From Rubrivivax sp. (GTDB lineage: Bacteria; Pseudomonadota; Gammaproteobacteria; Burkholderiales; Burkholderiaceae_C): DNA of 64,000 nt. Below are positions 1 to 64,000 of this stretch, one piece after another (position 1 is the stretch's first letter; each line of letters begins with the position of its first letter). The translations under genes and the position numbers were made by a program. The stretch is from positions 1-64,000 of the forward strand of contig JAHBZS010000003.1 in the NCBI GenBank assembly GCA_019635285.1. Direction: 5' to 3'. The notes beneath the pieces were generated by a model. That model was not told the DNA's origin. It worked only from the letters and a program-made list of their open reading frames with translations, and searched no databases.

Positions 1-965
1 CCGCGCCGCAGCTGGCCGAGCTGCTGCACGGCATCGGCTGCCGCACGCTGGGCGACGTGCGCGCCTTGCCGCGCAAGGGCCTGCAGCGGCGCGGCGGCGC
101 GGCGCTGCTGGCGCTGCTGGACCGCGCCTATGGCGACGCACCCGACCCGCAGGTCTGGTTCACGCCGCCGCGCCAATTCATGCAGACGCTGGAGCTGATG
201 CAGCGCGCCGACGACACCGGCATGCTGGACGCCGCCGCGCTGCGGCTGGTGCAGGCGCTGGCCGGCTGGCTGGCGGGCCAGTGGCTGGCGGCGGCCGCCT
301 TCAGCCTGTGGCTGCAGCACGAAACGCGCGGCCGCCAGGCGCAGCCGCCGACGCGGCTGCGCATCGAGCTCGGCCAGCCCTCGCGCGACGCCGCGCAGCT
401 GATGCTGCTGCTGCGCGAGCGCCTGTCGCGCTGCGTGCTGCCGGCCCCGGTCTACGGGCTGCAGCTGCGGCTGGACGAAGCGGTGGCGCTGGCCGGCCAT
501 GCCGCCGCCCTGCCCTTCGGCAACGACCGCGGCGGCACGCGCTGGCACGACGCCGCGCAGGACGCCGACCACTTCCTGGCGCTGCTCGACCGCCTGAGCG
601 CCCGCCTGGGCGCGCAGCATGTGCAGCGCTGGGCGTCCTATGCCGACCACCGGCCGGAGAAGGCGGCAGCCGCCGCGCCCGCCACGCAGGCCCCCGCGCG
701 CGGCGTCACCCCGCCCGCGCGGCCGCGGCCGACCTGGCTGCTGCCCGAACCGCTGCGCCTGGCCGAGCACGACGGCCGGCCGCTGCACGGCGGCCCGCTG
801 CAGCTGCACGGCGGGCCCGAGCGCATCGAGGCCGGCTGGTTCGACGGCGCGCCGGTGTGCCGCGACTACCACGTCGCCAGCGGCGCCGACCATCGTCTGC
901 GCTGGGTGTTCCGCGAGCTGCGCGGCACGCAGTCGGGCTGGTTCCTGCACGGCCTGTTCGGATGA
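1..965 (+). CDS. imuB: Y-family DNA polymerase ImuB-like protein, 3' part
   Basis: The reading frame is open from the first base (codons begin at base 3) to TGA at 965, so only the C-terminal ~320 residues are present. The segment starts in the helix-hairpin-helix/little-finger part of a DinB-like protein (AELLHGIGCRTLGDVRALP) and ends in the ImuB-type tail (WFDGAPVCRDYHV, then GWFLHGLFG). ImuB is a catalytically inactive Y-family protein that links the beta clamp, ImuA and DnaE2 in SOS mutagenesis. The catalytic palm lies outside the window, so its inactivity cannot be checked here. dnaE2 follows 7 bp downstream, as in imuA-imuB-dnaE2 operons. Any LexA box would lie upstream of the window. 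Confidence 0.85.
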   Translation, partial: APQLAELLHGIGCRTLGDVRALPRKGLQRRGGAALLALLDRAYGDAPDPQVWFTPPRQFMQTLELMQRADDTGMLDAAALRLVQALAGWLAGQWLAAAAFSLWLQHETRGRQAQPPTRLRIELGQPSRDAAQLMLLLRERLSRCVLPAPVYGLQLRLDEAVALAGHAAALPFGNDRGGTRWHDAAQDADHFLALLDRLSARLGAQHVQRWASYADHRPEKAAAAAPATQAPARGVTPPARPRPTWLLPEPLRLAEHDGRPLHGGPLQLHGGPERIEAGWFDGAPVCRDYHVASGADHRLRWVFRELRGTQSGWFLHGLFG

Positions 966-972
966 AGCCGCG

Positions 973-3900
973 ATGCCCGAACCCGCCCGCCCCAAGGAGC
1001 CGAAGCCGGTGTTGCCGCCGCCACGGCCGACGCGCGCCGACGACGGCCTGCCCGCTTATGCCGAGCTGCACTGCCGCTCCAACTTCAGCTTCCTGACCGG
1101 CGCGTCGCATCCGGGCGAGCTGGTGGCACGCGCCGCCGAGCTGGGCTACGCGGCCATCGCGATCACCGACGAATGCAGCGTCGCCGGCATCGTGCGCGCG
1201 CACGAAGAAGCCAAGCGGCAGAAGCACGCGGCCGAAGCCGCGATGCGGGCCATCGGCCTGCCTGCCGACAAGGCCACGAGCATCCAGCTGATCGTCGGCA
1301 GCGTGTTCGACGTGACGGGCGACGGCGACACGCCCGGCTGCCGCCTGGTGCTGCTGGCGCGCAACCGCGCCGGCTACGGCGACCTGGGCGAGCTGATCAC
1401 GCTGGCGCGGCTGCGCTGTGCCAAGGGCACGTACCGGCTGACGGTGCGCGACCTGGATGCGCCGCCCACCGACCCCGACCTTGACCCGGACTATCTGCGC
1501 GGCCAGCGCGGCCTGCCCGACTGCCACGCGCTGCTCATCCCGCGGCGCACGGACGGCGACGCCACGCTGCGGGCGCAGGCGCGCTGGCTGCAGGCCACCT
1601 TCGTGCACGCCGCAGTCGCCGTCGAGCTGCTGCTGTGGGCCGACGATGCGCTGCACGCCGCGCGGCTGGAGGCCATCGCCGCGGCCACCGGCCTGCCGCT
1701 GGCCGCCGCCGGCGCGGTGCTGATGCACCAGCGCGCGCGCAAGCCGCTGCAGGACACGCTGACCGCCATCCGCCTGAAGACGCCGGTGGCCGACTGCGGC
1801 TTCGCGCTGGCGCCCAACGCCGAGCAGCACCTGCGGCCGCGCGCGCGCCTGGCCCGGCTGTACCGCGCCGAGTGGCTGGCCGAGAGCGTGCGCATCGCGC
1901 GCGGCTGCCGCTTCGCGCTGGACGAGCTGGCCTACCGCTACCCCGACGAACTGGTGCCCAAGGGCCTGACCGCCATCGACCACCTGCGCGCGCTCACCGA
2001 AAGAGGCGCGGCCCTGCGCTACCCCGGCGGCGTGCCCGACAAGGTGCGCGGCTACATCGCCAAGGAGATGCGGCTGATCGAGGAGCTGAAGTACGAGGCC
2101 TTCTTCCTGACCGTGGAGGACATCGTGCGCGAAGCGCGCCGCCTGGGTATCCTGTGCCAGGGCCGCGGCTCGGCGGCCAATTCGGTGGTCTGCTACTGCC
2201 TGGGCATCACCGCGGTGCCGCCGGAAGCCAGCTCGCCGCTGTTCGAGCGCTTCATCTCCAAGGAACGCGGCGAGCCGCCGGACATCGACGTCGACTTCGA
2301 GCACGAGCGGCGCGAGGAAGTCATCCAGTACATCTACCGCAAGTACGGCCACCACCGCACCGCGCTGGCCGCGGCGCTGGCCACCTACCGCCGGCGCGGC
2401 GCGGTGCGCGACGTGGGCAAGGCGCTGGGCTTCGATGCGCAGCAGGTGGACGCCTTTGCGCGCGCCTTCCAGTGGTTCGACGACCACAGCCGCCAGCAGC
2501 AGGCGCTGCAAGAGGCGGGGCTGGATGCCGACGCCGCGCCGGTGCAGCGGTGGGTGGCGCTGGTCGGCCAGCTGCGCGGCTTTCCGCGCCACCTGTCGCA
2601 GCATGTGGGCGGCTTCGTCATCGCCGACCACAAGCTGGCGCGGCTGGTGCCCATCGAGACCGCGGCGATGGACCAGCGCCGCGTCATCCAGTGGGACAAG
2701 GACGACCTGGAATCGCTGGGCCTGCTGAAGGTGGACATCCTGGCCCTGGGCATGCTGACGGTGATGCGCCGCTCGCTGGACCTGATGAACCGCTGGCGCG
2801 GGCTGCACTGGTCGATGTACGACATCCCCACCGAGGACCCGCAGGTCTACGACATGATCTGCCGGGCCGACACGGTGGGCGTGTTCCAGATCGAAAGCCG
2901 CGCGCAGATGAGCATGCTGCCGCGGCTAAAGCCGCGCGTCTTCTACGACCTGGTGGTCGAGGTGGCGATCGTGCGGCCCGGGCCCATCCAGGGCGGCATG
3001 GTGCACCCCTACCTGAAGAAGCGCGACGAACTGGCGCGCCGCGGCACGGTGCAGGCCACGCCCTACCCCGCGCTGGACGCGGCGCTGCAGCGCACCTTGG
3101 GCGTGCCGATCTTCCAGGAGCAGGTGATGCAGATCTGCACCATCGCCGCCGGCTTCACCACCGGCCAGGCCGACCAGCTGCGCCGCTCGATGGCGGCGTG
3201 GCGGCGCACCGGCACGGTGGAGGACCACAAGCACCAGATCATCGAAGGCATGGTGGGCAACGGCTACGACCGCGCCTTTGCCGAAGCCATCTTCAAGCAG
3301 ATCAGCGGCTTCGGCGAATACGGCTTCCCCGAGAGCCATGCGCACAGCTTCGCCATCCTGGCCTACTTCAGCAGCTGGATGAAGTGCCACGAGCCGGCGG
3401 TCTTCCTGGCGGCGCTGCTCAACTCCCAGCCGATGGGTTTCTACGGCCCGTCGCAGCTGGTGCAGGACGCGCGGCGCCACGGCGTCGAGGTGCGCGCCGC
3501 CGACGTGCGGCACAGCGACTGGGACTGCACGCTGGAGCCGCGCGAAGACGGCGGCAAGCACCATCCCGCGGTGCGGCTGGGCCTGCGGCTCATTGCCAAC
3601 TTGCCCAAAGCCGCGGCGCTGCGCCTGATGCGCGCGCGCAGCGAGCGGGACTTCACCGACCTCGACGACCTGGCGCGCCGCGCCGCGCTGGACGCGCGCG
3701 AGCTGCAGGCGCTGGCGCGCGCCGACGCGCTGCTGCCGCTGGCCGGCCACCGCCGCCGCCAGCTGTGGGCGGCCGCGGGGCAGGAGCGGTCCCGCGCGCT
3801 GCTGGCCGACGCGCCGGTGCGCGAGAGCACCGCCGAACAGCCCGAGTTGCCGCTGGCTCCCGAAGGCGAGGCCATCGTGCTGGACTACGCCAGCACCGGC

Positions 3901-4278
3901 CTGACGCTGCGCCGCCACCCGCTGGCGCTGCTGCGCGAACGCCTGGCGCGGCGCGGCTGGCGCAGCGCGGCCGAGCTGGCGCACTTCAGCCATGGCCGCA
4001 GCGCCTGGGCCTGCGGCCTGGTGACGGTGCGGCAGCAGCCCGAGACCGCCAACAACACCATCTTCGTCACGCTGGAGGACGAGACCGGCCAGGTCAACGT
4101 CATCGTCTGGAAGCATGTGCGCGAGGCCCACCGCCGCGCGCTGCTGCAGTCGCGGCTGCTGGCGGTGCAAGGCCAGTGGCAGACCGCCCACGGCGTGTCG
4201 CACCTGGTGGCGCGCCGGCTGGTGGACGTGACGCCGTGGCTGGGGCGGCTGGTGACGGCGTCGCGGGACTTTCATTGA
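973..4278 (+). CDS. dnaE2: Error-prone DNA polymerase III alpha subunit DnaE2 (ImuC)
   Basis: This 1101-residue protein is of normal DnaE2 length. The N-terminal PHP domain begins at YAELHCRSNFSFLTGASHP (about residue 29). The C-family polymerase core carries the metal-binding motif PDIDVDFE and the helix-hairpin-helix region. An OB fold lies near the C-terminus (TIFVTLEDETGQVNVIVW). The start was set at ATG 973, seven bases after the imuB stop; the frame is open further upstream only as a shadow of imuB. DnaE2 performs translesion synthesis after DNA damage, together with ImuA and ImuB, and the short spacing indicates co-transcription with imuB. Confidence 0.95.
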   Translation: MPEPARPKEPKPVLPPPRPTRADDGLPAYAELHCRSNFSFLTGASHPGELVARAAELGYAAIAITDECSVAGIVRAHEEAKRQKHAAEAAMRAIGLPADKATSIQLIVGSVFDVTGDGDTPGCRLVLLARNRAGYGDLGELITLARLRCAKGTYRLTVRDLDAPPTDPDLDPDYLRGQRGLPDCHALLIPRRTDGDATLRAQARWLQATFVHAAVAVELLLWADDALHAARLEAIAAATGLPLAAAGAVLMHQRARKPLQDTLTAIRLKTPVADCGFALAPNAEQHLRPRARLARLYRAEWLAESVRIARGCRFALDELAYRYPDELVPKGLTAIDHLRALTERGAALRYPGGVPDKVRGYIAKEMRLIEELKYEAFFLTVEDIVREARRLGILCQGRGSAANSVVCYCLGITAVPPEASSPLFERFISKERGEPPDIDVDFEHERREEVIQYIYRKYGHHRTALAAALATYRRRGAVRDVGKALGFDAQQVDAFARAFQWFDDHSRQQQALQEAGLDADAAPVQRWVALVGQLRGFPRHLSQHVGGFVIADHKLARLVPIETAAMDQRRVIQWDKDDLESLGLLKVDILALGMLTVMRRSLDLMNRWRGLHWSMYDIPTEDPQVYDMICRADTVGVFQIESRAQMSMLPRLKPRVFYDLVVEVAIVRPGPIQGGMVHPYLKKRDELARRGTVQATPYPALDAALQRTLGVPIFQEQVMQICTIAAGFTTGQADQLRRSMAAWRRTGTVEDHKHQIIEGMVGNGYDRAFAEAIFKQISGFGEYGFPESHAHSFAILAYFSSWMKCHEPAVFLAALLNSQPMGFYGPSQLVQDARRHGVEVRAADVRHSDWDCTLEPREDGGKHHPAVRLGLRLIANLPKAAALRLMRARSERDFTDLDDLARRAALDARELQALARADALLPLAGHRRRQLWAAAGQERSRALLADAPVRESTAEQPELPLAPEGEAIVLDYASTGLTLRRHPLALLRERLARRGWRSAAELAHFSHGRSAWACGLVTVRQQPETANNTIFVTLEDETGQVNVIVWKHVREAHRRALLQSRLLAVQGQWQTAHGVSHLVARRLVDVTPWLGRLVTASRDFH

Positions 4279-4436
4279 GTTTCGCATCGACAGGCATGGC
4301 AAGCAGAGAAGACCTGGCCTCATCGGGCTCTGCGTGCAAGCCCGCGAACTTGCGTTGTGCTTCCATCAAAGACCCCATACCGGGGCACTTCGCCGTAGAC
4401 TGACCTTCGGCTACCCAAGTCCACCGGAGCATTCGT

Positions 4437-4667
4437 ATGTCCGCCCTGCTCGATGAACTCACGAAGAAGGCTCAGACGCTCGCGATCGAGGAGAGAGCCC
4501 AGCTCGCTCAGGAACTTCTCGCCTCGGTAGAGCGTGATGCCGACCCGGCCGTTCAGGCGGCGTGGGAAGCCGAGATCGCCGACCGCATCGCCAAGTACGA
4601 GAGGGGCGAGGCCAAGCTGATCCCTGCCGCAGAGGTCTTCGCTGCCGCAAGACGGCTGGCGCGGTGA
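4437..4667 (+). CDS. Addiction-module antitoxin of the small helical family (TIGR02574-like)
   Basis: This 76-residue acidic, helical protein has the pattern of the putative addiction module component family. Its N-terminus resembles LLDELTKKAQTLAIEERAQLAQELL and its second half carries a WEAEIADRIAKYERGEA stretch that in family members contacts the toxin. Its TGA overlaps the GTG start of the following toxin gene by three bases (GTGA), a typical coupled antitoxin-first arrangement. The antitoxin would neutralise the toxin and probably repress the pair. The 158 bp after dnaE2 contain no other gene, and I see no clear promoter there. Confidence 0.8.
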   Translation: MSALLDELTKKAQTLAIEERAQLAQELLASVERDADPAVQAAWEAEIADRIAKYERGEAKLIPAAEVFAAARRLAR

Positions 4668-4957
4668 AGCCAGTCCGCTTTCTCGAAGAGGCGCAAGAAG
4701 AATTCCTCGCACAGGTCACGTACTACGAAGAGCAGCAGAAGGGTCTGGGGGGCCGCTTCAGCCAGTCGGTGGAGATGGCCACGGCACTGGCGTCCGCTCA
4801 CCCGAAGTTGGGCTCCCCTTGGAAACTGCGCACGCGGCGCGTGTTCCCCAAGGACTTTCCGTTCTCCATCGTCTACCGCATCGAGCCCACAGAGCCCGTC
4901 GTCTTTGCCATTGCTCACTTCAGACGCCGCCCCACCTATTGGCGGCACCGCAGGTGA
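4664..4957 (+). CDS. RelE/ParE-superfamily toxin
   Basis: The 97-residue protein begins at GTG 4664, inside the stop of the antitoxin gene. It shows the RelE/ParE fold pattern: an N-terminal strand VRFLEEAQEEFLAQVTYYE followed by a long helix, then RRVFPKDFPFSIVYRIE and a C-terminal basic strand (VFAIAHFRRRPTYWRHRR). The pair is a type II toxin-antitoxin module. Whether the target is gyrase (ParE-like) or ribosome-bound mRNA (RelE-like) cannot be decided by eye; the YRIE and AIAHFRRRP segments fit the ParE-like branch. The upstream in-frame ATG 4562 lies within the antitoxin gene and is unlikely to be used. Confidence 0.8.
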   Translation: MKPVRFLEEAQEEFLAQVTYYEEQQKGLGGRFSQSVEMATALASAHPKLGSPWKLRTRRVFPKDFPFSIVYRIEPTEPVVFAIAHFRRRPTYWRHRR

Positions 4958-5006
4958 CACATGTTCGCGCTAGCCTATCCAGCCCTCACACCCCACGTGC
5001 CCCGCC

Positions 5007-5636
5007 ATGATCAAACTGTTTGTCGATGCGCAGTACGCCAGCCCCTACGCCCTGTCGGCCTACGTCGCGCTGCGCGAGAAGCAGCTGCCCTTCGAGCTGC
5101 AGACCGTCGACCTGGGCGCCGGCGCGCAGGGTGCAGCACCGTTCCGCGCCCAGTCGCTCACCTGGCGCGTGCCGACGCTGGTGCACGGCAACTTCACACT
5201 CACCGAATCGTCGGCCATCGACGAGTACGTGGACGAGATGTTCCTGGGCCCGCGCCTGTACCCGCTGGACCCGCGGCAGCGCGCGCGTTGCCGCCAGGTC
5301 CAGGCCTGGCTGCGCAGCGACCTGGCGGCGCTGCGCCAGGAGCGCACGACCGAGGTGGTGTTCTACGCGGCCAAGGCCGGCCCGCTGTCACCGGCCGCGG
5401 CCGACGCGGCGGCGAAGCTGCTGCAGGTGGCCGGCGCGCTAATCGCGCCCGGGCAGGCCCACCTGGCCGCGGCCTGGAGCATCGCCGACGTCGACCTGGC
5501 GCTGATGCTCAACCGCCTGGTGCTGCACGGCGACGAGGTGCCGCCGCACCTGCGCGTCTACGCGGCCGCCCAATGGGCGCGGCCGGCGGTGCAGGAATGG
5601 CTGGCGAAGCCGCGGCCGCCGCTGCACAAGCCCTGA
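5007..5636 (+). CDS. yfcF: Glutathione S-transferase, YfcF-like
   Basis: This 209-residue protein has an N-terminal thioredoxin-like GST domain (MIKLFVDAQYASPYALSAYV, WRVPTLVHG cis-Pro motif, LTESSAIDEYVDE for glutathione binding) and an all-helical C-terminal domain. The ASPY/SAYVALREK start and the length match the YfcF branch, which acts in glutathione-dependent detoxification and peroxide defence. It stands alone between the toxin-antitoxin module and a DUF2164 gene. Confidence in the GST fold is high; the YfcF assignment rests on recognised sequence style rather than an alignment. Confidence 0.85.
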   Translation: MIKLFVDAQYASPYALSAYVALREKQLPFELQTVDLGAGAQGAAPFRAQSLTWRVPTLVHGNFTLTESSAIDEYVDEMFLGPRLYPLDPRQRARCRQVQAWLRSDLAALRQERTTEVVFYAAKAGPLSPAAADAAAKLLQVAGALIAPGQAHLAAAWSIADVDLALMLNRLVLHGDEVPPHLRVYAAAQWARPAVQEWLAKPRPPLHKP

Positions 5637-5670
5637 GGCGCAAGCGGCATTGCCACGAGCGGAGGAACGC

Positions 5671-5946
5671 ATGGCCATCGAACTGACCCGCGAGGCCCGC
5701 CAGCAGGCCATCGCCTCGATCGAACGCTACTTTGCCGAGGAGCTGGACCAGCGCATCGGCAACATCGCCGCCGGCGCGCTGCTGGGCTTCTTCCTGGAGG
5801 AGATCGGCCCGCTGGTCTACAACCAGACGGTGAGCCAGCTGCAGGAGCGGCTGCTGCAGCGCGTGCAGGAGCTGGACATCGAGTTCAACGAGGACGAGTT
5901 TCAATACTGGCGTCGCCGCCAGGCACCACCCAAACCCCGGCGCTGA
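5671..5946 (+). CDS. DUF2164 domain protein
   Basis: This is a 91-residue acidic protein. The start was chosen at ATG 5671 because GGAGG lies at 5661-5665 and homologous proteins begin at MAIELTREARQQAI; an upstream in-frame start at 5650 would add seven residues. The sequence is a single small helical domain with conserved RYFAEEL, G(A)LLGFFLEEIGP and YNQTV elements, as known for DUF2164. No enzyme motif is visible and the function is unknown. It is 34 bp after the GST gene and 4 bp before the VOC gene, so the three may share a transcript. Confidence 0.85.
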   Translation: MAIELTREARQQAIASIERYFAEELDQRIGNIAAGALLGFFLEEIGPLVYNQTVSQLQERLLQRVQELDIEFNEDEFQYWRRRQAPPKPRR

Positions 5947-5950
5947 CACC

Positions 5951-6340
5951 ATGCATGCGCTCTCGACCATCCGGCAGATCGACTACACGGTCATCTACAC
6001 CCGCGACCTGGCGGCCATGCGCCGCTTCTACCAGGAGGTGATGGGCTTCGCGCTGTTGCGCGAGCTGAGCCCGCGCTGGATCGAGTTGCAGGTCGGCGCC
6101 AACACGCTGGCGCTGGCCGCGCGCGGCGGCCGCTTCGACGACCGCCCGCCGCCCGAAGGCGCGCTGTCGCTGCAGCTGGCCTTTCGCGTGGCACCGGCGA
6201 TGGTCGACGCCTGTGCGCGCGAGCTGGCGGCGGCCGGCGTGCCAATCAGCGACCCGCCCACCGACCAGGCCTTCGGCCACCGCACGCTGTTCTTCCGCGA
6301 CCCCGACGGCAACGTCATCGAGATCTACGCCGAGCTCTAG
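5951..6340 (+). CDS. VOC (glyoxalase/dioxygenase) superfamily protein
   Basis: The 129-residue protein contains one vicinal-oxygen-chelate domain formed by two beta-alpha-beta-beta-beta modules, with YTRDLAAMRRFYQEVMGF at the start and FFRDPDGNVIEIYAE at the end. The terminal glutamate of the second module is kept, but the usual first metal-ligand histidine position is occupied by tyrosine (QIDYTV). Metal use and substrate are therefore uncertain. The last 26 bp overlap the 3' end of the opposite-strand SGNH hydrolase gene. Confidence 0.85.
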   Translation: MHALSTIRQIDYTVIYTRDLAAMRRFYQEVMGFALLRELSPRWIELQVGANTLALAARGGRFDDRPPPEGALSLQLAFRVAPAMVDACARELAAAGVPISDPPTDQAFGHRTLFFRDPDGNVIEIYAEL

Positions 6341-7055
6341 CAGCTTCGGCCGGCAACGCGGCAATGTGCGCGGCGATGGCCTCGCCGCAGGCGCGGTACA
6401 CCGGCTCGCCGGGATGGAAACCGTCGCGGGCCATCCAGCCGGGCTCGAGCGCGATGTCGATGGCCACGCAGGACACGTCGCGGCGCGTCGTCGCCCATTG
6501 CCGCAGCGCCGCGTTGTGCGCCAGCGCGTCCCGCCCCATCACGCCGCGCAGCGGCTGCGGCAGCAGCGGAAAGCGGTGCACCGGCGGCAGCGGCGTGAAC
6601 AGCACATGGGCCACGCCATGTTCGGCCAGCAGCCAGTCGGCCAGCGCCGCGCGATGCGCGATGGCGCGCTGCGGCGACACCAGCTCGATGACGTCGTTGA
6701 CGCCGCTTACCACCACCGCCACGTCGGCCGGCGGCGCGGCCTCGGCGCGCAGCAGCTCGTGCACCTGGCGCGTGGTCAGGCCGGACTTGGCGCGCAGCGT
6801 CCAATCCACCGGACGCCGTGCGCGCTGGTGCAGCGCACGGCTCAGGTAGCCCGCCAGCGCCTGGTCCTGCAGTTCGACGCCGACGCCGGCGGCCGACGAA
6901 TCGCCGGCAATCAGCACGCGCAGCGCGCCGTCGCCGCCGCCCACCCGGCCCTCGCGCGGGCCCGCGGCCTCGGGCAGCAGCGGCGCCCGCTTGCGCGTGG
7001 CCACCGCCTGCGCCACCAGCAGCGGCGCCAGCACCAGCTTCAGGGCGAGCGACAT
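6315..7055 (-). CDS. SGNH/GDSL-family hydrolase, probably exported
   Basis: This 246-residue protein starts at ATG 7055. An N-terminal hydrophobic stretch (MSLALKLVLAPLLVAQAVA) could be a signal anchor. The SGNH blocks are all visible: I is RVLIAGDSSAAGVG with nucleophile Ser, III is VVVSGVNDVIEL, and V is DGFHPGE with the Asp-His pair. Such enzymes are esterases or lipases acting on acyl chains. The gene is the last of the leftward beta-oxidation operon, 20 bp after the crotonase gene, which suggests a role in releasing or processing acyl substrates. Its 3' end overlaps the VOC gene by 26 bp, tail to tail. Confidence 0.85.
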   Translation of the reverse strand: MSLALKLVLAPLLVAQAVATRKRAPLLPEAAGPREGRVGGGDGALRVLIAGDSSAAGVGVELQDQALAGYLSRALHQRARRPVDWTLRAKSGLTTRQVHELLRAEAAPPADVAVVVSGVNDVIELVSPQRAIAHRAALADWLLAEHGVAHVLFTPLPPVHRFPLLPQPLRGVMGRDALAHNAALRQWATTRRDVSCVAIDIALEPGWMARDGFHPGEPVYRACGEAIAAHIAALPAEAARARRRSR

Positions 7056-7075
7056 GGGCGCAGCCCGCGGCAGGC

Positions 7076-7849
7076 TCAGAACTTGGAGAAGTCGGGCTTG
7101 CGCTTCTGGAAGAAGGCCTGGAAGGCTTCCATCGCCTCGGGGCTGCGTAGGCGCGAGGCGAAGAGCTCGCCTTCGGTGCGGATGGTGGCCAGGGTGGCCT
7201 CCCGCTGCGAGCCGCGCAGCAGCTTCTTGGTGTCGCGCACCGCGCCCGGAGGCAGCGCGTTGAAGCGCTCGGCCACGCGGCGCGCATGGCTCGCCACCTC
7301 GCCGGCCGGCAACACGGCGTTGGCCAGCCCCATCTCCACCGCATCGGCGCCGGTGAAGGGGTCGCCGAGCAGCAGCTTCTCGGCGGCGCGGGCCTGGCCG
7401 ATGCGCTGCGGCAGCAGCAGGCTGGAGCCGAACTCCGGCACCAGCCCCAGGCCGACGAAGGGCATGGCCAGCCGCGCTTCGTCGCTGACGTAGACCAGGT
7501 CGCAATGCAGCAGCATGGTCGTGCCGATGCCGATGGCCGCGCCGGTGACGGCGGCGACCACCGGCTTGTCGCAGTCGATCAGCGCACGCATGAACTGCGA
7601 CACCGGCGACGCGTCGGCGTTGCTGCCCGCGCCGGGCGGGCGCTGCATGAAGTCCTCGAGGTCGTTGCCCGAGGTGAAGATGCCCGGCTGGCCGGTGATC
7701 AGCACGGCACGCACGGCCGCGTCGGCCTTGGCGGCGTGGATGGCGTCGGCCATGGCCTGGTACATGGCCATGGTCAGCGCGTTCTTCTTCTCGGGCCGCG
7801 CGATCTCGATCGTGGCAACGCCGTTCAGCGTGGCGGTCTTGATGCCCAT
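7076..7849 (-). CDS. Crotonase-family enoyl-CoA hydratase/isomerase
   Basis: This 257-residue single-domain crotonase has the first oxyanion-hole segment ITGQPGIFTSGNDLEDF and the second GAAIGIGTTMLLHCDLVY. The active-site loop reads FVGLGLVPEFGSSLLLP. The first catalytic Glu of true hydratases is replaced (PFV), while a Glu follows in PEFGSS, the pattern of delta3,delta2-enoyl-CoA isomerases. I therefore favour an isomerase role in degrading unsaturated fatty acids, although hydratase is the usual automatic label. The gene starts at ATG 7849, two bp after the thiolase stop, within the leftward beta-oxidation operon. Confidence 0.88.
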   Translation of the reverse strand: MGIKTATLNGVATIEIARPEKKNALTMAMYQAMADAIHAAKADAAVRAVLITGQPGIFTSGNDLEDFMQRPPGAGSNADASPVSQFMRALIDCDKPVVAAVTGAAIGIGTTMLLHCDLVYVSDEARLAMPFVGLGLVPEFGSSLLLPQRIGQARAAEKLLLGDPFTGADAVEMGLANAVLPAGEVASHARRVAERFNALPPGAVRDTKKLLRGSQREATLATIRTEGELFASRLRSPEAMEAFQAFFQKRKPDFSKF

Positions 7850-7851
7850 GC

Positions 7852-9060
7852 TCAGACCCTTTCCAGGATGCCTGCGGCGCCCTGGCCCATGCCCACGCAC
7901 ATCGTCACCATGCCGTACTTCAGGTGGTGGCGGCGCAGCGCGTGCACGACGGTGGCCGCGCGGATGGCGCCGGTGGCGCCCAGCGGGTGGCCCAACGCGA
8001 TGGCGCCGCCCATCGGGTTGACCTTGGCGGGGTCGAGCTTCAAGGTGTCGATGACCGCCAGCGACTGCGCGGCGAAGGCCTCGTTCAGCTCGATCCAGTC
8101 CAGCGCGTCTTGCTGAAGGCCGGCCAGCTTCAGCGCTGCGGGGATCGCCTCGATCGGGCCGATGCCCATGATCTTCGGGTCCACGCCGCGCGCGGCGAAG
8201 CTGACGAAGCGCGCCAGCGGCTTCAGGTCGAACTGCTTGACGGCCCTCTCGGACGCCAGGATCAGCGCGCCGGCGCCGTCGCTGGTCTGCGAGCTGTTGC
8301 CCGCCGTGACGCTGCCCTTGGCGGCGAACACCGGCTTCAGCTTGGCCAGGCCTTCGAGCGAGGTGTCGGGGCGCGGGCCTTCGTCGATGTTGACGGTGCG
8401 CGTCTTCAGCGTGGGCTCTCCCTTGTCCACATCCACCAGGTTGGGCAGCCGGTCGATCACCTCCACCGCGGTCATCTCGTCGGCGAACTCGCCGGCGGCG
8501 ATGGCGCGCAAAGCGCGCTGGTGCGACTGCAGCGCAAAGGCGTCCTGCGCCTCGCGGCTGACCTTCCACTGTTGCGCCACCTTCTCGGCGGTCATGCCCA
8601 TGCCGTAGGCGATGCCCAGGTTCTCGTCGCGCGCAAACACTTCCGGGTTGAAGGACGGCTTGTTGCCGCCCATCGGCACCATGCTCATGCTCTCGGTGCC
8701 GCCGGCCAGCATGACGTCGGCCTCGCCGACGCGGATGCGGTCGGCGGCCATCTGCAGCGCGGTCACGCCCGACGCGCAGAAGCGGTTGACCGTGACGCCG
8801 GCCACCGAATGCGGCAGCCCGGCCAGCACCGCGGCGGCGCGCGCCACGTTGATGCCCTGCTCGGCCTCGGGGAAGGAGCAGCCGATGACCGCGTCCTCGA
8901 TGGCCTTGGGGTCCAGCGACGGCACCTGCGTCAGCGCATGGCGGATGGCCGCGATCAGCAGGTCGTCGGGCCGGGTGTTGCGGAAGTAGCCGCGGCCGGA
9001 GCGGCCGATCGGCGTGCGCGTGGCGGCGACGATGTAGGCGTCTTGAACTTGTTTGCTCAT
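7852..9060 (-). CDS. fadA: Acetyl-CoA C-acyltransferase (beta-ketothiolase)
   Basis: The 402-residue protein is a complete thiolase. The nucleophilic Cys lies in VNRFCASGVTALQMAADRI (around residue 94), the conserved histidine in GHPLGATGAIRA, and the second catalytic Cys in TMCVGMGQGAAGI. It catalyses the final thiolytic cleavage of 3-ketoacyl-CoA in fatty-acid oxidation. It sits 13 bp downstream of the multifunctional HAD/hydratase gene and 2 bp upstream of the crotonase gene, so the enzymes of one beta-oxidation cycle are translated from one message. The symbol fadA is by role; the close paralogue bktB cannot be excluded. Confidence 0.93.
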   Translation of the reverse strand: MSKQVQDAYIVAATRTPIGRSGRGYFRNTRPDDLLIAAIRHALTQVPSLDPKAIEDAVIGCSFPEAEQGINVARAAAVLAGLPHSVAGVTVNRFCASGVTALQMAADRIRVGEADVMLAGGTESMSMVPMGGNKPSFNPEVFARDENLGIAYGMGMTAEKVAQQWKVSREAQDAFALQSHQRALRAIAAGEFADEMTAVEVIDRLPNLVDVDKGEPTLKTRTVNIDEGPRPDTSLEGLAKLKPVFAAKGSVTAGNSSQTSDGAGALILASERAVKQFDLKPLARFVSFAARGVDPKIMGIGPIEAIPAALKLAGLQQDALDWIELNEAFAAQSLAVIDTLKLDPAKVNPMGGAIALGHPLGATGAIRAATVVHALRRHHLKYGMVTMCVGMGQGAAGILERV

Positions 9061-9073
9061 GGCTCGTGCTCCC

Positions 9074-11461
9074 TTAGTTGCGCACCGGCTTGCCGGTCTG
9101 CATCATTCCCATGATCCGTTCCTGGGTCTTGGGGTGTTCCAGCAGCGCGCAGAAGTGTTTGCGCTCCAGCGCCATCAGGTACTCCTCGTTGACCAGGCTG
9201 TTGGCATCGACATCGCCGCCGCAGATGACGTCGGCGATCAGGCTGCTGATGTGGAAGTCGTGCGCGCTGATGAAGCCGCCGTCGCGCATGTTGACCAGCT
9301 GGCCCTGGATGGTGGCCTTGGCCGAGCGGCCGGCCACCGGGAAGCGCTTGCGCGCCGGCGCGCGCCAGCCGGTGTCGGCCATCGCCTTGGCCTGCGCGAT
9401 GGCCACGAACAGCAGCTCGTCCTTGTGCGGCACGACGATGTCGTCGTCCAGCAGGTAACCCAGCTTGCGCGATTCCAGCGCGCTGGTGCCCACCTTGGCC
9501 ATCGCCGCCGCGGTGAAGCCTTCGCGGATGAAGGGGAACAGGTCGGCATTGGCGCCGCCGGCCGCGGCCATCTCGGCGGCGCGGCGCGCGATGTAGGTCA
9601 GCCCGCCGCCGCCGGGGATCAGGCCCACGCCCACTTCCACCAGGCCGATGTAGCTTTCCATCGACGCCACGCGCTTGGCGCAGTGCACGGCGACCTCGCA
9701 GCCGCCGCCCAGCGCCATGCCGCGCACCGCGGCCACCGTGGGCACGTTGGCATAGCGGATGGCCAGCATCGCGTCCTGCAGCTTCTTTTCCTCGGGCGCG
9801 ATGGCCTTGGCGCCGCCCTTCATGAAGGTGGGCAGCATGGCCTGCAGGTCGGCGCCGTAGCTGAACGGATCGTCCGGCGACCAGATCACCAGGCCCTTGT
9901 AGTCGGCTTCGGCCAGCGAGATGCCCTTGGCCAAGCCTTCGATCACGCCGGGGCCGATGGCATGCACCTTGGTCTTGATGCTGGCGATGACCACCTCGTC
10001 GTCCAGCGTCCACAGCCGCATCGAGTCGTCCTCGTGCAGCGTCTTGCCGGCGGTATGGGGGTCGAGCGCACCGCCGCCGAGCACGTTCTCGCGGAAGACC
10101 TGGCGGCCGTACACCGGCAGCGACGACAGCGGCAGGACCTTCTTCTGCGTCGGGCTCCACGAGCCTTCGGGCGTGTGCACCCCGTCGCGACCGTCGAACA
10201 CCCAGTCCGGCAGCGGTGCGTTGCTCAACGCCTTGCCGGCGTCGATGTCGGCCTTGACCCATTCGGCCACCTGCTTCCAGCCGGCCTGCTGCCACAGCTC
10301 GAAGGGGCCCTGCTTGACGCCGAAGCCCCAGCGCATCGCGAAGTCGACATCGCGCGCGCTGTCGGCAATGGTGGCCAGGTGCACCGCCGCATAGTGGAAG
10401 CTGTTGCGGTGCAACGCCCACAGGAACTGCGCTTGCGGGTTGCTCGATTCGCGCAGCAGCTTCAGGCGCTCGGCGGCGGGCTTCTTCAAGATGCGGTCGA
10501 CGATCGCGTCGGCCTTGCCGCCGGCGGCGACGTAGCCTTTGCTCGCGGCGTCGAAGCGCTGGATGTCCTTGCCCACCTTCTTGTAGAAGCCGGCGCCGGT
10601 CTTCTGGCCCAGCGCGCCCGCGGCGAGCAGCTGGGTCAGGTCGTCCGGCGTGGCGAAGCTGCCGTAGAACGGGTCGGTCTCGGCCGACAGCGTGTCCTGC
10701 AAGGTCTTGATGACGTGGGCCATGGTGTCCAGGCCCACCACGTCGGCGGTGCGGAAGGTGCCGCTCGAGGCACGGCCCAGCTTCTTGCCGGTGAGGTCGT
10801 CGACCACGTCGTAGCTTAAGGACGCCTTCTTGGCCTCGAGCATCGTCGCCAGCATGCCGGCGATGCCCACGCGGTTGGCGATGAAGTTGGGCGTGTCCTT
10901 GGCGCGCACCACGTTCTTGCCCAGCGTGCTCGTGACGAAGGTCTCCAGCTGGTCCAGCACCTGAGGCAACGTGCTCGGCGTCGGGATCAGCTCGACCAGC
11001 GCCATGTAGCGCGGCGGGTTGAAGAAGTGGATGCCGCAGAAGCGCGCGCGCATTTCCTCGGGAATGGCCTCGCTCAGTTTGGTGATCGACAGCCCCGAGG
11101 TGTTGCTGGCCAGGATGGCGTGCGGCGCGACCTGCGGCGCGATCTTGCGGTACAGGTCCAGCTTCCAGTCCATGCGCTCGGCGATGGCCTCGATCACCAG
11201 GTCGCAGCCGGCCAGCAGCGCCAGGTCTTCGTCGTAGTTGGCCGGCTGGATCAGCGCGGCATCGTCGGCCACGCCCAGCGGCGCGGGCTTGAGCTTCTTC
11301 AGGTTGTCGATCGCCTTGATGGCGATGCCGGACTTCGGCCCTTCCTTGGCCGGCAGGTCGAACAGCAGCACCGGCACCTTGCAGTTCACCAGATGGGCGG
11401 CGATCTGCGCACCCATCACCCCGGCGCCGAGCACGGCGACCTTGCGGACATTGAACTTCAC
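9074..11461 (-). CDS. 3-hydroxyacyl-CoA dehydrogenase / enoyl-CoA hydratase multifunctional protein
   Basis: The 795-residue protein has the dehydrogenase first: the NAD motif is VAVLGAGVMGAQIAAHL at the N-terminus, followed by SNTSGLSIT and the HFFNPPRYMALVE substrate region. A crotonase domain is C-terminal (GMALGGGCEVAVHCAKR, then VGVGLIPGGGG). This order is opposite to E. coli FadB and typical of Burkholderiales enzymes. GTG 11461 was chosen because AAGGAG lies 8 bp upstream; an ATG at 11482 overlaps the stop of the DUF2147 gene and would add seven residues. It hydrates enoyl-CoA and oxidises the product, between the dehydrogenase and thiolase steps encoded in the same operon. Confidence 0.92.
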   Translation of the reverse strand: MKFNVRKVAVLGAGVMGAQIAAHLVNCKVPVLLFDLPAKEGPKSGIAIKAIDNLKKLKPAPLGVADDAALIQPANYDEDLALLAGCDLVIEAIAERMDWKLDLYRKIAPQVAPHAILASNTSGLSITKLSEAIPEEMRARFCGIHFFNPPRYMALVELIPTPSTLPQVLDQLETFVTSTLGKNVVRAKDTPNFIANRVGIAGMLATMLEAKKASLSYDVVDDLTGKKLGRASSGTFRTADVVGLDTMAHVIKTLQDTLSAETDPFYGSFATPDDLTQLLAAGALGQKTGAGFYKKVGKDIQRFDAASKGYVAAGGKADAIVDRILKKPAAERLKLLRESSNPQAQFLWALHRNSFHYAAVHLATIADSARDVDFAMRWGFGVKQGPFELWQQAGWKQVAEWVKADIDAGKALSNAPLPDWVFDGRDGVHTPEGSWSPTQKKVLPLSSLPVYGRQVFRENVLGGGALDPHTAGKTLHEDDSMRLWTLDDEVVIASIKTKVHAIGPGVIEGLAKGISLAEADYKGLVIWSPDDPFSYGADLQAMLPTFMKGGAKAIAPEEKKLQDAMLAIRYANVPTVAAVRGMALGGGCEVAVHCAKRVASMESYIGLVEVGVGLIPGGGGLTYIARRAAEMAAAGGANADLFPFIREGFTAAAMAKVGTSALESRKLGYLLDDDIVVPHKDELLFVAIAQAKAMADTGWRAPARKRFPVAGRSAKATIQGQLVNMRDGGFISAHDFHISSLIADVICGGDVDANSLVNEEYLMALERKHFCALLEHPKTQERIMGMMQTGKPVRN

Positions 11462-11478
11462 GAACGCTTCTCCTTGAT

Positions 11479-11916
11479 TCATTCCACGCGGATCCAGGTC
11501 TGCGTGCGACCCAGCAGCGGCGTGCCGATGTAGCCGCGCACATCCAGCTTCTTGCCGCCGTCGACCGGCTTGAGCTGCACCTTGTAGACCTTGCCGTCGT
11601 TCGGGTCGAGGATGTCGCCGCCGACCCACAGCCCCTTGTCCGACGCATCCTGCTTGATGTCGCGCAGGATCACCATGCCCTGCACCGGCTGGTCCTTGCG
11701 CGCGTCGGTGCATTCGGTGCACTTGGCATCCGGCTTGTCGCTGAGGATCTTCTCCACCTTGCCGGTGTAGACGCCGCCGGCGTCGGTGATGCGCACCAGC
11801 GACTTCTCGGCCTTGGTCTTGTCGTCGATGGTCTTCCACAGGCCGGCCGGCGTGGCTTGCGCCATCGCGGCACCGGCCACGGCAGCCAGCAGCAGGCCGG
11901 CGATCAGGGTCTTCAT
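11479..11916 (-). CDS. DUF2147 exported protein
   Basis: The 145-residue protein has a clear signal peptide (MKTLIAGLLLAAVAGAAMAQA) and a DUF2147 domain starting at PAGLWKTIDD and ending in GYIGTPLLGRTQTWIR. ATG 11916 has the ribosome site AAGGAG close upstream. Family members are periplasmic beta-barrel proteins of unknown role. Its position is odd: it lies inside the fatty-acid oxidation operon, between acyl-CoA dehydrogenase and the HAD/hydratase gene, and its stop overlaps the ATG 11482 alternative start of the latter. A role in sensing or handling envelope lipids is possible but unproven. Confidence 0.88.
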   Translation of the reverse strand: MKTLIAGLLLAAVAGAAMAQATPAGLWKTIDDKTKAEKSLVRITDAGGVYTGKVEKILSDKPDAKCTECTDARKDQPVQGMVILRDIKQDASDKGLWVGGDILDPNDGKVYKVQLKPVDGGKKLDVRGYIGTPLLGRTQTWIRVE

Positions 11917-11951
11917 GTCGGTCTCCTTGGTGGGTGGGTCAGGTGGGTGGG

Positions 11952-13742
11952 TCAGAACAGGGCTTCGTCCATCGCGGCCAGCGGCGCCAGGCCGCTGCGC
12001 GCGCTGCGCATCAGGCCGGCCGTCTCGGGCAGCAGCTTGGCGAAGTAGAAGCGCGCGGTGTGCAGCTTGGCGACGTAGAAGGTGTCGCCGGAGTCCTGCT
12101 TGGCCAGCGCCAGCTTGGCCATGCGCGCCCAGAAGTAGGCGAACACCAGGTGGCCGCAGATGCGCAGGTAGTCGCCCGCGGCGGCGCCCACCTCGTCGGC
12201 GTTGCCCATGGCCTTCATGCCGAGCTCCATGCTCAGCTTGGTGACCTTCTCGCCCAGCTCGGCCAGCGGGTTGATGAACTCCTGCATCGCCTCGTCGGTG
12301 CCTTCTTCTTCGACGAAGTCGGTGACCAGCTGGCCGAACTTGCGCATCTTGGCGCCGTTGTCGGCCAGCACCTTGCGGCCCAGGAAGTCCAGCGCCTGGA
12401 TGGTGTTGGTGCCCTCGTAGATCATGTTGATGCGCGAATCGCGCACGAACTGCTCCATCCCCCATTCCTTGATGTAGCCGTGGCCGCCGAAGACCTGCAG
12501 GCAGTTGGAGGTGGCGATCCAGCCGTTGTCGGTGAGAAAGGCCTTGACGATGGGCGTGAGCAGCGCCACCAGGTCGGCCGCTTCTTTGCGCTCGTCCTCG
12601 TCGTCGGAGGCGTGCTCCTTGTCGAGCAGCAGCGCGCAGTACATGGCCAGCGCGCGGCCGCCTTCGGCATAGGCGCGCGCGGTCAGCAGCATGCGGCGCA
12701 CGTCGGGGTGCACGATGATCGGGTCGGCCGGCTTGTCCGGCGCCTTCGGGCCCGACAGCGCGCGCATCTGCAGCCGGTCCTTGGCATAGGCCGCGGCGTT
12801 CTGGTAGGCCACTTCGGTGAGGCCCAGCGATTGGTTGCCCACGCCCAGGCGCGCCGCGTTCATCATCACGAACATCGCCTGCAGGCCCTTGTTGGGCTGG
12901 CCCACCAGCCAGCCGGTGGCGCCGTCCAGGTTGATCTGGCAGGTGGCGTTGCCGTGGATGCCCATCTTGTGCTCGAGCGCGCCGCAGAAGATCGGGTTGC
13001 GCGCGCCCAGGCTGCCGTCGGCCTGCGGCAGGAACTTCGGCACGATGAACAGCGAGATGCCCTTGCTGCCCACCGGCGCGTCCGGCAGGCGCGCCAGCAC
13101 CAGGTGCACGATGTTGTCGGCCAGGTCGTGCTCGCCGGCGCTGATGAAGATCTTCTGCCCGGTGATCTTGTAGCTGCCGTCGGCCTGCGGCTCGGCCTTG
13201 GTGCGCAGCAGGCCCAGGTCGGTGCCGCACTGCGGCTCGGTCAGGCACATCGTGCCGGTCCAGTCGCCCTTGGCCAGGTGCGGCAGGTACAGCGCCTTCT
13301 GCGCGTCGGTGCCGTGCTCGTGCAGGCAGGCATAGGCGCCGTGCGACAGACCCGGGTACATGGTCCAGGCCTGGTTGGCCGAGTTGAGCATCTCGAAGAT
13401 GCATTGGTTCAGCAGGATCGGCAGGCCCTGGCCGCCGTAGGCCGGGTCGCAGACCATCGCCGGCCAGCCGCCTTCGACGTACTGCGCATAGGCGTCCTTG
13501 AAGCCGTCGGGCGTGCGCACCGCGTGCGTGCTCTTGTCGAGCGTGCAGCCCTGCGCGTCGCCGCCCAGGTTGAGCGGCGCGATGACTTCGGCCGCGAACT
13601 TGCCGCCTTCCTCGAGCACCGAGTTCATCGTCTCGACGTCGATGTCCTGGTGCGCCGGCATCAGCTTCAGCGCGTCGGCCGCGTTCAGCAGCTCGTGCAT
13701 CACGAACTGCATGTCGCGCAAGGGCGGGGTGTACTGGGGCAT
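11952..13742 (-). CDS. Acyl-CoA dehydrogenase, long FadE-like form
   Basis: The 596-residue protein is longer than the usual ~380-residue acyl-CoA dehydrogenases because of an extra C-terminal helical domain, as in the Burkholderiales/DmdC-like group. FAD-binding regions MCLTEPQCGTDLG and KIFISAGEHD are present. QVFGGHGYIKEWGMEQFVRD and the catalytic glutamate in INMIYEGTNTIQALD are also clear. It carries out the first, flavin-dependent oxidation of acyl-CoA and would pass electrons to ETF. The start ATG 13742 has AGGAG about 8 bp upstream. The gene lies 35 bp after the TetR gene and heads the structural genes of the operon. Confidence 0.93.
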   Translation of the reverse strand: MPQYTPPLRDMQFVMHELLNAADALKLMPAHQDIDVETMNSVLEEGGKFAAEVIAPLNLGGDAQGCTLDKSTHAVRTPDGFKDAYAQYVEGGWPAMVCDPAYGGQGLPILLNQCIFEMLNSANQAWTMYPGLSHGAYACLHEHGTDAQKALYLPHLAKGDWTGTMCLTEPQCGTDLGLLRTKAEPQADGSYKITGQKIFISAGEHDLADNIVHLVLARLPDAPVGSKGISLFIVPKFLPQADGSLGARNPIFCGALEHKMGIHGNATCQINLDGATGWLVGQPNKGLQAMFVMMNAARLGVGNQSLGLTEVAYQNAAAYAKDRLQMRALSGPKAPDKPADPIIVHPDVRRMLLTARAYAEGGRALAMYCALLLDKEHASDDEDERKEAADLVALLTPIVKAFLTDNGWIATSNCLQVFGGHGYIKEWGMEQFVRDSRINMIYEGTNTIQALDFLGRKVLADNGAKMRKFGQLVTDFVEEEGTDEAMQEFINPLAELGEKVTKLSMELGMKAMGNADEVGAAAGDYLRICGHLVFAYFWARMAKLALAKQDSGDTFYVAKLHTARFYFAKLLPETAGLMRSARSGLAPLAAMDEALF

Positions 13743-13777
13743 CGTCAGGCTCCTGCTGGATGGGGAAGGGGAAAGGG

Positions 13778-14446
13778 TCAGTGGCGCGTCCGGCGCGTCT
13801 TGGCGCCGTCGGCCAGGTAGTGCTCGAGCACGCGCTCGAAGGCCACGCGTGCGCGCTGCGGCGCATCGGCCGTGCGCAGCAAGCGTGCGTCGTGGTGCAG
13901 CGCGAGGATCAGGCCGTGGGTCTCGAAGAGCAGCTGCTGGGCGTCGGTGTCGGGCTTCAGATGGCCTTCTTCGACGGCGATGCGGATCGCCCGCCCCAGC
14001 GCGTCCTGCCAGGCGCGCACCATGCTGACCAGCGCGTCGCGCACCGGACCGGGCCGGTCGTCGAACTCCACCGCGCCGCTGATGTAGATGCAGCCCGAGT
14101 CCAGCTCGATGGCCACCCGGTGCAGCCAGCGCTCGAAGAGCGCACGCAGCCGGGGCACGCCACGGGGCTCGCGCATCGCCGGGAAGAACACCTCTTCTTC
14201 AAAGCGCCGGTGGTATTCGCGGATCACCGAGATCTGCAGTTCCTCGCGCGAGCCGAAGTGGGCGAACACGCCCGACTTGCTCATGCCGGAGACTTCGGCC
14301 AGCGCGCCGATCGACAAGCCTTCCAGCCCCATCTGCGACGCCAGGCTCAGGGCCGAGTCGAGGATCGCGGCGCGCGTGATCAGGCCCTTCTGCATCGGCC
14401 TGGGGCGCGGGACGGACGGCGAACGGTGCGACGGAAGGACGGACAC
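13778..14446 (-). CDS. TetR-family transcriptional regulator of the beta-oxidation operon
   Basis: The DNA-binding domain contains ITRAAILDSALSLASQMG followed by the helix-turn-helix LSIGALAEVSGMSKSGVFAHF; the remainder is a ligand-binding helical domain of TetR_C type. The longest supported frame starts at GTG 14446 (222 aa); an internal ATG 14395 (MQKGLITR) would remove 17 residues rich in Pro, Ser and Arg and is a plausible true start. The perfect palindrome at 14458-14475 lies immediately upstream, which implies autoregulation and control of the downstream fatty-acid genes. The inducer is probably an acyl-CoA, by analogy with other beta-oxidation TetR regulators. Confidence 0.88.
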   Translation of the reverse strand: MSVLPSHRSPSVPRPRPMQKGLITRAAILDSALSLASQMGLEGLSIGALAEVSGMSKSGVFAHFGSREELQISVIREYHRRFEEEVFFPAMREPRGVPRLRALFERWLHRVAIELDSGCIYISGAVEFDDRPGPVRDALVSMVRAWQDALGRAIRIAVEEGHLKPDTDAQQLLFETHGLILALHHDARLLRTADAPQRARVAFERVLEHYLADGAKTRRTRH

Positions 14447-14457
14447 GGCAGTCTGTG

Positions 14458-14475
14458 AGAACGAACGTTCGTTCT
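14458..14475. promoter_or_regulatory. Probable TetR operator, 18-bp perfect palindrome
   Basis: The sequence AGAACGAACGTTCGTTCT is identical to its reverse complement over all 18 bases, centred between 14466 and 14467. It lies 11 bp upstream of the GTG start of the TetR gene, and an A/T-rich CAAAATA stretch on the minus strand just before it could serve as a -10 region. Binding here would block transcription of tetR and the beta-oxidation operon. The rest of the 203-bp gap before the HNH gene shows no other feature. Confidence 0.7.
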
Positions 14476-14649
14476 ATTTTGCAGACTTCCGTCGGGCTGT
14501 GCACACCCGGCGGCGGGATTTTTGCCGTTTAGAGATGCGCTTCTAGATCGGCCACCCGACCCCCGCGGGCGGCGCCGGCGCCAGGCTCTACCGGCGCGCG
14601 ACGGCGAATTCCGAGCGCAGGGCACACGACTTGGATTACGCTTGCGTCC

Positions 14650-15207
14650 ATGGACGTGCTCCAACTCGACGTGTCCGGTCGTCCGCAGGCGTGGATCGCG
14701 CCGCGCGAGGCGGCAGTGCTGTATGCCTGCGATGCGGTGGCCTGGACGCTGGGCGACACCTGCCAGGTGCTGCGCGGCGGCATCCAGCGGGTCAGCGGGC
14801 TGCAGTCGCGCATCGAGCTGCACCCGATCATCGCAGTGCGCGGGGCCATCCCGTCGCGCGCCTGGCGCCAGGCGCCGGCACTCAACAACACCAAGCTGTT
14901 CAACCGCGACCGCCAGATCTGCGCGTACTGCGGCGGGCACTTCCACTTCGACGAGCTGACGCGCGAGCACATCACGCCGGTGTCGCGCGGCGGGCACGAC
15001 AGCTGGATGAACTGCATCACCGCCTGCCGCGCCTGCAACGGCCGCAAGGGCAACCGCCTGCCCGAAGAAGCGCGCATGAGCCTGCTGTACCTGCCCTACG
15101 TGCCCAGCCTGCACGAGGACATGATCCTGCGCGGCCGGCGCATCCTGGCCGACCAGATGGACTTCCTGCTGGCCAGCGTGCCGCGCAGCAGCCGGCTGCA
15201 CGGCTGA
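14650..15207 (+). CDS. HNH endonuclease-domain protein
   Basis: The 185-residue protein has an N-terminal domain of unknown role and a central HNH nuclease domain. Zinc-binding pairs are CAYC and CRAC, and the nuclease core reads LTREHITPVSRGGHDSWMNC, with His, Asn and the following basic GRKGNR. Proteins of this length and layout are common single genes in Burkholderiales and are not linked to a known restriction or phage system here. ATG 14650 has no good ribosome site, so the start is moderately certain. The stop at 15207 abuts the stop of the convergent gene. Confidence 0.85.
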   Translation: MDVLQLDVSGRPQAWIAPREAAVLYACDAVAWTLGDTCQVLRGGIQRVSGLQSRIELHPIIAVRGAIPSRAWRQAPALNNTKLFNRDRQICAYCGGHFHFDELTREHITPVSRGGHDSWMNCITACRACNGRKGNRLPEEARMSLLYLPYVPSLHEDMILRGRRILADQMDFLLASVPRSSRLHG

Positions 15208-15801
15208 TCAGCCCGGCGCGGCGACTCCGACCGGCGGCAGCGTGTACGGCGGCGGCACCGCGGGCGGTGACCCCGCCGGCGGTGGTGGCGGCGGCGCCAC
15301 CGGCGGCGCGCGGCGGTAGCTGGGCAGGCCCGGCAACTGGTGCCCGTGCAGCAGCATGCACTGCGTGAAGGCGTTGTCGTAGCGCTGCTGCAGGCCGAGG
15401 TTGGCCGCCTGCGAGCCGCTGCCGCCCACCGCGCCGCCGTACATCAGGCCGGCCCCGGCGCCCCAGGCGGCGGATTGGTTGGTGTAGTGGTGGCGGTAGC
15501 CACCGTAACCGCCATAACCCCCGTAGCTGCCGTAGCCGACCAGCGCGCCAACGGCCGCACCGATGGCCGTGCCGACGGCGGCCGTGGCCACCGCCTGGTT
15601 GTTGGCCGCGGCCACCGCCGGCGCCACCTGCGCCTGCGCCTGCTGCTGGCAGGCAGCCTGGTCGGCCTGGAAGCGCGCCTGCGTGGCATTGGGGCCCGGC
15701 AACACCAGCACGCTGGGCCCGGCTGGCGCCACGGCACAGCCCGACGACAGCACGGCCGCCACCCCGCAGGCCGAAAGCGCCGCGCGCCGCAGGACGCTCA
15801 T
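15208..15801 (-). CDS. Glycine-zipper outer-membrane lipoprotein-like protein
   Basis: The 197-residue protein begins with a lipoprotein-type signal ending at LSSGCAVAPAG, giving a probable lipidated Cys near residue 22. A glycine zipper (AAVGTAIGAAVGALVGYG) and Gly/Tyr repeats (YGGYGGYGGY) follow. The C-terminal part is proline-rich. This resembles Slam/RcpA-style glycine-zipper 2TM proteins of the envelope; the exact role is unknown. It starts at 15801, overlapping the stop of the upstream Gly/Tyr-rich gene by four bases, so the two are translationally coupled. Confidence 0.75.
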   Translation of the reverse strand: MSVLRRAALSACGVAAVLSSGCAVAPAGPSVLVLPGPNATQARFQADQAACQQQAQAQVAPAVAAANNQAVATAAVGTAIGAAVGALVGYGSYGGYGGYGGYRHHYTNQSAAWGAGAGLMYGGAVGGSGSQAANLGLQQRYDNAFTQCMLLHGHQLPGLPSYRRAPPVAPPPPPPAGSPPAVPPPYTLPPVGVAAPG

Positions 15802-16295
15802 GGCGCCAGCTGCGGCGGCACGTGGGCGTTGCCCGGCACCTGCGGCAGCACCCGCATCCACGGCTGGCCGCATTGCTGCACGTAGGGGTAATAGCCTGCC
15901 GGCTGGGTGCAGTAGTACCAGTAGCTGGCGGCCGGCGCCTCCGTTACCACCGGCTGCTGCACGACCACCTGCGGTACCGAGTAGGGCACCGCTGCCGGCA
16001 CGACATAGGGCACGGCATAAGGCACCGCGTAGGACGCGCCCCAGCCATAAGGCCAGCCGCCCCAGTAGCCCGGGCCGCCGACATAGACCCCCACGCGCGG
16101 GCCCCAGTAGCCGGCGCGCCAGCCGGGGTAAACCGGCCGGTAGCCGCCGCCCCAGTAACCGCGCCCATAGCCCCCACCCCCGTAACCCGGCGGGCCGGCA
16201 TGGCCATGCCCGCCCGGCGGAGGCCCGGGCGGCGGGCCCGCCTGGGCGGCGCAAGCCAGCGCCGCGGCGGCCAGGGCGATCAGGGTCTTGTACAT
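15798..16295 (-). CDS. Gly/Tyr/Pro-rich secreted protein
   Basis: This 165-residue protein has a signal peptide (MYKTLIALAAAALACAAQA), then a low-complexity region of Gly, Tyr, Trp and Pro with repeated short motifs (GYWGG, GPGYWGGWPYG, YAVPYAVPYVVP) and a C-terminal segment with two Cys residues (YYCTQPAGYYPYVQQCGQPW). The C-terminal pattern occurs in small periplasmic or outer-membrane proteins of Burkholderiales without known function. It is the first gene of a two-gene unit with the glycine-zipper lipoprotein. Confidence 0.7.
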   Translation of the reverse strand: MYKTLIALAAAALACAAQAGPPPGPPPGGHGHAGPPGYGGGGYGRGYWGGGYRPVYPGWRAGYWGPRVGVYVGGPGYWGGWPYGWGASYAVPYAVPYVVPAAVPYSVPQVVVQQPVVTEAPAASYWYYCTQPAGYYPYVQQCGQPWMRVLPQVPGNAHVPPQLAP

Positions 16296-16382
16296 CTGGG
16301 TTCCTTGGCCATGCTTGCCAATAACGCGCCGGCGCGCAAGTCGGTGGACAGGCCGGCGCGGCCTTTACGCGGCCGCGGCATC

Positions 16383-17435
16383 ATGCAGGGCATGCAGATC
16401 GAATCCCTGCGCCAGCGCCTGCGTGCGCTGGGCGCCAAGCCCCTGCACGAGGAGCGCCTGCTGCGCCACTGGGCGCGCGCGCTGCCGCCGCAGGCCGGGC
16501 GCCGCCGCCTCGACGACTTCCTGCCCGCCGACGTGCGCCAGGCGCTGCCGGCGCTGCAGGCCGAGCTGGCCGCGCTGGCCACGCTGCATTCCGCCCATGC
16601 CGGGGCCGACGGCGGCGAGCGGCTGCTGGTGCAGCTGGCCGACGGCCAGACGGTGGAAAGCGTGCTGCTGCCGCGCGACGGCCTGTGCGTGTCCACGCAG
16701 GTGGGCTGCGCGGTGGGCTGCGTCTTCTGCATGACCGGCCGCAGCGGCCTGGCGCGCCAGCTGGGCAGCGCCGAGATCGTCGCCCAGGTGGCGCTGGCCC
16801 GCACGCGGCGCAGCGTGTCCAAGGTGGTGTTCATGGGCATGGGCGAGCCGGCGCACAACCTGGACGCGGTGCTCGAGGCCATCGACCTGCTGGGCACGGC
16901 CGGCGGCATCGGCCACAAGCACCTGGTGTTCTCCACCGTCGGCGACGCGCGCGTGTTCGAGCGGCTGCCGCGGGGGCGCGTCAAGCCGGCGCTGGCGCTG
17001 TCGCTGCATTCCACGCAGGCCGAACGGCGGGCGCAGCTGCTGCCGCGCGCGCCGCGCATCGAGCCGGCCGAGCTGGTCGCGCAGGCCGAGCGCTATGCGC
17101 GCGACACCGGCTACCCGGTGCAGTACCAGTGGACGCTGCTGCAAGGCATCAACGATGGCGAGGACGAAATCGACGGCATCGTGCGGCTGCTGGCGGGCCG
17201 CTATGCGGTGATGAACCTGATCCCCTACAACCGCGTGGCCGGCCTGCCCTTCGAGCGGCCGGACGGCGAACGCGCCGCGGCGATGGCGCGCGCGCTGCAC
17301 CGCCGCGGCGTGCTCACCAAGCTGCGCCGCTCGGCCGCGCAGGACGTGGACGGCGGCTGCGGCCAGCTACGCGCCCGCACGCTGCAGCCGGTGGCCTTCA
17401 AGGCCCGCGACCGCTCGCCTGCACCCGCGGGCTGA
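16383..17435 (+). CDS. Radical SAM RNA methyltransferase, RlmN-like paralogue
   Basis: The 350-residue protein carries the radical-SAM cluster motif CAVGCVFC in VGCAVGCVFCMTGRSG, the SAM-binding MGMGEPAHNLD, and the C-terminal DVDGGCGQLRARTL whose Cys aligns with the methyl-transfer Cys of RlmN/Cfr. RlmN methylates C2 of A2503 in 23S rRNA and of some tRNAs. The divergent N-terminus and isolated position suggest a second copy beside a canonical rlmN elsewhere in the genome. The start is ATG 16383 or 16392, nine bases later; neither has a strong ribosome site. Confidence 0.8.
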   Translation: MQGMQIESLRQRLRALGAKPLHEERLLRHWARALPPQAGRRRLDDFLPADVRQALPALQAELAALATLHSAHAGADGGERLLVQLADGQTVESVLLPRDGLCVSTQVGCAVGCVFCMTGRSGLARQLGSAEIVAQVALARTRRSVSKVVFMGMGEPAHNLDAVLEAIDLLGTAGGIGHKHLVFSTVGDARVFERLPRGRVKPALALSLHSTQAERRAQLLPRAPRIEPAELVAQAERYARDTGYPVQYQWTLLQGINDGEDEIDGIVRLLAGRYAVMNLIPYNRVAGLPFERPDGERAAAMARALHRRGVLTKLRRSAAQDVDGGCGQLRARTLQPVAFKARDRSPAPAG

Positions 17436-17443
17436 CGCGCCTC

Positions 17444-17477
17444 CGGCGGGCTAAACACGGTGTCGGCGAGCCCGCCG
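17444..17477. terminator. Candidate bidirectional terminator hairpin
   Basis: CGGCGGGCT at 17444-17452 pairs with AGCCCGCCG at 17469-17477, a 9-bp stem with a 16-base loop, between two convergent genes. There is no U-run, so efficiency is uncertain. Confidence 0.4.
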
Positions 17478-17495
17478 CGTGGCTGGCGCCTGGTG

Positions 17496-18212
17496 TCAGC
17501 CCGGTCGCCGGCAGAGGTACGTGGCGTACACCCCCCGGGCATAGCGCGCCTGCTGCACCTGAAAGCCGGCGCGCTCGAGCAGGCCTTCCATGACCCAGGT
17601 GAAGGTGCTGTGCTCGTCGCGCACGTGGGTGACGTTCTCTTCGCGGCTGTAGCCGCGCTCCTCCTGCATCCAGCGCAGCCAGGCGTCGACCGTCTCCTTC
17701 AGATGCGACGGCGGGCAGGAATAGACCACGTCCCGCAGCATGAAGCTGGCCCCCGGCTTCAGCGCCGCGAAGATGCGCTGCAGGGCAACCAGCTTCCAGA
17801 AGTCGTTCAGGTGATGCAAGGCATATTGGGTCGTCACACAGTCCACGCTCGACGCCGGCAATTGGAAGCTCAGGAAGCCGGCTTGCTGCGTGCGCACCCC
17901 CGTCGCGCCCAAGGCTTGCGCCCGCTGCCTGGTGGCCGCCAGCATCTGCGCCGAAATGTCGATGGCGTGCACCTCGCCACCGACCAGCGCAGCCTGGCAG
18001 GCCAGCACGCCGGTGCCGCAGCCGAAGTCCGCGAACACCTCCCCCGCCTTCAGCCCCAGTTCGGCCAGCAGCGCCGCGGCCGCGGCGTCGCCGGAGCGCT
18101 GCCTGGCGTCGTAGGTCGCCACCTGGGCCGCATCCGCGAAGTCCACGCCGACCTGCCGCATGTCGTCGTGGTACCAGTCGGAGGCTTGCAGGGCTTCGAG
18201 GTCGATGGGCAT
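17496..18212 (-). CDS. Class I SAM-dependent methyltransferase
   Basis: The 238-residue protein has the Rossmann-fold motif I VFADFGCGTGVLACQAAL and motif II HAIDISAQML. These are followed by FLSFQLPASSVDCVTTQYAL and ALKPGASFMLRDVV, as in Methyltransf_11/25 enzymes. The substrate cannot be read from sequence; small-molecule or lipid methylation is likely because no RNA- or protein-binding domain is attached. It starts at ATG 18212 and stands alone, convergent with the RlmN-like gene and tandem to the sulfatase gene, 65 bp downstream of it. Confidence 0.85.
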   Translation of the reverse strand: MPIDLEALQASDWYHDDMRQVGVDFADAAQVATYDARQRSGDAAAAALLAELGLKAGEVFADFGCGTGVLACQAALVGGEVHAIDISAQMLAATRQRAQALGATGVRTQQAGFLSFQLPASSVDCVTTQYALHHLNDFWKLVALQRIFAALKPGASFMLRDVVYSCPPSHLKETVDAWLRWMQEERGYSREENVTHVRDEHSTFTWVMEGLLERAGFQVQQARYARGVYATYLCRRPG

Positions 18213-18277
18213 GGCGGCCACCAGGTGGAGTGCGTGTCGGCGGGCCGCGGCGCGGGCCCTTCCCTTGTATCCGCGGC

Positions 18278-19597
18278 TCAGCGCTGCGGCATGTCCTTGA
18301 CCGAATAGCCCAGGCTGACGGTGGCGTCGTCGGGCACCGGCGGCATGGTCGCATTCCAGGCTTCCCAGCCGTCGCGCAGGCGCTGCAGCCGCTCGGGCTC
18401 CAGCGCGCCGCGGTTGGCGCGCTCGCGCTCGTCCTCGGCGATGTTGAACAGGTAGTCGTTGCCGTCCACGCGCAGGTACTTCCAGTCGCCGTCGCGGCTG
18501 GCGCGCTGGCCGCGGTGGTTCATGCGCCAGTGCATCGGCCGGCGGAAGCTCGCCGCCGGGTCGCGCAGCACCGGCAGCAGCGACACGCCGTCCAGCGCAT
18601 GGTCGGCCTGCGGCGCCACGCCGGCGGCGTCCAGCATCGTCGCCGACCAGTCCATGGTCAGGCAGTGCTGCGTGCTCACGCCGCCGGGCGCGATGGCGGC
18701 CGGCCACTGCACGATGTAGGGCACGCGGATGCCGCCTTCGGTGAGGTCCATCTTGCCGCCGACCAGCGGCCAGTTATCGCTGAAACGCTCGCCGCCGTTG
18801 TCGCTGGTGAAGACGATCAGCGTGTCGTCCAGCGCGCCCAGGCCGCGCAGCGCGTCCAGCAGCCGGCCGATGCCTTCGTCCATGTGGTGGATCATGCGCC
18901 GGTAGGTGTGGATGTTGCCGCCGGCCAGGTGGAACAGGCTGCCCTTCAGGTTGAAGGCCAGCTCGCGGTCGTCGCGCGTTTCCCAGGGCCAGTGCGGCGC
19001 GGTGTAGTGCAGGCTCAGGAAGAAGGGCGCACCGCCGCGCCCGACGCGCTGCAGCCAGTCCAGCGCGCGCCCGGTGATCAGGTCGGTCAGGTAGCCCTCT
19101 TCGTTCTTGCGCTCCTCGCCCAGCCACAGGTCGTGGTTGCCCGACGAGTCGGCATGGGTGAAATAGTCGACGCCGCCGCTCATGGGGCCGAAGAATTCCT
19201 CGTAGCCCGAACGCAGCGGGCCGAAGTGCGGCGGATAACCGAGGTGCCACTTGCCGATCAGCGCCGTGCGGTAGCCGGCATCGCGCAGCAGCGATGGCAG
19301 CGTGGGGTGCGCGGGCGGCAGGCCCAGCGTGGGGCTGCCGCGGCTCTTGCTGTTGATCGGCTCCTCGGCCGCGCCGCGCAGCCGGTACTGCCAGCGCGCG
19401 GTCATCAGCGCAAAGCGCGTCGGCGAACACACCGGCGAGTTGGCATAACCCTGCGTGAAGCGCAGGCCGTTGGCCGCCATGCCGTCGAGCACCGGCGACA
19501 CCGCGCCGAACGCGGCCGGCCGGCCGCCGTAGCAGCCCAGGTCGGCATAACCCAGGTCGTCGGCGACGATGAAGATCAGGTTGGGACGCTTGGCCAT
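18278..19597 (-). CDS. Type I sulfatase (formylglycine-dependent)
   Basis: The 439-residue enzyme has the N-terminal metal site NLIFIVADDLGYADLGCYGG and the sulfatase signature CSPTR in SPVCSPTRFALMT, whose Cys is normally converted to formylglycine. GKWHLG and the second metal site FTSDNGGERF follow. No signal peptide is visible, so it appears cytoplasmic. It would hydrolyse an aryl or carbohydrate sulfate ester and needs a formylglycine-generating enzyme, which is not in the window. It starts two bases after the stop of the Bug gene, making it the third gene of a TIR-STAND/Bug/sulfatase operon. Confidence 0.92.
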   Translation of the reverse strand: MAKRPNLIFIVADDLGYADLGCYGGRPAAFGAVSPVLDGMAANGLRFTQGYANSPVCSPTRFALMTARWQYRLRGAAEEPINSKSRGSPTLGLPPAHPTLPSLLRDAGYRTALIGKWHLGYPPHFGPLRSGYEEFFGPMSGGVDYFTHADSSGNHDLWLGEERKNEEGYLTDLITGRALDWLQRVGRGGAPFFLSLHYTAPHWPWETRDDRELAFNLKGSLFHLAGGNIHTYRRMIHHMDEGIGRLLDALRGLGALDDTLIVFTSDNGGERFSDNWPLVGGKMDLTEGGIRVPYIVQWPAAIAPGGVSTQHCLTMDWSATMLDAAGVAPQADHALDGVSLLPVLRDPAASFRRPMHWRMNHRGQRASRDGDWKYLRVDGNDYLFNIAEDERERANRGALEPERLQRLRDGWEAWNATMPPVPDDATVSLGYSVKDMPQR

Positions 19598-19599
19598 CG

Positions 19600-20576
19600 T
19601 CAATCTCCCGGCGTGAAGCCCGACGCCTGCACCAGCGGCGCCCACATGTCGCTCTCGCGCCGCTGCACCACCAGCAGCTCGGCGCTGCCGCTGGGCGACG
19701 GCACCAGGCCCATCAGCGCCAGCTTGTCCTTGGCCGACGGCGTGGCCAGCGCCGCGTGGATGGCCTGGCGCATCTTGTCCACCAGCTCCGGCGGCGTGGC
19801 CGCCGGCGCATACACCGCGAACCACAGCGGCACGTCCACCGCGATGCCCAGCTCCTTCAGCGTGGGCACGCCGGCGACGAAGGGCGTGCGCGTGCTGCCG
19901 CTGGTGGCGATGATGGTCACGCGGCCGGCCTTGTGCAGTTCCAGCGCCTCGGTCACCGGGCTCACCGCGGCGGCGATCTGGCCGCCGGCCAGGTCGTTCA
20001 TGGTCAGCGCCGAGCCGCGGTAGGGCACGTGCGTCATCGGCACGCCGAGCTGGCGCGAGATGGCCACGCCGACAAAGTGCGGAATGGTGCCCGCGCCGGG
20101 CGAGCCGTAACTGGCTTTGTCGCCCGCCGTCTTGAGCCAGGCGCGAAAGCCTTTCATGTCCTTGGCCGGCACCATCGGGCCGATGGTCAGCGCAAAGTCG
20201 CCGGAGGCCACGCGCGTCACCGGCACGAAGTCGCGGCCCGGGTCGTAGCGAAGGTTGCGGAAGACGTGCGGAAACAGCGTCATCGGGCCCTGCGGCGCCA
20301 GCAGCAGCATGCTGCCGTCGGGCGGCGCGGCCTTGACCTGCTCCACCGCCAGGCGGCCGGCCGCGCCGGTGCGGTTCTCGACGATCGCGGTGCGGCCCAG
20401 GCCGGTCTGCAGCGCGTCGCCGACCAGCCGCGCCAGCGCGTCCACGCTGCCGCCCGGCGCGAAGCCGACGACGACGCGCGTCGTCGGCGCCTGCGCCCAG
20501 GCCGCCGTGCCCGGCAGGCCGAGCGCCAGGCCCAGCCCCAGCGGCGCCGCCGCGCCCAGCATGTGTCGACGTCTCA

Positions 20577-20580
<4 letters not shown>
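19600..20580 (-). CDS. Bug-family (TctC-like) tripartite tricarboxylate transporter substrate-binding protein
   Basis: The 326-residue protein has an N-terminal signal with an RRRHMLG twin-arginine-like start and cleavage after AAWAQA. The Bug fold follows, with VVVGFAPGGSVDALARLV, VENRTGAAGRLAVEQV and YGSPGAGTIPHF as ligand-binding segments. Such periplasmic proteins bind small carboxylates or aromatic acids for TctAB transporters; in Burkholderiales many are orphans, and no tctA or tctB is seen here. Adjacency to a sulfatase hints at an aromatic or sulfonated ligand. ATG 20580 overlaps the stop of the TIR-STAND gene (ATGA) and has AGGAGA upstream. Confidence 0.9.
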
Positions 20581-24626
<4,046 letters not shown>

Positions 24627-24731
24627 GAGGTCGCCGTGGCGGCGGCGCGGTACTTTAGGCTTGGGATTGTGCACGCCGTGCCCATGCGGACAAGCTCATG
24701 GCCGCATCCTCATGCCCGGGAGACTCGCCGC

Positions 24732-25913
24732 ATGAATTCTCTGCTTACGATGGGGTGGTCGCGCCTGGCCTGCGCCGCGGCCCTGCTGCTGGCCGCGGCG
24801 CTGCCGGCCCGTGCGCAGGGCGGCGCGCCGGGCGCCGGCGTGGCGCAGGACGGCGTGCGCGTGCAGCTCTTCGTCGACCAGCGGCGCGTGGCCGCGGCCA
24901 AGAAGCAGATCGGCCAGGACGGCGAGTTCCCGGTCTACGCCTACCGCCTGCAAGCGGGGCCGCAGGCGCTGGAACTGCGGCTGGATTCGCCCGAGCTGAT
25001 GCGCCGCTGGAAGGGCGACTTCGTGCTCGGCCAGCCGACCAAGGCCACCTTCGAGGACGCGGCCCAGTTTCTGCCGGTGCTGCTGGTGCTGGACGTGAGC
25101 AACGAAGCCGGCACGCCGCTGCAGGTGGTGAACGCCTACCTGGAGGTGCAGCGCAGCCGCAGCGAGCTGCAGCCCTTCATCGCCTTCAGCTTCTGGGACG
25201 AAGGCATCGTGCAGGGCTTCTTCGACATCAGCAACTACGGCTGGGGCCGTGCCGAGAACGCGGTCATCGAATTTGCCTTCGGCCGCGAGCAGCCGGTGAG
25301 CGAACGCTTCGGCCTGCGCCTGGGCAGCCTGGGCGCGGTGGAGGTGACGCCGGTGCGCGCGATGACCACGCTGGTGCCCGCGCTGCCGCAGCTGCTGGAC
25401 CGGCCGCCCAAATGCCCGTCGAACCGGCAGGTGCCGGCCTGCCTGGCGCGGCTGCAGCGCAGCCTGCCGATGGGGCGCATCGCCGACATCGCCTACACCC
25501 GCGCCGACATGGTGCTGACGCGGCTGTTCGGCGCGTTGCGCTACCAGTGGCGCGATAGCAGCGGCCAGGCGCAGACGCGCGAGCATCCGGTGAACCTGGA
25601 GATCCTGCTGTTCCGCTTCGACACCGGCGAAGGCGCCGAGATGGGCGGTGCGGCGCCCGAGGAGATGGGCTTCCAGCCGATCACCTTGCCGTTGGACCGC
25701 GAGCAGTACCGGCTGCCGCTGCCCTACCGGCCGCGCCTGGGGCCGGGGCAGAACCAGCGCTTCCAGCTGACGCTGAACGCGCCGCGGGCCTCGTCGCACC
25801 AGTTCCGCGTGGTGCTGGAAACCAGCGACGGCCGCCGCGTGAGCACGCCGCCGCTGGACCTGCTGTACTTCGTGCCGAAGATGGACGTGGGCGAGGCACG
25901 GCAGGTGCGCTGA
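24732..25913 (+). CDS. Exported protein of unknown function, first of two tandem paralogues
   Basis: The 393-residue protein has a signal peptide (about 1-29, ending LPARAQG) and then one long, beta-rich region with no recognised domain. It shares with the next gene the segments VQLFVDQRR, RRWKGDFVLGQ, NYGWGRAENAVIEFAFG, EQPVSERF, YQWRDSSG and RLGPGQNQRFQLTLNAP, so the two arose by duplication. It starts 105 bp from the divergent TIR-STAND gene; GGGAGA precedes ATG 24732. I do not recognise a function; periplasmic location is inferred from the signal peptide. Confidence 0.75.
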   Translation: MNSLLTMGWSRLACAAALLLAAALPARAQGGAPGAGVAQDGVRVQLFVDQRRVAAAKKQIGQDGEFPVYAYRLQAGPQALELRLDSPELMRRWKGDFVLGQPTKATFEDAAQFLPVLLVLDVSNEAGTPLQVVNAYLEVQRSRSELQPFIAFSFWDEGIVQGFFDISNYGWGRAENAVIEFAFGREQPVSERFGLRLGSLGAVEVTPVRAMTTLVPALPQLLDRPPKCPSNRQVPACLARLQRSLPMGRIADIAYTRADMVLTRLFGALRYQWRDSSGQAQTREHPVNLEILLFRFDTGEGAEMGGAAPEEMGFQPITLPLDREQYRLPLPYRPRLGPGQNQRFQLTLNAPRASSHQFRVVLETSDGRRVSTPPLDLLYFVPKMDVGEARQVR

Positions 25914-25914
25914 C

Positions 25915-27015
25915 ATGCGGCGCCTTGCGACGACCCTGCTGCTGGCCTGCCTGGGCCTGCACGTGGCGGCGCAGGTCACGCCCGACAGCCTGCGCGTGCA
26001 GCTCTTCGTCGACGAGCGCCGCAGCGCGGCCGCGCGCGAGCCGCATGCCGGCTACCGCCTGCAACCGGCAGCTCAGGGCCTGCAGCTGCAGCCGGCGGAC
26101 GAGCTGATGCAGCGCTGGAAGGGCGACGCCGTGCTCGGGCAAGGCGTGCCGGTCGTCGTCGGCCAGGAAGCGTCGTCGTGGCCGGTATGGCTGGTGCTGG
26201 ACCTGAGCAACGAATCGGCGCGGTCGCTGCAGGCCACGCGCGTCTATCTGGACGTGGAATCCAGCGCCACCGACCTGCAGCCCTTCCTGCAGGCCCAGCC
26301 CTGGGGCCTTGAAGCCTTCCAGCTGCACAACCGCGGCTGGGGTCGCGCAGAAAACGCCGTGCTGGACTTTGCTTTCGGCGCGGAGCAGCCGGTCAGCGAG
26401 CGCTTCAGCCTGGCGCTGGGCACGCTGGGCGCGGTGCGGGTGACGCCGGAGCGGGCCATGGCGGCGCTGGTGCCGGCGCTGCCGCCACTGCGCCAGCAGC
26501 CGCCCGAGTGCCCGGCGCTGGAGCGGGTGCCGGACTGCCTGGCGCAGCTGCGCCGCACGCAGGCGCTGGGCCGGCTGGACGACATCGCCTACCTGCGCTT
26601 CGACCGCGTCATGACGCGGCTGCGGGGCACGCTGACCTACCAGTGGCGCGATGGCGCCGGCAGCCTGCAGGCGCGCACGCAGCCGGTGAATCTCGAGCTG
26701 CAGCTCTTCAGGTTCAGGCTGCCCGACCGGCCCACCGCGGCCATCGGCGCGCCCGCGCCGGAGCAGACCGGCTTCGCACCGGTCACGCTGCAGCTCGACC
26801 GCAGCCGCTACCAGCTGCCGCTGCCCTACCGGCCGCTGCTCGGGCCCGGCCAGAACCAGCGCTTCCAGCTGACGCTGAATGCGCCGAAGTCATCGCGCCA
26901 CCGGTTCCGCGTGGTCGTCGAATCCAGCGACGGCCGGCGCGCGGCCACCGAACCGATGGAGCTGCAGTACTTCGTGCCGCAGTTCGACGCCACCGAGCCG
27001 CGGGACGTGCGCTGA
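25915..27015 (+). CDS. Exported protein of unknown function, second paralogue
   Basis: The 366-residue protein begins one base after the stop of its paralogue and has its own short signal peptide (MRRLATTLLLACLGLHVAAQ). Most of the length aligns by eye with the upstream protein, including RRWKGD-like QRWKGDAVLGQ, NRGWGRAENAVLDFAFG, TYQWRDGAG, LLGPGQNQRFQLTLNAP and the final LQYFVPQFD. A Cys pair in PPECPALERVPDCLAQL is conserved in both and may form a disulfide. No enzyme motif is seen. The pair is probably expressed as one unit and may work together as subunits. Confidence 0.75.
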   Translation: MRRLATTLLLACLGLHVAAQVTPDSLRVQLFVDERRSAAAREPHAGYRLQPAAQGLQLQPADELMQRWKGDAVLGQGVPVVVGQEASSWPVWLVLDLSNESARSLQATRVYLDVESSATDLQPFLQAQPWGLEAFQLHNRGWGRAENAVLDFAFGAEQPVSERFSLALGTLGAVRVTPERAMAALVPALPPLRQQPPECPALERVPDCLAQLRRTQALGRLDDIAYLRFDRVMTRLRGTLTYQWRDGAGSLQARTQPVNLELQLFRFRLPDRPTAAIGAPAPEQTGFAPVTLQLDRSRYQLPLPYRPLLGPGQNQRFQLTLNAPKSSRHRFRVVVESSDGRRAATEPMELQYFVPQFDATEPRDVR

Positions 27016-27049
27016 GGCGGCTCCTCGCGCGGGGATGACGGGCCCGCGG

Positions 27050-27081
27050 GCGTGCTGGCGTGCCGGCGTGCGGGCGTGCGA
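27050..27081. repeat. Four imperfect 8-bp tandem repeats
   Basis: Units GCGTGCTG, GCGTGCCG, GCGTGCGG and GCGTGCGA follow one another in the 154-bp gap between the second exported paralogue and the antiporter gene. Nothing else was recognised in that gap. Confidence 0.6.
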
Positions 27082-27169
27082 AGCCCCTGTGCTGCAGCCG
27101 CGGCGACGGCGGCGCGGCGCGGGTGTGCACGGACAATGCCGACTGCGCCTGCGGCCCCGGGGACCTGCC

Positions 27170-28873
27170 ATGGAACACAACGTCTCGCTGATCACCACGC
27201 TGGCCGCGGGCTTCGGCCTGGCGCTGGTGCTGGGCTTCTGCGCCGAGCGGCTGAAGATCCCCGCGCTGGTGGGCTACCTGCTGGCGGGCATCGCCATCGG
27301 CCCGTCCACGCCCGGCTTCGTGGCCGACCTGGCCATCGCCTCGCAGCTGTCCGAGATCGGCGTGATGCTGCTGATGTTCGGCGTGGGCCTGCACTTCTCG
27401 CTGAACGATCTGCTGGCAGTGCGGCGCATCGCCCTGCCCGGCGCGGTGGTGCAGATGGGCATCGCCACCTTGCTGGGCATGGGGCTGGCGATGGGCTGGG
27501 GCTGGACGGCGGGCCAAGGCCTGGTGTTCGGGCTGTCGCTGTCCTGCGCCAGCACGGTGGTGCTGCTGAAGGCGCTGGAATCGCGCCGCGCACTGGACAC
27601 GATGAACGGCCGCATCGCGGTGGGCTGGCTGGTGGTCGAGGACCTGGCCACGGTGCTGGTGCTGGTGCTGCTGCCGCCGCTGGCCGGCATGCTGGGCGGC
27701 CGCGGCGCGCCGGCCGCCGACGGCGAGGCGCTGTGGCGCACCCTGGCGCAGACGCTGCTGCAGGTGGCGGCCTTCGTCGCCATCATGCTGCTCGCCGGGC
27801 GGCGCGTGCTGCCCTGGCTGCTGTGGCAGGTGTCGCGCACCGGCTCGCGCGAGCTGTTCACCTTGTCGGTGGTGGCCGCGGCCATCAGCATCGCCTACGG
27901 GGCGGCGGTGCTGTTCGGCGTGTCCTTTGCGCTGGGCGCGTTCTTCGCCGGCATGGTCATGCGCGAGTCGGAATTCAGCCACCGCGCGGCGCATGAATCG
28001 CTGCCGCTGCGCGACGCCTTCGCGGTGCTGTTCTTCGTCGCCGTGGGCATGCTCTTCGACCCGCGCGTGCTGGTCGACGAGCCGCTGCGCGTGCTGGCGG
28101 TGGTGGCCATCATCATCGTCGGCAAGTCCATCGCCGCCGCCGGGCTGGTGCTGGCCTTGCGCTACCCGCTGAACACCGCGCTGACGGTGGCCGCCAGCCT
28201 GGGCCAGATCGGCGAGTTCTCGTTCATCCTGGCGGGCATGGGCCTGTCGCTGGGCCTGCTGCCGGCCGAAGGCATGAGCCTGGTGCTGGCCGGCGCGCTG
28301 ATCTCCATCGCGCTGAACCCCTTCGTGTTCGCGGCCATCGCCCCGTTCAGCCGCTGGGTGCTGCAGCGCTCGGCGCTGGCGCGGCGGCTGGAAGGCCGCG
28401 ACGACCCCTATGCCGAGCTGCCGATGAGCACCGAGCGCCGCTACCTGGAAGGCCAGGTGGTGCTGGTGGGCTACGGGCGCGTGGGCCGGCGCATCGCCGA
28501 CGCGCTGCGCGAGCGCGACATTCCCTTCGTCGTGGCCGAGCAGCACCGCGAGCTGGTGGAGGACCTGCGCCGCGGCGGCACCGCCGCGGTGTCGGGCGAC
28601 GCCACCGACCCGGCGGTGCTGATCCAGGCCCACGTGGCCGACGCGGCCATGCTGGTCGTCACCACGCCCGACACGCTGAGCGTGCGCAAGATGGTCGAGA
28701 CGGCGCGGCTGCTGAACCCGCCCATCGAGGTGGTGGTGCGCACGTACAGCGCCGACGAATCGGAGCTGCTGCGCCAGGAGCAGGTGGGCACCGTCTTCTT
28801 CGGCGACGAAGAACTAGCCAAGGGCATGATGGCGCACGTGCTGCAGCGCTTCGACCGCCGGCCGGCGACCTGA
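27170..28873 (+). CDS. CPA2-family cation:proton antiporter with TrkA-N domain (Kef/YbaL-like)
   Basis: This 567-residue protein has about twelve membrane helices in its N-terminal two thirds, including the family segments GYLLAGIAIGPSTPGF, LLMFGVGLHFSL and GQIGEFSFILAGMGLSLG. It then has a cytosolic Rossmann domain (VVLVGYGRVGRRIADAL) that binds NAD and gates transport. Known relatives exchange K+ or Na+ for protons and respond to redox or electrophile stress; the layout is closest to YbaL. ATG 27170 was chosen because the membrane domain starts directly after it. It is a single gene here with no ancillary KefF/KefG. Confidence 0.9.
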   Translation: MEHNVSLITTLAAGFGLALVLGFCAERLKIPALVGYLLAGIAIGPSTPGFVADLAIASQLSEIGVMLLMFGVGLHFSLNDLLAVRRIALPGAVVQMGIATLLGMGLAMGWGWTAGQGLVFGLSLSCASTVVLLKALESRRALDTMNGRIAVGWLVVEDLATVLVLVLLPPLAGMLGGRGAPAADGEALWRTLAQTLLQVAAFVAIMLLAGRRVLPWLLWQVSRTGSRELFTLSVVAAAISIAYGAAVLFGVSFALGAFFAGMVMRESEFSHRAAHESLPLRDAFAVLFFVAVGMLFDPRVLVDEPLRVLAVVAIIIVGKSIAAAGLVLALRYPLNTALTVAASLGQIGEFSFILAGMGLSLGLLPAEGMSLVLAGALISIALNPFVFAAIAPFSRWVLQRSALARRLEGRDDPYAELPMSTERRYLEGQVVLVGYGRVGRRIADALRERDIPFVVAEQHRELVEDLRRGGTAAVSGDATDPAVLIQAHVADAAMLVVTTPDTLSVRKMVETARLLNPPIEVVVRTYSADESELLRQEQVGTVFFGDEELAKGMMAHVLQRFDRRPAT

Positions 28874-28941
28874 CGATCGACACCTTGCCGGCGATGTTGG
28901 CACCGCCCGCGGGTCGCCGGCCCGCCTGTAGCATCCGGCGC

Positions 28942-30032
28942 ATGGGGGGCGCCGAATCCGAACGGGTGGCCAAGCTGCAGCGCATCCGGCTGCGCATGAC
29001 CGGGCTGTCGGTCGTCAACACGGTCGTCGAGTCCGTCATCCTGGCGCTGTTTGCGCTGCAGGGCGAGGCGCCGTGGCCGCGCGTGCTGGCCTGCGCGGCG
29101 GTGGCGGTCGGCTCGTCGCTGGGCTTCTATGTCGTCGTGCGGCGCGGCTGGAACCTGCGCTGGAGCGATGCCACGCTGCTGCTGGCGCAGTTCAACGCCG
29201 GCATTGCGATGCAGCTGGCCTTCATGCTGCTGCTGCCCAAGCTGTGGTTCGTGTTCGTGCTGGCGATCCTGGTGACCTACGTCTTCGGCATGGTCAGCTT
29301 CGACAGCCGCCGCTTCACCCTGGCCTGGCTGCTGATCGGCGCGGCCGTCGGCGTGGCCTTCTGGCTGGTGCGCGATCGCTTCGCCTACCCGGCCGTGACG
29401 CCGGCCACGCTGTTCGTGCTGTGGCTGACCTTCGTGGTGGCGCTGCGTCAGCTGACGACGATCGGCGTGCAGTTCAGCGCCTTGCGCGCGCAGCTGTCCG
29501 AGAAGAACCGGCAGTTGTCGCAGTCGTGGCGCGCATCGAAGAACTCGCCCGCATCGACGAGCTGACGGGCGTGCTCAACCGGCGGGCCTTCATGGAGGCG
29601 CTGGACGACGAGATGCGGCGCGCGCAACGCAGTGCGCAGCGCTTCTCGGTGGCCCTGCTGGACATCGACCACTTCAAGGCCGTCAACGACCGGCATGGCC
29701 ACCAAGCCGGCGACGAGGTGTTGCGGCAGACCTGTCAGGCGGCCAGGGCCTGCCTGCGCTCGACGGACCGCTTTGCGCGCTACGGCGGCGAGGAATTCGT
29801 GCTGCTGCTGACGCCGCTGAACGACAGCGCACTGGCGCAGATCGTGTCCGAGCGGGTGCGCCAGGCGATCGAGCAGCATCGCTGGCCGCAGGGCCTGCCG
29901 GCCGTGACGGTATCGGTCGGCGTCGCCACCGTGGACGCCGACGACACCGTCGAACGCCTGATCGCGCGCGCCGACGCCGCGCTGTACCGCGCCAAGGGCG
30001 AGGGGCGCAACCGCGTCGTGGTGCACGCCTGA
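28942..30032 (+). pseudogene. Membrane diguanylate cyclase, interrupted by a single-base frameshift
   Basis: The N-terminal part (28942-29565) encodes several membrane helices and a coiled linker ending LSEKNRQLSQS. Its frame then runs into a stop after WRASKNSPASTS. In the next frame, ARIEELARIDELTGVLNRRAF continues a full GGDEF domain to 30032, with the active site GGEEF (RYGGEEFVLLL) and an upstream RSTD inhibitory I-site. Adding one C between 29526 and 29527 (TCG-CTG-GCG) restores an expected LSQSLARIEEL junction. The enzyme would make cyclic di-GMP at the inner membrane. Whether the shift is real or a sequencing error cannot be told here. A GTG or ATG re-start for the GGDEF part alone cannot be excluded. 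Confidence 0.8.
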
Positions 30033-30250
30033 GGGTGACGGGCCGGGCACGCACCAGATGGCCCGCATTCCACATTTTCGGGAATCAGTCCGACCCTCTC
30101 GCGCCCAGGCGCCGCACACCCGGTGGCGGTCGGCACCGCAGGCCACGCCGGCCCGCGTGTCCTGACGGCCGACATCGCGCCTGCCCGAGGTCGGAGCTTC
30201 GTGCCCGTCCACATCTTTCTCGCGGGATCGCCCGCCCTTCAAGCTCGATG

Positions 30251-30266
30251 TGGCACGTCGATTGCT
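30251..30266 (+). promoter_or_regulatory. Sigma-54 promoter of the first PEP-CTERM gene
   Basis: TGGCACG-TCGA-TTGCT fits the RpoN consensus at the -24 (GG 30252-30253) and -12 (GC 30264-30265) positions with the required 10-base spacing. The start codon lies about 65 bp downstream. The 298 bp before the gene contain no other gene; the conserved TTTCGGGAATCAGTCC near 30074 is a possible enhancer site for an NtrC-type activator. Confidence 0.85.
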
Positions 30267-30330
30267 GAAGAGCTGCGCCCCCCGGAGGGCTCCAGCTGAC
30301 TGCCCCGTCTACGAGAGCAAAGGAATTCCA

Positions 30331-31011
30331 ATGAGGTCATTCATCCCTCGTCTCGTCCGCCTTTCGGCCCCGTTCGTCCTGGCCTTCTGCGCCAGTTGGG
30401 CCCAGGCGTCCATGACGCTCCACTCCCTCGCGCTCGATCTCTGGCTGGGTGGCGAAGCACAGGCACCTTGCCCCAACACCTGCGGCAATGCCGGCATGAC
30501 CTTGGGCTGGGCTTTTACCGTCAACAGCGCCATCCGCATCAACGGCCTCGGCGTCTGGGATGAAGGCTCGAACGGGCTGGGCACCCCCCTGCCGGTCCAG
30601 GCCGGCTTGTGGACGTCGGCGGGCACGCTGCTGGCCAGCGTCACGGTCACCGACAGCAGCACGGCGGTGGCGTCGGCCAGCCCCAGTGGCCGCTGGCTGT
30701 TCGAGACCATCGACACGCTGACGCTGGATCCGGGCAACTACCTGATCGGCTCGCTCTTCTACCCCGAGGCACCGCTGACCACCCGTGCCGGCGGCGAACT
30801 CGTCACCATCGACATCTTCGTCACGGGCGGGCAGGCCAGTAGCCTCGACGGCGACACCGGCTTCATGGCTCCGCTGGTCGCACTCGACGAGGCCATCTAT
30901 GGCTCCACGATGCGCCTGGCCCCCGCCGCAGCGGTGCCCGAGCCCGGCAGCCTGTTGCTGGTGGCCGCCGCAGGCCTGGCCCTGCTGGCCACCCGCCGCC
31001 GCGCGGCCTGA
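30331..31011 (+). CDS. PEP-CTERM sorting-domain protein, copy 1
   Basis: The 226-residue protein has a signal peptide (MRSFIPRLVRLSAPFVLAFCASWAQA), a beta-rich middle that includes GWAFTVNSAIRINGLGVWD, and a C-terminal PEP-CTERM anchor: VPEPGSLLLVAAAGLALLA followed by TRRRAA. Exosortase (EpsH family) cleaves such signals and links the protein to the surface or to exopolysaccharide matrix. The start ATG 30331 has AAAGGAA close upstream; a longer frame from 30250 would start inside the promoter. Transcription from the sigma-54 promoter fits the known PrsK-PrsR/RpoN control of PEP-CTERM genes. No exosortase gene is in the window. Confidence 0.9.
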   Translation: MRSFIPRLVRLSAPFVLAFCASWAQASMTLHSLALDLWLGGEAQAPCPNTCGNAGMTLGWAFTVNSAIRINGLGVWDEGSNGLGTPLPVQAGLWTSAGTLLASVTVTDSSTAVASASPSGRWLFETIDTLTLDPGNYLIGSLFYPEAPLTTRAGGELVTIDIFVTGGQASSLDGDTGFMAPLVALDEAIYGSTMRLAPAAAVPEPGSLLLVAAAGLALLATRRRAA

Positions 31012-31269
31012 GCGGGTCTGCGGCCGGCCAAGGCGCCTGCCGGTACGCCACCGCCCGGCCTCGCGGGCCCGCGTTCGTCGCGGTGCCACACGCTTTCGGG
31101 ATTCAGCCCAACCTTTCGCGCCCCAGCGCCACGCGCCTGAGGGCGGTCGGTCCCGAGGGCTGCATCGGCGCCTGTGTCGGTGCGCTTTACATCGTGCCCG
31201 CCCGAGGTCAGAGCCCGCTTCTTTTCCAAAGTTTTTTCCGCGGGATCGCCTCACCCTTCAAGCGCGATG

Positions 31270-31285
31270 TGGCACGTCGATTGCT
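31270..31285 (+). promoter_or_regulatory. Sigma-54 promoter of the second PEP-CTERM gene
   Basis: The same TGGCACG-TCGA-TTGCT sequence recurs with GG at 31271-31272 and GC at 31283-31284. It is about 100 bp before ATG 31384. The 372-bp gap 31012-31383 holds this promoter, the repeated TTTCGGGATTCAGCCC element near 31092, and no gene. Confidence 0.85.
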
Positions 31286-31383
31286 GACAGGTCGCCGCCC
31301 TCCGAGGGCTCCAGCGACTAGCTCACTCCAAGGGATTGGCATCTTCTTGACTGAATCCCGTCTTCGAGAATGAGGGTCATCCA

Positions 31384-32028
31384 ATGAGGTCATTCATCCC
31401 CCGCCTCGTCCGCCTTTCGGCGCCGCTCGCCCTGGTTTTCTTCGGCAGCTTGGCCCAGGCCTCGCTCGTGCTCGATCTCACCAGCCACAACAACGCCAGC
31501 TGCGTCTGCGGCGATACCAACGGCACCACCGGCGGCTGGGCCTTCACCGTCAACAGCGCCATCCGCATCGACGGCCTCGGCGTCTGGGATGCAGGCTCGG
31601 ACGGCCTGGGCACCACCCCGCCGGTCAAGGCCGCCTTGTGGACGTCGGCGGGCACGCTGCTGGCCAGCGTCACGGTCACCGACAGCAGCACGGTGGTGGC
31701 GTCGGCCGATCCCAGCGGCCGCTGGCTGTTCGAGACCATCCCCACGCTGACGCTGGATCGGGGGAACTACGTGATCGGTGCGCTCCTCTACAACGGACTA
31801 TCGTCGTACGTGATCGGCAGAGCCGCCCCGATCGCCCAAATCAGCGGCATCAGCGGGCGGTATGGCAGGGTTGACGACGGCTTGATGCCCCCGGGGTTCC
31901 CAGGCGCCGCCATGTATGGCCCCACGATGCGCCTGGCTCCCGCCGCCACGGTGCCCGAGCCCGGCAGCCTGCTGCTGGTGGCCGCCGCGGGCCTGGCCCT
32001 GCTGGCCACCCGCCGCCGCGCGGCCTGA
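31384..32028 (+). CDS. PEP-CTERM sorting-domain protein, copy 2
   Basis: The 214-residue paralogue has a signal peptide (MRSFIPRLVRLSAPLALVFF onward to AQA), the shared core (GGWAFTVNSAIRIDGLGVWD; SGRWLFETIPTLTLD) and the sorting tail VPEPGSLLLVAAAGLALLA-TRRRAA. It differs from copy 1 mainly in two stretches: just after the signal, where a Cys pair in NNASCVCGD is kept, and a region before the anchor (residues about 140-180). A GAGGG ribosome site lies before ATG 31384. Its own sigma-54 promoter allows independent expression. Function beyond surface localisation is unknown. Confidence 0.9.
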   Translation: MRSFIPRLVRLSAPLALVFFGSLAQASLVLDLTSHNNASCVCGDTNGTTGGWAFTVNSAIRIDGLGVWDAGSDGLGTTPPVKAALWTSAGTLLASVTVTDSSTVVASADPSGRWLFETIPTLTLDRGNYVIGALLYNGLSSYVIGRAAPIAQISGISGRYGRVDDGLMPPGFPGAAMYGPTMRLAPAATVPEPGSLLLVAAAGLALLATRRRAA

Positions 32029-32040
32029 ACAGGCAAGCGG

Positions 32041-32072
32041 GGCCGGCGCGGTCGGGGAGGCCGGCGCCGGCC
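32041..32072. terminator. Possible bidirectional hairpin between convergent genes
   Basis: GGCCGGCG (32041-32048) pairs with CGCCGGCC (32065-32072) around a 16-base loop in the 53-bp gap between the second PEP-CTERM gene and the esterase gene. There is no U-run. Confidence 0.3.
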
Positions 32073-32081
32073 AGGCCTGCG

Positions 32082-33848
32082 TCAGCGGTTCGGCAGCATC
32101 AGCGTGCGCTGCGCCAGCGCATTGCGGATGTTGACGAGGTCGCTGTCGGTGACGCTGCGCTCCTGCAGCTTGGGCGTGCGGCAAGAAAAGTTGGCCGCCA
32201 CGTTGATGTCGCCCGAGCCGTTGTAGACCGCCTCGGCCGGGTACGCGCACACCGGGCGCGAGCGCGTCGGGTTGCCGGCGGCATCGAAGCGCGCCGCGAT
32301 CAGCTTCTCGGGCGCGACACCCTGTTCGACCCACTTGATGACGGCGCTGACCGCGTGATAGTCGGCGTTGCGGTAGGCGCTGGGCGGCTCGGGCATGCCA
32401 CCGCCGATGGCGCTGGGGCCGGTGCTGCCGCCGCAGTGGCCAGTGGCCGGCAGCATGAACAGGCGGTGGTACTGCTGCACCTGCCGGCCGAAGGCGTTGG
32501 CGGTGGCGGCCACCCCGTGCGGCGTGAGTTTGGCGATGTGCTGGTCGACGACCTTGCTCGGCAGGTTCTGCAGCTTCTCCCACTGCGTCAGCGCGAAGAA
32601 GTAGTCCAACGAGCCGTCGGGCGGCACGACCGAGTCGTTCCAGCCGTGCGTCTGGATCAGCTTGCCGCCGCGGCTGGTGAAGCGCCGGAGGTCCGGGCTG
32701 GGCGCCGCGGTGGCCGGCGACAGCACCGTCTTCACGTGGTCGTACACGTCGTCCCAGTTGATGTCGCGGCGCCAGTCGTAGGGCGGGCTCAGCAGTGAAT
32801 AGACGTAGTGGCCGATGAAGGGACCATAGCCGCCGTTGTCGGCGAACAGCGGCGACCAGTCGGCCTCGGACCCGAACTTCGCGCCGGTGTAGCGCTGCGC
32901 GGACCTGAGGTCGCCCCAGCTGCGGTGCGTGCCCGCATACATGGTCTTGGCCACCGTCACCTCGTCCGCGGTCAGCGAGCCGTCGCCGGCAGGCCCCATG
33001 GTGTCGATGTCGAAGCTGCAGGCGCGCGGGTTGGTGATCTGCCCGTCGACGAGGCCGTCGTTGGCGTCGCAGGCCTGCAGCACGCGCTGCGTGATCAGCT
33101 GGCGCTTGGCGGTCGAGATCGAGGGCGGGCCCCCCGCGATGGGCGTCAGCGTCTTGCCGGTCCACAGCAGCCACATCAGCAGGTCCGGGTACCACTGCGA
33201 CGGCGCACCGGCGACGATGCCGTCGAACAGCTCCGGATAGTTCTGCGCCATCATCATCGCCTGGCGCCCGCCGTTGGAGCAGCCCTCGAAGTACGCATGC
33301 GCCACGGGCTCGCCGTAGAAGGCCTGGCTCAGCGCCTTGGCGGCGGTGGCCACCGAGTAGTGCGCGCGCAGGCCCCAGTCCTTGACCTTCTCGGGGCGGT
33401 TGAGCGTCCAGCTCGCGGATTCGCCGCCGTCGTGGCCCATGTTGCTGCCTGCGCTGACGAAGCCGTCGCCCGCGTCCTGCGACAGGCGCGCATAGGGAAT
33501 CGAGCCGGCATAGCCGCCGGTGCCGTTGACCTTGAGCCGCCGCGTCCAATCGGCGGCGCTGGGCGGCAGCCACACCTCGAACTTGATCTCGGAGTCGGAC
33601 GACGGCCGCGCGACGCCTTGCACGCGGCAGATGCGCACGGTGACGGCGGCACCGCCGATCGTGCTGGGCGGCTCGACGATGGCGGCCGAGGTGATGGTCG
33701 CATCGTCAGTGGTCACGCCGACGAGTGCTGCACAGTCCCCGGCGGCTTGCGCGGACCCGGCCAGGGCCACCATGCCCAAGGCACTCCCCCAACGCCATGC
33801 CTGGATCGGGCGTGAGCCACGCCCAGCGAAAGTCAACCTAGCCCTCAT
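32082..33848 (-). CDS. Tannase/feruloyl esterase family protein
   Basis: This 588-residue protein starts at ATG 33848 after an AAAGGAGG ribosome site, has a signal region ending GSAQAAGDC, and belongs to the tannase family. The family CS-D-HC motif is visible: nucleophile Ser in YFEGCSNGGRQAM, Asp in GWNDSVVPPDGS, and His-Cys in PATGHCGGS, where the two Cys bridge the triad. Members hydrolyse esters of gallate, ferulate or similar aromatic acids outside the cell. The gene is alone, convergent with the PEP-CTERM genes; the 188 bp upstream hold no other gene. Confidence 0.9.
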   Translation of the reverse strand: MRARLTFAGRGSRPIQAWRWGSALGMVALAGSAQAAGDCAALVGVTTDDATITSAAIVEPPSTIGGAAVTVRICRVQGVARPSSDSEIKFEVWLPPSAADWTRRLKVNGTGGYAGSIPYARLSQDAGDGFVSAGSNMGHDGGESASWTLNRPEKVKDWGLRAHYSVATAAKALSQAFYGEPVAHAYFEGCSNGGRQAMMMAQNYPELFDGIVAGAPSQWYPDLLMWLLWTGKTLTPIAGGPPSISTAKRQLITQRVLQACDANDGLVDGQITNPRACSFDIDTMGPAGDGSLTADEVTVAKTMYAGTHRSWGDLRSAQRYTGAKFGSEADWSPLFADNGGYGPFIGHYVYSLLSPPYDWRRDINWDDVYDHVKTVLSPATAAPSPDLRRFTSRGGKLIQTHGWNDSVVPPDGSLDYFFALTQWEKLQNLPSKVVDQHIAKLTPHGVAATANAFGRQVQQYHRLFMLPATGHCGGSTGPSAIGGGMPEPPSAYRNADYHAVSAVIKWVEQGVAPEKLIAARFDAAGNPTRSRPVCAYPAEAVYNGSGDINVAANFSCRTPKLQERSVTDSDLVNIRNALAQRTLMLPNR

Positions 33849-34036
33849 TGCGCCTCCTTTGATGTTGAAATTCCCCCGGCGACGGCCGGTGGGTCGGGCC
33901 AGTTTGCGTCGCGCCTCGGCGCACGCCGAGCGGGTTTTCTCGGATGGCCCGAGCTGCTGGACTTTTTCGAGGGCAGCGCCTGCTGGGGCTTCAGCCGCTT
34001 GACGCCAAGTTTGTGCCGTCAGCGTCGTCAGCGCCG

Positions 34037-35683
34037 TCACCGCCCCGCATCGCGCCCCAGCTCGAACACGTCCGGCAGCGCAATCAGCCGCAGCGCGCGC
34101 GTGCCCTGTGCGAACTGGCTGATCTGCAGCACCGCGCCCGACGCCTTGGGCGCGCGCTGGTCGAAGATGAAGTTGCCCAGGCTGTGCACCTGCACCGCGT
34201 CCAGGCCGCCCAGCAGCTGGATGCGACGGCTGTCGCGGTGCGGATGCGCGCCCACCACCATGGCCACGCCGGCCGCCTGCAGCGAGCGCGCCAGCGCCTG
34301 CTCGCGCGCGCCGGGCACGGTGACGTATTCGCGGCCCCAGTGCAGCAAGGCCAGGTCCGGCACCGCGGCGCCGGGCGGCAGCACCGGCAGCGGCATCAGG
34401 TTGCGCGGCGGGCGCGGCGGGTTGTCCAGGTCGGTCCAGGCCGCGACGCGCAGCGCGCCGACCGCCTGCACGTCGCCCTGCTCCAGCACCTGCAGGCCGG
34501 CGGCGCGCAACTGTTGCAGCATCTGCGCATAGCCCGCGTCGCCCAGGTCGTGGCTGTGGTTGTTGGCCACGCTGACGGCGACGACGCCCAGCTCGCGCAG
34601 CCAGGCCAGCGTGTCCTCGGCCGGCATGACCAGCTGCAGCGGCCGCGTCGCATTGCCCGCGTCGCCGAGCACGCCTTCCAGGTTGAGCAGCAGCGGGCAG
34701 CCGCGCAGCCGGCGCTGCAGCTCTGCCGCCACACGCCGGCGCACGGCGGCCTGGGCCAGCCAATCGGCCACGTGCCGGCCGAAGAAGGTGTCGCCGGCCA
34801 CGCACAGGCTGCGCACCGCGCCCAGCGGCTGCACCACGCGGTCGCGCGCCGCCGGCGCATACACCTGGGCCACGTAGCTGGTGGTGAGGTCCGGCGGCGT
34901 GGCGCCGCGCTCGGCCGAGTTGTAGTTGCCGAAGACGATGGGCTGTGCGCCGAAGCGCTGCGCCTGCAGGCGCATCTGGATGTACTGGCCGCCGCGCGAA
35001 TCCAGGTGCGCCGGCTGCCGCGCCTGCGCCACCGCGTCCAGGTCGCCGGCGGCGATGGCATGCAGCATCTGCTGGTCACGCCGGCGCGCCTGGTCGTGCG
35101 GCAGGTAGTGGCTGAAGTCGGTGGACTGGATGACCAGCGTGCGCGGCGTCACCCAGGGCGACAGCCGCGCGACCAGATGGTCCCACTGCGCGCGCGTGGC
35201 GCCGATGCGCACCGCCACCGGCAGCACCGGCACGCCGGGGAACAGCTGCGCCACGTAGGGCAGCAGCTCGCCCAGGCCGTGCTCGCGCTCGAAGAGCTGC
35301 GACGCCGCCACCTGCGGCGACTGCAGCAGCGCGGCCACGGCGCGGCGGTCGGTGGGTACGCGGCCGAGCACGGTGTCGAAGTCGCGCGGCGTGGTGGCAA
35401 AGGCACGCGTGGCACGACGGAAGTGGTCCGGCGTCAGCAGCACGATACGCTCGGGGCGCGCGCCGCGCGCCGCCGTGAGCATGCCCGCGGCGATCAGGTC
35501 GCTGGCCACGCGGTGGTGCGGCAGCGCCAGGCCGGTGACCGACGCGCCGCCCAGGTCCAGCGGCTGCGCGTCGGCCAGCGCCTGCAGCACCTGCTGCGGG
35601 TCCACCGGATAGGGCTGCCACGGCGCATCGGCCCGCGCCACGGGCACCAGGCAGACGAGAAGCCACACGACGACGCAGCGCAT
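34037..35683 (-). CDS. MEMO (AmmeMemoRadiSam B) - CapA phosphoesterase fusion protein
   Basis: The 548-residue exported protein (signal MRCVVVWLLVCLVPVARADA) joins two domains. The first is MEMO-like: GLALPHHRVASDLIAAG, IVLLTPDHFRR and STDFSHYLPHDQA contain the conserved His/Asp positions. The second, from about residue 300, is CapA/PGA_cap-like: CVAGDTFFGRH, NLEGVLGD, SVANNHSHDLGD, VGAHPHRDSRR and SLGNFIFDQ. CapA proteins are calcineurin-like enzymes of polyglutamate or polysaccharide export; MEMO proteins are redox metalloproteins. An upstream ATG 35755 in frame would precede the signal and is less likely. The 70 bp to the divergent alpha/beta hydrolase gene form the shared promoter region. 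Confidence 0.8.
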   Translation of the reverse strand: MRCVVVWLLVCLVPVARADAPWQPYPVDPQQVLQALADAQPLDLGGASVTGLALPHHRVASDLIAAGMLTAARGARPERIVLLTPDHFRRATRAFATTPRDFDTVLGRVPTDRRAVAALLQSPQVAASQLFEREHGLGELLPYVAQLFPGVPVLPVAVRIGATRAQWDHLVARLSPWVTPRTLVIQSTDFSHYLPHDQARRRDQQMLHAIAAGDLDAVAQARQPAHLDSRGGQYIQMRLQAQRFGAQPIVFGNYNSAERGATPPDLTTSYVAQVYAPAARDRVVQPLGAVRSLCVAGDTFFGRHVADWLAQAAVRRRVAAELQRRLRGCPLLLNLEGVLGDAGNATRPLQLVMPAEDTLAWLRELGVVAVSVANNHSHDLGDAGYAQMLQQLRAAGLQVLEQGDVQAVGALRVAAWTDLDNPPRPPRNLMPLPVLPPGAAVPDLALLHWGREYVTVPGAREQALARSLQAAGVAMVVGAHPHRDSRRIQLLGGLDAVQVHSLGNFIFDQRAPKASGAVLQISQFAQGTRALRLIALPDVFELGRDAGR

Positions 35684-35753
35684 GCCCGATGATGCGCGAC
35701 GCCGCGTCGCCCAGGCGGCAGGCGGGCTGCGCCTGGGCGCCGTAGCATGGCGC

Positions 35754-36647
35754 ATGAGCCATCAACCCAAACTGCACCACCTGGACCTGCGCGGGCTGTC
35801 GCTCGCCTGCTTCGAATGGCGCGCCGCGCTGCGCGGCACGGCGCCCACGCTGTGGCTGGTGCATGCCACCGGCTTCCACGGCCGCGTCTGGGACCAGGTG
35901 ATCCGCCACCTGCCGCAGCACCACGTGATCGCGGTGGAACTGCGCGGCCACGGGCGCAGCGGCGGCACCGGCTTCGACAGCTGGGCCGACTTCGGCCGCG
36001 ACCTGGCGGCGATGGCCGACGCGCTGGACCTGCAGGACGCCGTGGGCGTGGGCCACAGCATGGGCGCGCACGCGCTGGTGCAGGCGGCGGCCTTCGCGCC
36101 GCAGCGCTTTCGCCAGCTGGTGCTGATCGACCCGGTGATCCGCGCGCCCGCGGAATACCACCAGCCCGCGCCGCCGGCGGATGCGCTGCATCCGGCGGCG
36201 CAGCGCAGGAACCGCTTCGCGTCGGCGCAGGAGATGTTCGACCGCTTCGTCGACCGGCCGCCGTATTCGGTGTTCGACACGCAGGCGCTGCACGACTACT
36301 GCCAGCACGGGCTGAAGCCGGCGGCCGACGGCCAGGGCTTCGAGCTGGCCTGCGCGCCGGCCTTCGAAGGCCGCGTCTACCCCAATGCGCTGGGCAACGC
36401 CGGCATCTACGCCAGCATCCGCGCGCTACAGGTGCCGGTGCTGGTGCTGCGCGCGCGGCCGCAGGACCCGAGCATCAAGCCCTGGGACGCGCTGGGTACG
36501 CCCACCTGGCCGGCGCTGGCGCAGGAGTTCCGGCAGGGCAGCGACCTGCAGTTGCTGGACAAGACGCACATGCTGCCGATGGAAGACCCGGCGCTGACGG
36601 CGCGGCTGATCGCCGATGCGATGGCCGGCCAGGGCGCGCGGCGCTGA
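35754..36647 (+). CDS. Alpha/beta hydrolase
   Basis: The 297-residue protein has the alpha/beta-hydrolase fold. The oxyanion segment is LVHATGFHGRVWD, the nucleophile elbow is VGVGHSMGAHA, and the C-terminal catalytic His lies in LLDKTHMLPMEDP. It has no signal peptide and probably acts in the cytoplasm on an ester or related bond; the substrate is unknown. It starts at ATG 35754 and stands divergent from the MEMO-CapA gene. A short tandem repeat follows its stop. Confidence 0.88.
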   Translation: MSHQPKLHHLDLRGLSLACFEWRAALRGTAPTLWLVHATGFHGRVWDQVIRHLPQHHVIAVELRGHGRSGGTGFDSWADFGRDLAAMADALDLQDAVGVGHSMGAHALVQAAAFAPQRFRQLVLIDPVIRAPAEYHQPAPPADALHPAAQRRNRFASAQEMFDRFVDRPPYSVFDTQALHDYCQHGLKPAADGQGFELACAPAFEGRVYPNALGNAGIYASIRALQVPVLVLRARPQDPSIKPWDALGTPTWPALAQEFRQGSDLQLLDKTHMLPMEDPALTARLIADAMAGQGARR

Positions 36648-36656
36648 GAAGCTGCA

Positions 36657-36692
36657 GCGCTAAGGCGCTAAGGCGCTGAGGCGCTGAGGCGC
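36657..36692. repeat. 8-bp tandem repeat, four units
   Basis: GCGCTAAG, GCGCTAAG, GCGCTGAG, GCGCTGAG and a final GCGC lie between the convergent alpha/beta hydrolase and DMT-transporter genes. The array introduces stop codons in several frames and could vary by slippage. Confidence 0.7.
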
Positions 36693-36697
36693 GGCCG

Positions 36698-37585
36698 CTA
36701 CGGTGCCACGGCCCCCATCGGCTTCGGCGCTTCGCGGCGGATCAGGTAGACGCCGCTGACCACGATGATGGCGCCGCCGGCCAGGGTGTGCAGGTCCGGC
36801 ACCTCGCGCCAGACCATCCAGTCCAGCAGCACGGCCCAGGCCAGCGCGCTGTATTCGAAGGGCGCCACCGCCGAGGCCTGGCCGTGGCGGAAGGCCTCGA
36901 TGATGGCCAGCTGCCCCAGGAAGCCGGTGACCGCCAGTCCGATCAGCACCGGCGTGTGGCCCGGCAGCACCGGCACCCAGTGGGCGGCGCTGATGAGGCT
37001 GCCGCCCAGCGCCATGCTGCCGGTGGTCCAGAACAGCAGCGTGGCGCTCGGCTCGCTGCGGCTGATGATGCGGCCGATGACGTTGGACAGCGCGTAGCAC
37101 ACGGCCGCCACCAGCACGGCCAGCGCGCCCACCGACAAGAAGGCGCTTTCGTCCGGCCGCAGCGCCACCACCACGCCGCACAGGCCCACGCCGATGGCCA
37201 CCCAGTGGCGCGTGGGCACCACCTCCTTGAGCAGCGGCACCGACAGCATGGTGATGACCATCGGCGCCACGAAGCTCAGCGTATAGGCCTCGGCCAGGCA
37301 CAGCGTCTTCAGGCCGTAGGTGAACAACGCCAGCATCAGCACGATGACCACGCCGCGCAGCAGGTGCAGGCGCCAGCGCAGCCGGCGCCCGAAGACGGCG
37401 CCGACCTCGCGGCGCCACAGCAGGTACAGGCACACCAGCGGCATCGCCGACAGGCCGCGCAGCGCCGTCACCTGGAACGGCGGGTAGCTGCCGGCCAGCA
37501 CCTTGAGCAGCGCGTCCATGCAGGCGAACATGGCGCAGGCCGCCAGCATCGCGACGATGGCGCGCAGGTTTCCGGTAAGCGGCAT
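36698..37585 (-). CDS. DMT-superfamily transporter (EamA family)
   Basis: The 295-residue integral membrane protein has ten predicted membrane helices in two EamA repeats. The first includes YTLSFVAPMVITMLSVPLLK and the second ends in LAGGAIIVVSGVYLIRRE. Such proteins export small metabolites or act as permeases of unknown specificity. The start ATG 37585 gives a normal family length. The 13 bp to the small membrane protein gene upstream suggest that the two are co-transcribed. Confidence 0.88.
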   Translation of the reverse strand: MPLTGNLRAIVAMLAACAMFACMDALLKVLAGSYPPFQVTALRGLSAMPLVCLYLLWRREVGAVFGRRLRWRLHLLRGVVIVLMLALFTYGLKTLCLAEAYTLSFVAPMVITMLSVPLLKEVVPTRHWVAIGVGLCGVVVALRPDESAFLSVGALAVLVAAVCYALSNVIGRIISRSEPSATLLFWTTGSMALGGSLISAAHWVPVLPGHTPVLIGLAVTGFLGQLAIIEAFRHGQASAVAPFEYSALAWAVLLDWMVWREVPDLHTLAGGAIIVVSGVYLIRREAPKPMGAVAP

Positions 37586-37598
37586 CGGCGGGCGCGGC

Positions 37599-37952
37599 TC
37601 AGGCGCGGCGCACTTCCATCACGCCGTGCTCGGTGGCCTGCTCATAGACCGACGGCACACGCGAAGCCAGGTGCAGCAGCAGGCGCGCCGCATGCCGCTT
37701 GACCGTCCAGCGCAGCGCGACGCCCGCGGCCACCAGCAGCCCGCCCGGCCACGGGTAGCCGGACAGCGCCACGGCAATGCCCGGGCCGATCAGTGCCAGG
37801 GCCAGCGGCGTGGCATGCGTGCGGAAAGCGACGAAGGGCGCCGCCAGCTTGGGGTTGACGATGACCCGGAAGCGCCCGTGCGGCAGCCCGTTGCGAAATT
37901 CTTCGAAGGGGATGTATTCGGCAGTGTCCTGCGTGTGGCTCTCAGACCCCAT
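37599..37952 (-). CDS. Small membrane protein of unknown function
   Basis: The 117-residue protein begins at ATG 37952 (MGSESHTQDTAEYIPFEEF), has a soluble N-terminus with FRNGLPHGRFRVIVNPKLAAP, and then two hydrophobic helices (LALALIGPGIAVAL, YPWPGGLLVAAGVAL). I recognise it only as a kind of conserved small membrane protein seen in Burkholderiales. It lies next to a tRNA fragment at its 5' side and 13 bp before the DMT transporter gene. Confidence 0.65.
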   Translation of the reverse strand: MGSESHTQDTAEYIPFEEFRNGLPHGRFRVIVNPKLAAPFVAFRTHATPLALALIGPGIAVALSGYPWPGGLLVAAGVALRWTVKRHAARLLLHLASRVPSVYEQATEHGVMEVRRA

Positions 37953-37966
37953 GCCGCATCCCTTCG

Positions 37967-38022
37967 GGTGGTAGGCCGTGCTGGGCTCGAAAACCAGCGG
38001 CCTGCGGATTATGGAGGCTCTG
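37967..38022 (-). pseudogene. Decayed 3' half of the CAU tRNA gene
   Basis: From 37967 a 25-bp stretch is identical to 42305-42329, which covers the CCA end, acceptor 3' strand and part of the T arm of the intact tRNA at 42307-42383. Then two A bases are inserted, CCAGCG matches, six bases differ, and GGATTATG (anticodon loop region) matches before homology fades. It cannot form a tRNA. Orientation is the same as the intact gene, so this is a direct repeat of the 3' end, as left by site-specific integration. Confidence 0.8.
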
Positions 38023-38186
38023 GCGAGGCACCTGCCTGGAGGTGCCCGGACATCAGCGCAAGACCGACGCGCGCCGCAGCGGGGTGACAGACCGCACGCC
38101 GCGCCTGCCGCAGCGGCCGTCACCCCGACCTCGCCCGCGCCGCTTGGCGGCCGCACACGCTTGGCGAAGTCCCGCGACGCGGGGCC

Positions 38187-39635
38187 TCAGCCTCGCGCCG
38201 GGAAGATGCTCTTCTTCACCAGCGCATGCACGCCCCAGTTGCCGTCGACCACCTGCGTGATGCCGAAGTCGACCGCGATGGACATCAGCGAGATCGCCTC
38301 GTCCTCGGAGAGGTTCTGCGTGGTCATCAGGAAGTGGCGCATCTTGTGATACGCGTCGCGCAGCGCCTTGTCGACCGAGGACTTCTTGTAGATCTCGTTC
38401 TGCGCGTCCGCGCCCAGCTCGGCCAGGTAGTTGGCGTAGCTGAAGCCGTGCAGCAGCCACTCGTCCTGCGTTTCCAGCAACGGGTACTTCAGTTCTGCCA
38501 ACGGCGTGCCGGGCAGGCTGGCCTTCTTGTGCAGGATGAACTGGAAGGTGCCGGTCAGCGAACATTCGATCGCCGTGCCGCACAGCTCGGAGTCGCCCTG
38601 CGACGCATGCGGGTCACCGACCGAGAACATCGCGCCCGCCACGGCGACCGGGTAGTACAGCGTCGCGCCTTTGCCGATGCGCCAGTTGTCGATGTTGCCG
38701 CCGGTGTAGTTGGGCGGGATCGAGGTCACCAGCTCGGCCTCGGCCGGCGCCACGCCCATCGTGCCGAAGTGGGGCCGCACCGGGATGCGGATGTTCTGCA
38801 GCACGTTCTCGTTCTTGGTGATGGTCCGGTGGTCCACCGGCACGCCTGGATAGTCGATCGTCGGATGCACGACGCCGAACGGATCGGTCTGCGGCGTCCA
38901 GCGGAAGTTGTAGACCGCGCGGGCCCAGTTGCGTTCGCCGGTGGCGTCGACCTCGTAGATCGTCACCACCTCGCGCTTCTTCGGCTCGGTCAGCGTGTCG
39001 CCGTAGTGGAAGCCCCAGTTGGCCGCGGCGTTGCTGCCGAAGGTCTTGCCCTTGAAGCGGGGGTTGCCGCTCGGGCGCGGCACGCAGTCGATGATGCGCA
39101 CTTCCAGGATGTCGCCCGGTTCCGCACCCTTGATGCGCACCGGCCCCGTGCACACGTGCACGCCCTGCCCGCCGCCGGCGCCCACCTTGGCGTCCATCGG
39201 CCCGACCCCGCGCCGGTTGATGCCCTTTCGCGTCGCGTCCCAATAGAAGACGCTTTCCGCGCCCGGGTCGCCCTTGACCATGCGTTCGGCGTCGTCGTTG
39301 GCATGGTGGGTCAGCGTTTCGATCGTCGCGTAGTCGCCCGACTCGACCTCGACCACCGGCTTGGCCGACTTGCTGAAGTAGCCCCACAGCACGGTGTTGG
39401 CGTTGGCGGGAATGAAGTAGTGGCTGGCCATGCCCTGGCCGGGCGTGGCGCTCTGCGCAAAGGCCCGAGGCGCCATCGACACCCCCAGCGCGCCGACCGA
39501 CACGGCCCCGCCGCCGGCGACCATGGCATCACGCAGGAACGAGCGGCGCGCGGTCTTGAACTCTTCCTTGACGTCTTCTTCGGCTTCCGGTGTGACGCCG
39601 TGGACGCAGCCGGGCCCGCAGATGTGCTTGAGCAT
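38187..39635 (-). CDS. Acetamidase/formamidase family protein, Tat-exported
   Basis: The 482-residue protein has a twin-arginine signal (ARRSFLRDAM followed by a hydrophobic AVSVGALGVSMAPRAFAQS), so the folded enzyme is probably exported. It then has a FmdA_AmdA domain with GDPGAESVFYWD, HVCTGPVRIKGAEPGDILEV, FGSNAAANWGFHYGDTL, ASQGDSELCGTAIECS and QVVDGNWGVHALVKK. The family hydrolyses formamide, acetamide or related short amides to ammonia and an acid, supplying nitrogen. The start is ATG 39635. The paralogous amidase domain of the divergent gene shares these segments. Confidence 0.9.
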   Translation of the reverse strand: MLKHICGPGCVHGVTPEAEEDVKEEFKTARRSFLRDAMVAGGGAVSVGALGVSMAPRAFAQSATPGQGMASHYFIPANANTVLWGYFSKSAKPVVEVESGDYATIETLTHHANDDAERMVKGDPGAESVFYWDATRKGINRRGVGPMDAKVGAGGGQGVHVCTGPVRIKGAEPGDILEVRIIDCVPRPSGNPRFKGKTFGSNAAANWGFHYGDTLTEPKKREVVTIYEVDATGERNWARAVYNFRWTPQTDPFGVVHPTIDYPGVPVDHRTITKNENVLQNIRIPVRPHFGTMGVAPAEAELVTSIPPNYTGGNIDNWRIGKGATLYYPVAVAGAMFSVGDPHASQGDSELCGTAIECSLTGTFQFILHKKASLPGTPLAELKYPLLETQDEWLLHGFSYANYLAELGADAQNEIYKKSSVDKALRDAYHKMRHFLMTTQNLSEDEAISLMSIAVDFGITQVVDGNWGVHALVKKSIFPARG

Positions 39636-39825
39636 GGGTTCACTCCTCCTTGGTGGTTGACGACCGGCGCAGCCGCGCCGGCCTGGTCGCCAGTGTTCGA
39701 CCGCTGGCCAGGTTTGGCCTTGTCGGAGGGCGCACAAAAACTTGTAGGCGTGCCGGCGGATACGCACGCGGGCGGGCGGGCGCATAGCATCCGCCGGGTC
39801 ACCCGAGACTGCCGAACGGACCTGC
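39636..39825. promoter_or_regulatory. Divergent promoter region of the two amidase genes
   Basis: This 190-bp gap separates the two oppositely directed amidase genes and must contain both promoters. It includes GAGTGAACCC-side ribosome-site sequence (AGGAGGAGTG on the minus strand before ATG 39635) and a GCCAGTG...CTGGCCAGG inverted arrangement near 39690-39712. The AraC-type domain encoded next door is the obvious candidate to bind here. No site could be assigned with confidence. Confidence 0.4.
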
Positions 39826-42279
39826 ATGCTGGACGACGTGCGACGTTTCTCGACCAACGCCTATCCCGAAGACTTGCGTGCCTCGGCCTGGGCGGACGTG
39901 CTGCTCATGGCACTGATCGGGCGCGCCACGGACACGCCTGCGTTGCCGCCGCTGGAAGGCTATGTGTCGTCGCGCACGTCGGCGCTTGGATCGGTGTTCA
40001 TGACGTTGGCGTCCTCGCCGCAGGTCTGGACGCCGCATGCCGCGAGCGCGCTGCGTGCGGGCGGCGCCGTGCTGGTGCTGGCGCTGCTGGAAGGCCGGGC
40101 GCAGGTGACCGAAGGCGATGAATCGATCGCGCTGGCCGCCGGCGGCATGGTGGTGCTCGAACCGACGCGACGCTGGCGCGTGTTGCTCGAGACCGCGTTC
40201 CGCGCGGTGGTGGTCAAACTCGAATCGGCAAGTTTCCTCCGCCGACTGGTGCGCACCAGCGGGCAGGACCTGAACCAGATCTCGTCGCGCAGCGGTGTCG
40301 GCGCGGTGTGCATGAACCTGGTGCGTTCCGTCAGCGAAGAGCTCGACCGGCTTGCCGGGCCCGACCTGCTGCCCATCGAGGCGACGCTCAATGAACTGCT
40401 GGTCAGCTGCCTGTCGCACCGCGGCGCGCAGAAGACGGAAGACTCGACCTCGGTGCAGCTCGGCCATCTGCGGCGCGTCTGCCGCACCATCGAAGCGCGG
40501 CTCGGCGACGCGGAGCTGACGGTCGACCACATCGGCGAGCTGGAGGGCTTGTCGACGCGCTACGTGCAGAAGCTCTTCAAGGGCGGTTCCACCACTTTCG
40601 GCGAGTACCTGAAGGAGCGCCGGCTCGAGCGTTGCCGCATCGACCTGGCCAATCCGGCGCTGGCTCACTTCACCATCGCCGAGTTGTGCTTCCGCTCGGG
40701 CTTTGGCGATGCGGCCAACTTCAGCCGCGCCTTCACCGCTCGCTTCGGCGTCTCGCCCAAGGCCTATCGCGCCGCACCGCCCCAGCCTGGCGCTGCCCCA
40801 GCGCCGTTGCAGCGGGGCCGGCCAGACGACGGGGCATCGCGCAGACCGGTGAACGCGATGCCTGCGCCGGTGGCGACGCAGGACGACGAGGTGCGGCGCA
40901 GCGAATTCCAGCAGGTGCTGGGTGACCATGCACGCTATGTCGTCGCGCTGGCGCTGGCGCCGAAGCGGGCGGTGTCGTCACGGCCCACCGAGTCGGCGGG
41001 GGGCGATCTGCCGCACCACTACTACCTGCCCGTGTCCGACAAGACGGTGCACTGGGGTTACTTCAGCCGCCACCTGAAGCCGGTGATCTCGCTGCGCTCG
41101 GGTGACATCGTGACGATGGAGACGCTGACGCAGCACGCGTCGGACGACCACGAGCGCATGATCGCCGGCGACCCCGGCGCCGAGAGCGTGTTCCACTGGA
41201 CGGCCCGGCAGAAGAACATCGACCGCCGCGGCGCAGGCCCGATGGACGCCAGCATCTTCGGGCGCGGCGCAGGCGAAGGCTTCGGCGTGCACGTCTGCAC
41301 CGGCCCGGTGCTGGTCCACGACGCCGAGCCGGGCGACGTGCTGGAGGTGCGCATCCTGGACATCCGCACGCGCCCGAGCTGCCACGCGAAGCATCTCGGA
41401 CGCGCGTTCGGCAGCAACGCTGCCGCGTGGTGGGGCTATCACTACCACGACCAACTCACCGAGCCGAAGAAGCGCGAGGTGGTCACGGTCTACGAAGTCC
41501 ATGCGGCAGACGACGAGCCCTACGCGAAGGCGGTCTACAGCTTCCGCTGGACGCCGCAGACCGATCCCTTCGGCGTGGTGCATGCCACCATCGACTATCC
41601 CGGCGTCGTCGTCGACCCGACGACGGTCGATCGCCGGTACGGCGTCTTGGCCAAGGCGCATGTGCCCATTCGTCCGCACTTCGGCGTGCTGGCCGTCGCG
41701 CCGCGCGAGAGCGGCATGGTCGATTCGATCCCGCCGGCCTACTTCGGCGGCAACCTCGACAACTGGCGCGCGGGCAAGGGCGCCCGGCTGTACCTGCCGG
41801 TGTCGGTGGAAGGCGCGCTGTTCTCGGCCGGCGACCCGCACGCCTCCCAGGGCGATTCGGAGGTCTGCGGCACCGCCATCGAGTGTTCGCTGACCGGCGT
41901 GTTCCAGCTGGTGCTGCACAAGCGTCGTGATCTGGGGAACAGCTTCCTGGCCGACCTCAACTACCCGTTCCTGGAAACCGACGACGCCTGGGTACTGCAG
42001 GGATTCAGCTTTGCCAACCACCTGGCCGAACTGGGCACCAACGCGCAGACCGAGGTCTACAAGAAATCGTCGCTCGACCTGGCGATGCGTGACGCCTTCC
42101 GCAAGGCGCGTCGCTACCTGATGAAGGCGCACGAGCTCGACGAAGACGAGGCCGTCTCGCTGATCTCCGTGGCCGTGGACTTCGGCGTGACGCAGGTCGT
42201 CGATGGCAACTGGGGCGTGCACGCGGTCATCAAGAAAGCGATCTTTCCCGACTACGACGGGACCGTCGTCGCACCCTGA
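39826..42279 (+). CDS. AraC-family regulator fused to acetamidase/formamidase
   Basis: One uninterrupted 817-residue frame encodes two complete proteins. Residues about 1-200 resemble the AraC-binding-like sensor of NitR/FeaR-type regulators. Residues about 211-316 form the double helix-turn-helix (LTVDHIGELEGLSTRYVQKL and FTIAELCFRSGFGDAANFSR, ending FGVSPKAYR). A Pro/Ala-rich linker of roughly 75 residues follows. Residues 394-817 are a full FmdA_AmdA amidase (GDPGAESVFHWT, FGSNAAAWWGYHY, ASQGDSEVCGTAIECS, QVVDGNWGVHAVIKK). Unlike its divergent paralogue it has no Tat signal, fitting a cytoplasmic DNA-binding enzyme. Substrate-coupled control of the adjacent amidase is the simplest idea. 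I know no described protein with this fusion. Confidence 0.9.
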   Translation: MLDDVRRFSTNAYPEDLRASAWADVLLMALIGRATDTPALPPLEGYVSSRTSALGSVFMTLASSPQVWTPHAASALRAGGAVLVLALLEGRAQVTEGDESIALAAGGMVVLEPTRRWRVLLETAFRAVVVKLESASFLRRLVRTSGQDLNQISSRSGVGAVCMNLVRSVSEELDRLAGPDLLPIEATLNELLVSCLSHRGAQKTEDSTSVQLGHLRRVCRTIEARLGDAELTVDHIGELEGLSTRYVQKLFKGGSTTFGEYLKERRLERCRIDLANPALAHFTIAELCFRSGFGDAANFSRAFTARFGVSPKAYRAAPPQPGAAPAPLQRGRPDDGASRRPVNAMPAPVATQDDEVRRSEFQQVLGDHARYVVALALAPKRAVSSRPTESAGGDLPHHYYLPVSDKTVHWGYFSRHLKPVISLRSGDIVTMETLTQHASDDHERMIAGDPGAESVFHWTARQKNIDRRGAGPMDASIFGRGAGEGFGVHVCTGPVLVHDAEPGDVLEVRILDIRTRPSCHAKHLGRAFGSNAAAWWGYHYHDQLTEPKKREVVTVYEVHAADDEPYAKAVYSFRWTPQTDPFGVVHATIDYPGVVVDPTTVDRRYGVLAKAHVPIRPHFGVLAVAPRESGMVDSIPPAYFGGNLDNWRAGKGARLYLPVSVEGALFSAGDPHASQGDSEVCGTAIECSLTGVFQLVLHKRRDLGNSFLADLNYPFLETDDAWVLQGFSFANHLAELGTNAQTEVYKKSSLDLAMRDAFRKARRYLMKAHELDEDEAVSLISVAVDFGVTQVVDGNWGVHAVIKKAIFPDYDGTVVAP

Positions 42280-42306
42280 AACGGCCGCTGCAGCCGGCGT
42301 CGCAGG

Positions 42307-42383
42307 TGGTAGGCCGTGCTGGGCTCGAACCAGCGACCAAAGGATTATGAGTCCTCTGCTCTGACCAACTGAGCTAACGGCCC
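42307..42383 (-). tRNA. tRNA with CAU anticodon (tRNA-Ile2 or elongator Met)
   Basis: The minus strand reads GGGCCGTTAGCTCAGTTGG and continues to an anticodon arm GGACTCATAATCC. The T arm is CTGGTTCGAGCCCAG and the acceptor ACGGCCT is followed by A and an encoded CCA. The 7-bp acceptor pairs except for a terminal G-T wobble. The TTTGGTCGCTGGTTC stretch resembles bacterial tRNA-Ile2, whose CAU is modified to lysidine, so I favour Ile over Met. Confidence 0.9.
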
Positions 42384-42406
42384 CCTGCGCGGGATTGTAG
42401 GCAGCG

Positions 42407-43444
42407 CTACTTCTGGCTCAGCGCGTTGCCGACCAGGCGCGCCGTGATGTCGACGATCTGGATCATGCGGTCGTAGGCCATGCGCGTCGGGCCGATGACG
42501 CCCAGCGTGCCGACCACGCGGCCGTCCACTTCGTAGGGCGCGGTCACCACCGACAGCTCCTCGAAGGGCACGACGCGGCTCTCGCCGCCGATGTAGATGC
42601 GCACGCCCTCGGCGCGGCTGCTCACGTCCAGCAGGCGCATCAGCTCGGTCTTGTGCTCGAACACGTCGAACAGCTTGCGCAAGGACCCCAGGTCGTTGCC
42701 CAGCGCCGGCACGTCCAGCAGGTTGCGCTCGCCGCTGACGATGACCTGGTCGCTGCTTTCGGCCAGCACTTCGGTGCCGGCCTGCACCGCCGCCTGCATC
42801 AGCGTGGCGATCTCGGTGCGCAGCGCTTCGATCTCGTGCTTCAGCCGCTCGCGCACCCCCTCGATGCTCAGGCCCGCGTAGTGCGTGTTCAGGTAGTTGG
42901 TGGCCTCGACCAGTTCGCCCTGCGCGTAGTCGCGCGCGGTGAAGATGACGCGGTTCTGCACGTCGCCGTCGGGCGCCACCAGGATCACCAGCACGCGCCG
43001 CTCGCCCAGGCGCAGGAACTCGATGTGGTGGAACACGCTGGCCTTGCGCGGCGCGGTGACCACGCCGACAAAGCTGCTCAGGCTGGACAGCAGGCTCGCC
43101 GCCTGCGTGATAACGCGCTGCGGCTGGTCGGGGTGCAGCTGTTCGCGCACCGCGGCGATGTCCGGCGGCACCTCGGCCAGGCTCACCGGCCGCGCGGTGA
43201 GCATGGTGTCGACGAAGAGCCGGTAGCCGCGGGCGGTGGGCACGCGGCCGGCGCTGGTGTGCGGGCTGGCGATCAGCCCCAGCTCCTCCAGGTCGGCCAT
43301 CACGTTGCGGATGGTCGCCGGCGACAGCTCCAGCCCGCTGGCACGCGACAGCGTGCGCGAGCCCACCGGCTGGCCTTCGGCGATGTAACGCTCGACCAGG
43401 GTTTTCAGCAGGGTGCGGGCACGTTCGTCCAGCATGTTTTTCAT
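42407..43444 (-). CDS. hrcA: Heat-inducible transcription repressor HrcA
   Basis: This 345-residue protein has the N-terminal winged helix of HrcA ([54 protein letters not shown]) followed by the GAF-like and insertion domains, ending [18 protein letters not shown]. HrcA binds CIRCE elements upstream of groESL and dnaK operons. ATG 43444 ([10 protein letters not shown]) is used here; ATG 43435 is equally plausible. The gene diverges from nadK across 60 bp, as in many betaproteobacteria. I found no CIRCE in this promoter. Confidence 0.93.
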
Positions 43445-43504
43445 TGTACGGACCCGCCCTGGCGGGCCACGCGACCGCACGGGCCCTATGGTGTAATGGT
43501 CCGC

Positions 43505-44380
43505 ATGCCGATGCGTTTTCGTCATGCTGCGATCGTGGGCAAGTACCAGGCCCAAGGCATCAAGCCGCTGCTCGAGGACATCGCCGGCTTCCTGCTGCGC
43601 CTGGGGCTGGAGGTATCGCTCGACGCCGCCACCGCGCTCAACACCGGCATCACCGACCACGACGCGCTGTCGCCGGCCGAGATGGGCCGGCGCTGCGACC
43701 TGGCGGTGGTGGTCGGCGGCGACGGCACGATGCTCGGCATCGCGCGCGAGCTGGCGCGCCACAACCTGCCGCTGGTGGGCATCAACCAGGGGCGGCTGGG
43801 CTTCATCACCGACGTGCCGCTGTCCAACTACCGCGAGACGCTGCAGAGCATGGTGGCCGGCGACTACGAAGAAGAGCACCGCACGATGATCGAAGGCGGC
43901 GTCTGGCGCGACGGCGAGAAGATCTTCGACGGCCTGTCGCTCAACGAGGTGGTGGTCAGCCGCGGCGCCACCGCCAGCATGGTCGAGCTGCGCATCGACA
44001 TCGGCGACGAGTTCGTCGCCAACCTGCGCGCCGACGGGCTGATCATCGCCTCGCCCACCGGCAGCACGGCCTATGCGCTGTCGGCCGGTGGGCCGATCAT
44101 GCACCCCGGCATCAGCGGGCTGCTGGCGGTGCCGATCGCGTCGCACACGCTGTCCAACCGGCCGATCGTGCTGCCCGACCAGCAGGAGATCCGCGTCGAG
44201 GTGGTGGCCGGGCGCGACGCGTCGGCCAACTTCGACATGCAGAGCCTGGCCAGCCTGCTGCACGGCGACCAGGTGCGCGTGCGCCGCTCGGCGCACAAGG
44301 TGCGCTTCCTGCACCCGCGCGGCTGGAGCTACTACGCCACGCTGCGGCGCAAGCTGCGCTGGCACGAGGGCGTGGTGTGA
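43505..44380 (+). CDS. nadK: NAD kinase
   Basis: The 291-residue enzyme contains the NAD-kinase motifs [31 protein letters not shown] and [17 protein letters not shown]. It phosphorylates NAD to NADP with ATP or polyphosphate. ATG 43505 gives the normal family start ([14 protein letters not shown]). Divergent from hrcA; a REP-like hairpin region separates it from recN downstream. Confidence 0.95.
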
Positions 44381-44460
44381 CCCCCCCCGTAGCGCCTTCG
44401 GCGCTACCCCCCAGGGGGGCGACGCCAGCGGACCGGCAAAGCCGGATCCGCGGCGCCTGC
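44381..44460. repeat. REP-like extragenic hairpin cluster after nadK
   Basis: Three palindromic elements lie in a row directly after the nadK stop: GTAGCGCC-TTC-GGCGCTAC (44389-44407), CCCCCC-A-GGGGGG (44407-44419) and CCGGC-AAA-GCCGG (44433-44445). The first can act as a terminator. The composite resembles extragenic palindromes that I recall as common after genes in Comamonadaceae and Rubrivivax relatives. Confidence 0.6.
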
Positions 44461-44512
44461 TGGGTGACGTCGCCAAGCATCTTCGCGTCGCGCCTCGACG
44501 TGGGGCATTGAG

Positions 44513-46201
44513 ATGCTGCGCCGTCTAAGCTTGCGTGATGTGGTCATCGTCAGCCGGCTCGAGGTCGAACTCGAGGCCGGCTTCTCGGTGCTGACCGGCG
44601 AGACCGGCGCCGGCAAGTCCATCCTCATCGACGCGCTGCAGCTGGCGCTGGGCGGGCGCGGCGAGGCCGGCGTGGTGCGCGAGGGCTGCGCGCGCGCCGA
44701 GGTCACGGCCGAGTTCGACACGCCGCCGGCGCTGCACGCCTGGCTGGACGAGGCCGGCTTCGACACCGGCGACAGCTTGCTGTTGCGTCGCAGCATCGAC
44801 GCGCAGGGCAAGAGCCGCGCCTGGGTCAACGGCAGCCCGGCCACCGTGGGCCAGCTGCGCGAGGCCGGCGAGCAGCTGGTCGACATTCACGGCCAGCACG
44901 CCTGGCAGAGCCTGACGCGGCCCGCCGCCGTGCGCGCGCTGCTGGACGAGCAGGCCGGTGCGGACACGACGGCGCTGTCGGCACTGTGGCAGGCCTGGAA
45001 GGCGGCCGAGGCCGCGCTGGCCGACGCCCAGGCGCGCGGCGAGACGTTGCAGCGCGAACGCGAGCGCCTGGCCTGGCAGATCGGCGAGATCGACAAGCTG
45101 GCGCCGGCCGCCGGCGAATGGGACGAGTTGAATGCCGAGCATCAGCGCCTGGCGCATGCGCAGTCGCTGCTCGACGGCGTGCGCGCGGCGCTGGACGCCG
45201 TCAGCGATGGCGAGCCGGCGGCCGACGCGCTGGCCGGCCGCGCCATCGATGCGCTGGACGAACTGACGCGCTACGACGCGCAGCTGGCGGCGGTGATCGA
45301 CGTGCTGCAGGGTGCGCAAGCGCAGCTGCAGGACGCGGCGCACAGCCTGCACGCCTACCTGGGGCGCGGCGAACCCGACCCGGGCCGGCTGGCCGAGCTG
45401 GACACGCGCCTGTCGGCCTGGATGTCCCTGGCGCGGCGCTACCACCGCGCGCCGGCCGAGCTGCCGGCGCTGCTGGAAGGCTGGCAGCAGGAACTGCGCG
45501 GCCTGGACGCCGCGGCCGACCTGGACGCGCTGCAGGCGGCGCAGCAGCAGGCGCAGGCCGCCTGGCGCACCGAGGCGCAGCGCGTGGGCAAGCTGCGGCG
45601 CGCCGCGGCGCCCAAGCTGGCGGCCGCGGTGACACAGGCCATGCAGCAGCTGGGCATGGACGGCGGGCGCTTCGCGGTCGCGCTGCACCCGGTCGACGCG
45701 CCGCAGGCCTTCGGGCTGGAAAGCGTGGAATTCCAGGTCGCCGGCCATGCCGGCAGCAGCCCGCGGCCGCTGGCCAAGGTGGCCTCGGGCGGCGAGCTGT
45801 CGCGGCTGGCGCTGGCCATCGCCGTGAGCACGCGCCAGGCGCAAGCCACGGTGCCGACGCTGATCTTCGACGAGATCGACGCCGGCGTCGGCGGCAACGT
45901 GGCTTACCAGGTGGGCCGGCTGATGAAGCAGCTGGGCGGCACGAACCAGGTGCTGGCGGTGACGCACCTGGCGCAGGTGGCGGCCTGTGCCGACCATCAC
46001 TTCGTGGTCTCCAAGAGCCTGCAGGGCGGCGCCACGCTCAGCGACGTGCAGCCGGTGACCGGCGAGGCGCGGGTCACCGAGGTGGCGCGCATGCTCGGCG
46101 ACGAGCGCCTGGCCGGCACCAGCCGCGCGCATGCCGAGGCCATGCTCGGCGGCAGCGCCGAGGCGCCGAAGCCGGCGCGCACCGCACGGGGGAGCCGGTG
46201 A
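44513..46201 (+). CDS. recN: DNA repair protein RecN
   Basis: This 562-residue SMC-like ATPase has Walker [20 protein letters not shown], a central coiled coil, ABC signature [16 protein letters not shown] and Walker [20 protein letters not shown], followed by the D-loop/His switch [14 protein letters not shown]. RecN holds DNA ends during double-strand-break repair and is usually SOS-induced. ATG 44513 matches the family start ([19 protein letters not shown]). Its TGA overlaps the GTG of rapZ. Confidence 0.95.
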
Positions 46202-47145
46202 ATACCGGCGAGCGGCCGGAGCGTCGCGCGGTACCGCGCGACACCGACGCCGGCGCCGCCGCGGGCTCGCCCGCGGACCGGCGCGAGGTGGTGCTGATCA
46301 CCGGCATCTCCGGGTCGGGCAAGTCGGTGGCGCTGCACGCGCTGGAGGACGCCGGCTTCTTCTGCGTCGACAACCTGCCGCCGGAGATGCTGCGCGACTT
46401 CATCCGCCTGGAGCACGGCCGCTTCACGCGGCGCGTGGCCGTGGCGGTGGACGTGCGCAACGCCACGGCGCTGCCGCAGCTGGTGCCGCTGATCAACGAG
46501 CTGCAGCGCGAAGGCGTGCAGATCCGCTCGCTGTTCCTCGACGCCAGCACCGACGCGCTGCTGCGCCGCTTCTCCGAGACGCGGCGGCCGCACCCGCTGT
46601 CGTCCGCGGCGGGCGGCAGCGACGCCTCGCGCGTGCTCATCGACGCCATCGAGCTGGAGCGCGAGCTGCTGGCGGCGCTGCGCGAGGTGTCCACCGTGGT
46701 CGACACCAGCCAGCTGCGCCCGGCCCAGTTGCGCAGCTGGGTGCGCGACTTGGTCGACGCGCGCGGCTCGGCGCTGACGCTGGTCTTCGAATCCTTCGCC
46801 TTCAAGTACGGCGTGCCGCTGGACGCCGACTTCGTGTTCGACGTGCGCGTGCTGCCCAACCCGCACTACATCCGCGAGCTGCGCCCGCTGACCGGCCGCG
46901 ACGCGCCGGTGGCCGCCTACCTGGAGGCGCAGCCCGACGTGCGCGAGATGCTCGAGCAGATCGAGACCTTCCTGCGGCGCTGGCTGGCCGCGTTCGAGGA
47001 AGACCAGCGCAGCTACCTGACGGTGGCCATCGGCTGCACCGGCGGACAGCACCGCTCGGTCTACATGAGCGAGATGCTGGTGCGGCGCTTTGCCGCCAGC
47101 GGCTCCGCGCTGGTGCGGCACCGCGAACTGGACGCGCGCGAATGA
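46198..47145 (+). CDS. rapZ: RNase adapter protein RapZ
   Basis: The 315-residue protein starts at GTG 46198 within the recN stop codon. After a non-conserved N-terminal 30 residues, the P-loop [21 protein letters not shown] and Walker B/DNLPPEML region are followed by the C-terminal domain with [15 protein letters not shown]. RapZ binds nucleotides and, in enterobacteria, guides RNase E to GlmZ sRNA; in betaproteobacteria its RNA partner is unknown. Tight coupling to recN is seen here. Confidence 0.92.
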
Positions 47146-47164
47146 TCTGCCGCCCGAGCCGCTG

Positions 47165-47791
47165 ATGGCTGTCGCCGAGCGCATCGACGCGCTGCCGCTG
47201 TTCCCCCTGCAGTCGGTGCTGTTCCCCGGCGGGCAGCTGGCGCTGAAGATCTTCGAGACGCGCTACCTGGACCTGGTGGCCGATTGCCTGCGCCGGCAGC
47301 GGCCCTTCGGCGTGGTCTGCCTGCTGCAGGGCGGCGAGGTGCGCAGCGGCCCCGGGGCCGTGCGCTTCGAAGGCAGCGGCGTGCTGGCGCGGCTGGACGA
47401 GGTGGACGGCGAGCAGCCCGGCCTGCTGCACGCGCGCTGCAGCGGCACGCAGCGCTTCCGCCTGGACGGCCCGGCCACGCAGCAGGCCGACGGGCTGTGG
47501 CTCGGCGACGCCGAGCTGCTGCCCGACGACACGGTGACCGTGCCACAGGCGCAGTTCCTGCCCACGGTGCGTGCGCTGGCCAACGCCATCGCCACGCTGA
47601 AGTCGCAGGGCACCGAGCCCTTCCCGCTGCCGCACCGGCTGGACGACGCCGGCTGGGTGGCCAACCGCTGGTGCGAGATCCTGCCGATCCCGCTGGCCGC
47701 CAAACAGAAGCTGATGGAGCTGGACGATCCGCAGGTGCGCCTGCAGCTGGTGCACGAATACCTGCGCGGCAAGGGCGTGGTCGGGGCGTAG
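47165..47791 (+). CDS. Lon-substrate-binding-domain protein
   Basis: The 208-residue protein is a stand-alone Lon N-terminal (PUA-like) domain: LPLFPLQSVLFPGGQLALKIFE, RYLDLVADCLR and the RRFGVVCLL-like strand are typical. It lacks the ATPase and protease domains of Lon. Homologues are found in many proteobacteria, with role unknown. It begins 19 bp after rapZ and may belong to the same transcript. Confidence 0.88.
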   Translation: MAVAERIDALPLFPLQSVLFPGGQLALKIFETRYLDLVADCLRRQRPFGVVCLLQGGEVRSGPGAVRFEGSGVLARLDEVDGEQPGLLHARCSGTQRFRLDGPATQQADGLWLGDAELLPDDTVTVPQAQFLPTVRALANAIATLKSQGTEPFPLPHRLDDAGWVANRWCEILPIPLAAKQKLMELDDPQVRLQLVHEYLRGKGVVGA

Positions 47792-47849
47792 CAGCCTGGG
47801 CCGCCCCGGCGCGACGGCCGATTTCTGCCGCCCCGGCGCCCCGCGGCGC

Positions 47850-48896
47850 TCAGCCCTGCAGCAGCTTGCGCACCGGCGCCGGCAGGCCCATGCGCAGCGC
47901 CTGCGGCAGCTCCACCCAACGCCCGGCCGGCAGCTGTGCGCTCAGCGCGTTCAGCCGCCTGGCGGACAGGCGCGCGGGCAGTTGCCAGCGCCACGGCTGC
48001 AGGCTCCAGTCGAAGTGCGTCAGCGCGTGCTGGATGGCCGGCAGCGCCTCGCCGCGGCCCGGCCAGCCGGCCAGCAGGCGCTGCAGCGCGTCGGGCGTGT
48101 CGAACTCCGGCAGGCTCCACAGCCCCGCCCACACGCCGGGCGACGGGCGCTGCACCAGCCACAGGCGCTGGCCTTGAGCCAGCCACAGCAGCGCGTGCGC
48201 GCGCGTGCCGCGGCGCAGGCGCCGCGACTTCACCGGATAAGCCTCGGGACGGCCCTGGGCATGGGCCACGCACAGGTCGGCCAGCGGGCAGCGCGCGCAG
48301 TCCGGCTGGCGCGCCGTGCACAGCGTGGCGCCCAGGTCCATCAAGCCTTGGGTGTAGGGTCCGGCCTCGTGCTCGGGCACCAGCGCCTGGGCCCGCTGCC
48401 ACAGCTCGCGCTCGTGCGCGGCCAGCGCCAGGTCGCCGTCGAAGCCGAGCGCACGGCTGAGCACGCGCTTGACGTTGCCGTCGAGGATGGCGACGCGCTC
48501 GCCGAAGCAGAACGCGGCGATCGCCGCGGCGGTGGAGCGCCCGATGCCCGGCAGTCGGGCCAGCGCCTCGCTGTTGCCGGGGAACACGCCGCCGTGCTCG
48601 CGCTGCACCACCTGCGCGCAGCGGTGCAGGTTCCGCGCGCGGCTGTAGTAGCCCAGGCCGCTCCACAGCGCCAGCACGTCGTCCAGCGGCGCGTCGGCCA
48701 GCGCCTGCAAGTCCGGGAAGCGCTGCAGGAAGCGCGTGTAGTAGTCGCGCACCGTGGCCACCTGCGTCTGCTGCAGCATGATCTCCGACAGCCACACGCG
48801 GTACGGGTCGCGCGTGTCTTGCCACGGCAGGCCCTGGCGGCCGAACTGCCGACGCCAGCGCAGCACGCGCTGCGCGATGTCCGGCGCAGGCGGCAT
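47850..48896 (-). CDS. mutY: A/G-specific adenine glycosylase MutY
   Basis: The 348-residue enzyme has SEIMLQQTQVATV, the helix-hairpin-helix LPGIGRSTAAAIAAF, and the 4Fe-4S ligands C-x6-C-x2-C-x5-C in CTARQPDCARCPLADLC. A C-terminal NUDIX-like domain for 8-oxoG recognition follows. It removes adenine opposite 8-oxoguanine. ATG 48896 shares one base with the stop of the dynamin-like gene (TGATG), so the two are coupled. mutM, which excises 8-oxoG itself, lies 2 kb away. Confidence 0.94.
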   Translation of the reverse strand: MPPAPDIAQRVLRWRRQFGRQGLPWQDTRDPYRVWLSEIMLQQTQVATVRDYYTRFLQRFPDLQALADAPLDDVLALWSGLGYYSRARNLHRCAQVVQREHGGVFPGNSEALARLPGIGRSTAAAIAAFCFGERVAILDGNVKRVLSRALGFDGDLALAAHERELWQRAQALVPEHEAGPYTQGLMDLGATLCTARQPDCARCPLADLCVAHAQGRPEAYPVKSRRLRRGTRAHALLWLAQGQRLWLVQRPSPGVWAGLWSLPEFDTPDALQRLLAGWPGRGEALPAIQHALTHFDWSLQPWRWQLPARLSARRLNALSAQLPAGRWVELPQALRMGLPAPVRKLLQG

Positions 48897-50866
48897 CAGG
48901 ATGCCTGGCTGCGCAACGGCAGTTCGTCGGCGTCTTCGCGCGCCGACGGCGCGGCGTGCGCGGCGGCCAGCGCCTGCTCGACCAGCGCGTCGAGCCGCCA
49001 TTGCGCGCCGGCCAGGCGCTTGTCCTGCTGCTCGACCTCGGCGATGCGCTGTTCGAGCTCGCCCGCCGCGGACTGGATGCGCTGCAGCGCCTCGTGCCGG
49101 TGCGCGAAGGCCTGCCGGCGCTCGCGCAGCTGCTGGTCGATCTGCGTGCTGGCGGCCTTGCTCCACTGCTCGACCGCGCCGGCCGCGGTCTCGAACACCA
49201 CCCGCAGCCTGGACAGCAGCAGGCGCTGGAACTGCTCGATCGCGCTTTCGCCCGACAGGCGCCAGGCCTGCAGCGGGCCGAGGTGGCGGCCGTAGCTGCG
49301 CTCGATCAGCGCCAGCTCTTCCAGCGGCGGCTCCCAGCGCGGCGCGTCGGCCAGCGTGAAAGCGAAGCCGAACTCGGCGTTCAGCTGCTGGTAGCTGGCC
49401 CGCAGCATCTGCTGGATCTCGTCGGCCTGCGCGCGCGCCGCCGCCAGTGCGGCGCGCAGCCGCTCGCACAGCGCGGCGAAAGCCTTGCGGGCGCCCAGCT
49501 GCAGCGCCGTGCCGGTCAGCTGCTCGCGCATCGCCGCCATCTCGTGGCGCAGCACGTCGCTGGACAGCGCGCCCAGCGCCTTGTGCACATGGCGCTGGTG
49601 CACGCTGCGCAGCGCCGACAGGCGCGCGTGGCAGCGCTCGAAGTCGCCCATCTCGGCGTCCAGACGGCCGAGCATCGCCCGCACCTTGGCCTGGCTCTTG
49701 CCGCGCAGGCCGCGAAGCTCGAGCATCTGCTCGGTGACATGACGCCGTCTTTCGGCCAGGCGGCGCGTGCTGCCCTGCCGCAGCGCCTGCAGCGTGGCGC
49801 CGGTGGCGCGCATCAGCAGCTCGCGCTGGCGCGGCAGCAGCTGCTGTGCCAGCGCGGCCTCCAGCGCGGGCAGGCCGCTGCGCTCCAGCGCGGCGGCGTC
49901 GCCGCCGATGCGTGCCGCCAGCGCGTCGCGCGCCGACAGCGGGTAAACACGCTCCAGCGGCATCTGCAAGGTTTGCGCGATCTTGCCGCGCTGCACCTCG
50001 AGCACCGCCGCCACGGCCGCCGGCGTCGACAGCGGGTCGTCCAGGATGTCGGTCTTGTTGAGCGCCACGAAGCGCTCCAGCGAGCCCTCGCACAGGTGCT
50101 CGTTCCAGAGGTCCAGGTCCGAACGCGACACGCCGGTATCGGCCGCCACCAGGAAGACGATGGCATGCGCCGCCGGCAGCAGGCCCAGCGTCAGCTCGGG
50201 TTCGGCGCCGACGGCGTTGAGCCCCGGCGTATCCACGACCACCAGGCCGCGCTGCAGCAGCGGATGTGGATAGTTGACCAGCGCATGCCGCCAGGCCGGC
50301 ACCTCGACGCTGCCGTCTTCCAGCCGCGGCGGGTTGTCCTGCGGCCGGCTGTCGTTCCAGAAGCCCAGCGACGCCGCCACCACGGTGCTCACGCGCCGCG
50401 TCTGCGTGACCAGGCTCAGCGCCTCGGCCAGGCCGTCGGGATGGCGCGGGTCCAGGCTCAGCCGCTGCCAGGCCTCGGGCTGCGCGCGCCATTCGGCGAT
50501 GGTGGTGTCGCCCAGGCGCGATTCGATGGGCAGCAAGGCCAGCTCGGCCGGGTGGCCGGCGTGGTACTGCAGTTCCACCGGGCACATGGTCGTGCGCCCG
50601 GGCGTGGCCGGCAGCACGCGCCGGCCGGCGTCGGCGAAGAACATCGCGTTGAGCAGCTCCGACTTGCCGCGCGACACCTCGGCCACGCAGGCCAGCACCA
50701 GCTTGTCGGCCTGCAGCTTGCGCTGCAGCACATCGATGGCTGCGCTGCTGGCGGCATCGCCCAGTTCCTGCTCGGCCAGGAACTGCGCCAGCGCGCGCAC
50801 GCGCCGGTCCAGCGCGTGCCGCCAGGCCGCGAGTGCGTCGAATTGGTCAGCCAGGGAGTGGTTCAT
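48896..50866 (-). CDS. Dynamin-family GTPase
   Basis: This 656-residue protein has a dynamin-type GTPase domain: G1 VAEVSRGKSELLNAMFF, G3 VVVDTPGLNAVG and G4 VALNKTDILDD. Long coiled-coil helices fill the C-terminal half (for example RQAFAHRHEALQRIQSAAGE). It has no membrane helix. Bacterial dynamins remodel membranes or protect them against phage, but its coupling to mutY, a housekeeping repair gene, is unusual. ATG 50866 is the only good start. The 119 bp to mutM contain no other gene. Confidence 0.88.
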   Translation of the reverse strand: MNHSLADQFDALAAWRHALDRRVRALAQFLAEQELGDAASSAAIDVLQRKLQADKLVLACVAEVSRGKSELLNAMFFADAGRRVLPATPGRTTMCPVELQYHAGHPAELALLPIESRLGDTTIAEWRAQPEAWQRLSLDPRHPDGLAEALSLVTQTRRVSTVVAASLGFWNDSRPQDNPPRLEDGSVEVPAWRHALVNYPHPLLQRGLVVVDTPGLNAVGAEPELTLGLLPAAHAIVFLVAADTGVSRSDLDLWNEHLCEGSLERFVALNKTDILDDPLSTPAAVAAVLEVQRGKIAQTLQMPLERVYPLSARDALAARIGGDAAALERSGLPALEAALAQQLLPRQRELLMRATGATLQALRQGSTRRLAERRRHVTEQMLELRGLRGKSQAKVRAMLGRLDAEMGDFERCHARLSALRSVHQRHVHKALGALSSDVLRHEMAAMREQLTGTALQLGARKAFAALCERLRAALAAARAQADEIQQMLRASYQQLNAEFGFAFTLADAPRWEPPLEELALIERSYGRHLGPLQAWRLSGESAIEQFQRLLLSRLRVVFETAAGAVEQWSKAASTQIDQQLRERRQAFAHRHEALQRIQSAAGELEQRIAEVEQQDKRLAGAQWRLDALVEQALAAAHAAPSAREDADELPLRSQAS

Positions 50867-50985
50867 GGGCACGCAGTTGGCGGCGCCGAAGGGCGTGGCG
50901 AGGCATGCTAATGCAGGGGTTCGCAGCCCGACCGGCGGCGAAACATCTGCTGACAACAAGCTTCGTGCAGCTTTGCGCAGAGTCG

Positions 50986-51837
50986 CTAACGCCGCTGGCA
51001 GACGGCGCAGAAATAGGTGGAACGCTGGGCCTGCACGATGCGCCGCAACGGCGCCCCGCAGCGCGGGCAGGGCTGGCCTTCGCGCCCGTAGACCTGCGCC
51101 TCGGACTGGAACGCGCCGGCCATGCCGTGGGCGTCGCTGAAGTCGCGCAGCGTCGAGCCGCCGAGTTCCAGCGCGCGCGCCAGCGTCTCGCGCAAGGCCG
51201 CCAGCAGGCGTTCGGCGCGCGGCAGGCTGATGCGATCGCTGCGCGTGCGCGGGTCGATGCCGGCACGGAACAGCGCCTCGCACGCATAGATGTTGCCGGC
51301 GCCCACCACCACCTGTCCGCCCAGCAGCAAGCTCTTGATGGCCACCTTGCGGCCGCGCAGCGCCGCATGCAGCACGCGCGGCGTCAGCGCCGCATCGAAA
51401 GGCTCGGCGCCGAGCCGCGCCAGCAGCGTGGCCGCCGGGTCGGCGTCCAGCGCGCGGCACCACAGCACCGCGCCGAAGCGGCGCGGGTCGGTCAGGCGCA
51501 GCAGGCCTTGCGTGGTGCCGAGGTCGAAATGGGCGTGAGGCCCCGGCTCGGAGGCGGCGTCCTGCAGCGCCAGCGAGCCCGACATGCCCAGATGCAGCAG
51601 CAGCCCGCCGTCCACGCCGGCCGGACCGGCCGCAGCGGCAGCGTCGCGCTGCAACGGCAGCCACAGGTACTTGCCGCGCCGCGTGGTCTCGCCCAGCCGC
51701 GAGCCGACCAGCGCCTGCGGCGCGATGCCCAGCGGCCAGCGCAAGGGCTTGCCGCAGCGCACCGACAGCACGCGCGCGCCGTGCAGGCGCGCGGCGATGC
51801 TGCGCCTGGTGACCTCGACCTCGGGCAGCTCCGGCAT
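50986..51837 (-). CDS. mutM: Formamidopyrimidine-DNA glycosylase MutM (Fpg)
   Basis: The 283-residue enzyme begins [13 protein letters not shown], with Pro-2 and Glu-3 as catalytic residues. [10 protein letters not shown] and the helix-two-turn-helix [16 protein letters not shown] follow. The C-terminal zinc finger [10 protein letters not shown]...YFCAVCQ (two CxxC pairs) is intact. It excises 8-oxoguanine and ring-opened purines. It diverges from the TPR-protein gene across 43 bp. Confidence 0.95.
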
Positions 51838-51880
51838 CGGCCCATTATGGGAGAATGAATTCGCATCCTCTGGAGAGCTG

Positions 51881-53716
51881 ATGACCGTCTCGAGCCTGCG
51901 GCGCTCCGCCGCATGCCGCTGGGCCGCAAGCGCGGCCCTCGTGCTTTTCTGCCTCGGTGCGCACGCACAACAGGCCGCCCCCGCCGCCTCAGGCGACGCC
52001 ACCGCGCAGGCCAAGCCGCCGGTCCTGAATTCCAACCTGGACGCGCCGCTGTTCTACCAGCTGCTCATCGGCGAGATCGAGCTCAGCGACGGCCAGGCCG
52101 GCAACGCCTACCAGATCATGCTGGACGCGGCGCGGCGCGGCCGCGACGAGCAACTGTTCCGCCGGGCCACCGAGATCGCGCTGCAGGCGCGCGCCGGCGA
52201 ACAGGCGCTGGCGGCCACGCGCGCCTGGCGCACCGCGCACCCCCAGTCGCTGGAGGCGATCCGCCTGCAGCTGCAGATCCTGCTGTCGCTGAACCGCCTG
52301 AACGAGCTGGGCGAACCGCTGCACGCGCTGCTGACGGCCACGCCGGTCGCGGAGCGCCCGGCGGTCATCGGCGCGCTGCCGCGCTTTCTGCAGCGCGCCG
52401 CCGACAAGCGCCAGGCAGCGACGCTGCTCGAGGAGGTGCTGCAACCCTACGTCGCCGATGCAAGCACGCGCGCCGCCGCGCAGGCGGCGATCGGGCGGGC
52501 CTGGCTGGCCGCCGGCGACGCGGAGCGCGCGCTGGCGCTGGCGCGCCGCATCCAGTTGGAAGACCCGATGTCCAGCGCCGGGCCGGTGCTGGCCCTGGAG
52601 CTGATGCCCACGCGGCCGGAAGCCGAGTCCCTGGTCGTCGCCTACCTGCGAGTGCCGAATGCCGAGATCGACGTGCGCCGTGCCTATGCCGGCACGCTGG
52701 TCACGCTGCAGCGCTACGCCGAGGCGATCGCCCAGCTCGAGGCCGTCACGCGCCAGCAGCCGGACCTGGCCGGCCCCTGGCTCACGCTCGGCGCCCTGCA
52801 GCTGGAGATGCGGCAGACCCAGGCCGCCGAGGCCTCGCTGCAGCGCTACGTGCAGCTGGCGCAGGCCCAGCCGGGCGGCGCGTCGCCCGCGAACACGGAC
52901 GACGACGATGACGACGAGGCCAGTCCCGGCGCCGGCGCCGGCGTGTCCGGCCAGGGGCTGACGCAGGCCTGGCTGCTGCTGGCGCAGGCCGCCGAGCAGC
53001 GCGGCGACTATGCCGCGGCCGAGGCCTGGCTGGCGCGCATCGACAACCCGCAGCGCGCGCTGGAGGTGCAGACGCGGCGCGCGATGTTGCTGGCGCGGCA
53101 GGGCCGCGTGGCCCAGGCGCGCGAACTGCTGCGCAGCCTGCCCGAGCGCAACGTCGCCGACGCCCGCGCCAAGCTGATCGCCGAAGCGCAGGTGCTGCGC
53201 GAAGTCAAGCAGTGGGGCGAGGCCTACGCGGTGCTGCAAGGCGCCAGCCAGCGCTTCCCCGACGACGTCGACCTGATGTACGAGCAGGCGATGATGGCCG
53301 AGAAGGTCGGCCAGCTCGACGCCATGGAGGCGCTGCTGCGCCGCGTGATCGCGCTGAAGCCCGACCACGCCCATGCCTACAACGCGCTGGGCTATTCGCT
53401 GGCCGATCGCAACCTGCGCCTGCCCGAAGCCAAGGGGCTGATCGCGCGCGCGCTGGAGCTGACCCCCGGCGACCCGTTCATCACCGACAGCCTGGGCTGG
53501 GTGGAGTTCCGCCTGGGCAACCGCGACGAGGCGCTGCGGCTGCTGCGCCAGGCCTACAAGGCGCGGCCCGACGCCGAAATCGGCGCCCACCTCGGCGAGG
53601 TGCTGTGGGCCATGGGCCGGCGCGACGAGGCGCGGCAGGTCTGGGCCGAGGTCGCCAGCCGCGATGCCGCCAACGACGTGCTGCGCGAAACCATGGTGCG
53701 GCTGAAGGCGCAGTAG
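51881..53716 (+). CDS. TPR-repeat exported protein of the lolB-ispE cluster
   Basis: This 611-residue protein has a signal peptide (cleavage near GAHAQQ) followed by tetratricopeptide repeats over most of the length; a typical unit is [20 protein letters not shown]. An acidic stretch [15 protein letters not shown] interrupts the array around residue 345. It lies directly upstream of lolB (stop and start overlap by one base), an order conserved in betaproteobacteria, so it is probably an envelope assembly factor, though its partner is unknown. Confidence 0.85.
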
Positions 53717-54240
53717 TGCGGCGCCGCGTCCTGCTGCCGGCGCTGCTGCTGGCCGGCTGCGCGTCGGTGCCGGCGCCGCAGGGCGGCAGCAGCGTGTCGG
53801 GGCGCCTGTCCGTGCAGGTCGACGCCACCGCGGAGCGCCCGGCCCAGTCGCTCAGCGCGAGCTTCGACCTGCAGGGCAGCGCCGAGCGCGGCGAGTTGCG
53901 CCTGGGCACGCCGCTGGGCACGACGCTGGCGCTGGCGTCGTGGTCCCCCGACGAGGCGCGGCTGGCCACGCCGCAGGGCGAGCGCCGCTTCGCCAACCTC
54001 GAAGGGCTGTCGCGCGAGGTCTTCGGCGAGGCGCTGCCGCTGCGCGCGCTGCCCGACTGGCTGCGAGGCCGCCCGTGGGCGGGGGCGGCCGAGCCCGCCC
54101 GGCCGCTGCCGACCGGCCCGGGGTTCATGCAGCTCGGCTGGACCCTCGACCTGGCGCGCTTCGACGATGGCCTGCTGCAGGCCTGGCGCGCCGGCCCGCC
54201 CGCGGTGCGCCTGCGCGCGCAGGTGGACGCGGCGCCATGA
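53716..54240 (+). CDS. lolB: Outer-membrane lipoprotein LolB
   Basis: The 174-residue protein begins at GTG 53716, one base into the stop of the TPR gene. It has a lipobox LLLAGC (Cys about residue 15), and a LolA/LolB-fold sequence with VSGRLSVQVDA, FDLQGSAERGELRLGTPLG and WLRGRPW. LolB accepts lipoproteins from LolA at the outer membrane. Neighbouring ispE follows after 55 bp. Confidence 0.88.
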   Translation: MRRRVLLPALLLAGCASVPAPQGGSSVSGRLSVQVDATAERPAQSLSASFDLQGSAERGELRLGTPLGTTLALASWSPDEARLATPQGERRFANLEGLSREVFGEALPLRALPDWLRGRPWAGAAEPARPLPTGPGFMQLGWTLDLARFDDGLLQAWRAGPPAVRLRAQVDAAP

Positions 54241-54295
54241 GCGCGCACGCCCGCGCCCGGGCGCTCGGCACACGGCACGTCGCGCGGAGGCCCCG

Positions 54296-55153
54296 GTGAG
54301 CCTGCACGCCCTGCTCGACGTGCCGGCGCCGGCCAAGCTGAACCTGTTCCTGCACGTCGTCGGGCGCCGTGCCGACGGCTACCACCTGTTGCAGTCGGTG
54401 TTCGTGCTGATCGACTGGTGCGACCGGCTGCACTTCGAGCTGCGCGGGGACGGCGCGCTGGCCCGCCACGATCTGGGCGTGGCGTTGCCGGCCGACGACC
54501 TGTGCCTGCGCGCCGCGCGGGCGCTGCAGCAGCAGTCGGGCACCTCGCTCGGCGCCGACATCTCCGTCGACAAGCAGCTGCCGTGGGGCGCCGGCCTGGG
54601 TGGCGGCAGCTCCGACGCGGCGAGCACACTGCTGGCGCTGAACCGGCTGTGGGGGCTGCGCTGGCCGCGCGAGCGGCTGCTGGGCCTGGGCGCCACGCTG
54701 GGCGCCGACGTGCCCTTTTTCATCGGCGGGGACCACGCCTTCGTCGAAGGCATCGGCGAGAAGCTCACGCCGCTGGCGCTGCCGGCGCAGCGTTTCGTCG
54801 TCGTCAAGCCGGCCGCGTCCCTCGCCACGGCAGAGATCTTCGGCAGCCCCGACCTGACCCGGGACACCGAGCCTGTTATACTCACGGGCTCTCTTGCGAG
54901 CGCCGAGTTTGGCCGCAACGACCTGCAGCCAGTGGCTGAAGCGCGCTGTCCCGAGGTACGGGCGGCGGCGGAGTGGCTGAAGGGCCGCTTCGGCAACAGC
55001 CGGATGACAGGTTCGGGCAGCGCGGTGTTTGCAAGGGTCGGCATCGAAGAATCGTCCTTGGCGGCATGGCCGGCGCAGTCTCTGCCCGGCCCCTGGGTGG
55101 TTCGGAGTTGCCGCAGCCTGGACCATCACCCGTTGCGGGGCTGGGCCGGCTGA
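54296..55153 (+). CDS. ispE: 4-diphosphocytidyl-2-C-methyl-D-erythritol kinase IspE
   Basis: The 285-residue GHMP kinase has APAKLNLFLHVVGRRADGYH, the phosphate loop LPWGAGLGGGSSDAAST and C-terminal MTGSGSAVFA. It phosphorylates CDP-ME in the non-mevalonate isoprenoid pathway. GTG 54296 was chosen because GGAGG lies just upstream. tRNA-Gln and prs follow, a conserved betaproteobacterial arrangement. Confidence 0.95.
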   Translation: MSLHALLDVPAPAKLNLFLHVVGRRADGYHLLQSVFVLIDWCDRLHFELRGDGALARHDLGVALPADDLCLRAARALQQQSGTSLGADISVDKQLPWGAGLGGGSSDAASTLLALNRLWGLRWPRERLLGLGATLGADVPFFIGGDHAFVEGIGEKLTPLALPAQRFVVVKPAASLATAEIFGSPDLTRDTEPVILTGSLASAEFGRNDLQPVAEARCPEVRAAAEWLKGRFGNSRMTGSGSAVFARVGIEESSLAAWPAQSLPGPWVVRSCRSLDHHPLRGWAG

Positions 55154-55191
55154 GAACGGTTGGAGGGCACGGCGCGAGCCGGGTCCTGTGT

Positions 55192-55268
55192 AGGGGAGTC
55201 GCCAAGTTGGTTAAGGCATCGGATTTTGATTCCGACATGCGAGGGTTCGAGTCCTTCCTCCCCTGCCA
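55192..55268 (+). tRNA. tRNA-Gln (TTG)
   Basis: Acceptor AGGGGAG pairs with CTCCCCT; the D arm includes GCCAAGTTGGTTAAGGC, the anticodon loop is TTTTGAT (anticodon TTG), the T arm GAGGGTTCGAGTCCTTC, and GCCA is encoded at 55265-55268. It lies between ispE and prs. Confidence 0.95.
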
Positions 55269-55344
55269 AACACAGTCTTCGACCGCCGGGCGGTGACCCA
55301 GGATTGACCGAGGCAGCGCCTCGAACGCGACGAAAGAGGACCAG

Positions 55345-56307
55345 GTGCTGTTCAACACCGTGCTGTTTACCGGCAATGCCAATCCGGTGCTGGCGCGCGA
55401 GATCGCGTCGCAGCTGGGGGTGGAACTGGGCCACGCGCTGGTCGGCCGCTTCTCCGACGGCGAGGTGCGGGTCGAGGTGCAGCAGAACGTGCGCGCGCGC
55501 GACGTCTTCGTCATCCAGCCGACCTGCGCGCCGACCAACGAGAACCTGATGGAGCTGTGCATCCTGGTGGATGCACTCAAGCGCGCCAGCGCGCGGCGCA
55601 TCACCGCGGTGGTGCCCTACTTCGGCTACGCGCGGCAGGACCGCCGGCCGCGCTCGACGCGCGTGCCGATCAGCGCCAAGGTGGTGGCCAACATGATGCA
55701 GAGCGTCGGCGTCGAGCGCTTGCTGACGATGGACCTGCACGCCGACCAGATCCAGGGCTTCTTCGACATCCCGGTGGACAACATCTACGCGTCGCCGGTG
55801 CTGCTGTCGGACCTGAAGAGCAAGAACTATCCGAACCTGGTGGTGGTGTCACCCGACGTCGGCGGCGTGGTGCGCGCGCGCGCGCTGGCCAAGCAGCTGG
55901 GCTGCGACCTGGCGATCATCGACAAGCGGCGCGCCAACCCGAACGAGTCCGAGGTGATGCACGTCATCGGCGACATCGACGGCCGCAACTGCGTGATCAT
56001 GGACGACATGATCGACACCGCCGGCACGCTGGTCGCCGCGGCCGAGGTGCTGAAGCAGCGCGGAGCCAAGCGCGTCTTCGCCTATTGCACGCACCCGGTG
56101 TTCTCGGGGCCGGCGATCGACCGCATCCGCGAATCGCAGATGGACGAGGTGGTGGTCACCAACACCATTCCGCTCAACGACCGGGCCAAGGACAGCAAGA
56201 ACATCCGGCAGCTGTCGGTGGCCTTCCTGTTCGCCGAGACTATCCGGCGCATCAGCGACGGCGAGTCGGTGACCTCGCTGTTCGCGGAGCAGAACAACAA
56301 CTTCTAG
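55345..56307 (+). CDS. prs: Ribose-phosphate pyrophosphokinase
   Basis: The 320-residue enzyme contains the PRPP synthetase signatures [27 protein letters not shown] and the pyrophosphate loop [19 protein letters not shown]. It makes PRPP from ribose-5-phosphate and ATP for purine, pyrimidine, NAD and histidine synthesis; the his genes are 4 kb downstream in this window. The start is GTG 55345 after AAAGAGGA. Two terminator hairpins follow. Confidence 0.95.
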
Positions 56308-56317
56308 GTGAAAGAGC

Positions 56318-56340
56318 GGGCTCGCATTGCGAGCCCTTTT
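56318..56340 (+). terminator. Rho-independent terminator after prs
   Basis: GGGCTCGC (56318-56325), loop ATT, GCGAGCCC (56329-56336) and TTTT form a strong stem with a short U-run 11 bp after the prs stop. Confidence 0.8.
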
Positions 56341-56346
56341 GGGTGG

Positions 56347-56368
56347 CGGGCCTTCGGCCCGTCTTTTT
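56347..56368 (+). terminator. Second terminator hairpin between prs and rplY
   Basis: CGGGCC-TTC-GGCCCG (56347-56361) is followed by TCTTTTT. It is tandem to the first hairpin and may serve as a backup or attenuator for rplY. Confidence 0.75.
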
Positions 56369-56406
56369 GGGCGCCTGGTCGCGGGCGCCGTTCATTGGAG
56401 TGACAC

Positions 56407-57054
56407 ATGAAGTTCGTCGCATTCGAGCGTACGCAGCAGGGGACCGGAGCGAGCCGCCGCCTGCGCGCCGCCAACAAGGTGCCCGGCATCGTCTACGGGG
56501 CCGGCACGCCGGCCATGATCGAGCTGGACCACAACGCGCTGTTTTACGCGCTGAAGAAGGAAGCCTTCCATTCTTCGATCCTGGAGATGGAGCTGTCGGG
56601 CAACGTGCAGAAGGTGCTGCTGCGCGACTACCAGATGCATCCGTGGAAGCAGATCATCCTGCACATCGACTTCCAGCGCGTCGACGAAACCACCCGGCTG
56701 CACAAGAAGGTGCCGCTGCACTTCGTGAACGAGGAGAACTCGGTCGCCGTCAAGACCGACAAGTGCCTGGTCAACCACGTGCAGACCGAGCTCGAGGTCG
56801 AGTGCCTGGCCTCGCAGCTGCCCGAGTTCATCACCATCGACCTGGGCCACCTGGTCAAGGGCCAATCGATCCACGTCAACGAGCTGAAGCTGCCGGCCGG
56901 CATCAAGGCGGTGAAGCACGGCTCGCTCAACCCGGTGATCGTCTCGGCCAACCCGCCGCGCGAGGAAGAAGAAGCCGCGGCTGCCGCTCCGGTGGTGGCC
57001 GCCGCCCCGGCGCCGACCAAGGCGAAGAAGAGCGAGAAGCAGAACAAGAAGTGA
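56407..57054 (+). CDS. rplY: 50S ribosomal protein L25 (Ctc type)
   Basis: The 215-residue protein is the long L25/Ctc form: an N-terminal 5S-rRNA-binding domain ([26 protein letters not shown] is split into short blocks in the family) and a C-terminal TL5 domain, ending in an Ala/Lys-rich tail ([18 protein letters not shown]). GGAG precedes ATG 56407. It binds 5S rRNA. The gene lies between terminators, so it has its own promoter or depends on read-through from prs. Confidence 0.93.
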
Positions 57055-57073
57055 CCCGGCCTCCGCTGGCGCC

Positions 57074-57104
57074 AAGCCCCGCCGCCGGCGGGGCTTTTGC
57101 TTTT
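57074..57104 (+). terminator. Terminator after rplY
   Basis: AAGCCCCGCC (57074-57083), loop GCC, GGCGGGGCTT (57087-57096) and a following TTTGCTTTT form a GC-rich hairpin with a T-rich tail 20 bp after the stop. Confidence 0.8.
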
Positions 57105-57148
57105 GGGGCCGCCCTAGAATTCCGCCACGCAAAGACACGGGACTGCGC

Positions 57149-57768
57149 ATGATCCGCCTGCTGGTCGGCCTGGGCAACCCGGGCCCGGAATACGAAGCCA
57201 CGCGCCACAACGCCGGCTTCTGGTGGCTGGATGCGGCGGCGCGCAAGCTCGGCGTGACGCTGGCGCCGCAGCGCAGCTACTTCGGGCTGGCCGCCAAGGC
57301 CAGCACGCCGCAGGGCCCGGTGTGGCTGCTGCAGCCGATGACCTACATGAACCTGTCCGGCAAGTCGGTGGCCTCGCTGGCCCGCTTCTTCAAGCTGCCG
57401 CCGCAGGAGATCCTGGTCGCGCACGACGAACTGGACCTGATGCCCGGGCAGGTGAAGATCAAGTTCGGCGGCGGGCATGCCGGCCACAACGGCCTGCGCG
57501 ACATCCATGCGCAGCTGGGCTCGGCCGACTACTGGCGGCTGCGCCTGGGCATCGGCCACCCGGGCGTCAAGGCCGAGGTCGTCGACTATGTGCTGCGCAA
57601 GCCGGCGCCGGAGCAGCGCGAGCTGATCGAGCAGACCGTGGCCCGCTCCGTCGACGCGCTGGACCTGCTGCTGGCCGGTGACATGGAGCGCGCGATGATG
57701 AAGGTGCACGCCAAGCCGCCGCGGCCCAAGCCCGCGGCCGCTGCGGTGCCCGATGGCGAGGCCGCGCG

Positions 57769-57772
<4 letters not shown>
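57149..57772 (+). CDS. pth: Peptidyl-tRNA hydrolase
   Basis: The 207-residue enzyme has [20 protein letters not shown] with catalytic His-20, [17 protein letters not shown] and GHNGLRDI. It recycles peptidyl-tRNA released from stalled ribosomes. The next gene starts inside its stop codon. The C-terminal tail ([15 protein letters not shown]) is longer than in E. coli and not conserved. Confidence 0.95.
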
Positions 57773-58947
<1,175 letters not shown>

Positions 58948-58951
<4 letters not shown>

Positions 58952-59549
58952 TCGGGGCTCCTGTGCACGCTGGGGCCGTGGTCGGCGGGAGTGTAGCCGC
59001 CGCTTGCGCGTTGCAGCAGATGGAAGTGCACGGCGCCCGCGCGGCCTTGCCTAAACACGCGCCAGCCTTCGGGCGGCGCGATCAGGGCTTGGGGCGATTC
59101 CAGGTAGATCAGGCCGCGCCCGGTAGCCAGCCGCCCGGCCAGCGGCAGCGCGCGTGCCGCCAGGTCTGAGTCAAATGGCGGATCCAGCAGCACCAGGTCG
59201 AAGCCGCCGGCCGGCGCGCGGGCCATCCAGGCGATGGCGTCGGCGCGCTCGATGCGCAGTTGCTCGGCGTGCAGCCGCAGGCGGCTCGCTTGCAGGCTGC
59301 GCACCAGCTCGGCGTCCTGCTCCAGCAGCAGCACCTCGGCGGCGCCGCGCGACGCGGCCTCGAAGCCCAGCGCGCCGCTGCCGGCAAAGGCGTCCAGGCA
59401 GCGCCAGCCGGTCAGATCCTGCCCCAGCCAGTTGAACAGCGTCTCGCGCACGCGGTCGGGCGTCGGCCGCAGCCCGGCCTTGTCGGCCACCGGCAGCTTG
59501 CTGCGCTTCCACAGCCCGCCGACGATGCGCACCTCGTGCGCGGCGGCCT

Positions 59550-59553
<4 letters not shown>
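58948..59553 (-). CDS. rsmD: 16S rRNA (guanine966-N2)-methyltransferase RsmD
   Basis: The 201-residue protein has the RsmD start [35 protein letters not shown], motif [20 protein letters not shown] and catalytic [10 protein letters not shown]. It methylates G966 of 16S rRNA. The best start is TTG 59553, overlapping the hisF stop (TTGA), which gives [15 protein letters not shown] 59532 is the alternative. It is unusual directly after hisF. Confidence 0.92.
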
Positions 59554-60305
<752 letters not shown>

Positions 60306-60311
<6 letters not shown>

Positions 60312-60357
60312 TAAGGCTTGCCCTCGTGATTCCCAAGCATCAAGGCTTGCCCTCGTG
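60306..60357 (-). repeat. Tandem duplication of the hisF translation-start region
   Basis: A 23-bp unit at 60306-60328 recurs at 60335-60357 with a single mismatch and a period of 29 bp. Each copy contains, on the minus strand, GAGGGCAAGCCTT followed by an ATG. The lower-coordinate copy holds the true hisF start. Confidence 0.85.
60311..60340 (-). CDS. Possible nine-residue leader ORF upstream of hisF
   Basis: ATG 60340 opens a frame reading MLGNHEGKP and stopping at TAA 60313-60311, whose last base is the first of the hisF start codon. It has its own GAGGG upstream. It probably arose from the tandem duplication; ribosomes terminating here could re-initiate on hisF. No run of His codons is present, so it is not a classic his attenuator peptide. 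Confidence 0.4.
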
Positions 60358-60375
60358 GTGCGCCGGCATCGGCGC

Positions 60376-61119
60376 TCAGCCGGCGCCCAGCTCGTCGGCC
60401 CGCGCCTGCGCGGCGGCGAAGTCGAGCGAGCCGCTGTAGATGCTGCGCCCGCAGATCACCGCCTCGATGCCGTCGGATTCGACCGCGCAGAGCTTCTCGA
60501 TGTCGGCCATGTCGGACAGCCCGCCCGAGGCGATGACCGGGATGCTCAGCGCCTGCGCCAGCTTCACCGTGGCATCGATGTTGACGCCGGTGAGCATGCC
60601 GTCGCGGCCGATGTCGGTATAGATGATCGCTTCGACGCCGTAGTCCTCGAACTTCTTCGCCAGGTCGATGACCTCGTGGCCGGTGAGCTTGCTCCAGCCG
60701 TCGGTGGCCACCTTGCCTTCCTTGGCGTCCAGCCCGACGATGATGTGGCCGCCGAAGGCGCTGCACGCGTCCTTCAGGAAGCCCGGGCTCTTGACCGCGG
60801 CGGTGCCGATGATCACGTAGCTGATGCCGTCGTCCAGGTAGCGCTCGATCGTGTCCAGGTCGCGGATGCCGCCACCCAGCTGCACCGGGATCTCGTCGCC
60901 CACCGCGCGCAGGATGCTCTTGATCGCCGGCTCGTTGACCGGCTTGCCGGCGAAGGCGCCGTTCAGGTCCACCAGGTGCAGGCGCCTGGCGCCGGCGTCG
61001 ATCCAGCGGCGCGCCATCGCGGCCGGGTCGTCGCCGAAGGTGGTGGAGGACTTCATGTCGCCTTGCTGCAGGCGCACGCATTTGCCGTCCTTGAGATCGA
61101 TGGCCGGTATCAGCAACAT
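60376..61119 (-). CDS. hisA: Phosphoribosylformimino-5-aminoimidazole carboxamide ribotide isomerase
   Basis: The 247-residue TIM barrel begins [20 protein letters not shown] and contains the two phosphate-binding repeats [14 protein letters not shown] and [14 protein letters not shown]. It isomerises ProFAR to PRFAR. It lies between hisH (4 bp) and the hisF leader. Confidence 0.96.
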
Positions 61120-61123
61120 GGGG

Positions 61124-61783
61124 TCAGGGCTTCCAGAGCAGGAAGTTGCGGTACAGCGCGAGGCCGAGGTCGGCGCTCTTTTCCGGGTGGAACTGGGTGG
61201 CGAAAATATTATCGCGGGCGATGGCGCTGGTAAAGCTGGCGCCGTAGTCGGTGCGCCCCGCGGTATCGCGCGCGTCGCTGGGCTGCACATGGTAGCTGTG
61301 CAGGAAATAGAAGTACGCCCCGTCGGGGATGCCTTGCCAGACCGGGTGCGCGCGCCCTTCGTGCAGCTGCTGGTGCACGCGGTTCCAGCCCATCTGCGGC
61401 AGCTTGTAGCGGCTGCCGTCCGGCTGCCGCTGGCCGTCGAGCCGGAAGCGCAGCACGCGCCCGGGCACCAGCCCCAGCCCCGGCGTGTCCTGCTCCTCGC
61501 TGTGGTCGAGCAGCATCTGCATGCCCACGCACACGCCGAACAGCGGCTTGCAGCGCGCCGCCTCCAGCACCGCCTCGGTCAGGCCGCCATCGTGCAGCGC
61601 GCGCATGCAGTCGCGCATGGCGCCCTGCCCCGGCAGCACGACGCGCTCGGCCGCCCGCACCTCGTCGGCGCGGCTCGTCACGCGCACCTCGACGGCGCTG
61701 TCGCGCGCGGCATGCATCACCGCCTGCGACACCGAGCGCAGGTTGCCCATGCCGTGGTCCACCACCGCCACCAGCCGCGCCAT
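61124..61783 (-). CDS. hisH: Imidazole glycerol phosphate synthase, glutaminase subunit
   Basis: The 219-residue class I amidotransferase has the nucleophile in [18 protein letters not shown] and the His-Glu pair in [14 protein letters not shown], with [11 protein letters not shown] at the start. It supplies ammonia to HisF. ATG 61783 follows hisB by 8 bp. Confidence 0.95.
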
Positions 61784-61791
61784 GTCCGGTC

Positions 61792-62382
61792 CTACAGGCT
61801 GCCCTTGGTGGACGGCACCACGCCGGCCGAGCGCGGATCGGGCGTCAGCGCCATGCGCAGCGCGCGCGCAAAGGCCTTGAAGATCGTCTCGCACTGGTGG
61901 TGTGCGTTGTCGCCCTTCAGATTGTCGATGTGCAGCGTGACCCCCGCGTGGTTGGCGAAGCCCTGGAAGAACTCATAGGCCAGCTGCGTGTCGAAGCCGC
62001 CGATCATGCCGGCCTTGAAGGCCACGTCCATGTGCAGCCCCGGGCGCCCGGAAAAGTCGACGACGACGCGCGACAGCGCCTCGTCCAGCGGCACGTAGGC
62101 GTGGCCGTAGCGCGTGATGCCCTTCTTGTCGCCCACGGCTTGCGCCACCGCCATGCCGAGCGTGATGCCCACGTCTTCCACCGTGTGGTGGCCGTCGATG
62201 TGCAGGTCGCCCTTGGCCTCGATCTCCAGGTCGATCAGCCCGTGGCGGGCGATCTGGTCGAGCATGTGGTCGAAGAAGCCGATGCCGGTGGCCAGCGCCG
62301 CCTGGCCGCTGCCGTCCAGGTCGACGCGGGCGCGGATCTGCGTTTCCTTGGTGTCGCGGCGGATGTCGGCGGTGCGCTTCAC
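61792..62382 (-). CDS. hisB: Imidazoleglycerol-phosphate dehydratase
   Basis: The 196-residue single-function enzyme shows [33 protein letters not shown] and the second half-repeat with [20 protein letters not shown], with metal-binding His pairs. It starts at GTG 62382, overlapping the hisC stop (GTGA). It lacks the phosphatase domain of E. coli HisB. Confidence 0.95.
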
Positions 62383-63464
62383 AGGCTGGCCTCCAGGGCC
62401 TGGATCATGGCGTCGTTCTCCTCGGGGCTGCCGACGGTCAGGCGCAGGCAGTGGGCCAGCAGCGGGTGCAGGCCGGCGATGTGCTTGACCAGCACGCCGC
62501 GGGCCTTCATGCCCTCGAAGGCCCGCGCGCCGTCGGGCACGCGCACCAGGATCATGTTGGCCTCGCTGGGGAAGGCGCGCACACCGGGCAGCCGCGCCAG
62601 CGCGGCCTGCAGCCGCTGGCGCTCGGCGCGCAGCAGCGCCGCCTGGCGCGCATATTCGTCGGCATGCTGCAGCGCGAACAGCGTGGCCTCAGCGTTCAGT
62701 GCGCTGATGTTGTAGGGCGGGCGCACCTTGTCGATCTCGTCGATCAGCGCCGCGCGGCCGCACAGGTAGCCCAGGCGCACGCCGGCCAGGCCGAACTTGC
62801 TGAGCGTGCGCATGACCAGCACGTGCTCGTGCTGCGCCAGCCTGGGCAGCCAGCTGCGCGACGAAAAGGGCTGGTAGGCCTCGTCGAACACCACCAGCCC
62901 CTGCTGCCGGCCCACCGCGGCGACCACGCGCTCGACGATGCCTTCGTCGAACAGGTTCGCGGTGGGGTTGTTGGGATAGGCGATGTAGGTCAGCGCCGGG
63001 CGGTGCTGCTCGATGGCTGCCAGCATCGCCCCCTCGTCCAGCTCGAAGTCCGGGGTGAGCGGCACGCCGACGAAGCGCAGGCCGCGCAGCTGCGCCGACA
63101 TCTGGTACATCACGAAGCCGGGCTGCGGCGCCAGCAGCGTGGCACCGGGCACGTCGCAGGCCACGCTGAGCATGTCGATCAGCTCGTCGGAGCCGTTGCC
63201 CAGCATCAGCTTGCAGCCGGCCGGCAGGTCCACGAACTGGCTCAGCGCCGCCACCACCTCGGCCGTGCTCTGCACCGGATAGCGGTTGATGGCGACACGG
63301 CCCAGCCGCTCGCCCAGTTCGCGCTGCAGCGCTTCGGGCAGGCGGAAGGGGTTCTCCATCGCGTCCAGCTTGATCAGCCCGCGGCTGTCCTGGATGGCGT
63401 AGGCGTGCATCGACTTGACGTCCTGGCGGATCGTCTGCTGGATGCGTTGGGCGAGCGGTGTCAT
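62379..63464 (-). CDS. hisC: Histidinol-phosphate aminotransferase
   Basis: The 361-residue class II PLP enzyme has [24 protein letters not shown] and the PLP Lys in [17 protein letters not shown]. It transaminates imidazole-acetol phosphate with glutamate. Start ATG 63464, 26 bases after the hisD stop at 63490; a longer frame to 63602 overlaps hisD and is unlikely. Confidence 0.95.
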
Positions 63465-63489
63465 GCGTCTAGGGGCCAGGCGGATTGAA

Positions 63490-64000
63490 TCATGAAGCGC
63501 CGTCAGTCGCTCCGTCCAGGCGCATCTCGGCGGCGCGCGCGTGCGCCTGCAGGCCTTCGCCATGGGCCAGCTCGGCGGCGATCGGACCCAGCACCTGCGC
63601 ACCGCGCCGGCTGACCTCGATCAGGCTGCTGCGCTTGACGAAGTCGTACACCCCCAGCGGCGAGCTGAAGCGCGCCGTGCCGGAGGTCGGCAGCACGTGG
63701 TTCGGCCCGGCGCAGTAGTCGCCCAGGCTTTCGCTGGTGAAGGCGCCGAGGAAGATCGCGCCGGCATGGCGCAGCAGCGGCTCCCAGGCCTCGGGCGCCT
63801 GCGAGCTGATTTCCAGATGCTCGGGCGCGATGCGGTTGCTGATGTCGCAGGCCTCTTGCATGCTGCGCGTCAGGATCAGCGCGCCGCGGCCTTCCAGCGA
63901 CGCGCGGATCACCGCTTGCCGCGGCATCTGCGGCAGCAGCCGCTCGATGGCCGCGCGCACCGCGGCAAGGTAGGCCGCATCGGGGCACAGCAGGATGCTC
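63490..64000 (-). CDS. hisD: Histidinol dehydrogenase, 3' part
   Basis: Only the C-terminal ~170 residues lie in the window; the frame is open to the edge. [39 protein letters not shown] and the final [10 protein letters not shown] are diagnostic. HisD oxidises histidinol to histidine with two NAD. It is the first gene seen of the leftward his run. Confidence 0.95.

Follow-up and report, generated by a model that had tools for sequence, protein, structure and literature searches.

Enzymatic and DNA-binding functions reside in one protein in PutA, a trigger enzyme, and in Ada, the AraC-type example, in which an AraC-type helix-turn-helix (HTH) accompanies a methyltransferase. One-component regulators of the AraC/XylS family with an AraC_binding_2 sensor consist of that sensor and a double HTH, have a direct-repeat site by the promoter, and end after the HTH. 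The repressor BzdR couples an XRE-type HTH to an inactive domain that is 23% identical to shikimate kinase (PMC3602430); among the literature searched, this joining of a DNA-binding domain to an enzyme-derived effector domain is the closest described principle. Amide utilization is represented by the fmdCABDEF genes of Methylophilus methylotrophus, which provide an amide-induced formamidase, a short-amide porin and ABC uptake, and whose putative positive regulator is a separate protein rather than an AraC-FmdA fusion (according to the review PMC10781810).

The protein considered here resembles each of these in some respect and differs from each in others. It is encoded in a 64,000-nucleotide stretch of Rubrivivax sp. 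DNA (the whole of the analyzed sequence, referred to as the window) and consists of an AraC-type regulator fused to an acetamidase/formamidase (FmdA_AmdA) domain. Where the AraC/XylS regulators end, it continues into an extra enzyme domain of 415 residues. That domain corresponds over its entire length to PF03069 and to the nearest structure, 3b9t of Methylobacillus flagellatus, with 62-63% identity, and has the family's invariant polar motifs; it differs in lying C-terminal to a DNA-binding regulator, in being without a signal peptide, and in having Gln in place of His at position 436 in 78 of 81 fusions. Unlike BzdR, the fusion comprises a complete AraC regulator, sensor included, and an enzyme domain that is 56-66% identical to stand-alone FmdAs of the closely related ("close") type, polar motifs intact. 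Unlike PutA and Ada, it involves another enzyme, another substrate class and another domain order, and the product of its predicted target gene is paralogous to the enzyme domain that the regulator itself carries. In common with the fmd genes, porin and ABC uptake genes occur here too: the operator linked to the fusion lies ahead of a porin-type gene at three loci and of ABC-FmdA operons at many. A literature search conducted mostly without subscription journals yielded no description of an AraC-acetamidase/formamidase fusion, which may be listed, unstudied, in domain-architecture databases; what is new is the system around the fusion, that is, its paralogous partner and its operator. (PMC13296017, with AraC and formamidase in its text, is unrelated to such a fusion.)

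A regulator and an enzyme in one reading frame

The fusion gene (39826..42279, + strand; ORF translation and Pfam) runs from ATG to TGA with no internal stop and specifies 817 residues, as the original prediction had it. Its Pfam domains all score above their gathering thresholds: AraC_binding_2, a cupin-like AraC sensor, at residues 75-196 (40048..40413, +; 45.8 bits), and the AraC-type double HTH at residues 241-316 (40546..40773, +; HTH_18, 60.5 bits; HTH_AraC, 33.8 bits). With double HTH and AraC-type ligand/dimer domain both present, the protein belongs by its domains to the AraC/XylS family; its best NCBIfam match is FeaR, at 99.9 bits against a cutoff of 199, and Ada is a weak match. 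The FmdA_AmdA domain occupies residues 395-809 (41008..42252, +), of which Pfam matches 488-806 (95.1 bits against a cutoff of 27). Alignments of this domain begin at residue 364 with the stand-alone enzyme and at residue 384 with 3b9t, which makes the previously proposed boundaries of 394-817 about right. The combination of an enzyme domain with a DNA-binding domain is, as architecture, that of a trigger enzyme.

In an AlphaFold2 model built from 27 fusions (mean pLDDT 76, pTM 0.52) the sensor (blocks at pLDDT 74-95), the double HTH and the FmdA domain are all folded; confidence is low at residues 321-350 and 378-393 and in several FmdA loops, including the active-site loop 673-682, which is poorly modelled. 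By Foldseek the regulator half of the model matches CuxR, CsvR and ToxT, and the FmdA half matches 3b9t and further acetamidases; only known folds were returned.

Between the halves lies a variable linker (residues 317-394; 40774..41007, +) with a helix predicted at 352-376. The Pro/Ala-rich character originally ascribed to it holds for the window; in relatives the linkers are long (58-134 residues by a rough cut) and mostly unconserved, with one exception, an RGxP motif that is found in 81/81 fusions and reads RGRP at residues 330-333 of the window protein (40813..40824, +). The third position of this motif is R in 27 fusions, W in 27, L in 24, and A, V and Q in one each. An AT-hook, a minor-groove binding element that RGRP might suggest, is accordingly rejected as the common function of the linker. 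An internal start that would free an amidase is rejected as well: considering ATG only, a linker Met occurs in 18/81 fusions and in at most three of them in any one alignment column.

The relatives come from a scan of one genome per species, which found 235, of which the best 80 were kept; with the window these make up the 81 fusions, or loci, discussed throughout. AraC and FmdA share one ORF in 80/80 of these best 80 of 235 relatives, a proportion that leans towards full-length matches because the best-scoring were retained. The predicted one-protein combination of regulator and amidase domain is genuine. A stop or frameshift between the domains, or homologues invariably split into two genes, would speak against a functional fusion: the sequence contains neither stop nor frameshift there, and none of the homologues examined is divided at that point (the annotation of one plasmid copy, L095, breaks it in two, but inside the sensor region). 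Sixteen plasmid records have one place covering at least 80% of the fusion, and in seven of these there is an annotated feature at that place: six are labelled "acetamidase/formamidase family protein" and one "AraC family transcriptional regulator". Public annotation, in other words, tends to overlook the regulator half.

The distribution of the fusion is rare and patchy. Carriers include Aquabacterium, Methylibium, Variovorax, Delftia, Pseudomonas, Paraburkholderia, Caballeronia, Bradyrhizobium, Rhodopseudomonas and Ancylobacter; some soil and water bacteria are among them. In genome samples it is present in at least 7/299 members of the window's own family and at least 8/398 of the phylum (G901 and G944 being two of those eight), both counts being lower bounds because few candidates per genome were scored. 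Its origin appears to be single. A tree built from 163 FmdA domains (quick mode, midpoint root) has all 81 of the fused ones, and no others, on one side of a single branch (SH-aLRT 95), and the state "fused" requires one change as against 54.0 in shuffles. Pairwise distances in the AraC half and in the FmdA half correlate at r = 0.95, with 0/999 permutations reaching as high. The simplest reading of these sequence comparisons is one old fusion event, after which the halves would have stayed together.

The partner enzyme and the operator

The gene that the fusion is predicted to control adjoins it; that this neighbour is a paralogue of the fused domain was overlooked in the original prediction. 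It is divergent (38187..39635, - strand; start from the gene caller) and by Pfam encodes a stand-alone FmdA with a Tat-like N-terminus (RRSFLRD), 63% identical to the fused domain. The nearest PDB entry of this enzyme is again 3b9t, which bears the name of a Tat-pathway signal protein. This neighbour is the sole other FmdA found in the Rubrivivax genome when the fusion is the query. (Genes were called with a hexamer-based caller, which misses some genes.)

A close-type stand-alone FmdA is present in 63/81 loci: upstream on the same strand in 37, divergent in 13, convergent in 12 and downstream in one. By a simple RRx[FL] motif, 17/62 partners have a Tat signal, chiefly in the group of loci resembling the window, where FmdA and the fusion are the only neighbours common to the group. 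The other large group has a more elaborate unit, consisting of an SBP_bac_3 binding protein (50 loci), ABC permease/ATPase (51 loci), FmdA and the fusion, with a RidA-type protein in 26 loci; these neighbour families were assigned from Pfam matches of one member each and from annotated plasmids. A Caballeronia plasmid has nitrile hydratase genes near the fusion. Nineteen loci are without a full close-type partner. Eight of these genomes were searched, and a further FmdA (at least 45% identity) was found in 8/8, Pseudomonas typographi included; the one in G962 is a fragment at the edge of a contig, and at L027 and L031 an FmdA of a more distant type lies nearby. The idea that the fusion serves as sole amidase where no partner adjoins it is rejected on the strength of these eight genomes.

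The original prediction had pointed to 39636-39825 as the region to which the fusion might bind, and it is there, between the two divergent genes, that a conserved candidate operator lies (39719..39746, - strand, reading from 39746 down to 39719; identified by genome match and leave-one-out score). It has the form TACAAG-nn-TTTGTGCG-n6-GACAAG, a direct repeat with a period of 22 bases. Loci of the window-like group share, upstream of the stand-alone gene, a 28-base core, GACAAG-nn-TTTGTGCG-n6-GACAAG, with the same 22-base period. In the 4.9 Mb of its own genome the window operator is the only match at up to 3 mismatches, and in a leave-one-out scan of the 64 kb window it scores 42.9, the next best site scoring 4.4. 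The 14 training sites of the operator matrix were picked by eye, and the tests that count are consequently the leave-one-out and held-out ones. At a threshold of 17 the matrix finds the operator in 60/81 loci, the 14 training loci included; reversed loci reach at most 11.4. Among held-out loci outside the training group the score is 43/62, while 40 column-shuffled matrices average 0.175 with a maximum of 4. In the genome-sample stretches it is found in 11/11 fusion loci, at least two of which are not independent: L154 and L158 lie on contigs exactly as long as those of L081 and L017. The 21/81 loci without an operator at this threshold include one short contig and two near misses (16.9 and 15.0). 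Stand-alone FmdA loci without a fusion have the operator in 0/19 cases, three of them with sub-threshold scores of 12.5-15.7; these controls are stretches of 4.5-5.5 kb, and the absence of a fusion was judged from the stretches and from a few scored candidates per genome.

The gene that follows the operator, over 63 sites, is FmdA in 27, an ABC binding protein in 27, an ABC permease in three, of porin type in three (the one checked by Pfam is a Porin_4), nitrile hydratase beta in one and something else in two. The ABC-permease cases ("ABCperm@1021", three loci) and one further assignment ("L017 -> 175") are probably missed gene calls and not odd targets. The distance to the called start is 2-231 bases for sites ahead of FmdA or of the transporter's binding protein. 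The Pseudomonas typographi operator is followed by genes for nitrile hydratase beta and alpha and for a beta-N-like protein, and then by the fusion; at one locus (L159) it stands directly ahead of the fusion gene itself.

The layout of the promoter suggests the sign of control. Activators of the AraC class have direct repeats beside the promoter, about two helical turns apart, with the second near -35. In the window a -10-like AACACT (39692..39697, -; from the sequence and aligned promoters) lies 21 bases past the second repeat, and a GGAGGAG resembling a ribosome-binding site (39643..39650, -) precedes the stand-alone FmdA; in the aligned promoters of relatives a -10-like box (AATAAT or TAnnnT) follows the second repeat at a near-fixed distance. 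With the second repeat near the -35 position and the spacing to the -10-like box nearly fixed, activation is the probable outcome, and the earlier "repressor or activator" can be narrowed in that direction. It is very likely, from the evidence of sequence, that the fusion controls its neighbouring amide unit through the predicted operator.

Constraint on the fused domain

The fused FmdA domain has kept the polar residues that are common to fused, close and other stand-alone domains: E432, GGNxD, GDxHxxGDxE and E686. In the first family motif (GGNxD, residues 641-645; 41746..41760, +) G641, G642, N643 and D645 are present in every fused (81/81), close (62/62) and other stand-alone (19/19) domain, and the same is true of G669, H672, G676, D677 and E679 in the second (GDPHASQGDSE, residues 669-679; 41830..41862, +), in which the fused domains have D670 in 80/81 (H in one) and Q675 in 81/81. 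Testing for invariant residues with a 97% requirement in the fusions is partly circular; run in reverse, the test yields four nonpolar positions, A534, P658, V659 and L697, which are conserved in the stand-alone enzymes and retained by only 86-94% of fusions. Two positions set the fusions apart from their partners: 436, at which the three fusions without Gln have His, as do 62/62 partners, and 640, beside GGNxD, which is F in 81/81 fusions and T or S in 62/62 partners (and F also in 3b9t). The literature search found no assignment of metal or catalytic residues for the FmdA_AmdA family.

Median dN/dS values are 0.057 (fused FmdA domain), 0.061 (partner), 0.070 (HTH), 0.226 (AraC sensor region) and 0.40 (linker), from pairs that are not independent. 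Measured by protein distance, the fused domain changes slightly faster than the partner (median ratio 1.23; means of 0.288 and 0.266), and the two sets of distances correlate at r = 0.71. The domain, to judge from these comparisons, is under near-enzyme constraint, yet with near-fixed changes of its own.

The higher dN/dS of the sensor region relative to the HTH might be taken for a relaxed AraC sensor, a reading that was considered and rejected. Thirty stand-alone regulators of the AraC_binding_2 type (mixed orthologues and paralogues; 124 pairs at matched divergence) are equally variable in their sensors, 0.396 as against 0.390 in the fusions; it is the HTH that differs, diverging by 0.227 in the fusions and by 0.381 in the ordinary regulators. 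In the HTH region (residues 239-316) 23 columns are at least 95% conserved across the 81 fusions. An HTH more conserved than in ordinary regulators is what one would expect if it is tied to one operator.

Sensor, enzyme, or both?

What, then, is the fused FmdA domain for? The explanation favoured here, with middling confidence and on comparative evidence, is that the fusion is a dedicated AraC-type activator of an amide-utilization unit, its enzyme-derived domain serving as the likely amide receptor and probably remaining hydrolytic. In a single old event, an AraC-type regulator would have gained a near copy of the acetamidase/formamidase under its control. The resulting protein would bind the two direct repeats beside the stand-alone FmdA's promoter (in relatives, that of the transporter-FmdA operon) and, when amide is present, activate transcription from it; the fused domain would be the likely receptor, the signal would pass through the RGxP linker, and hydrolysis of the amide by the fused domain, slow or at full rate, would probably end it. 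The receptor role is suggested by near-enzyme constraint despite the presence of a separate enzyme, taken together with the group-specific residues and the invariant linker motif. The further FmdA in each of the searched genomes lacking a close partner nearby also favours a sensing role: with a separate FmdA usually present, the fused domain looks more like an enzyme-derived sensor than the main enzyme of the pathway. Retention of the polar family motifs makes continued hydrolysis probable, and with it a self-limiting signal. Several observations weigh on the other side. The AraC sensor is present, folded in the model and not visibly relaxed in its divergence, and could itself be the receptor; the fused domain is slightly less constrained than its partner, also at the four nonpolar positions; the operator was not found in 21/81 loci, and three control loci give sub-threshold scores; F640 is shared with 3b9t and three fusions have His at 436; and the model is poor over the active-site loop.

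In its boldest form, which is put forward tentatively, the proposal is of a self-resetting activator: a still-active enzyme paralogue whose active site is the amide receptor would hydrolyse its own inducer and thereby switch itself off, and the device, having arisen once, would have been kept with its own operator through the proteobacteria while its cargo changed (an exported amidase; an ABC transporter with amidase; a porin; nitrile hydratase).

If the AraC sensor is intact, one may ask whether the FmdA domain is simply tethered to it. The AraC cupin would then sense the inducer, and the FmdA domain would be a co-regulated cytoplasmic amidase, operating in the window beside an apparently exported FmdA. 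The confident modelling of the AraC_binding_2 domain and its divergence at the pace of ordinary regulators agree with such a bifunctional protein, as do the retained FmdA motifs and enzyme-like dN/dS; in Pseudomonas typographi, with its nitrile hydratase genes and fusion, an amide-hydrolysing domain would be useful. That same genome is, on the other hand, one of the eight in which a separate FmdA was found, and an RGxP motif invariant in 81/81 fusions is more than tethering needs. The tethered arrangement, the main rival, is on balance doubtful.

The opposite simplification dispenses with catalysis: the FmdA domain would bind amide, with turnover lost, as in BzdR, where kinase activity of the shikimate-kinase-like domain was undetectable (PMC3602430). 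Such a receptor would account for the separate FmdA that usually accompanies the fusion, for the near-fixed substitutions at 436 and 640, the latter beside GGNxD, and for a protein divergence slightly faster than that of the partner. It is nevertheless unlikely: the polar motif residues are retained in 80 or 81 of 81 fusions, dN/dS is as low as in the partner, and F640 is found also in 3b9t.

A regulator whose domain and whose target enzyme are close paralogues, found together, might alternatively exchange subunits with that enzyme, so that the fused domain, by pairing with stand-alone FmdA subunits, would read enzyme abundance as feedback instead of amide. This is very improbable, since the Tat-like signal of the stand-alone enzyme in the window and its nearest relatives (17/62 partners) would send it out of the regulator's reach, and since partner and fused-domain distances are less tightly correlated (r = 0.71) than those of the two fusion halves (r = 0.95). 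An artefact, or a chance read-through of two genes, is for practical purposes ruled out by a single-frame architecture in many genera and by a linker with no conserved internal ATG, and nothing was found to support it.

If the favoured explanation, of an activator with an enzyme-derived amide receptor, is right, the fusion would be a clear example of an enzyme duplicated into the regulator that controls it, with near-enzyme selection acting on the copy from then on. How enzymes become sensors would then be directly testable, both enzyme and sensor copy being available, along with the operator and many naturally occurring variants. The operator offers a ready marker for sets of amide and nitrile genes, and a possible amide biosensor.

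The surroundings of the pair bear on its patchy occurrence. Downstream of the fusion lies a tRNA-Met gene (42307..42383, - strand; tRNA call), followed by further genes. In three genomes of the same genus without a match to the fusion, the sequence is conserved beginning with the tRNA (longer matches at 75-89%), and within 36000-42300 only matches of less than 100 bases occur. By this comparison the amide pair sits in a variable region that ends at the tRNA gene, which is in keeping with the patchy distribution of the fusion.

The linker of the fusion protein and a copy annotated in two pieces

The linker that joins the helix-turn-helix (HTH) and FmdA domains of the AraC-FmdA fusion (window 39826-42279, plus strand) retains a single conserved motif: RGxP, at residues 330-333, is invariant in 81 of 81 fusions (the best 80 of 235 relatives together with that of the window), the rest of the linker being unconserved. 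The window's version, RGRP, resembles an AT-hook core; most relatives, unlike the window, have W or L at the third place. In Rhizobium johnstonii TP60 (locus L095:8592-11001) the fusion is annotated as two pieces, with the sensor region split off and the HTH and FmdA domains sharing one frame, and the R. etli match likewise begins only at residue 99.

Operator-like sites ahead of other genes

The predicted operator also precedes other cargo. In Pseudomonas typographi (L012:4253-8484) it lies ahead of the nitrile hydratase genes (beta, then alpha) and a gene for a beta-N-like protein, after which comes the fusion; ABC transporter genes lie upstream. Three Oxalobacteraceae loci (L022:9181, L023:8777 and L024:9266) have the operator ahead of a gene of porin type (Porin_4 for the single member tested), which is reminiscent of the Methylophilus methylotrophus fmd cluster with its own porin.

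A further, distant FmdA-like gene (cluster 7) occurs in six loci of relatives (L033, L035, L044, L036, L048 and L075), and in five of the six it adjoins a gene judged by eye to be SDR-like. An extra operator-like site (score 17.7) lies 252 bases upstream of the FmdA-like gene in L035. Sub-threshold operator-like matches were found near stand-alone FmdA genes in genomes without a detected fusion: L140:3629 (15.7), L143:1694 (13.4) and L136:1147 (12.5).

Surroundings of the amide pair

A tRNA-Met gene (window 42307-42383, minus strand) marks the boundary of a segment that, rightwards from it, is conserved in three same-genus genomes compared with the window; in the same three, all matches to window 36000-42300 are shorter than 100 bases. 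The amide pair (the fusion and the divergent FmdA gene at 38187-39635, minus strand) may belong to an island beside this tRNA gene. Separately, a short dispersed repeat lies at about 44365-44466, with some three dozen similar copies in one same-genus genome (G560) and some in a second (G487).
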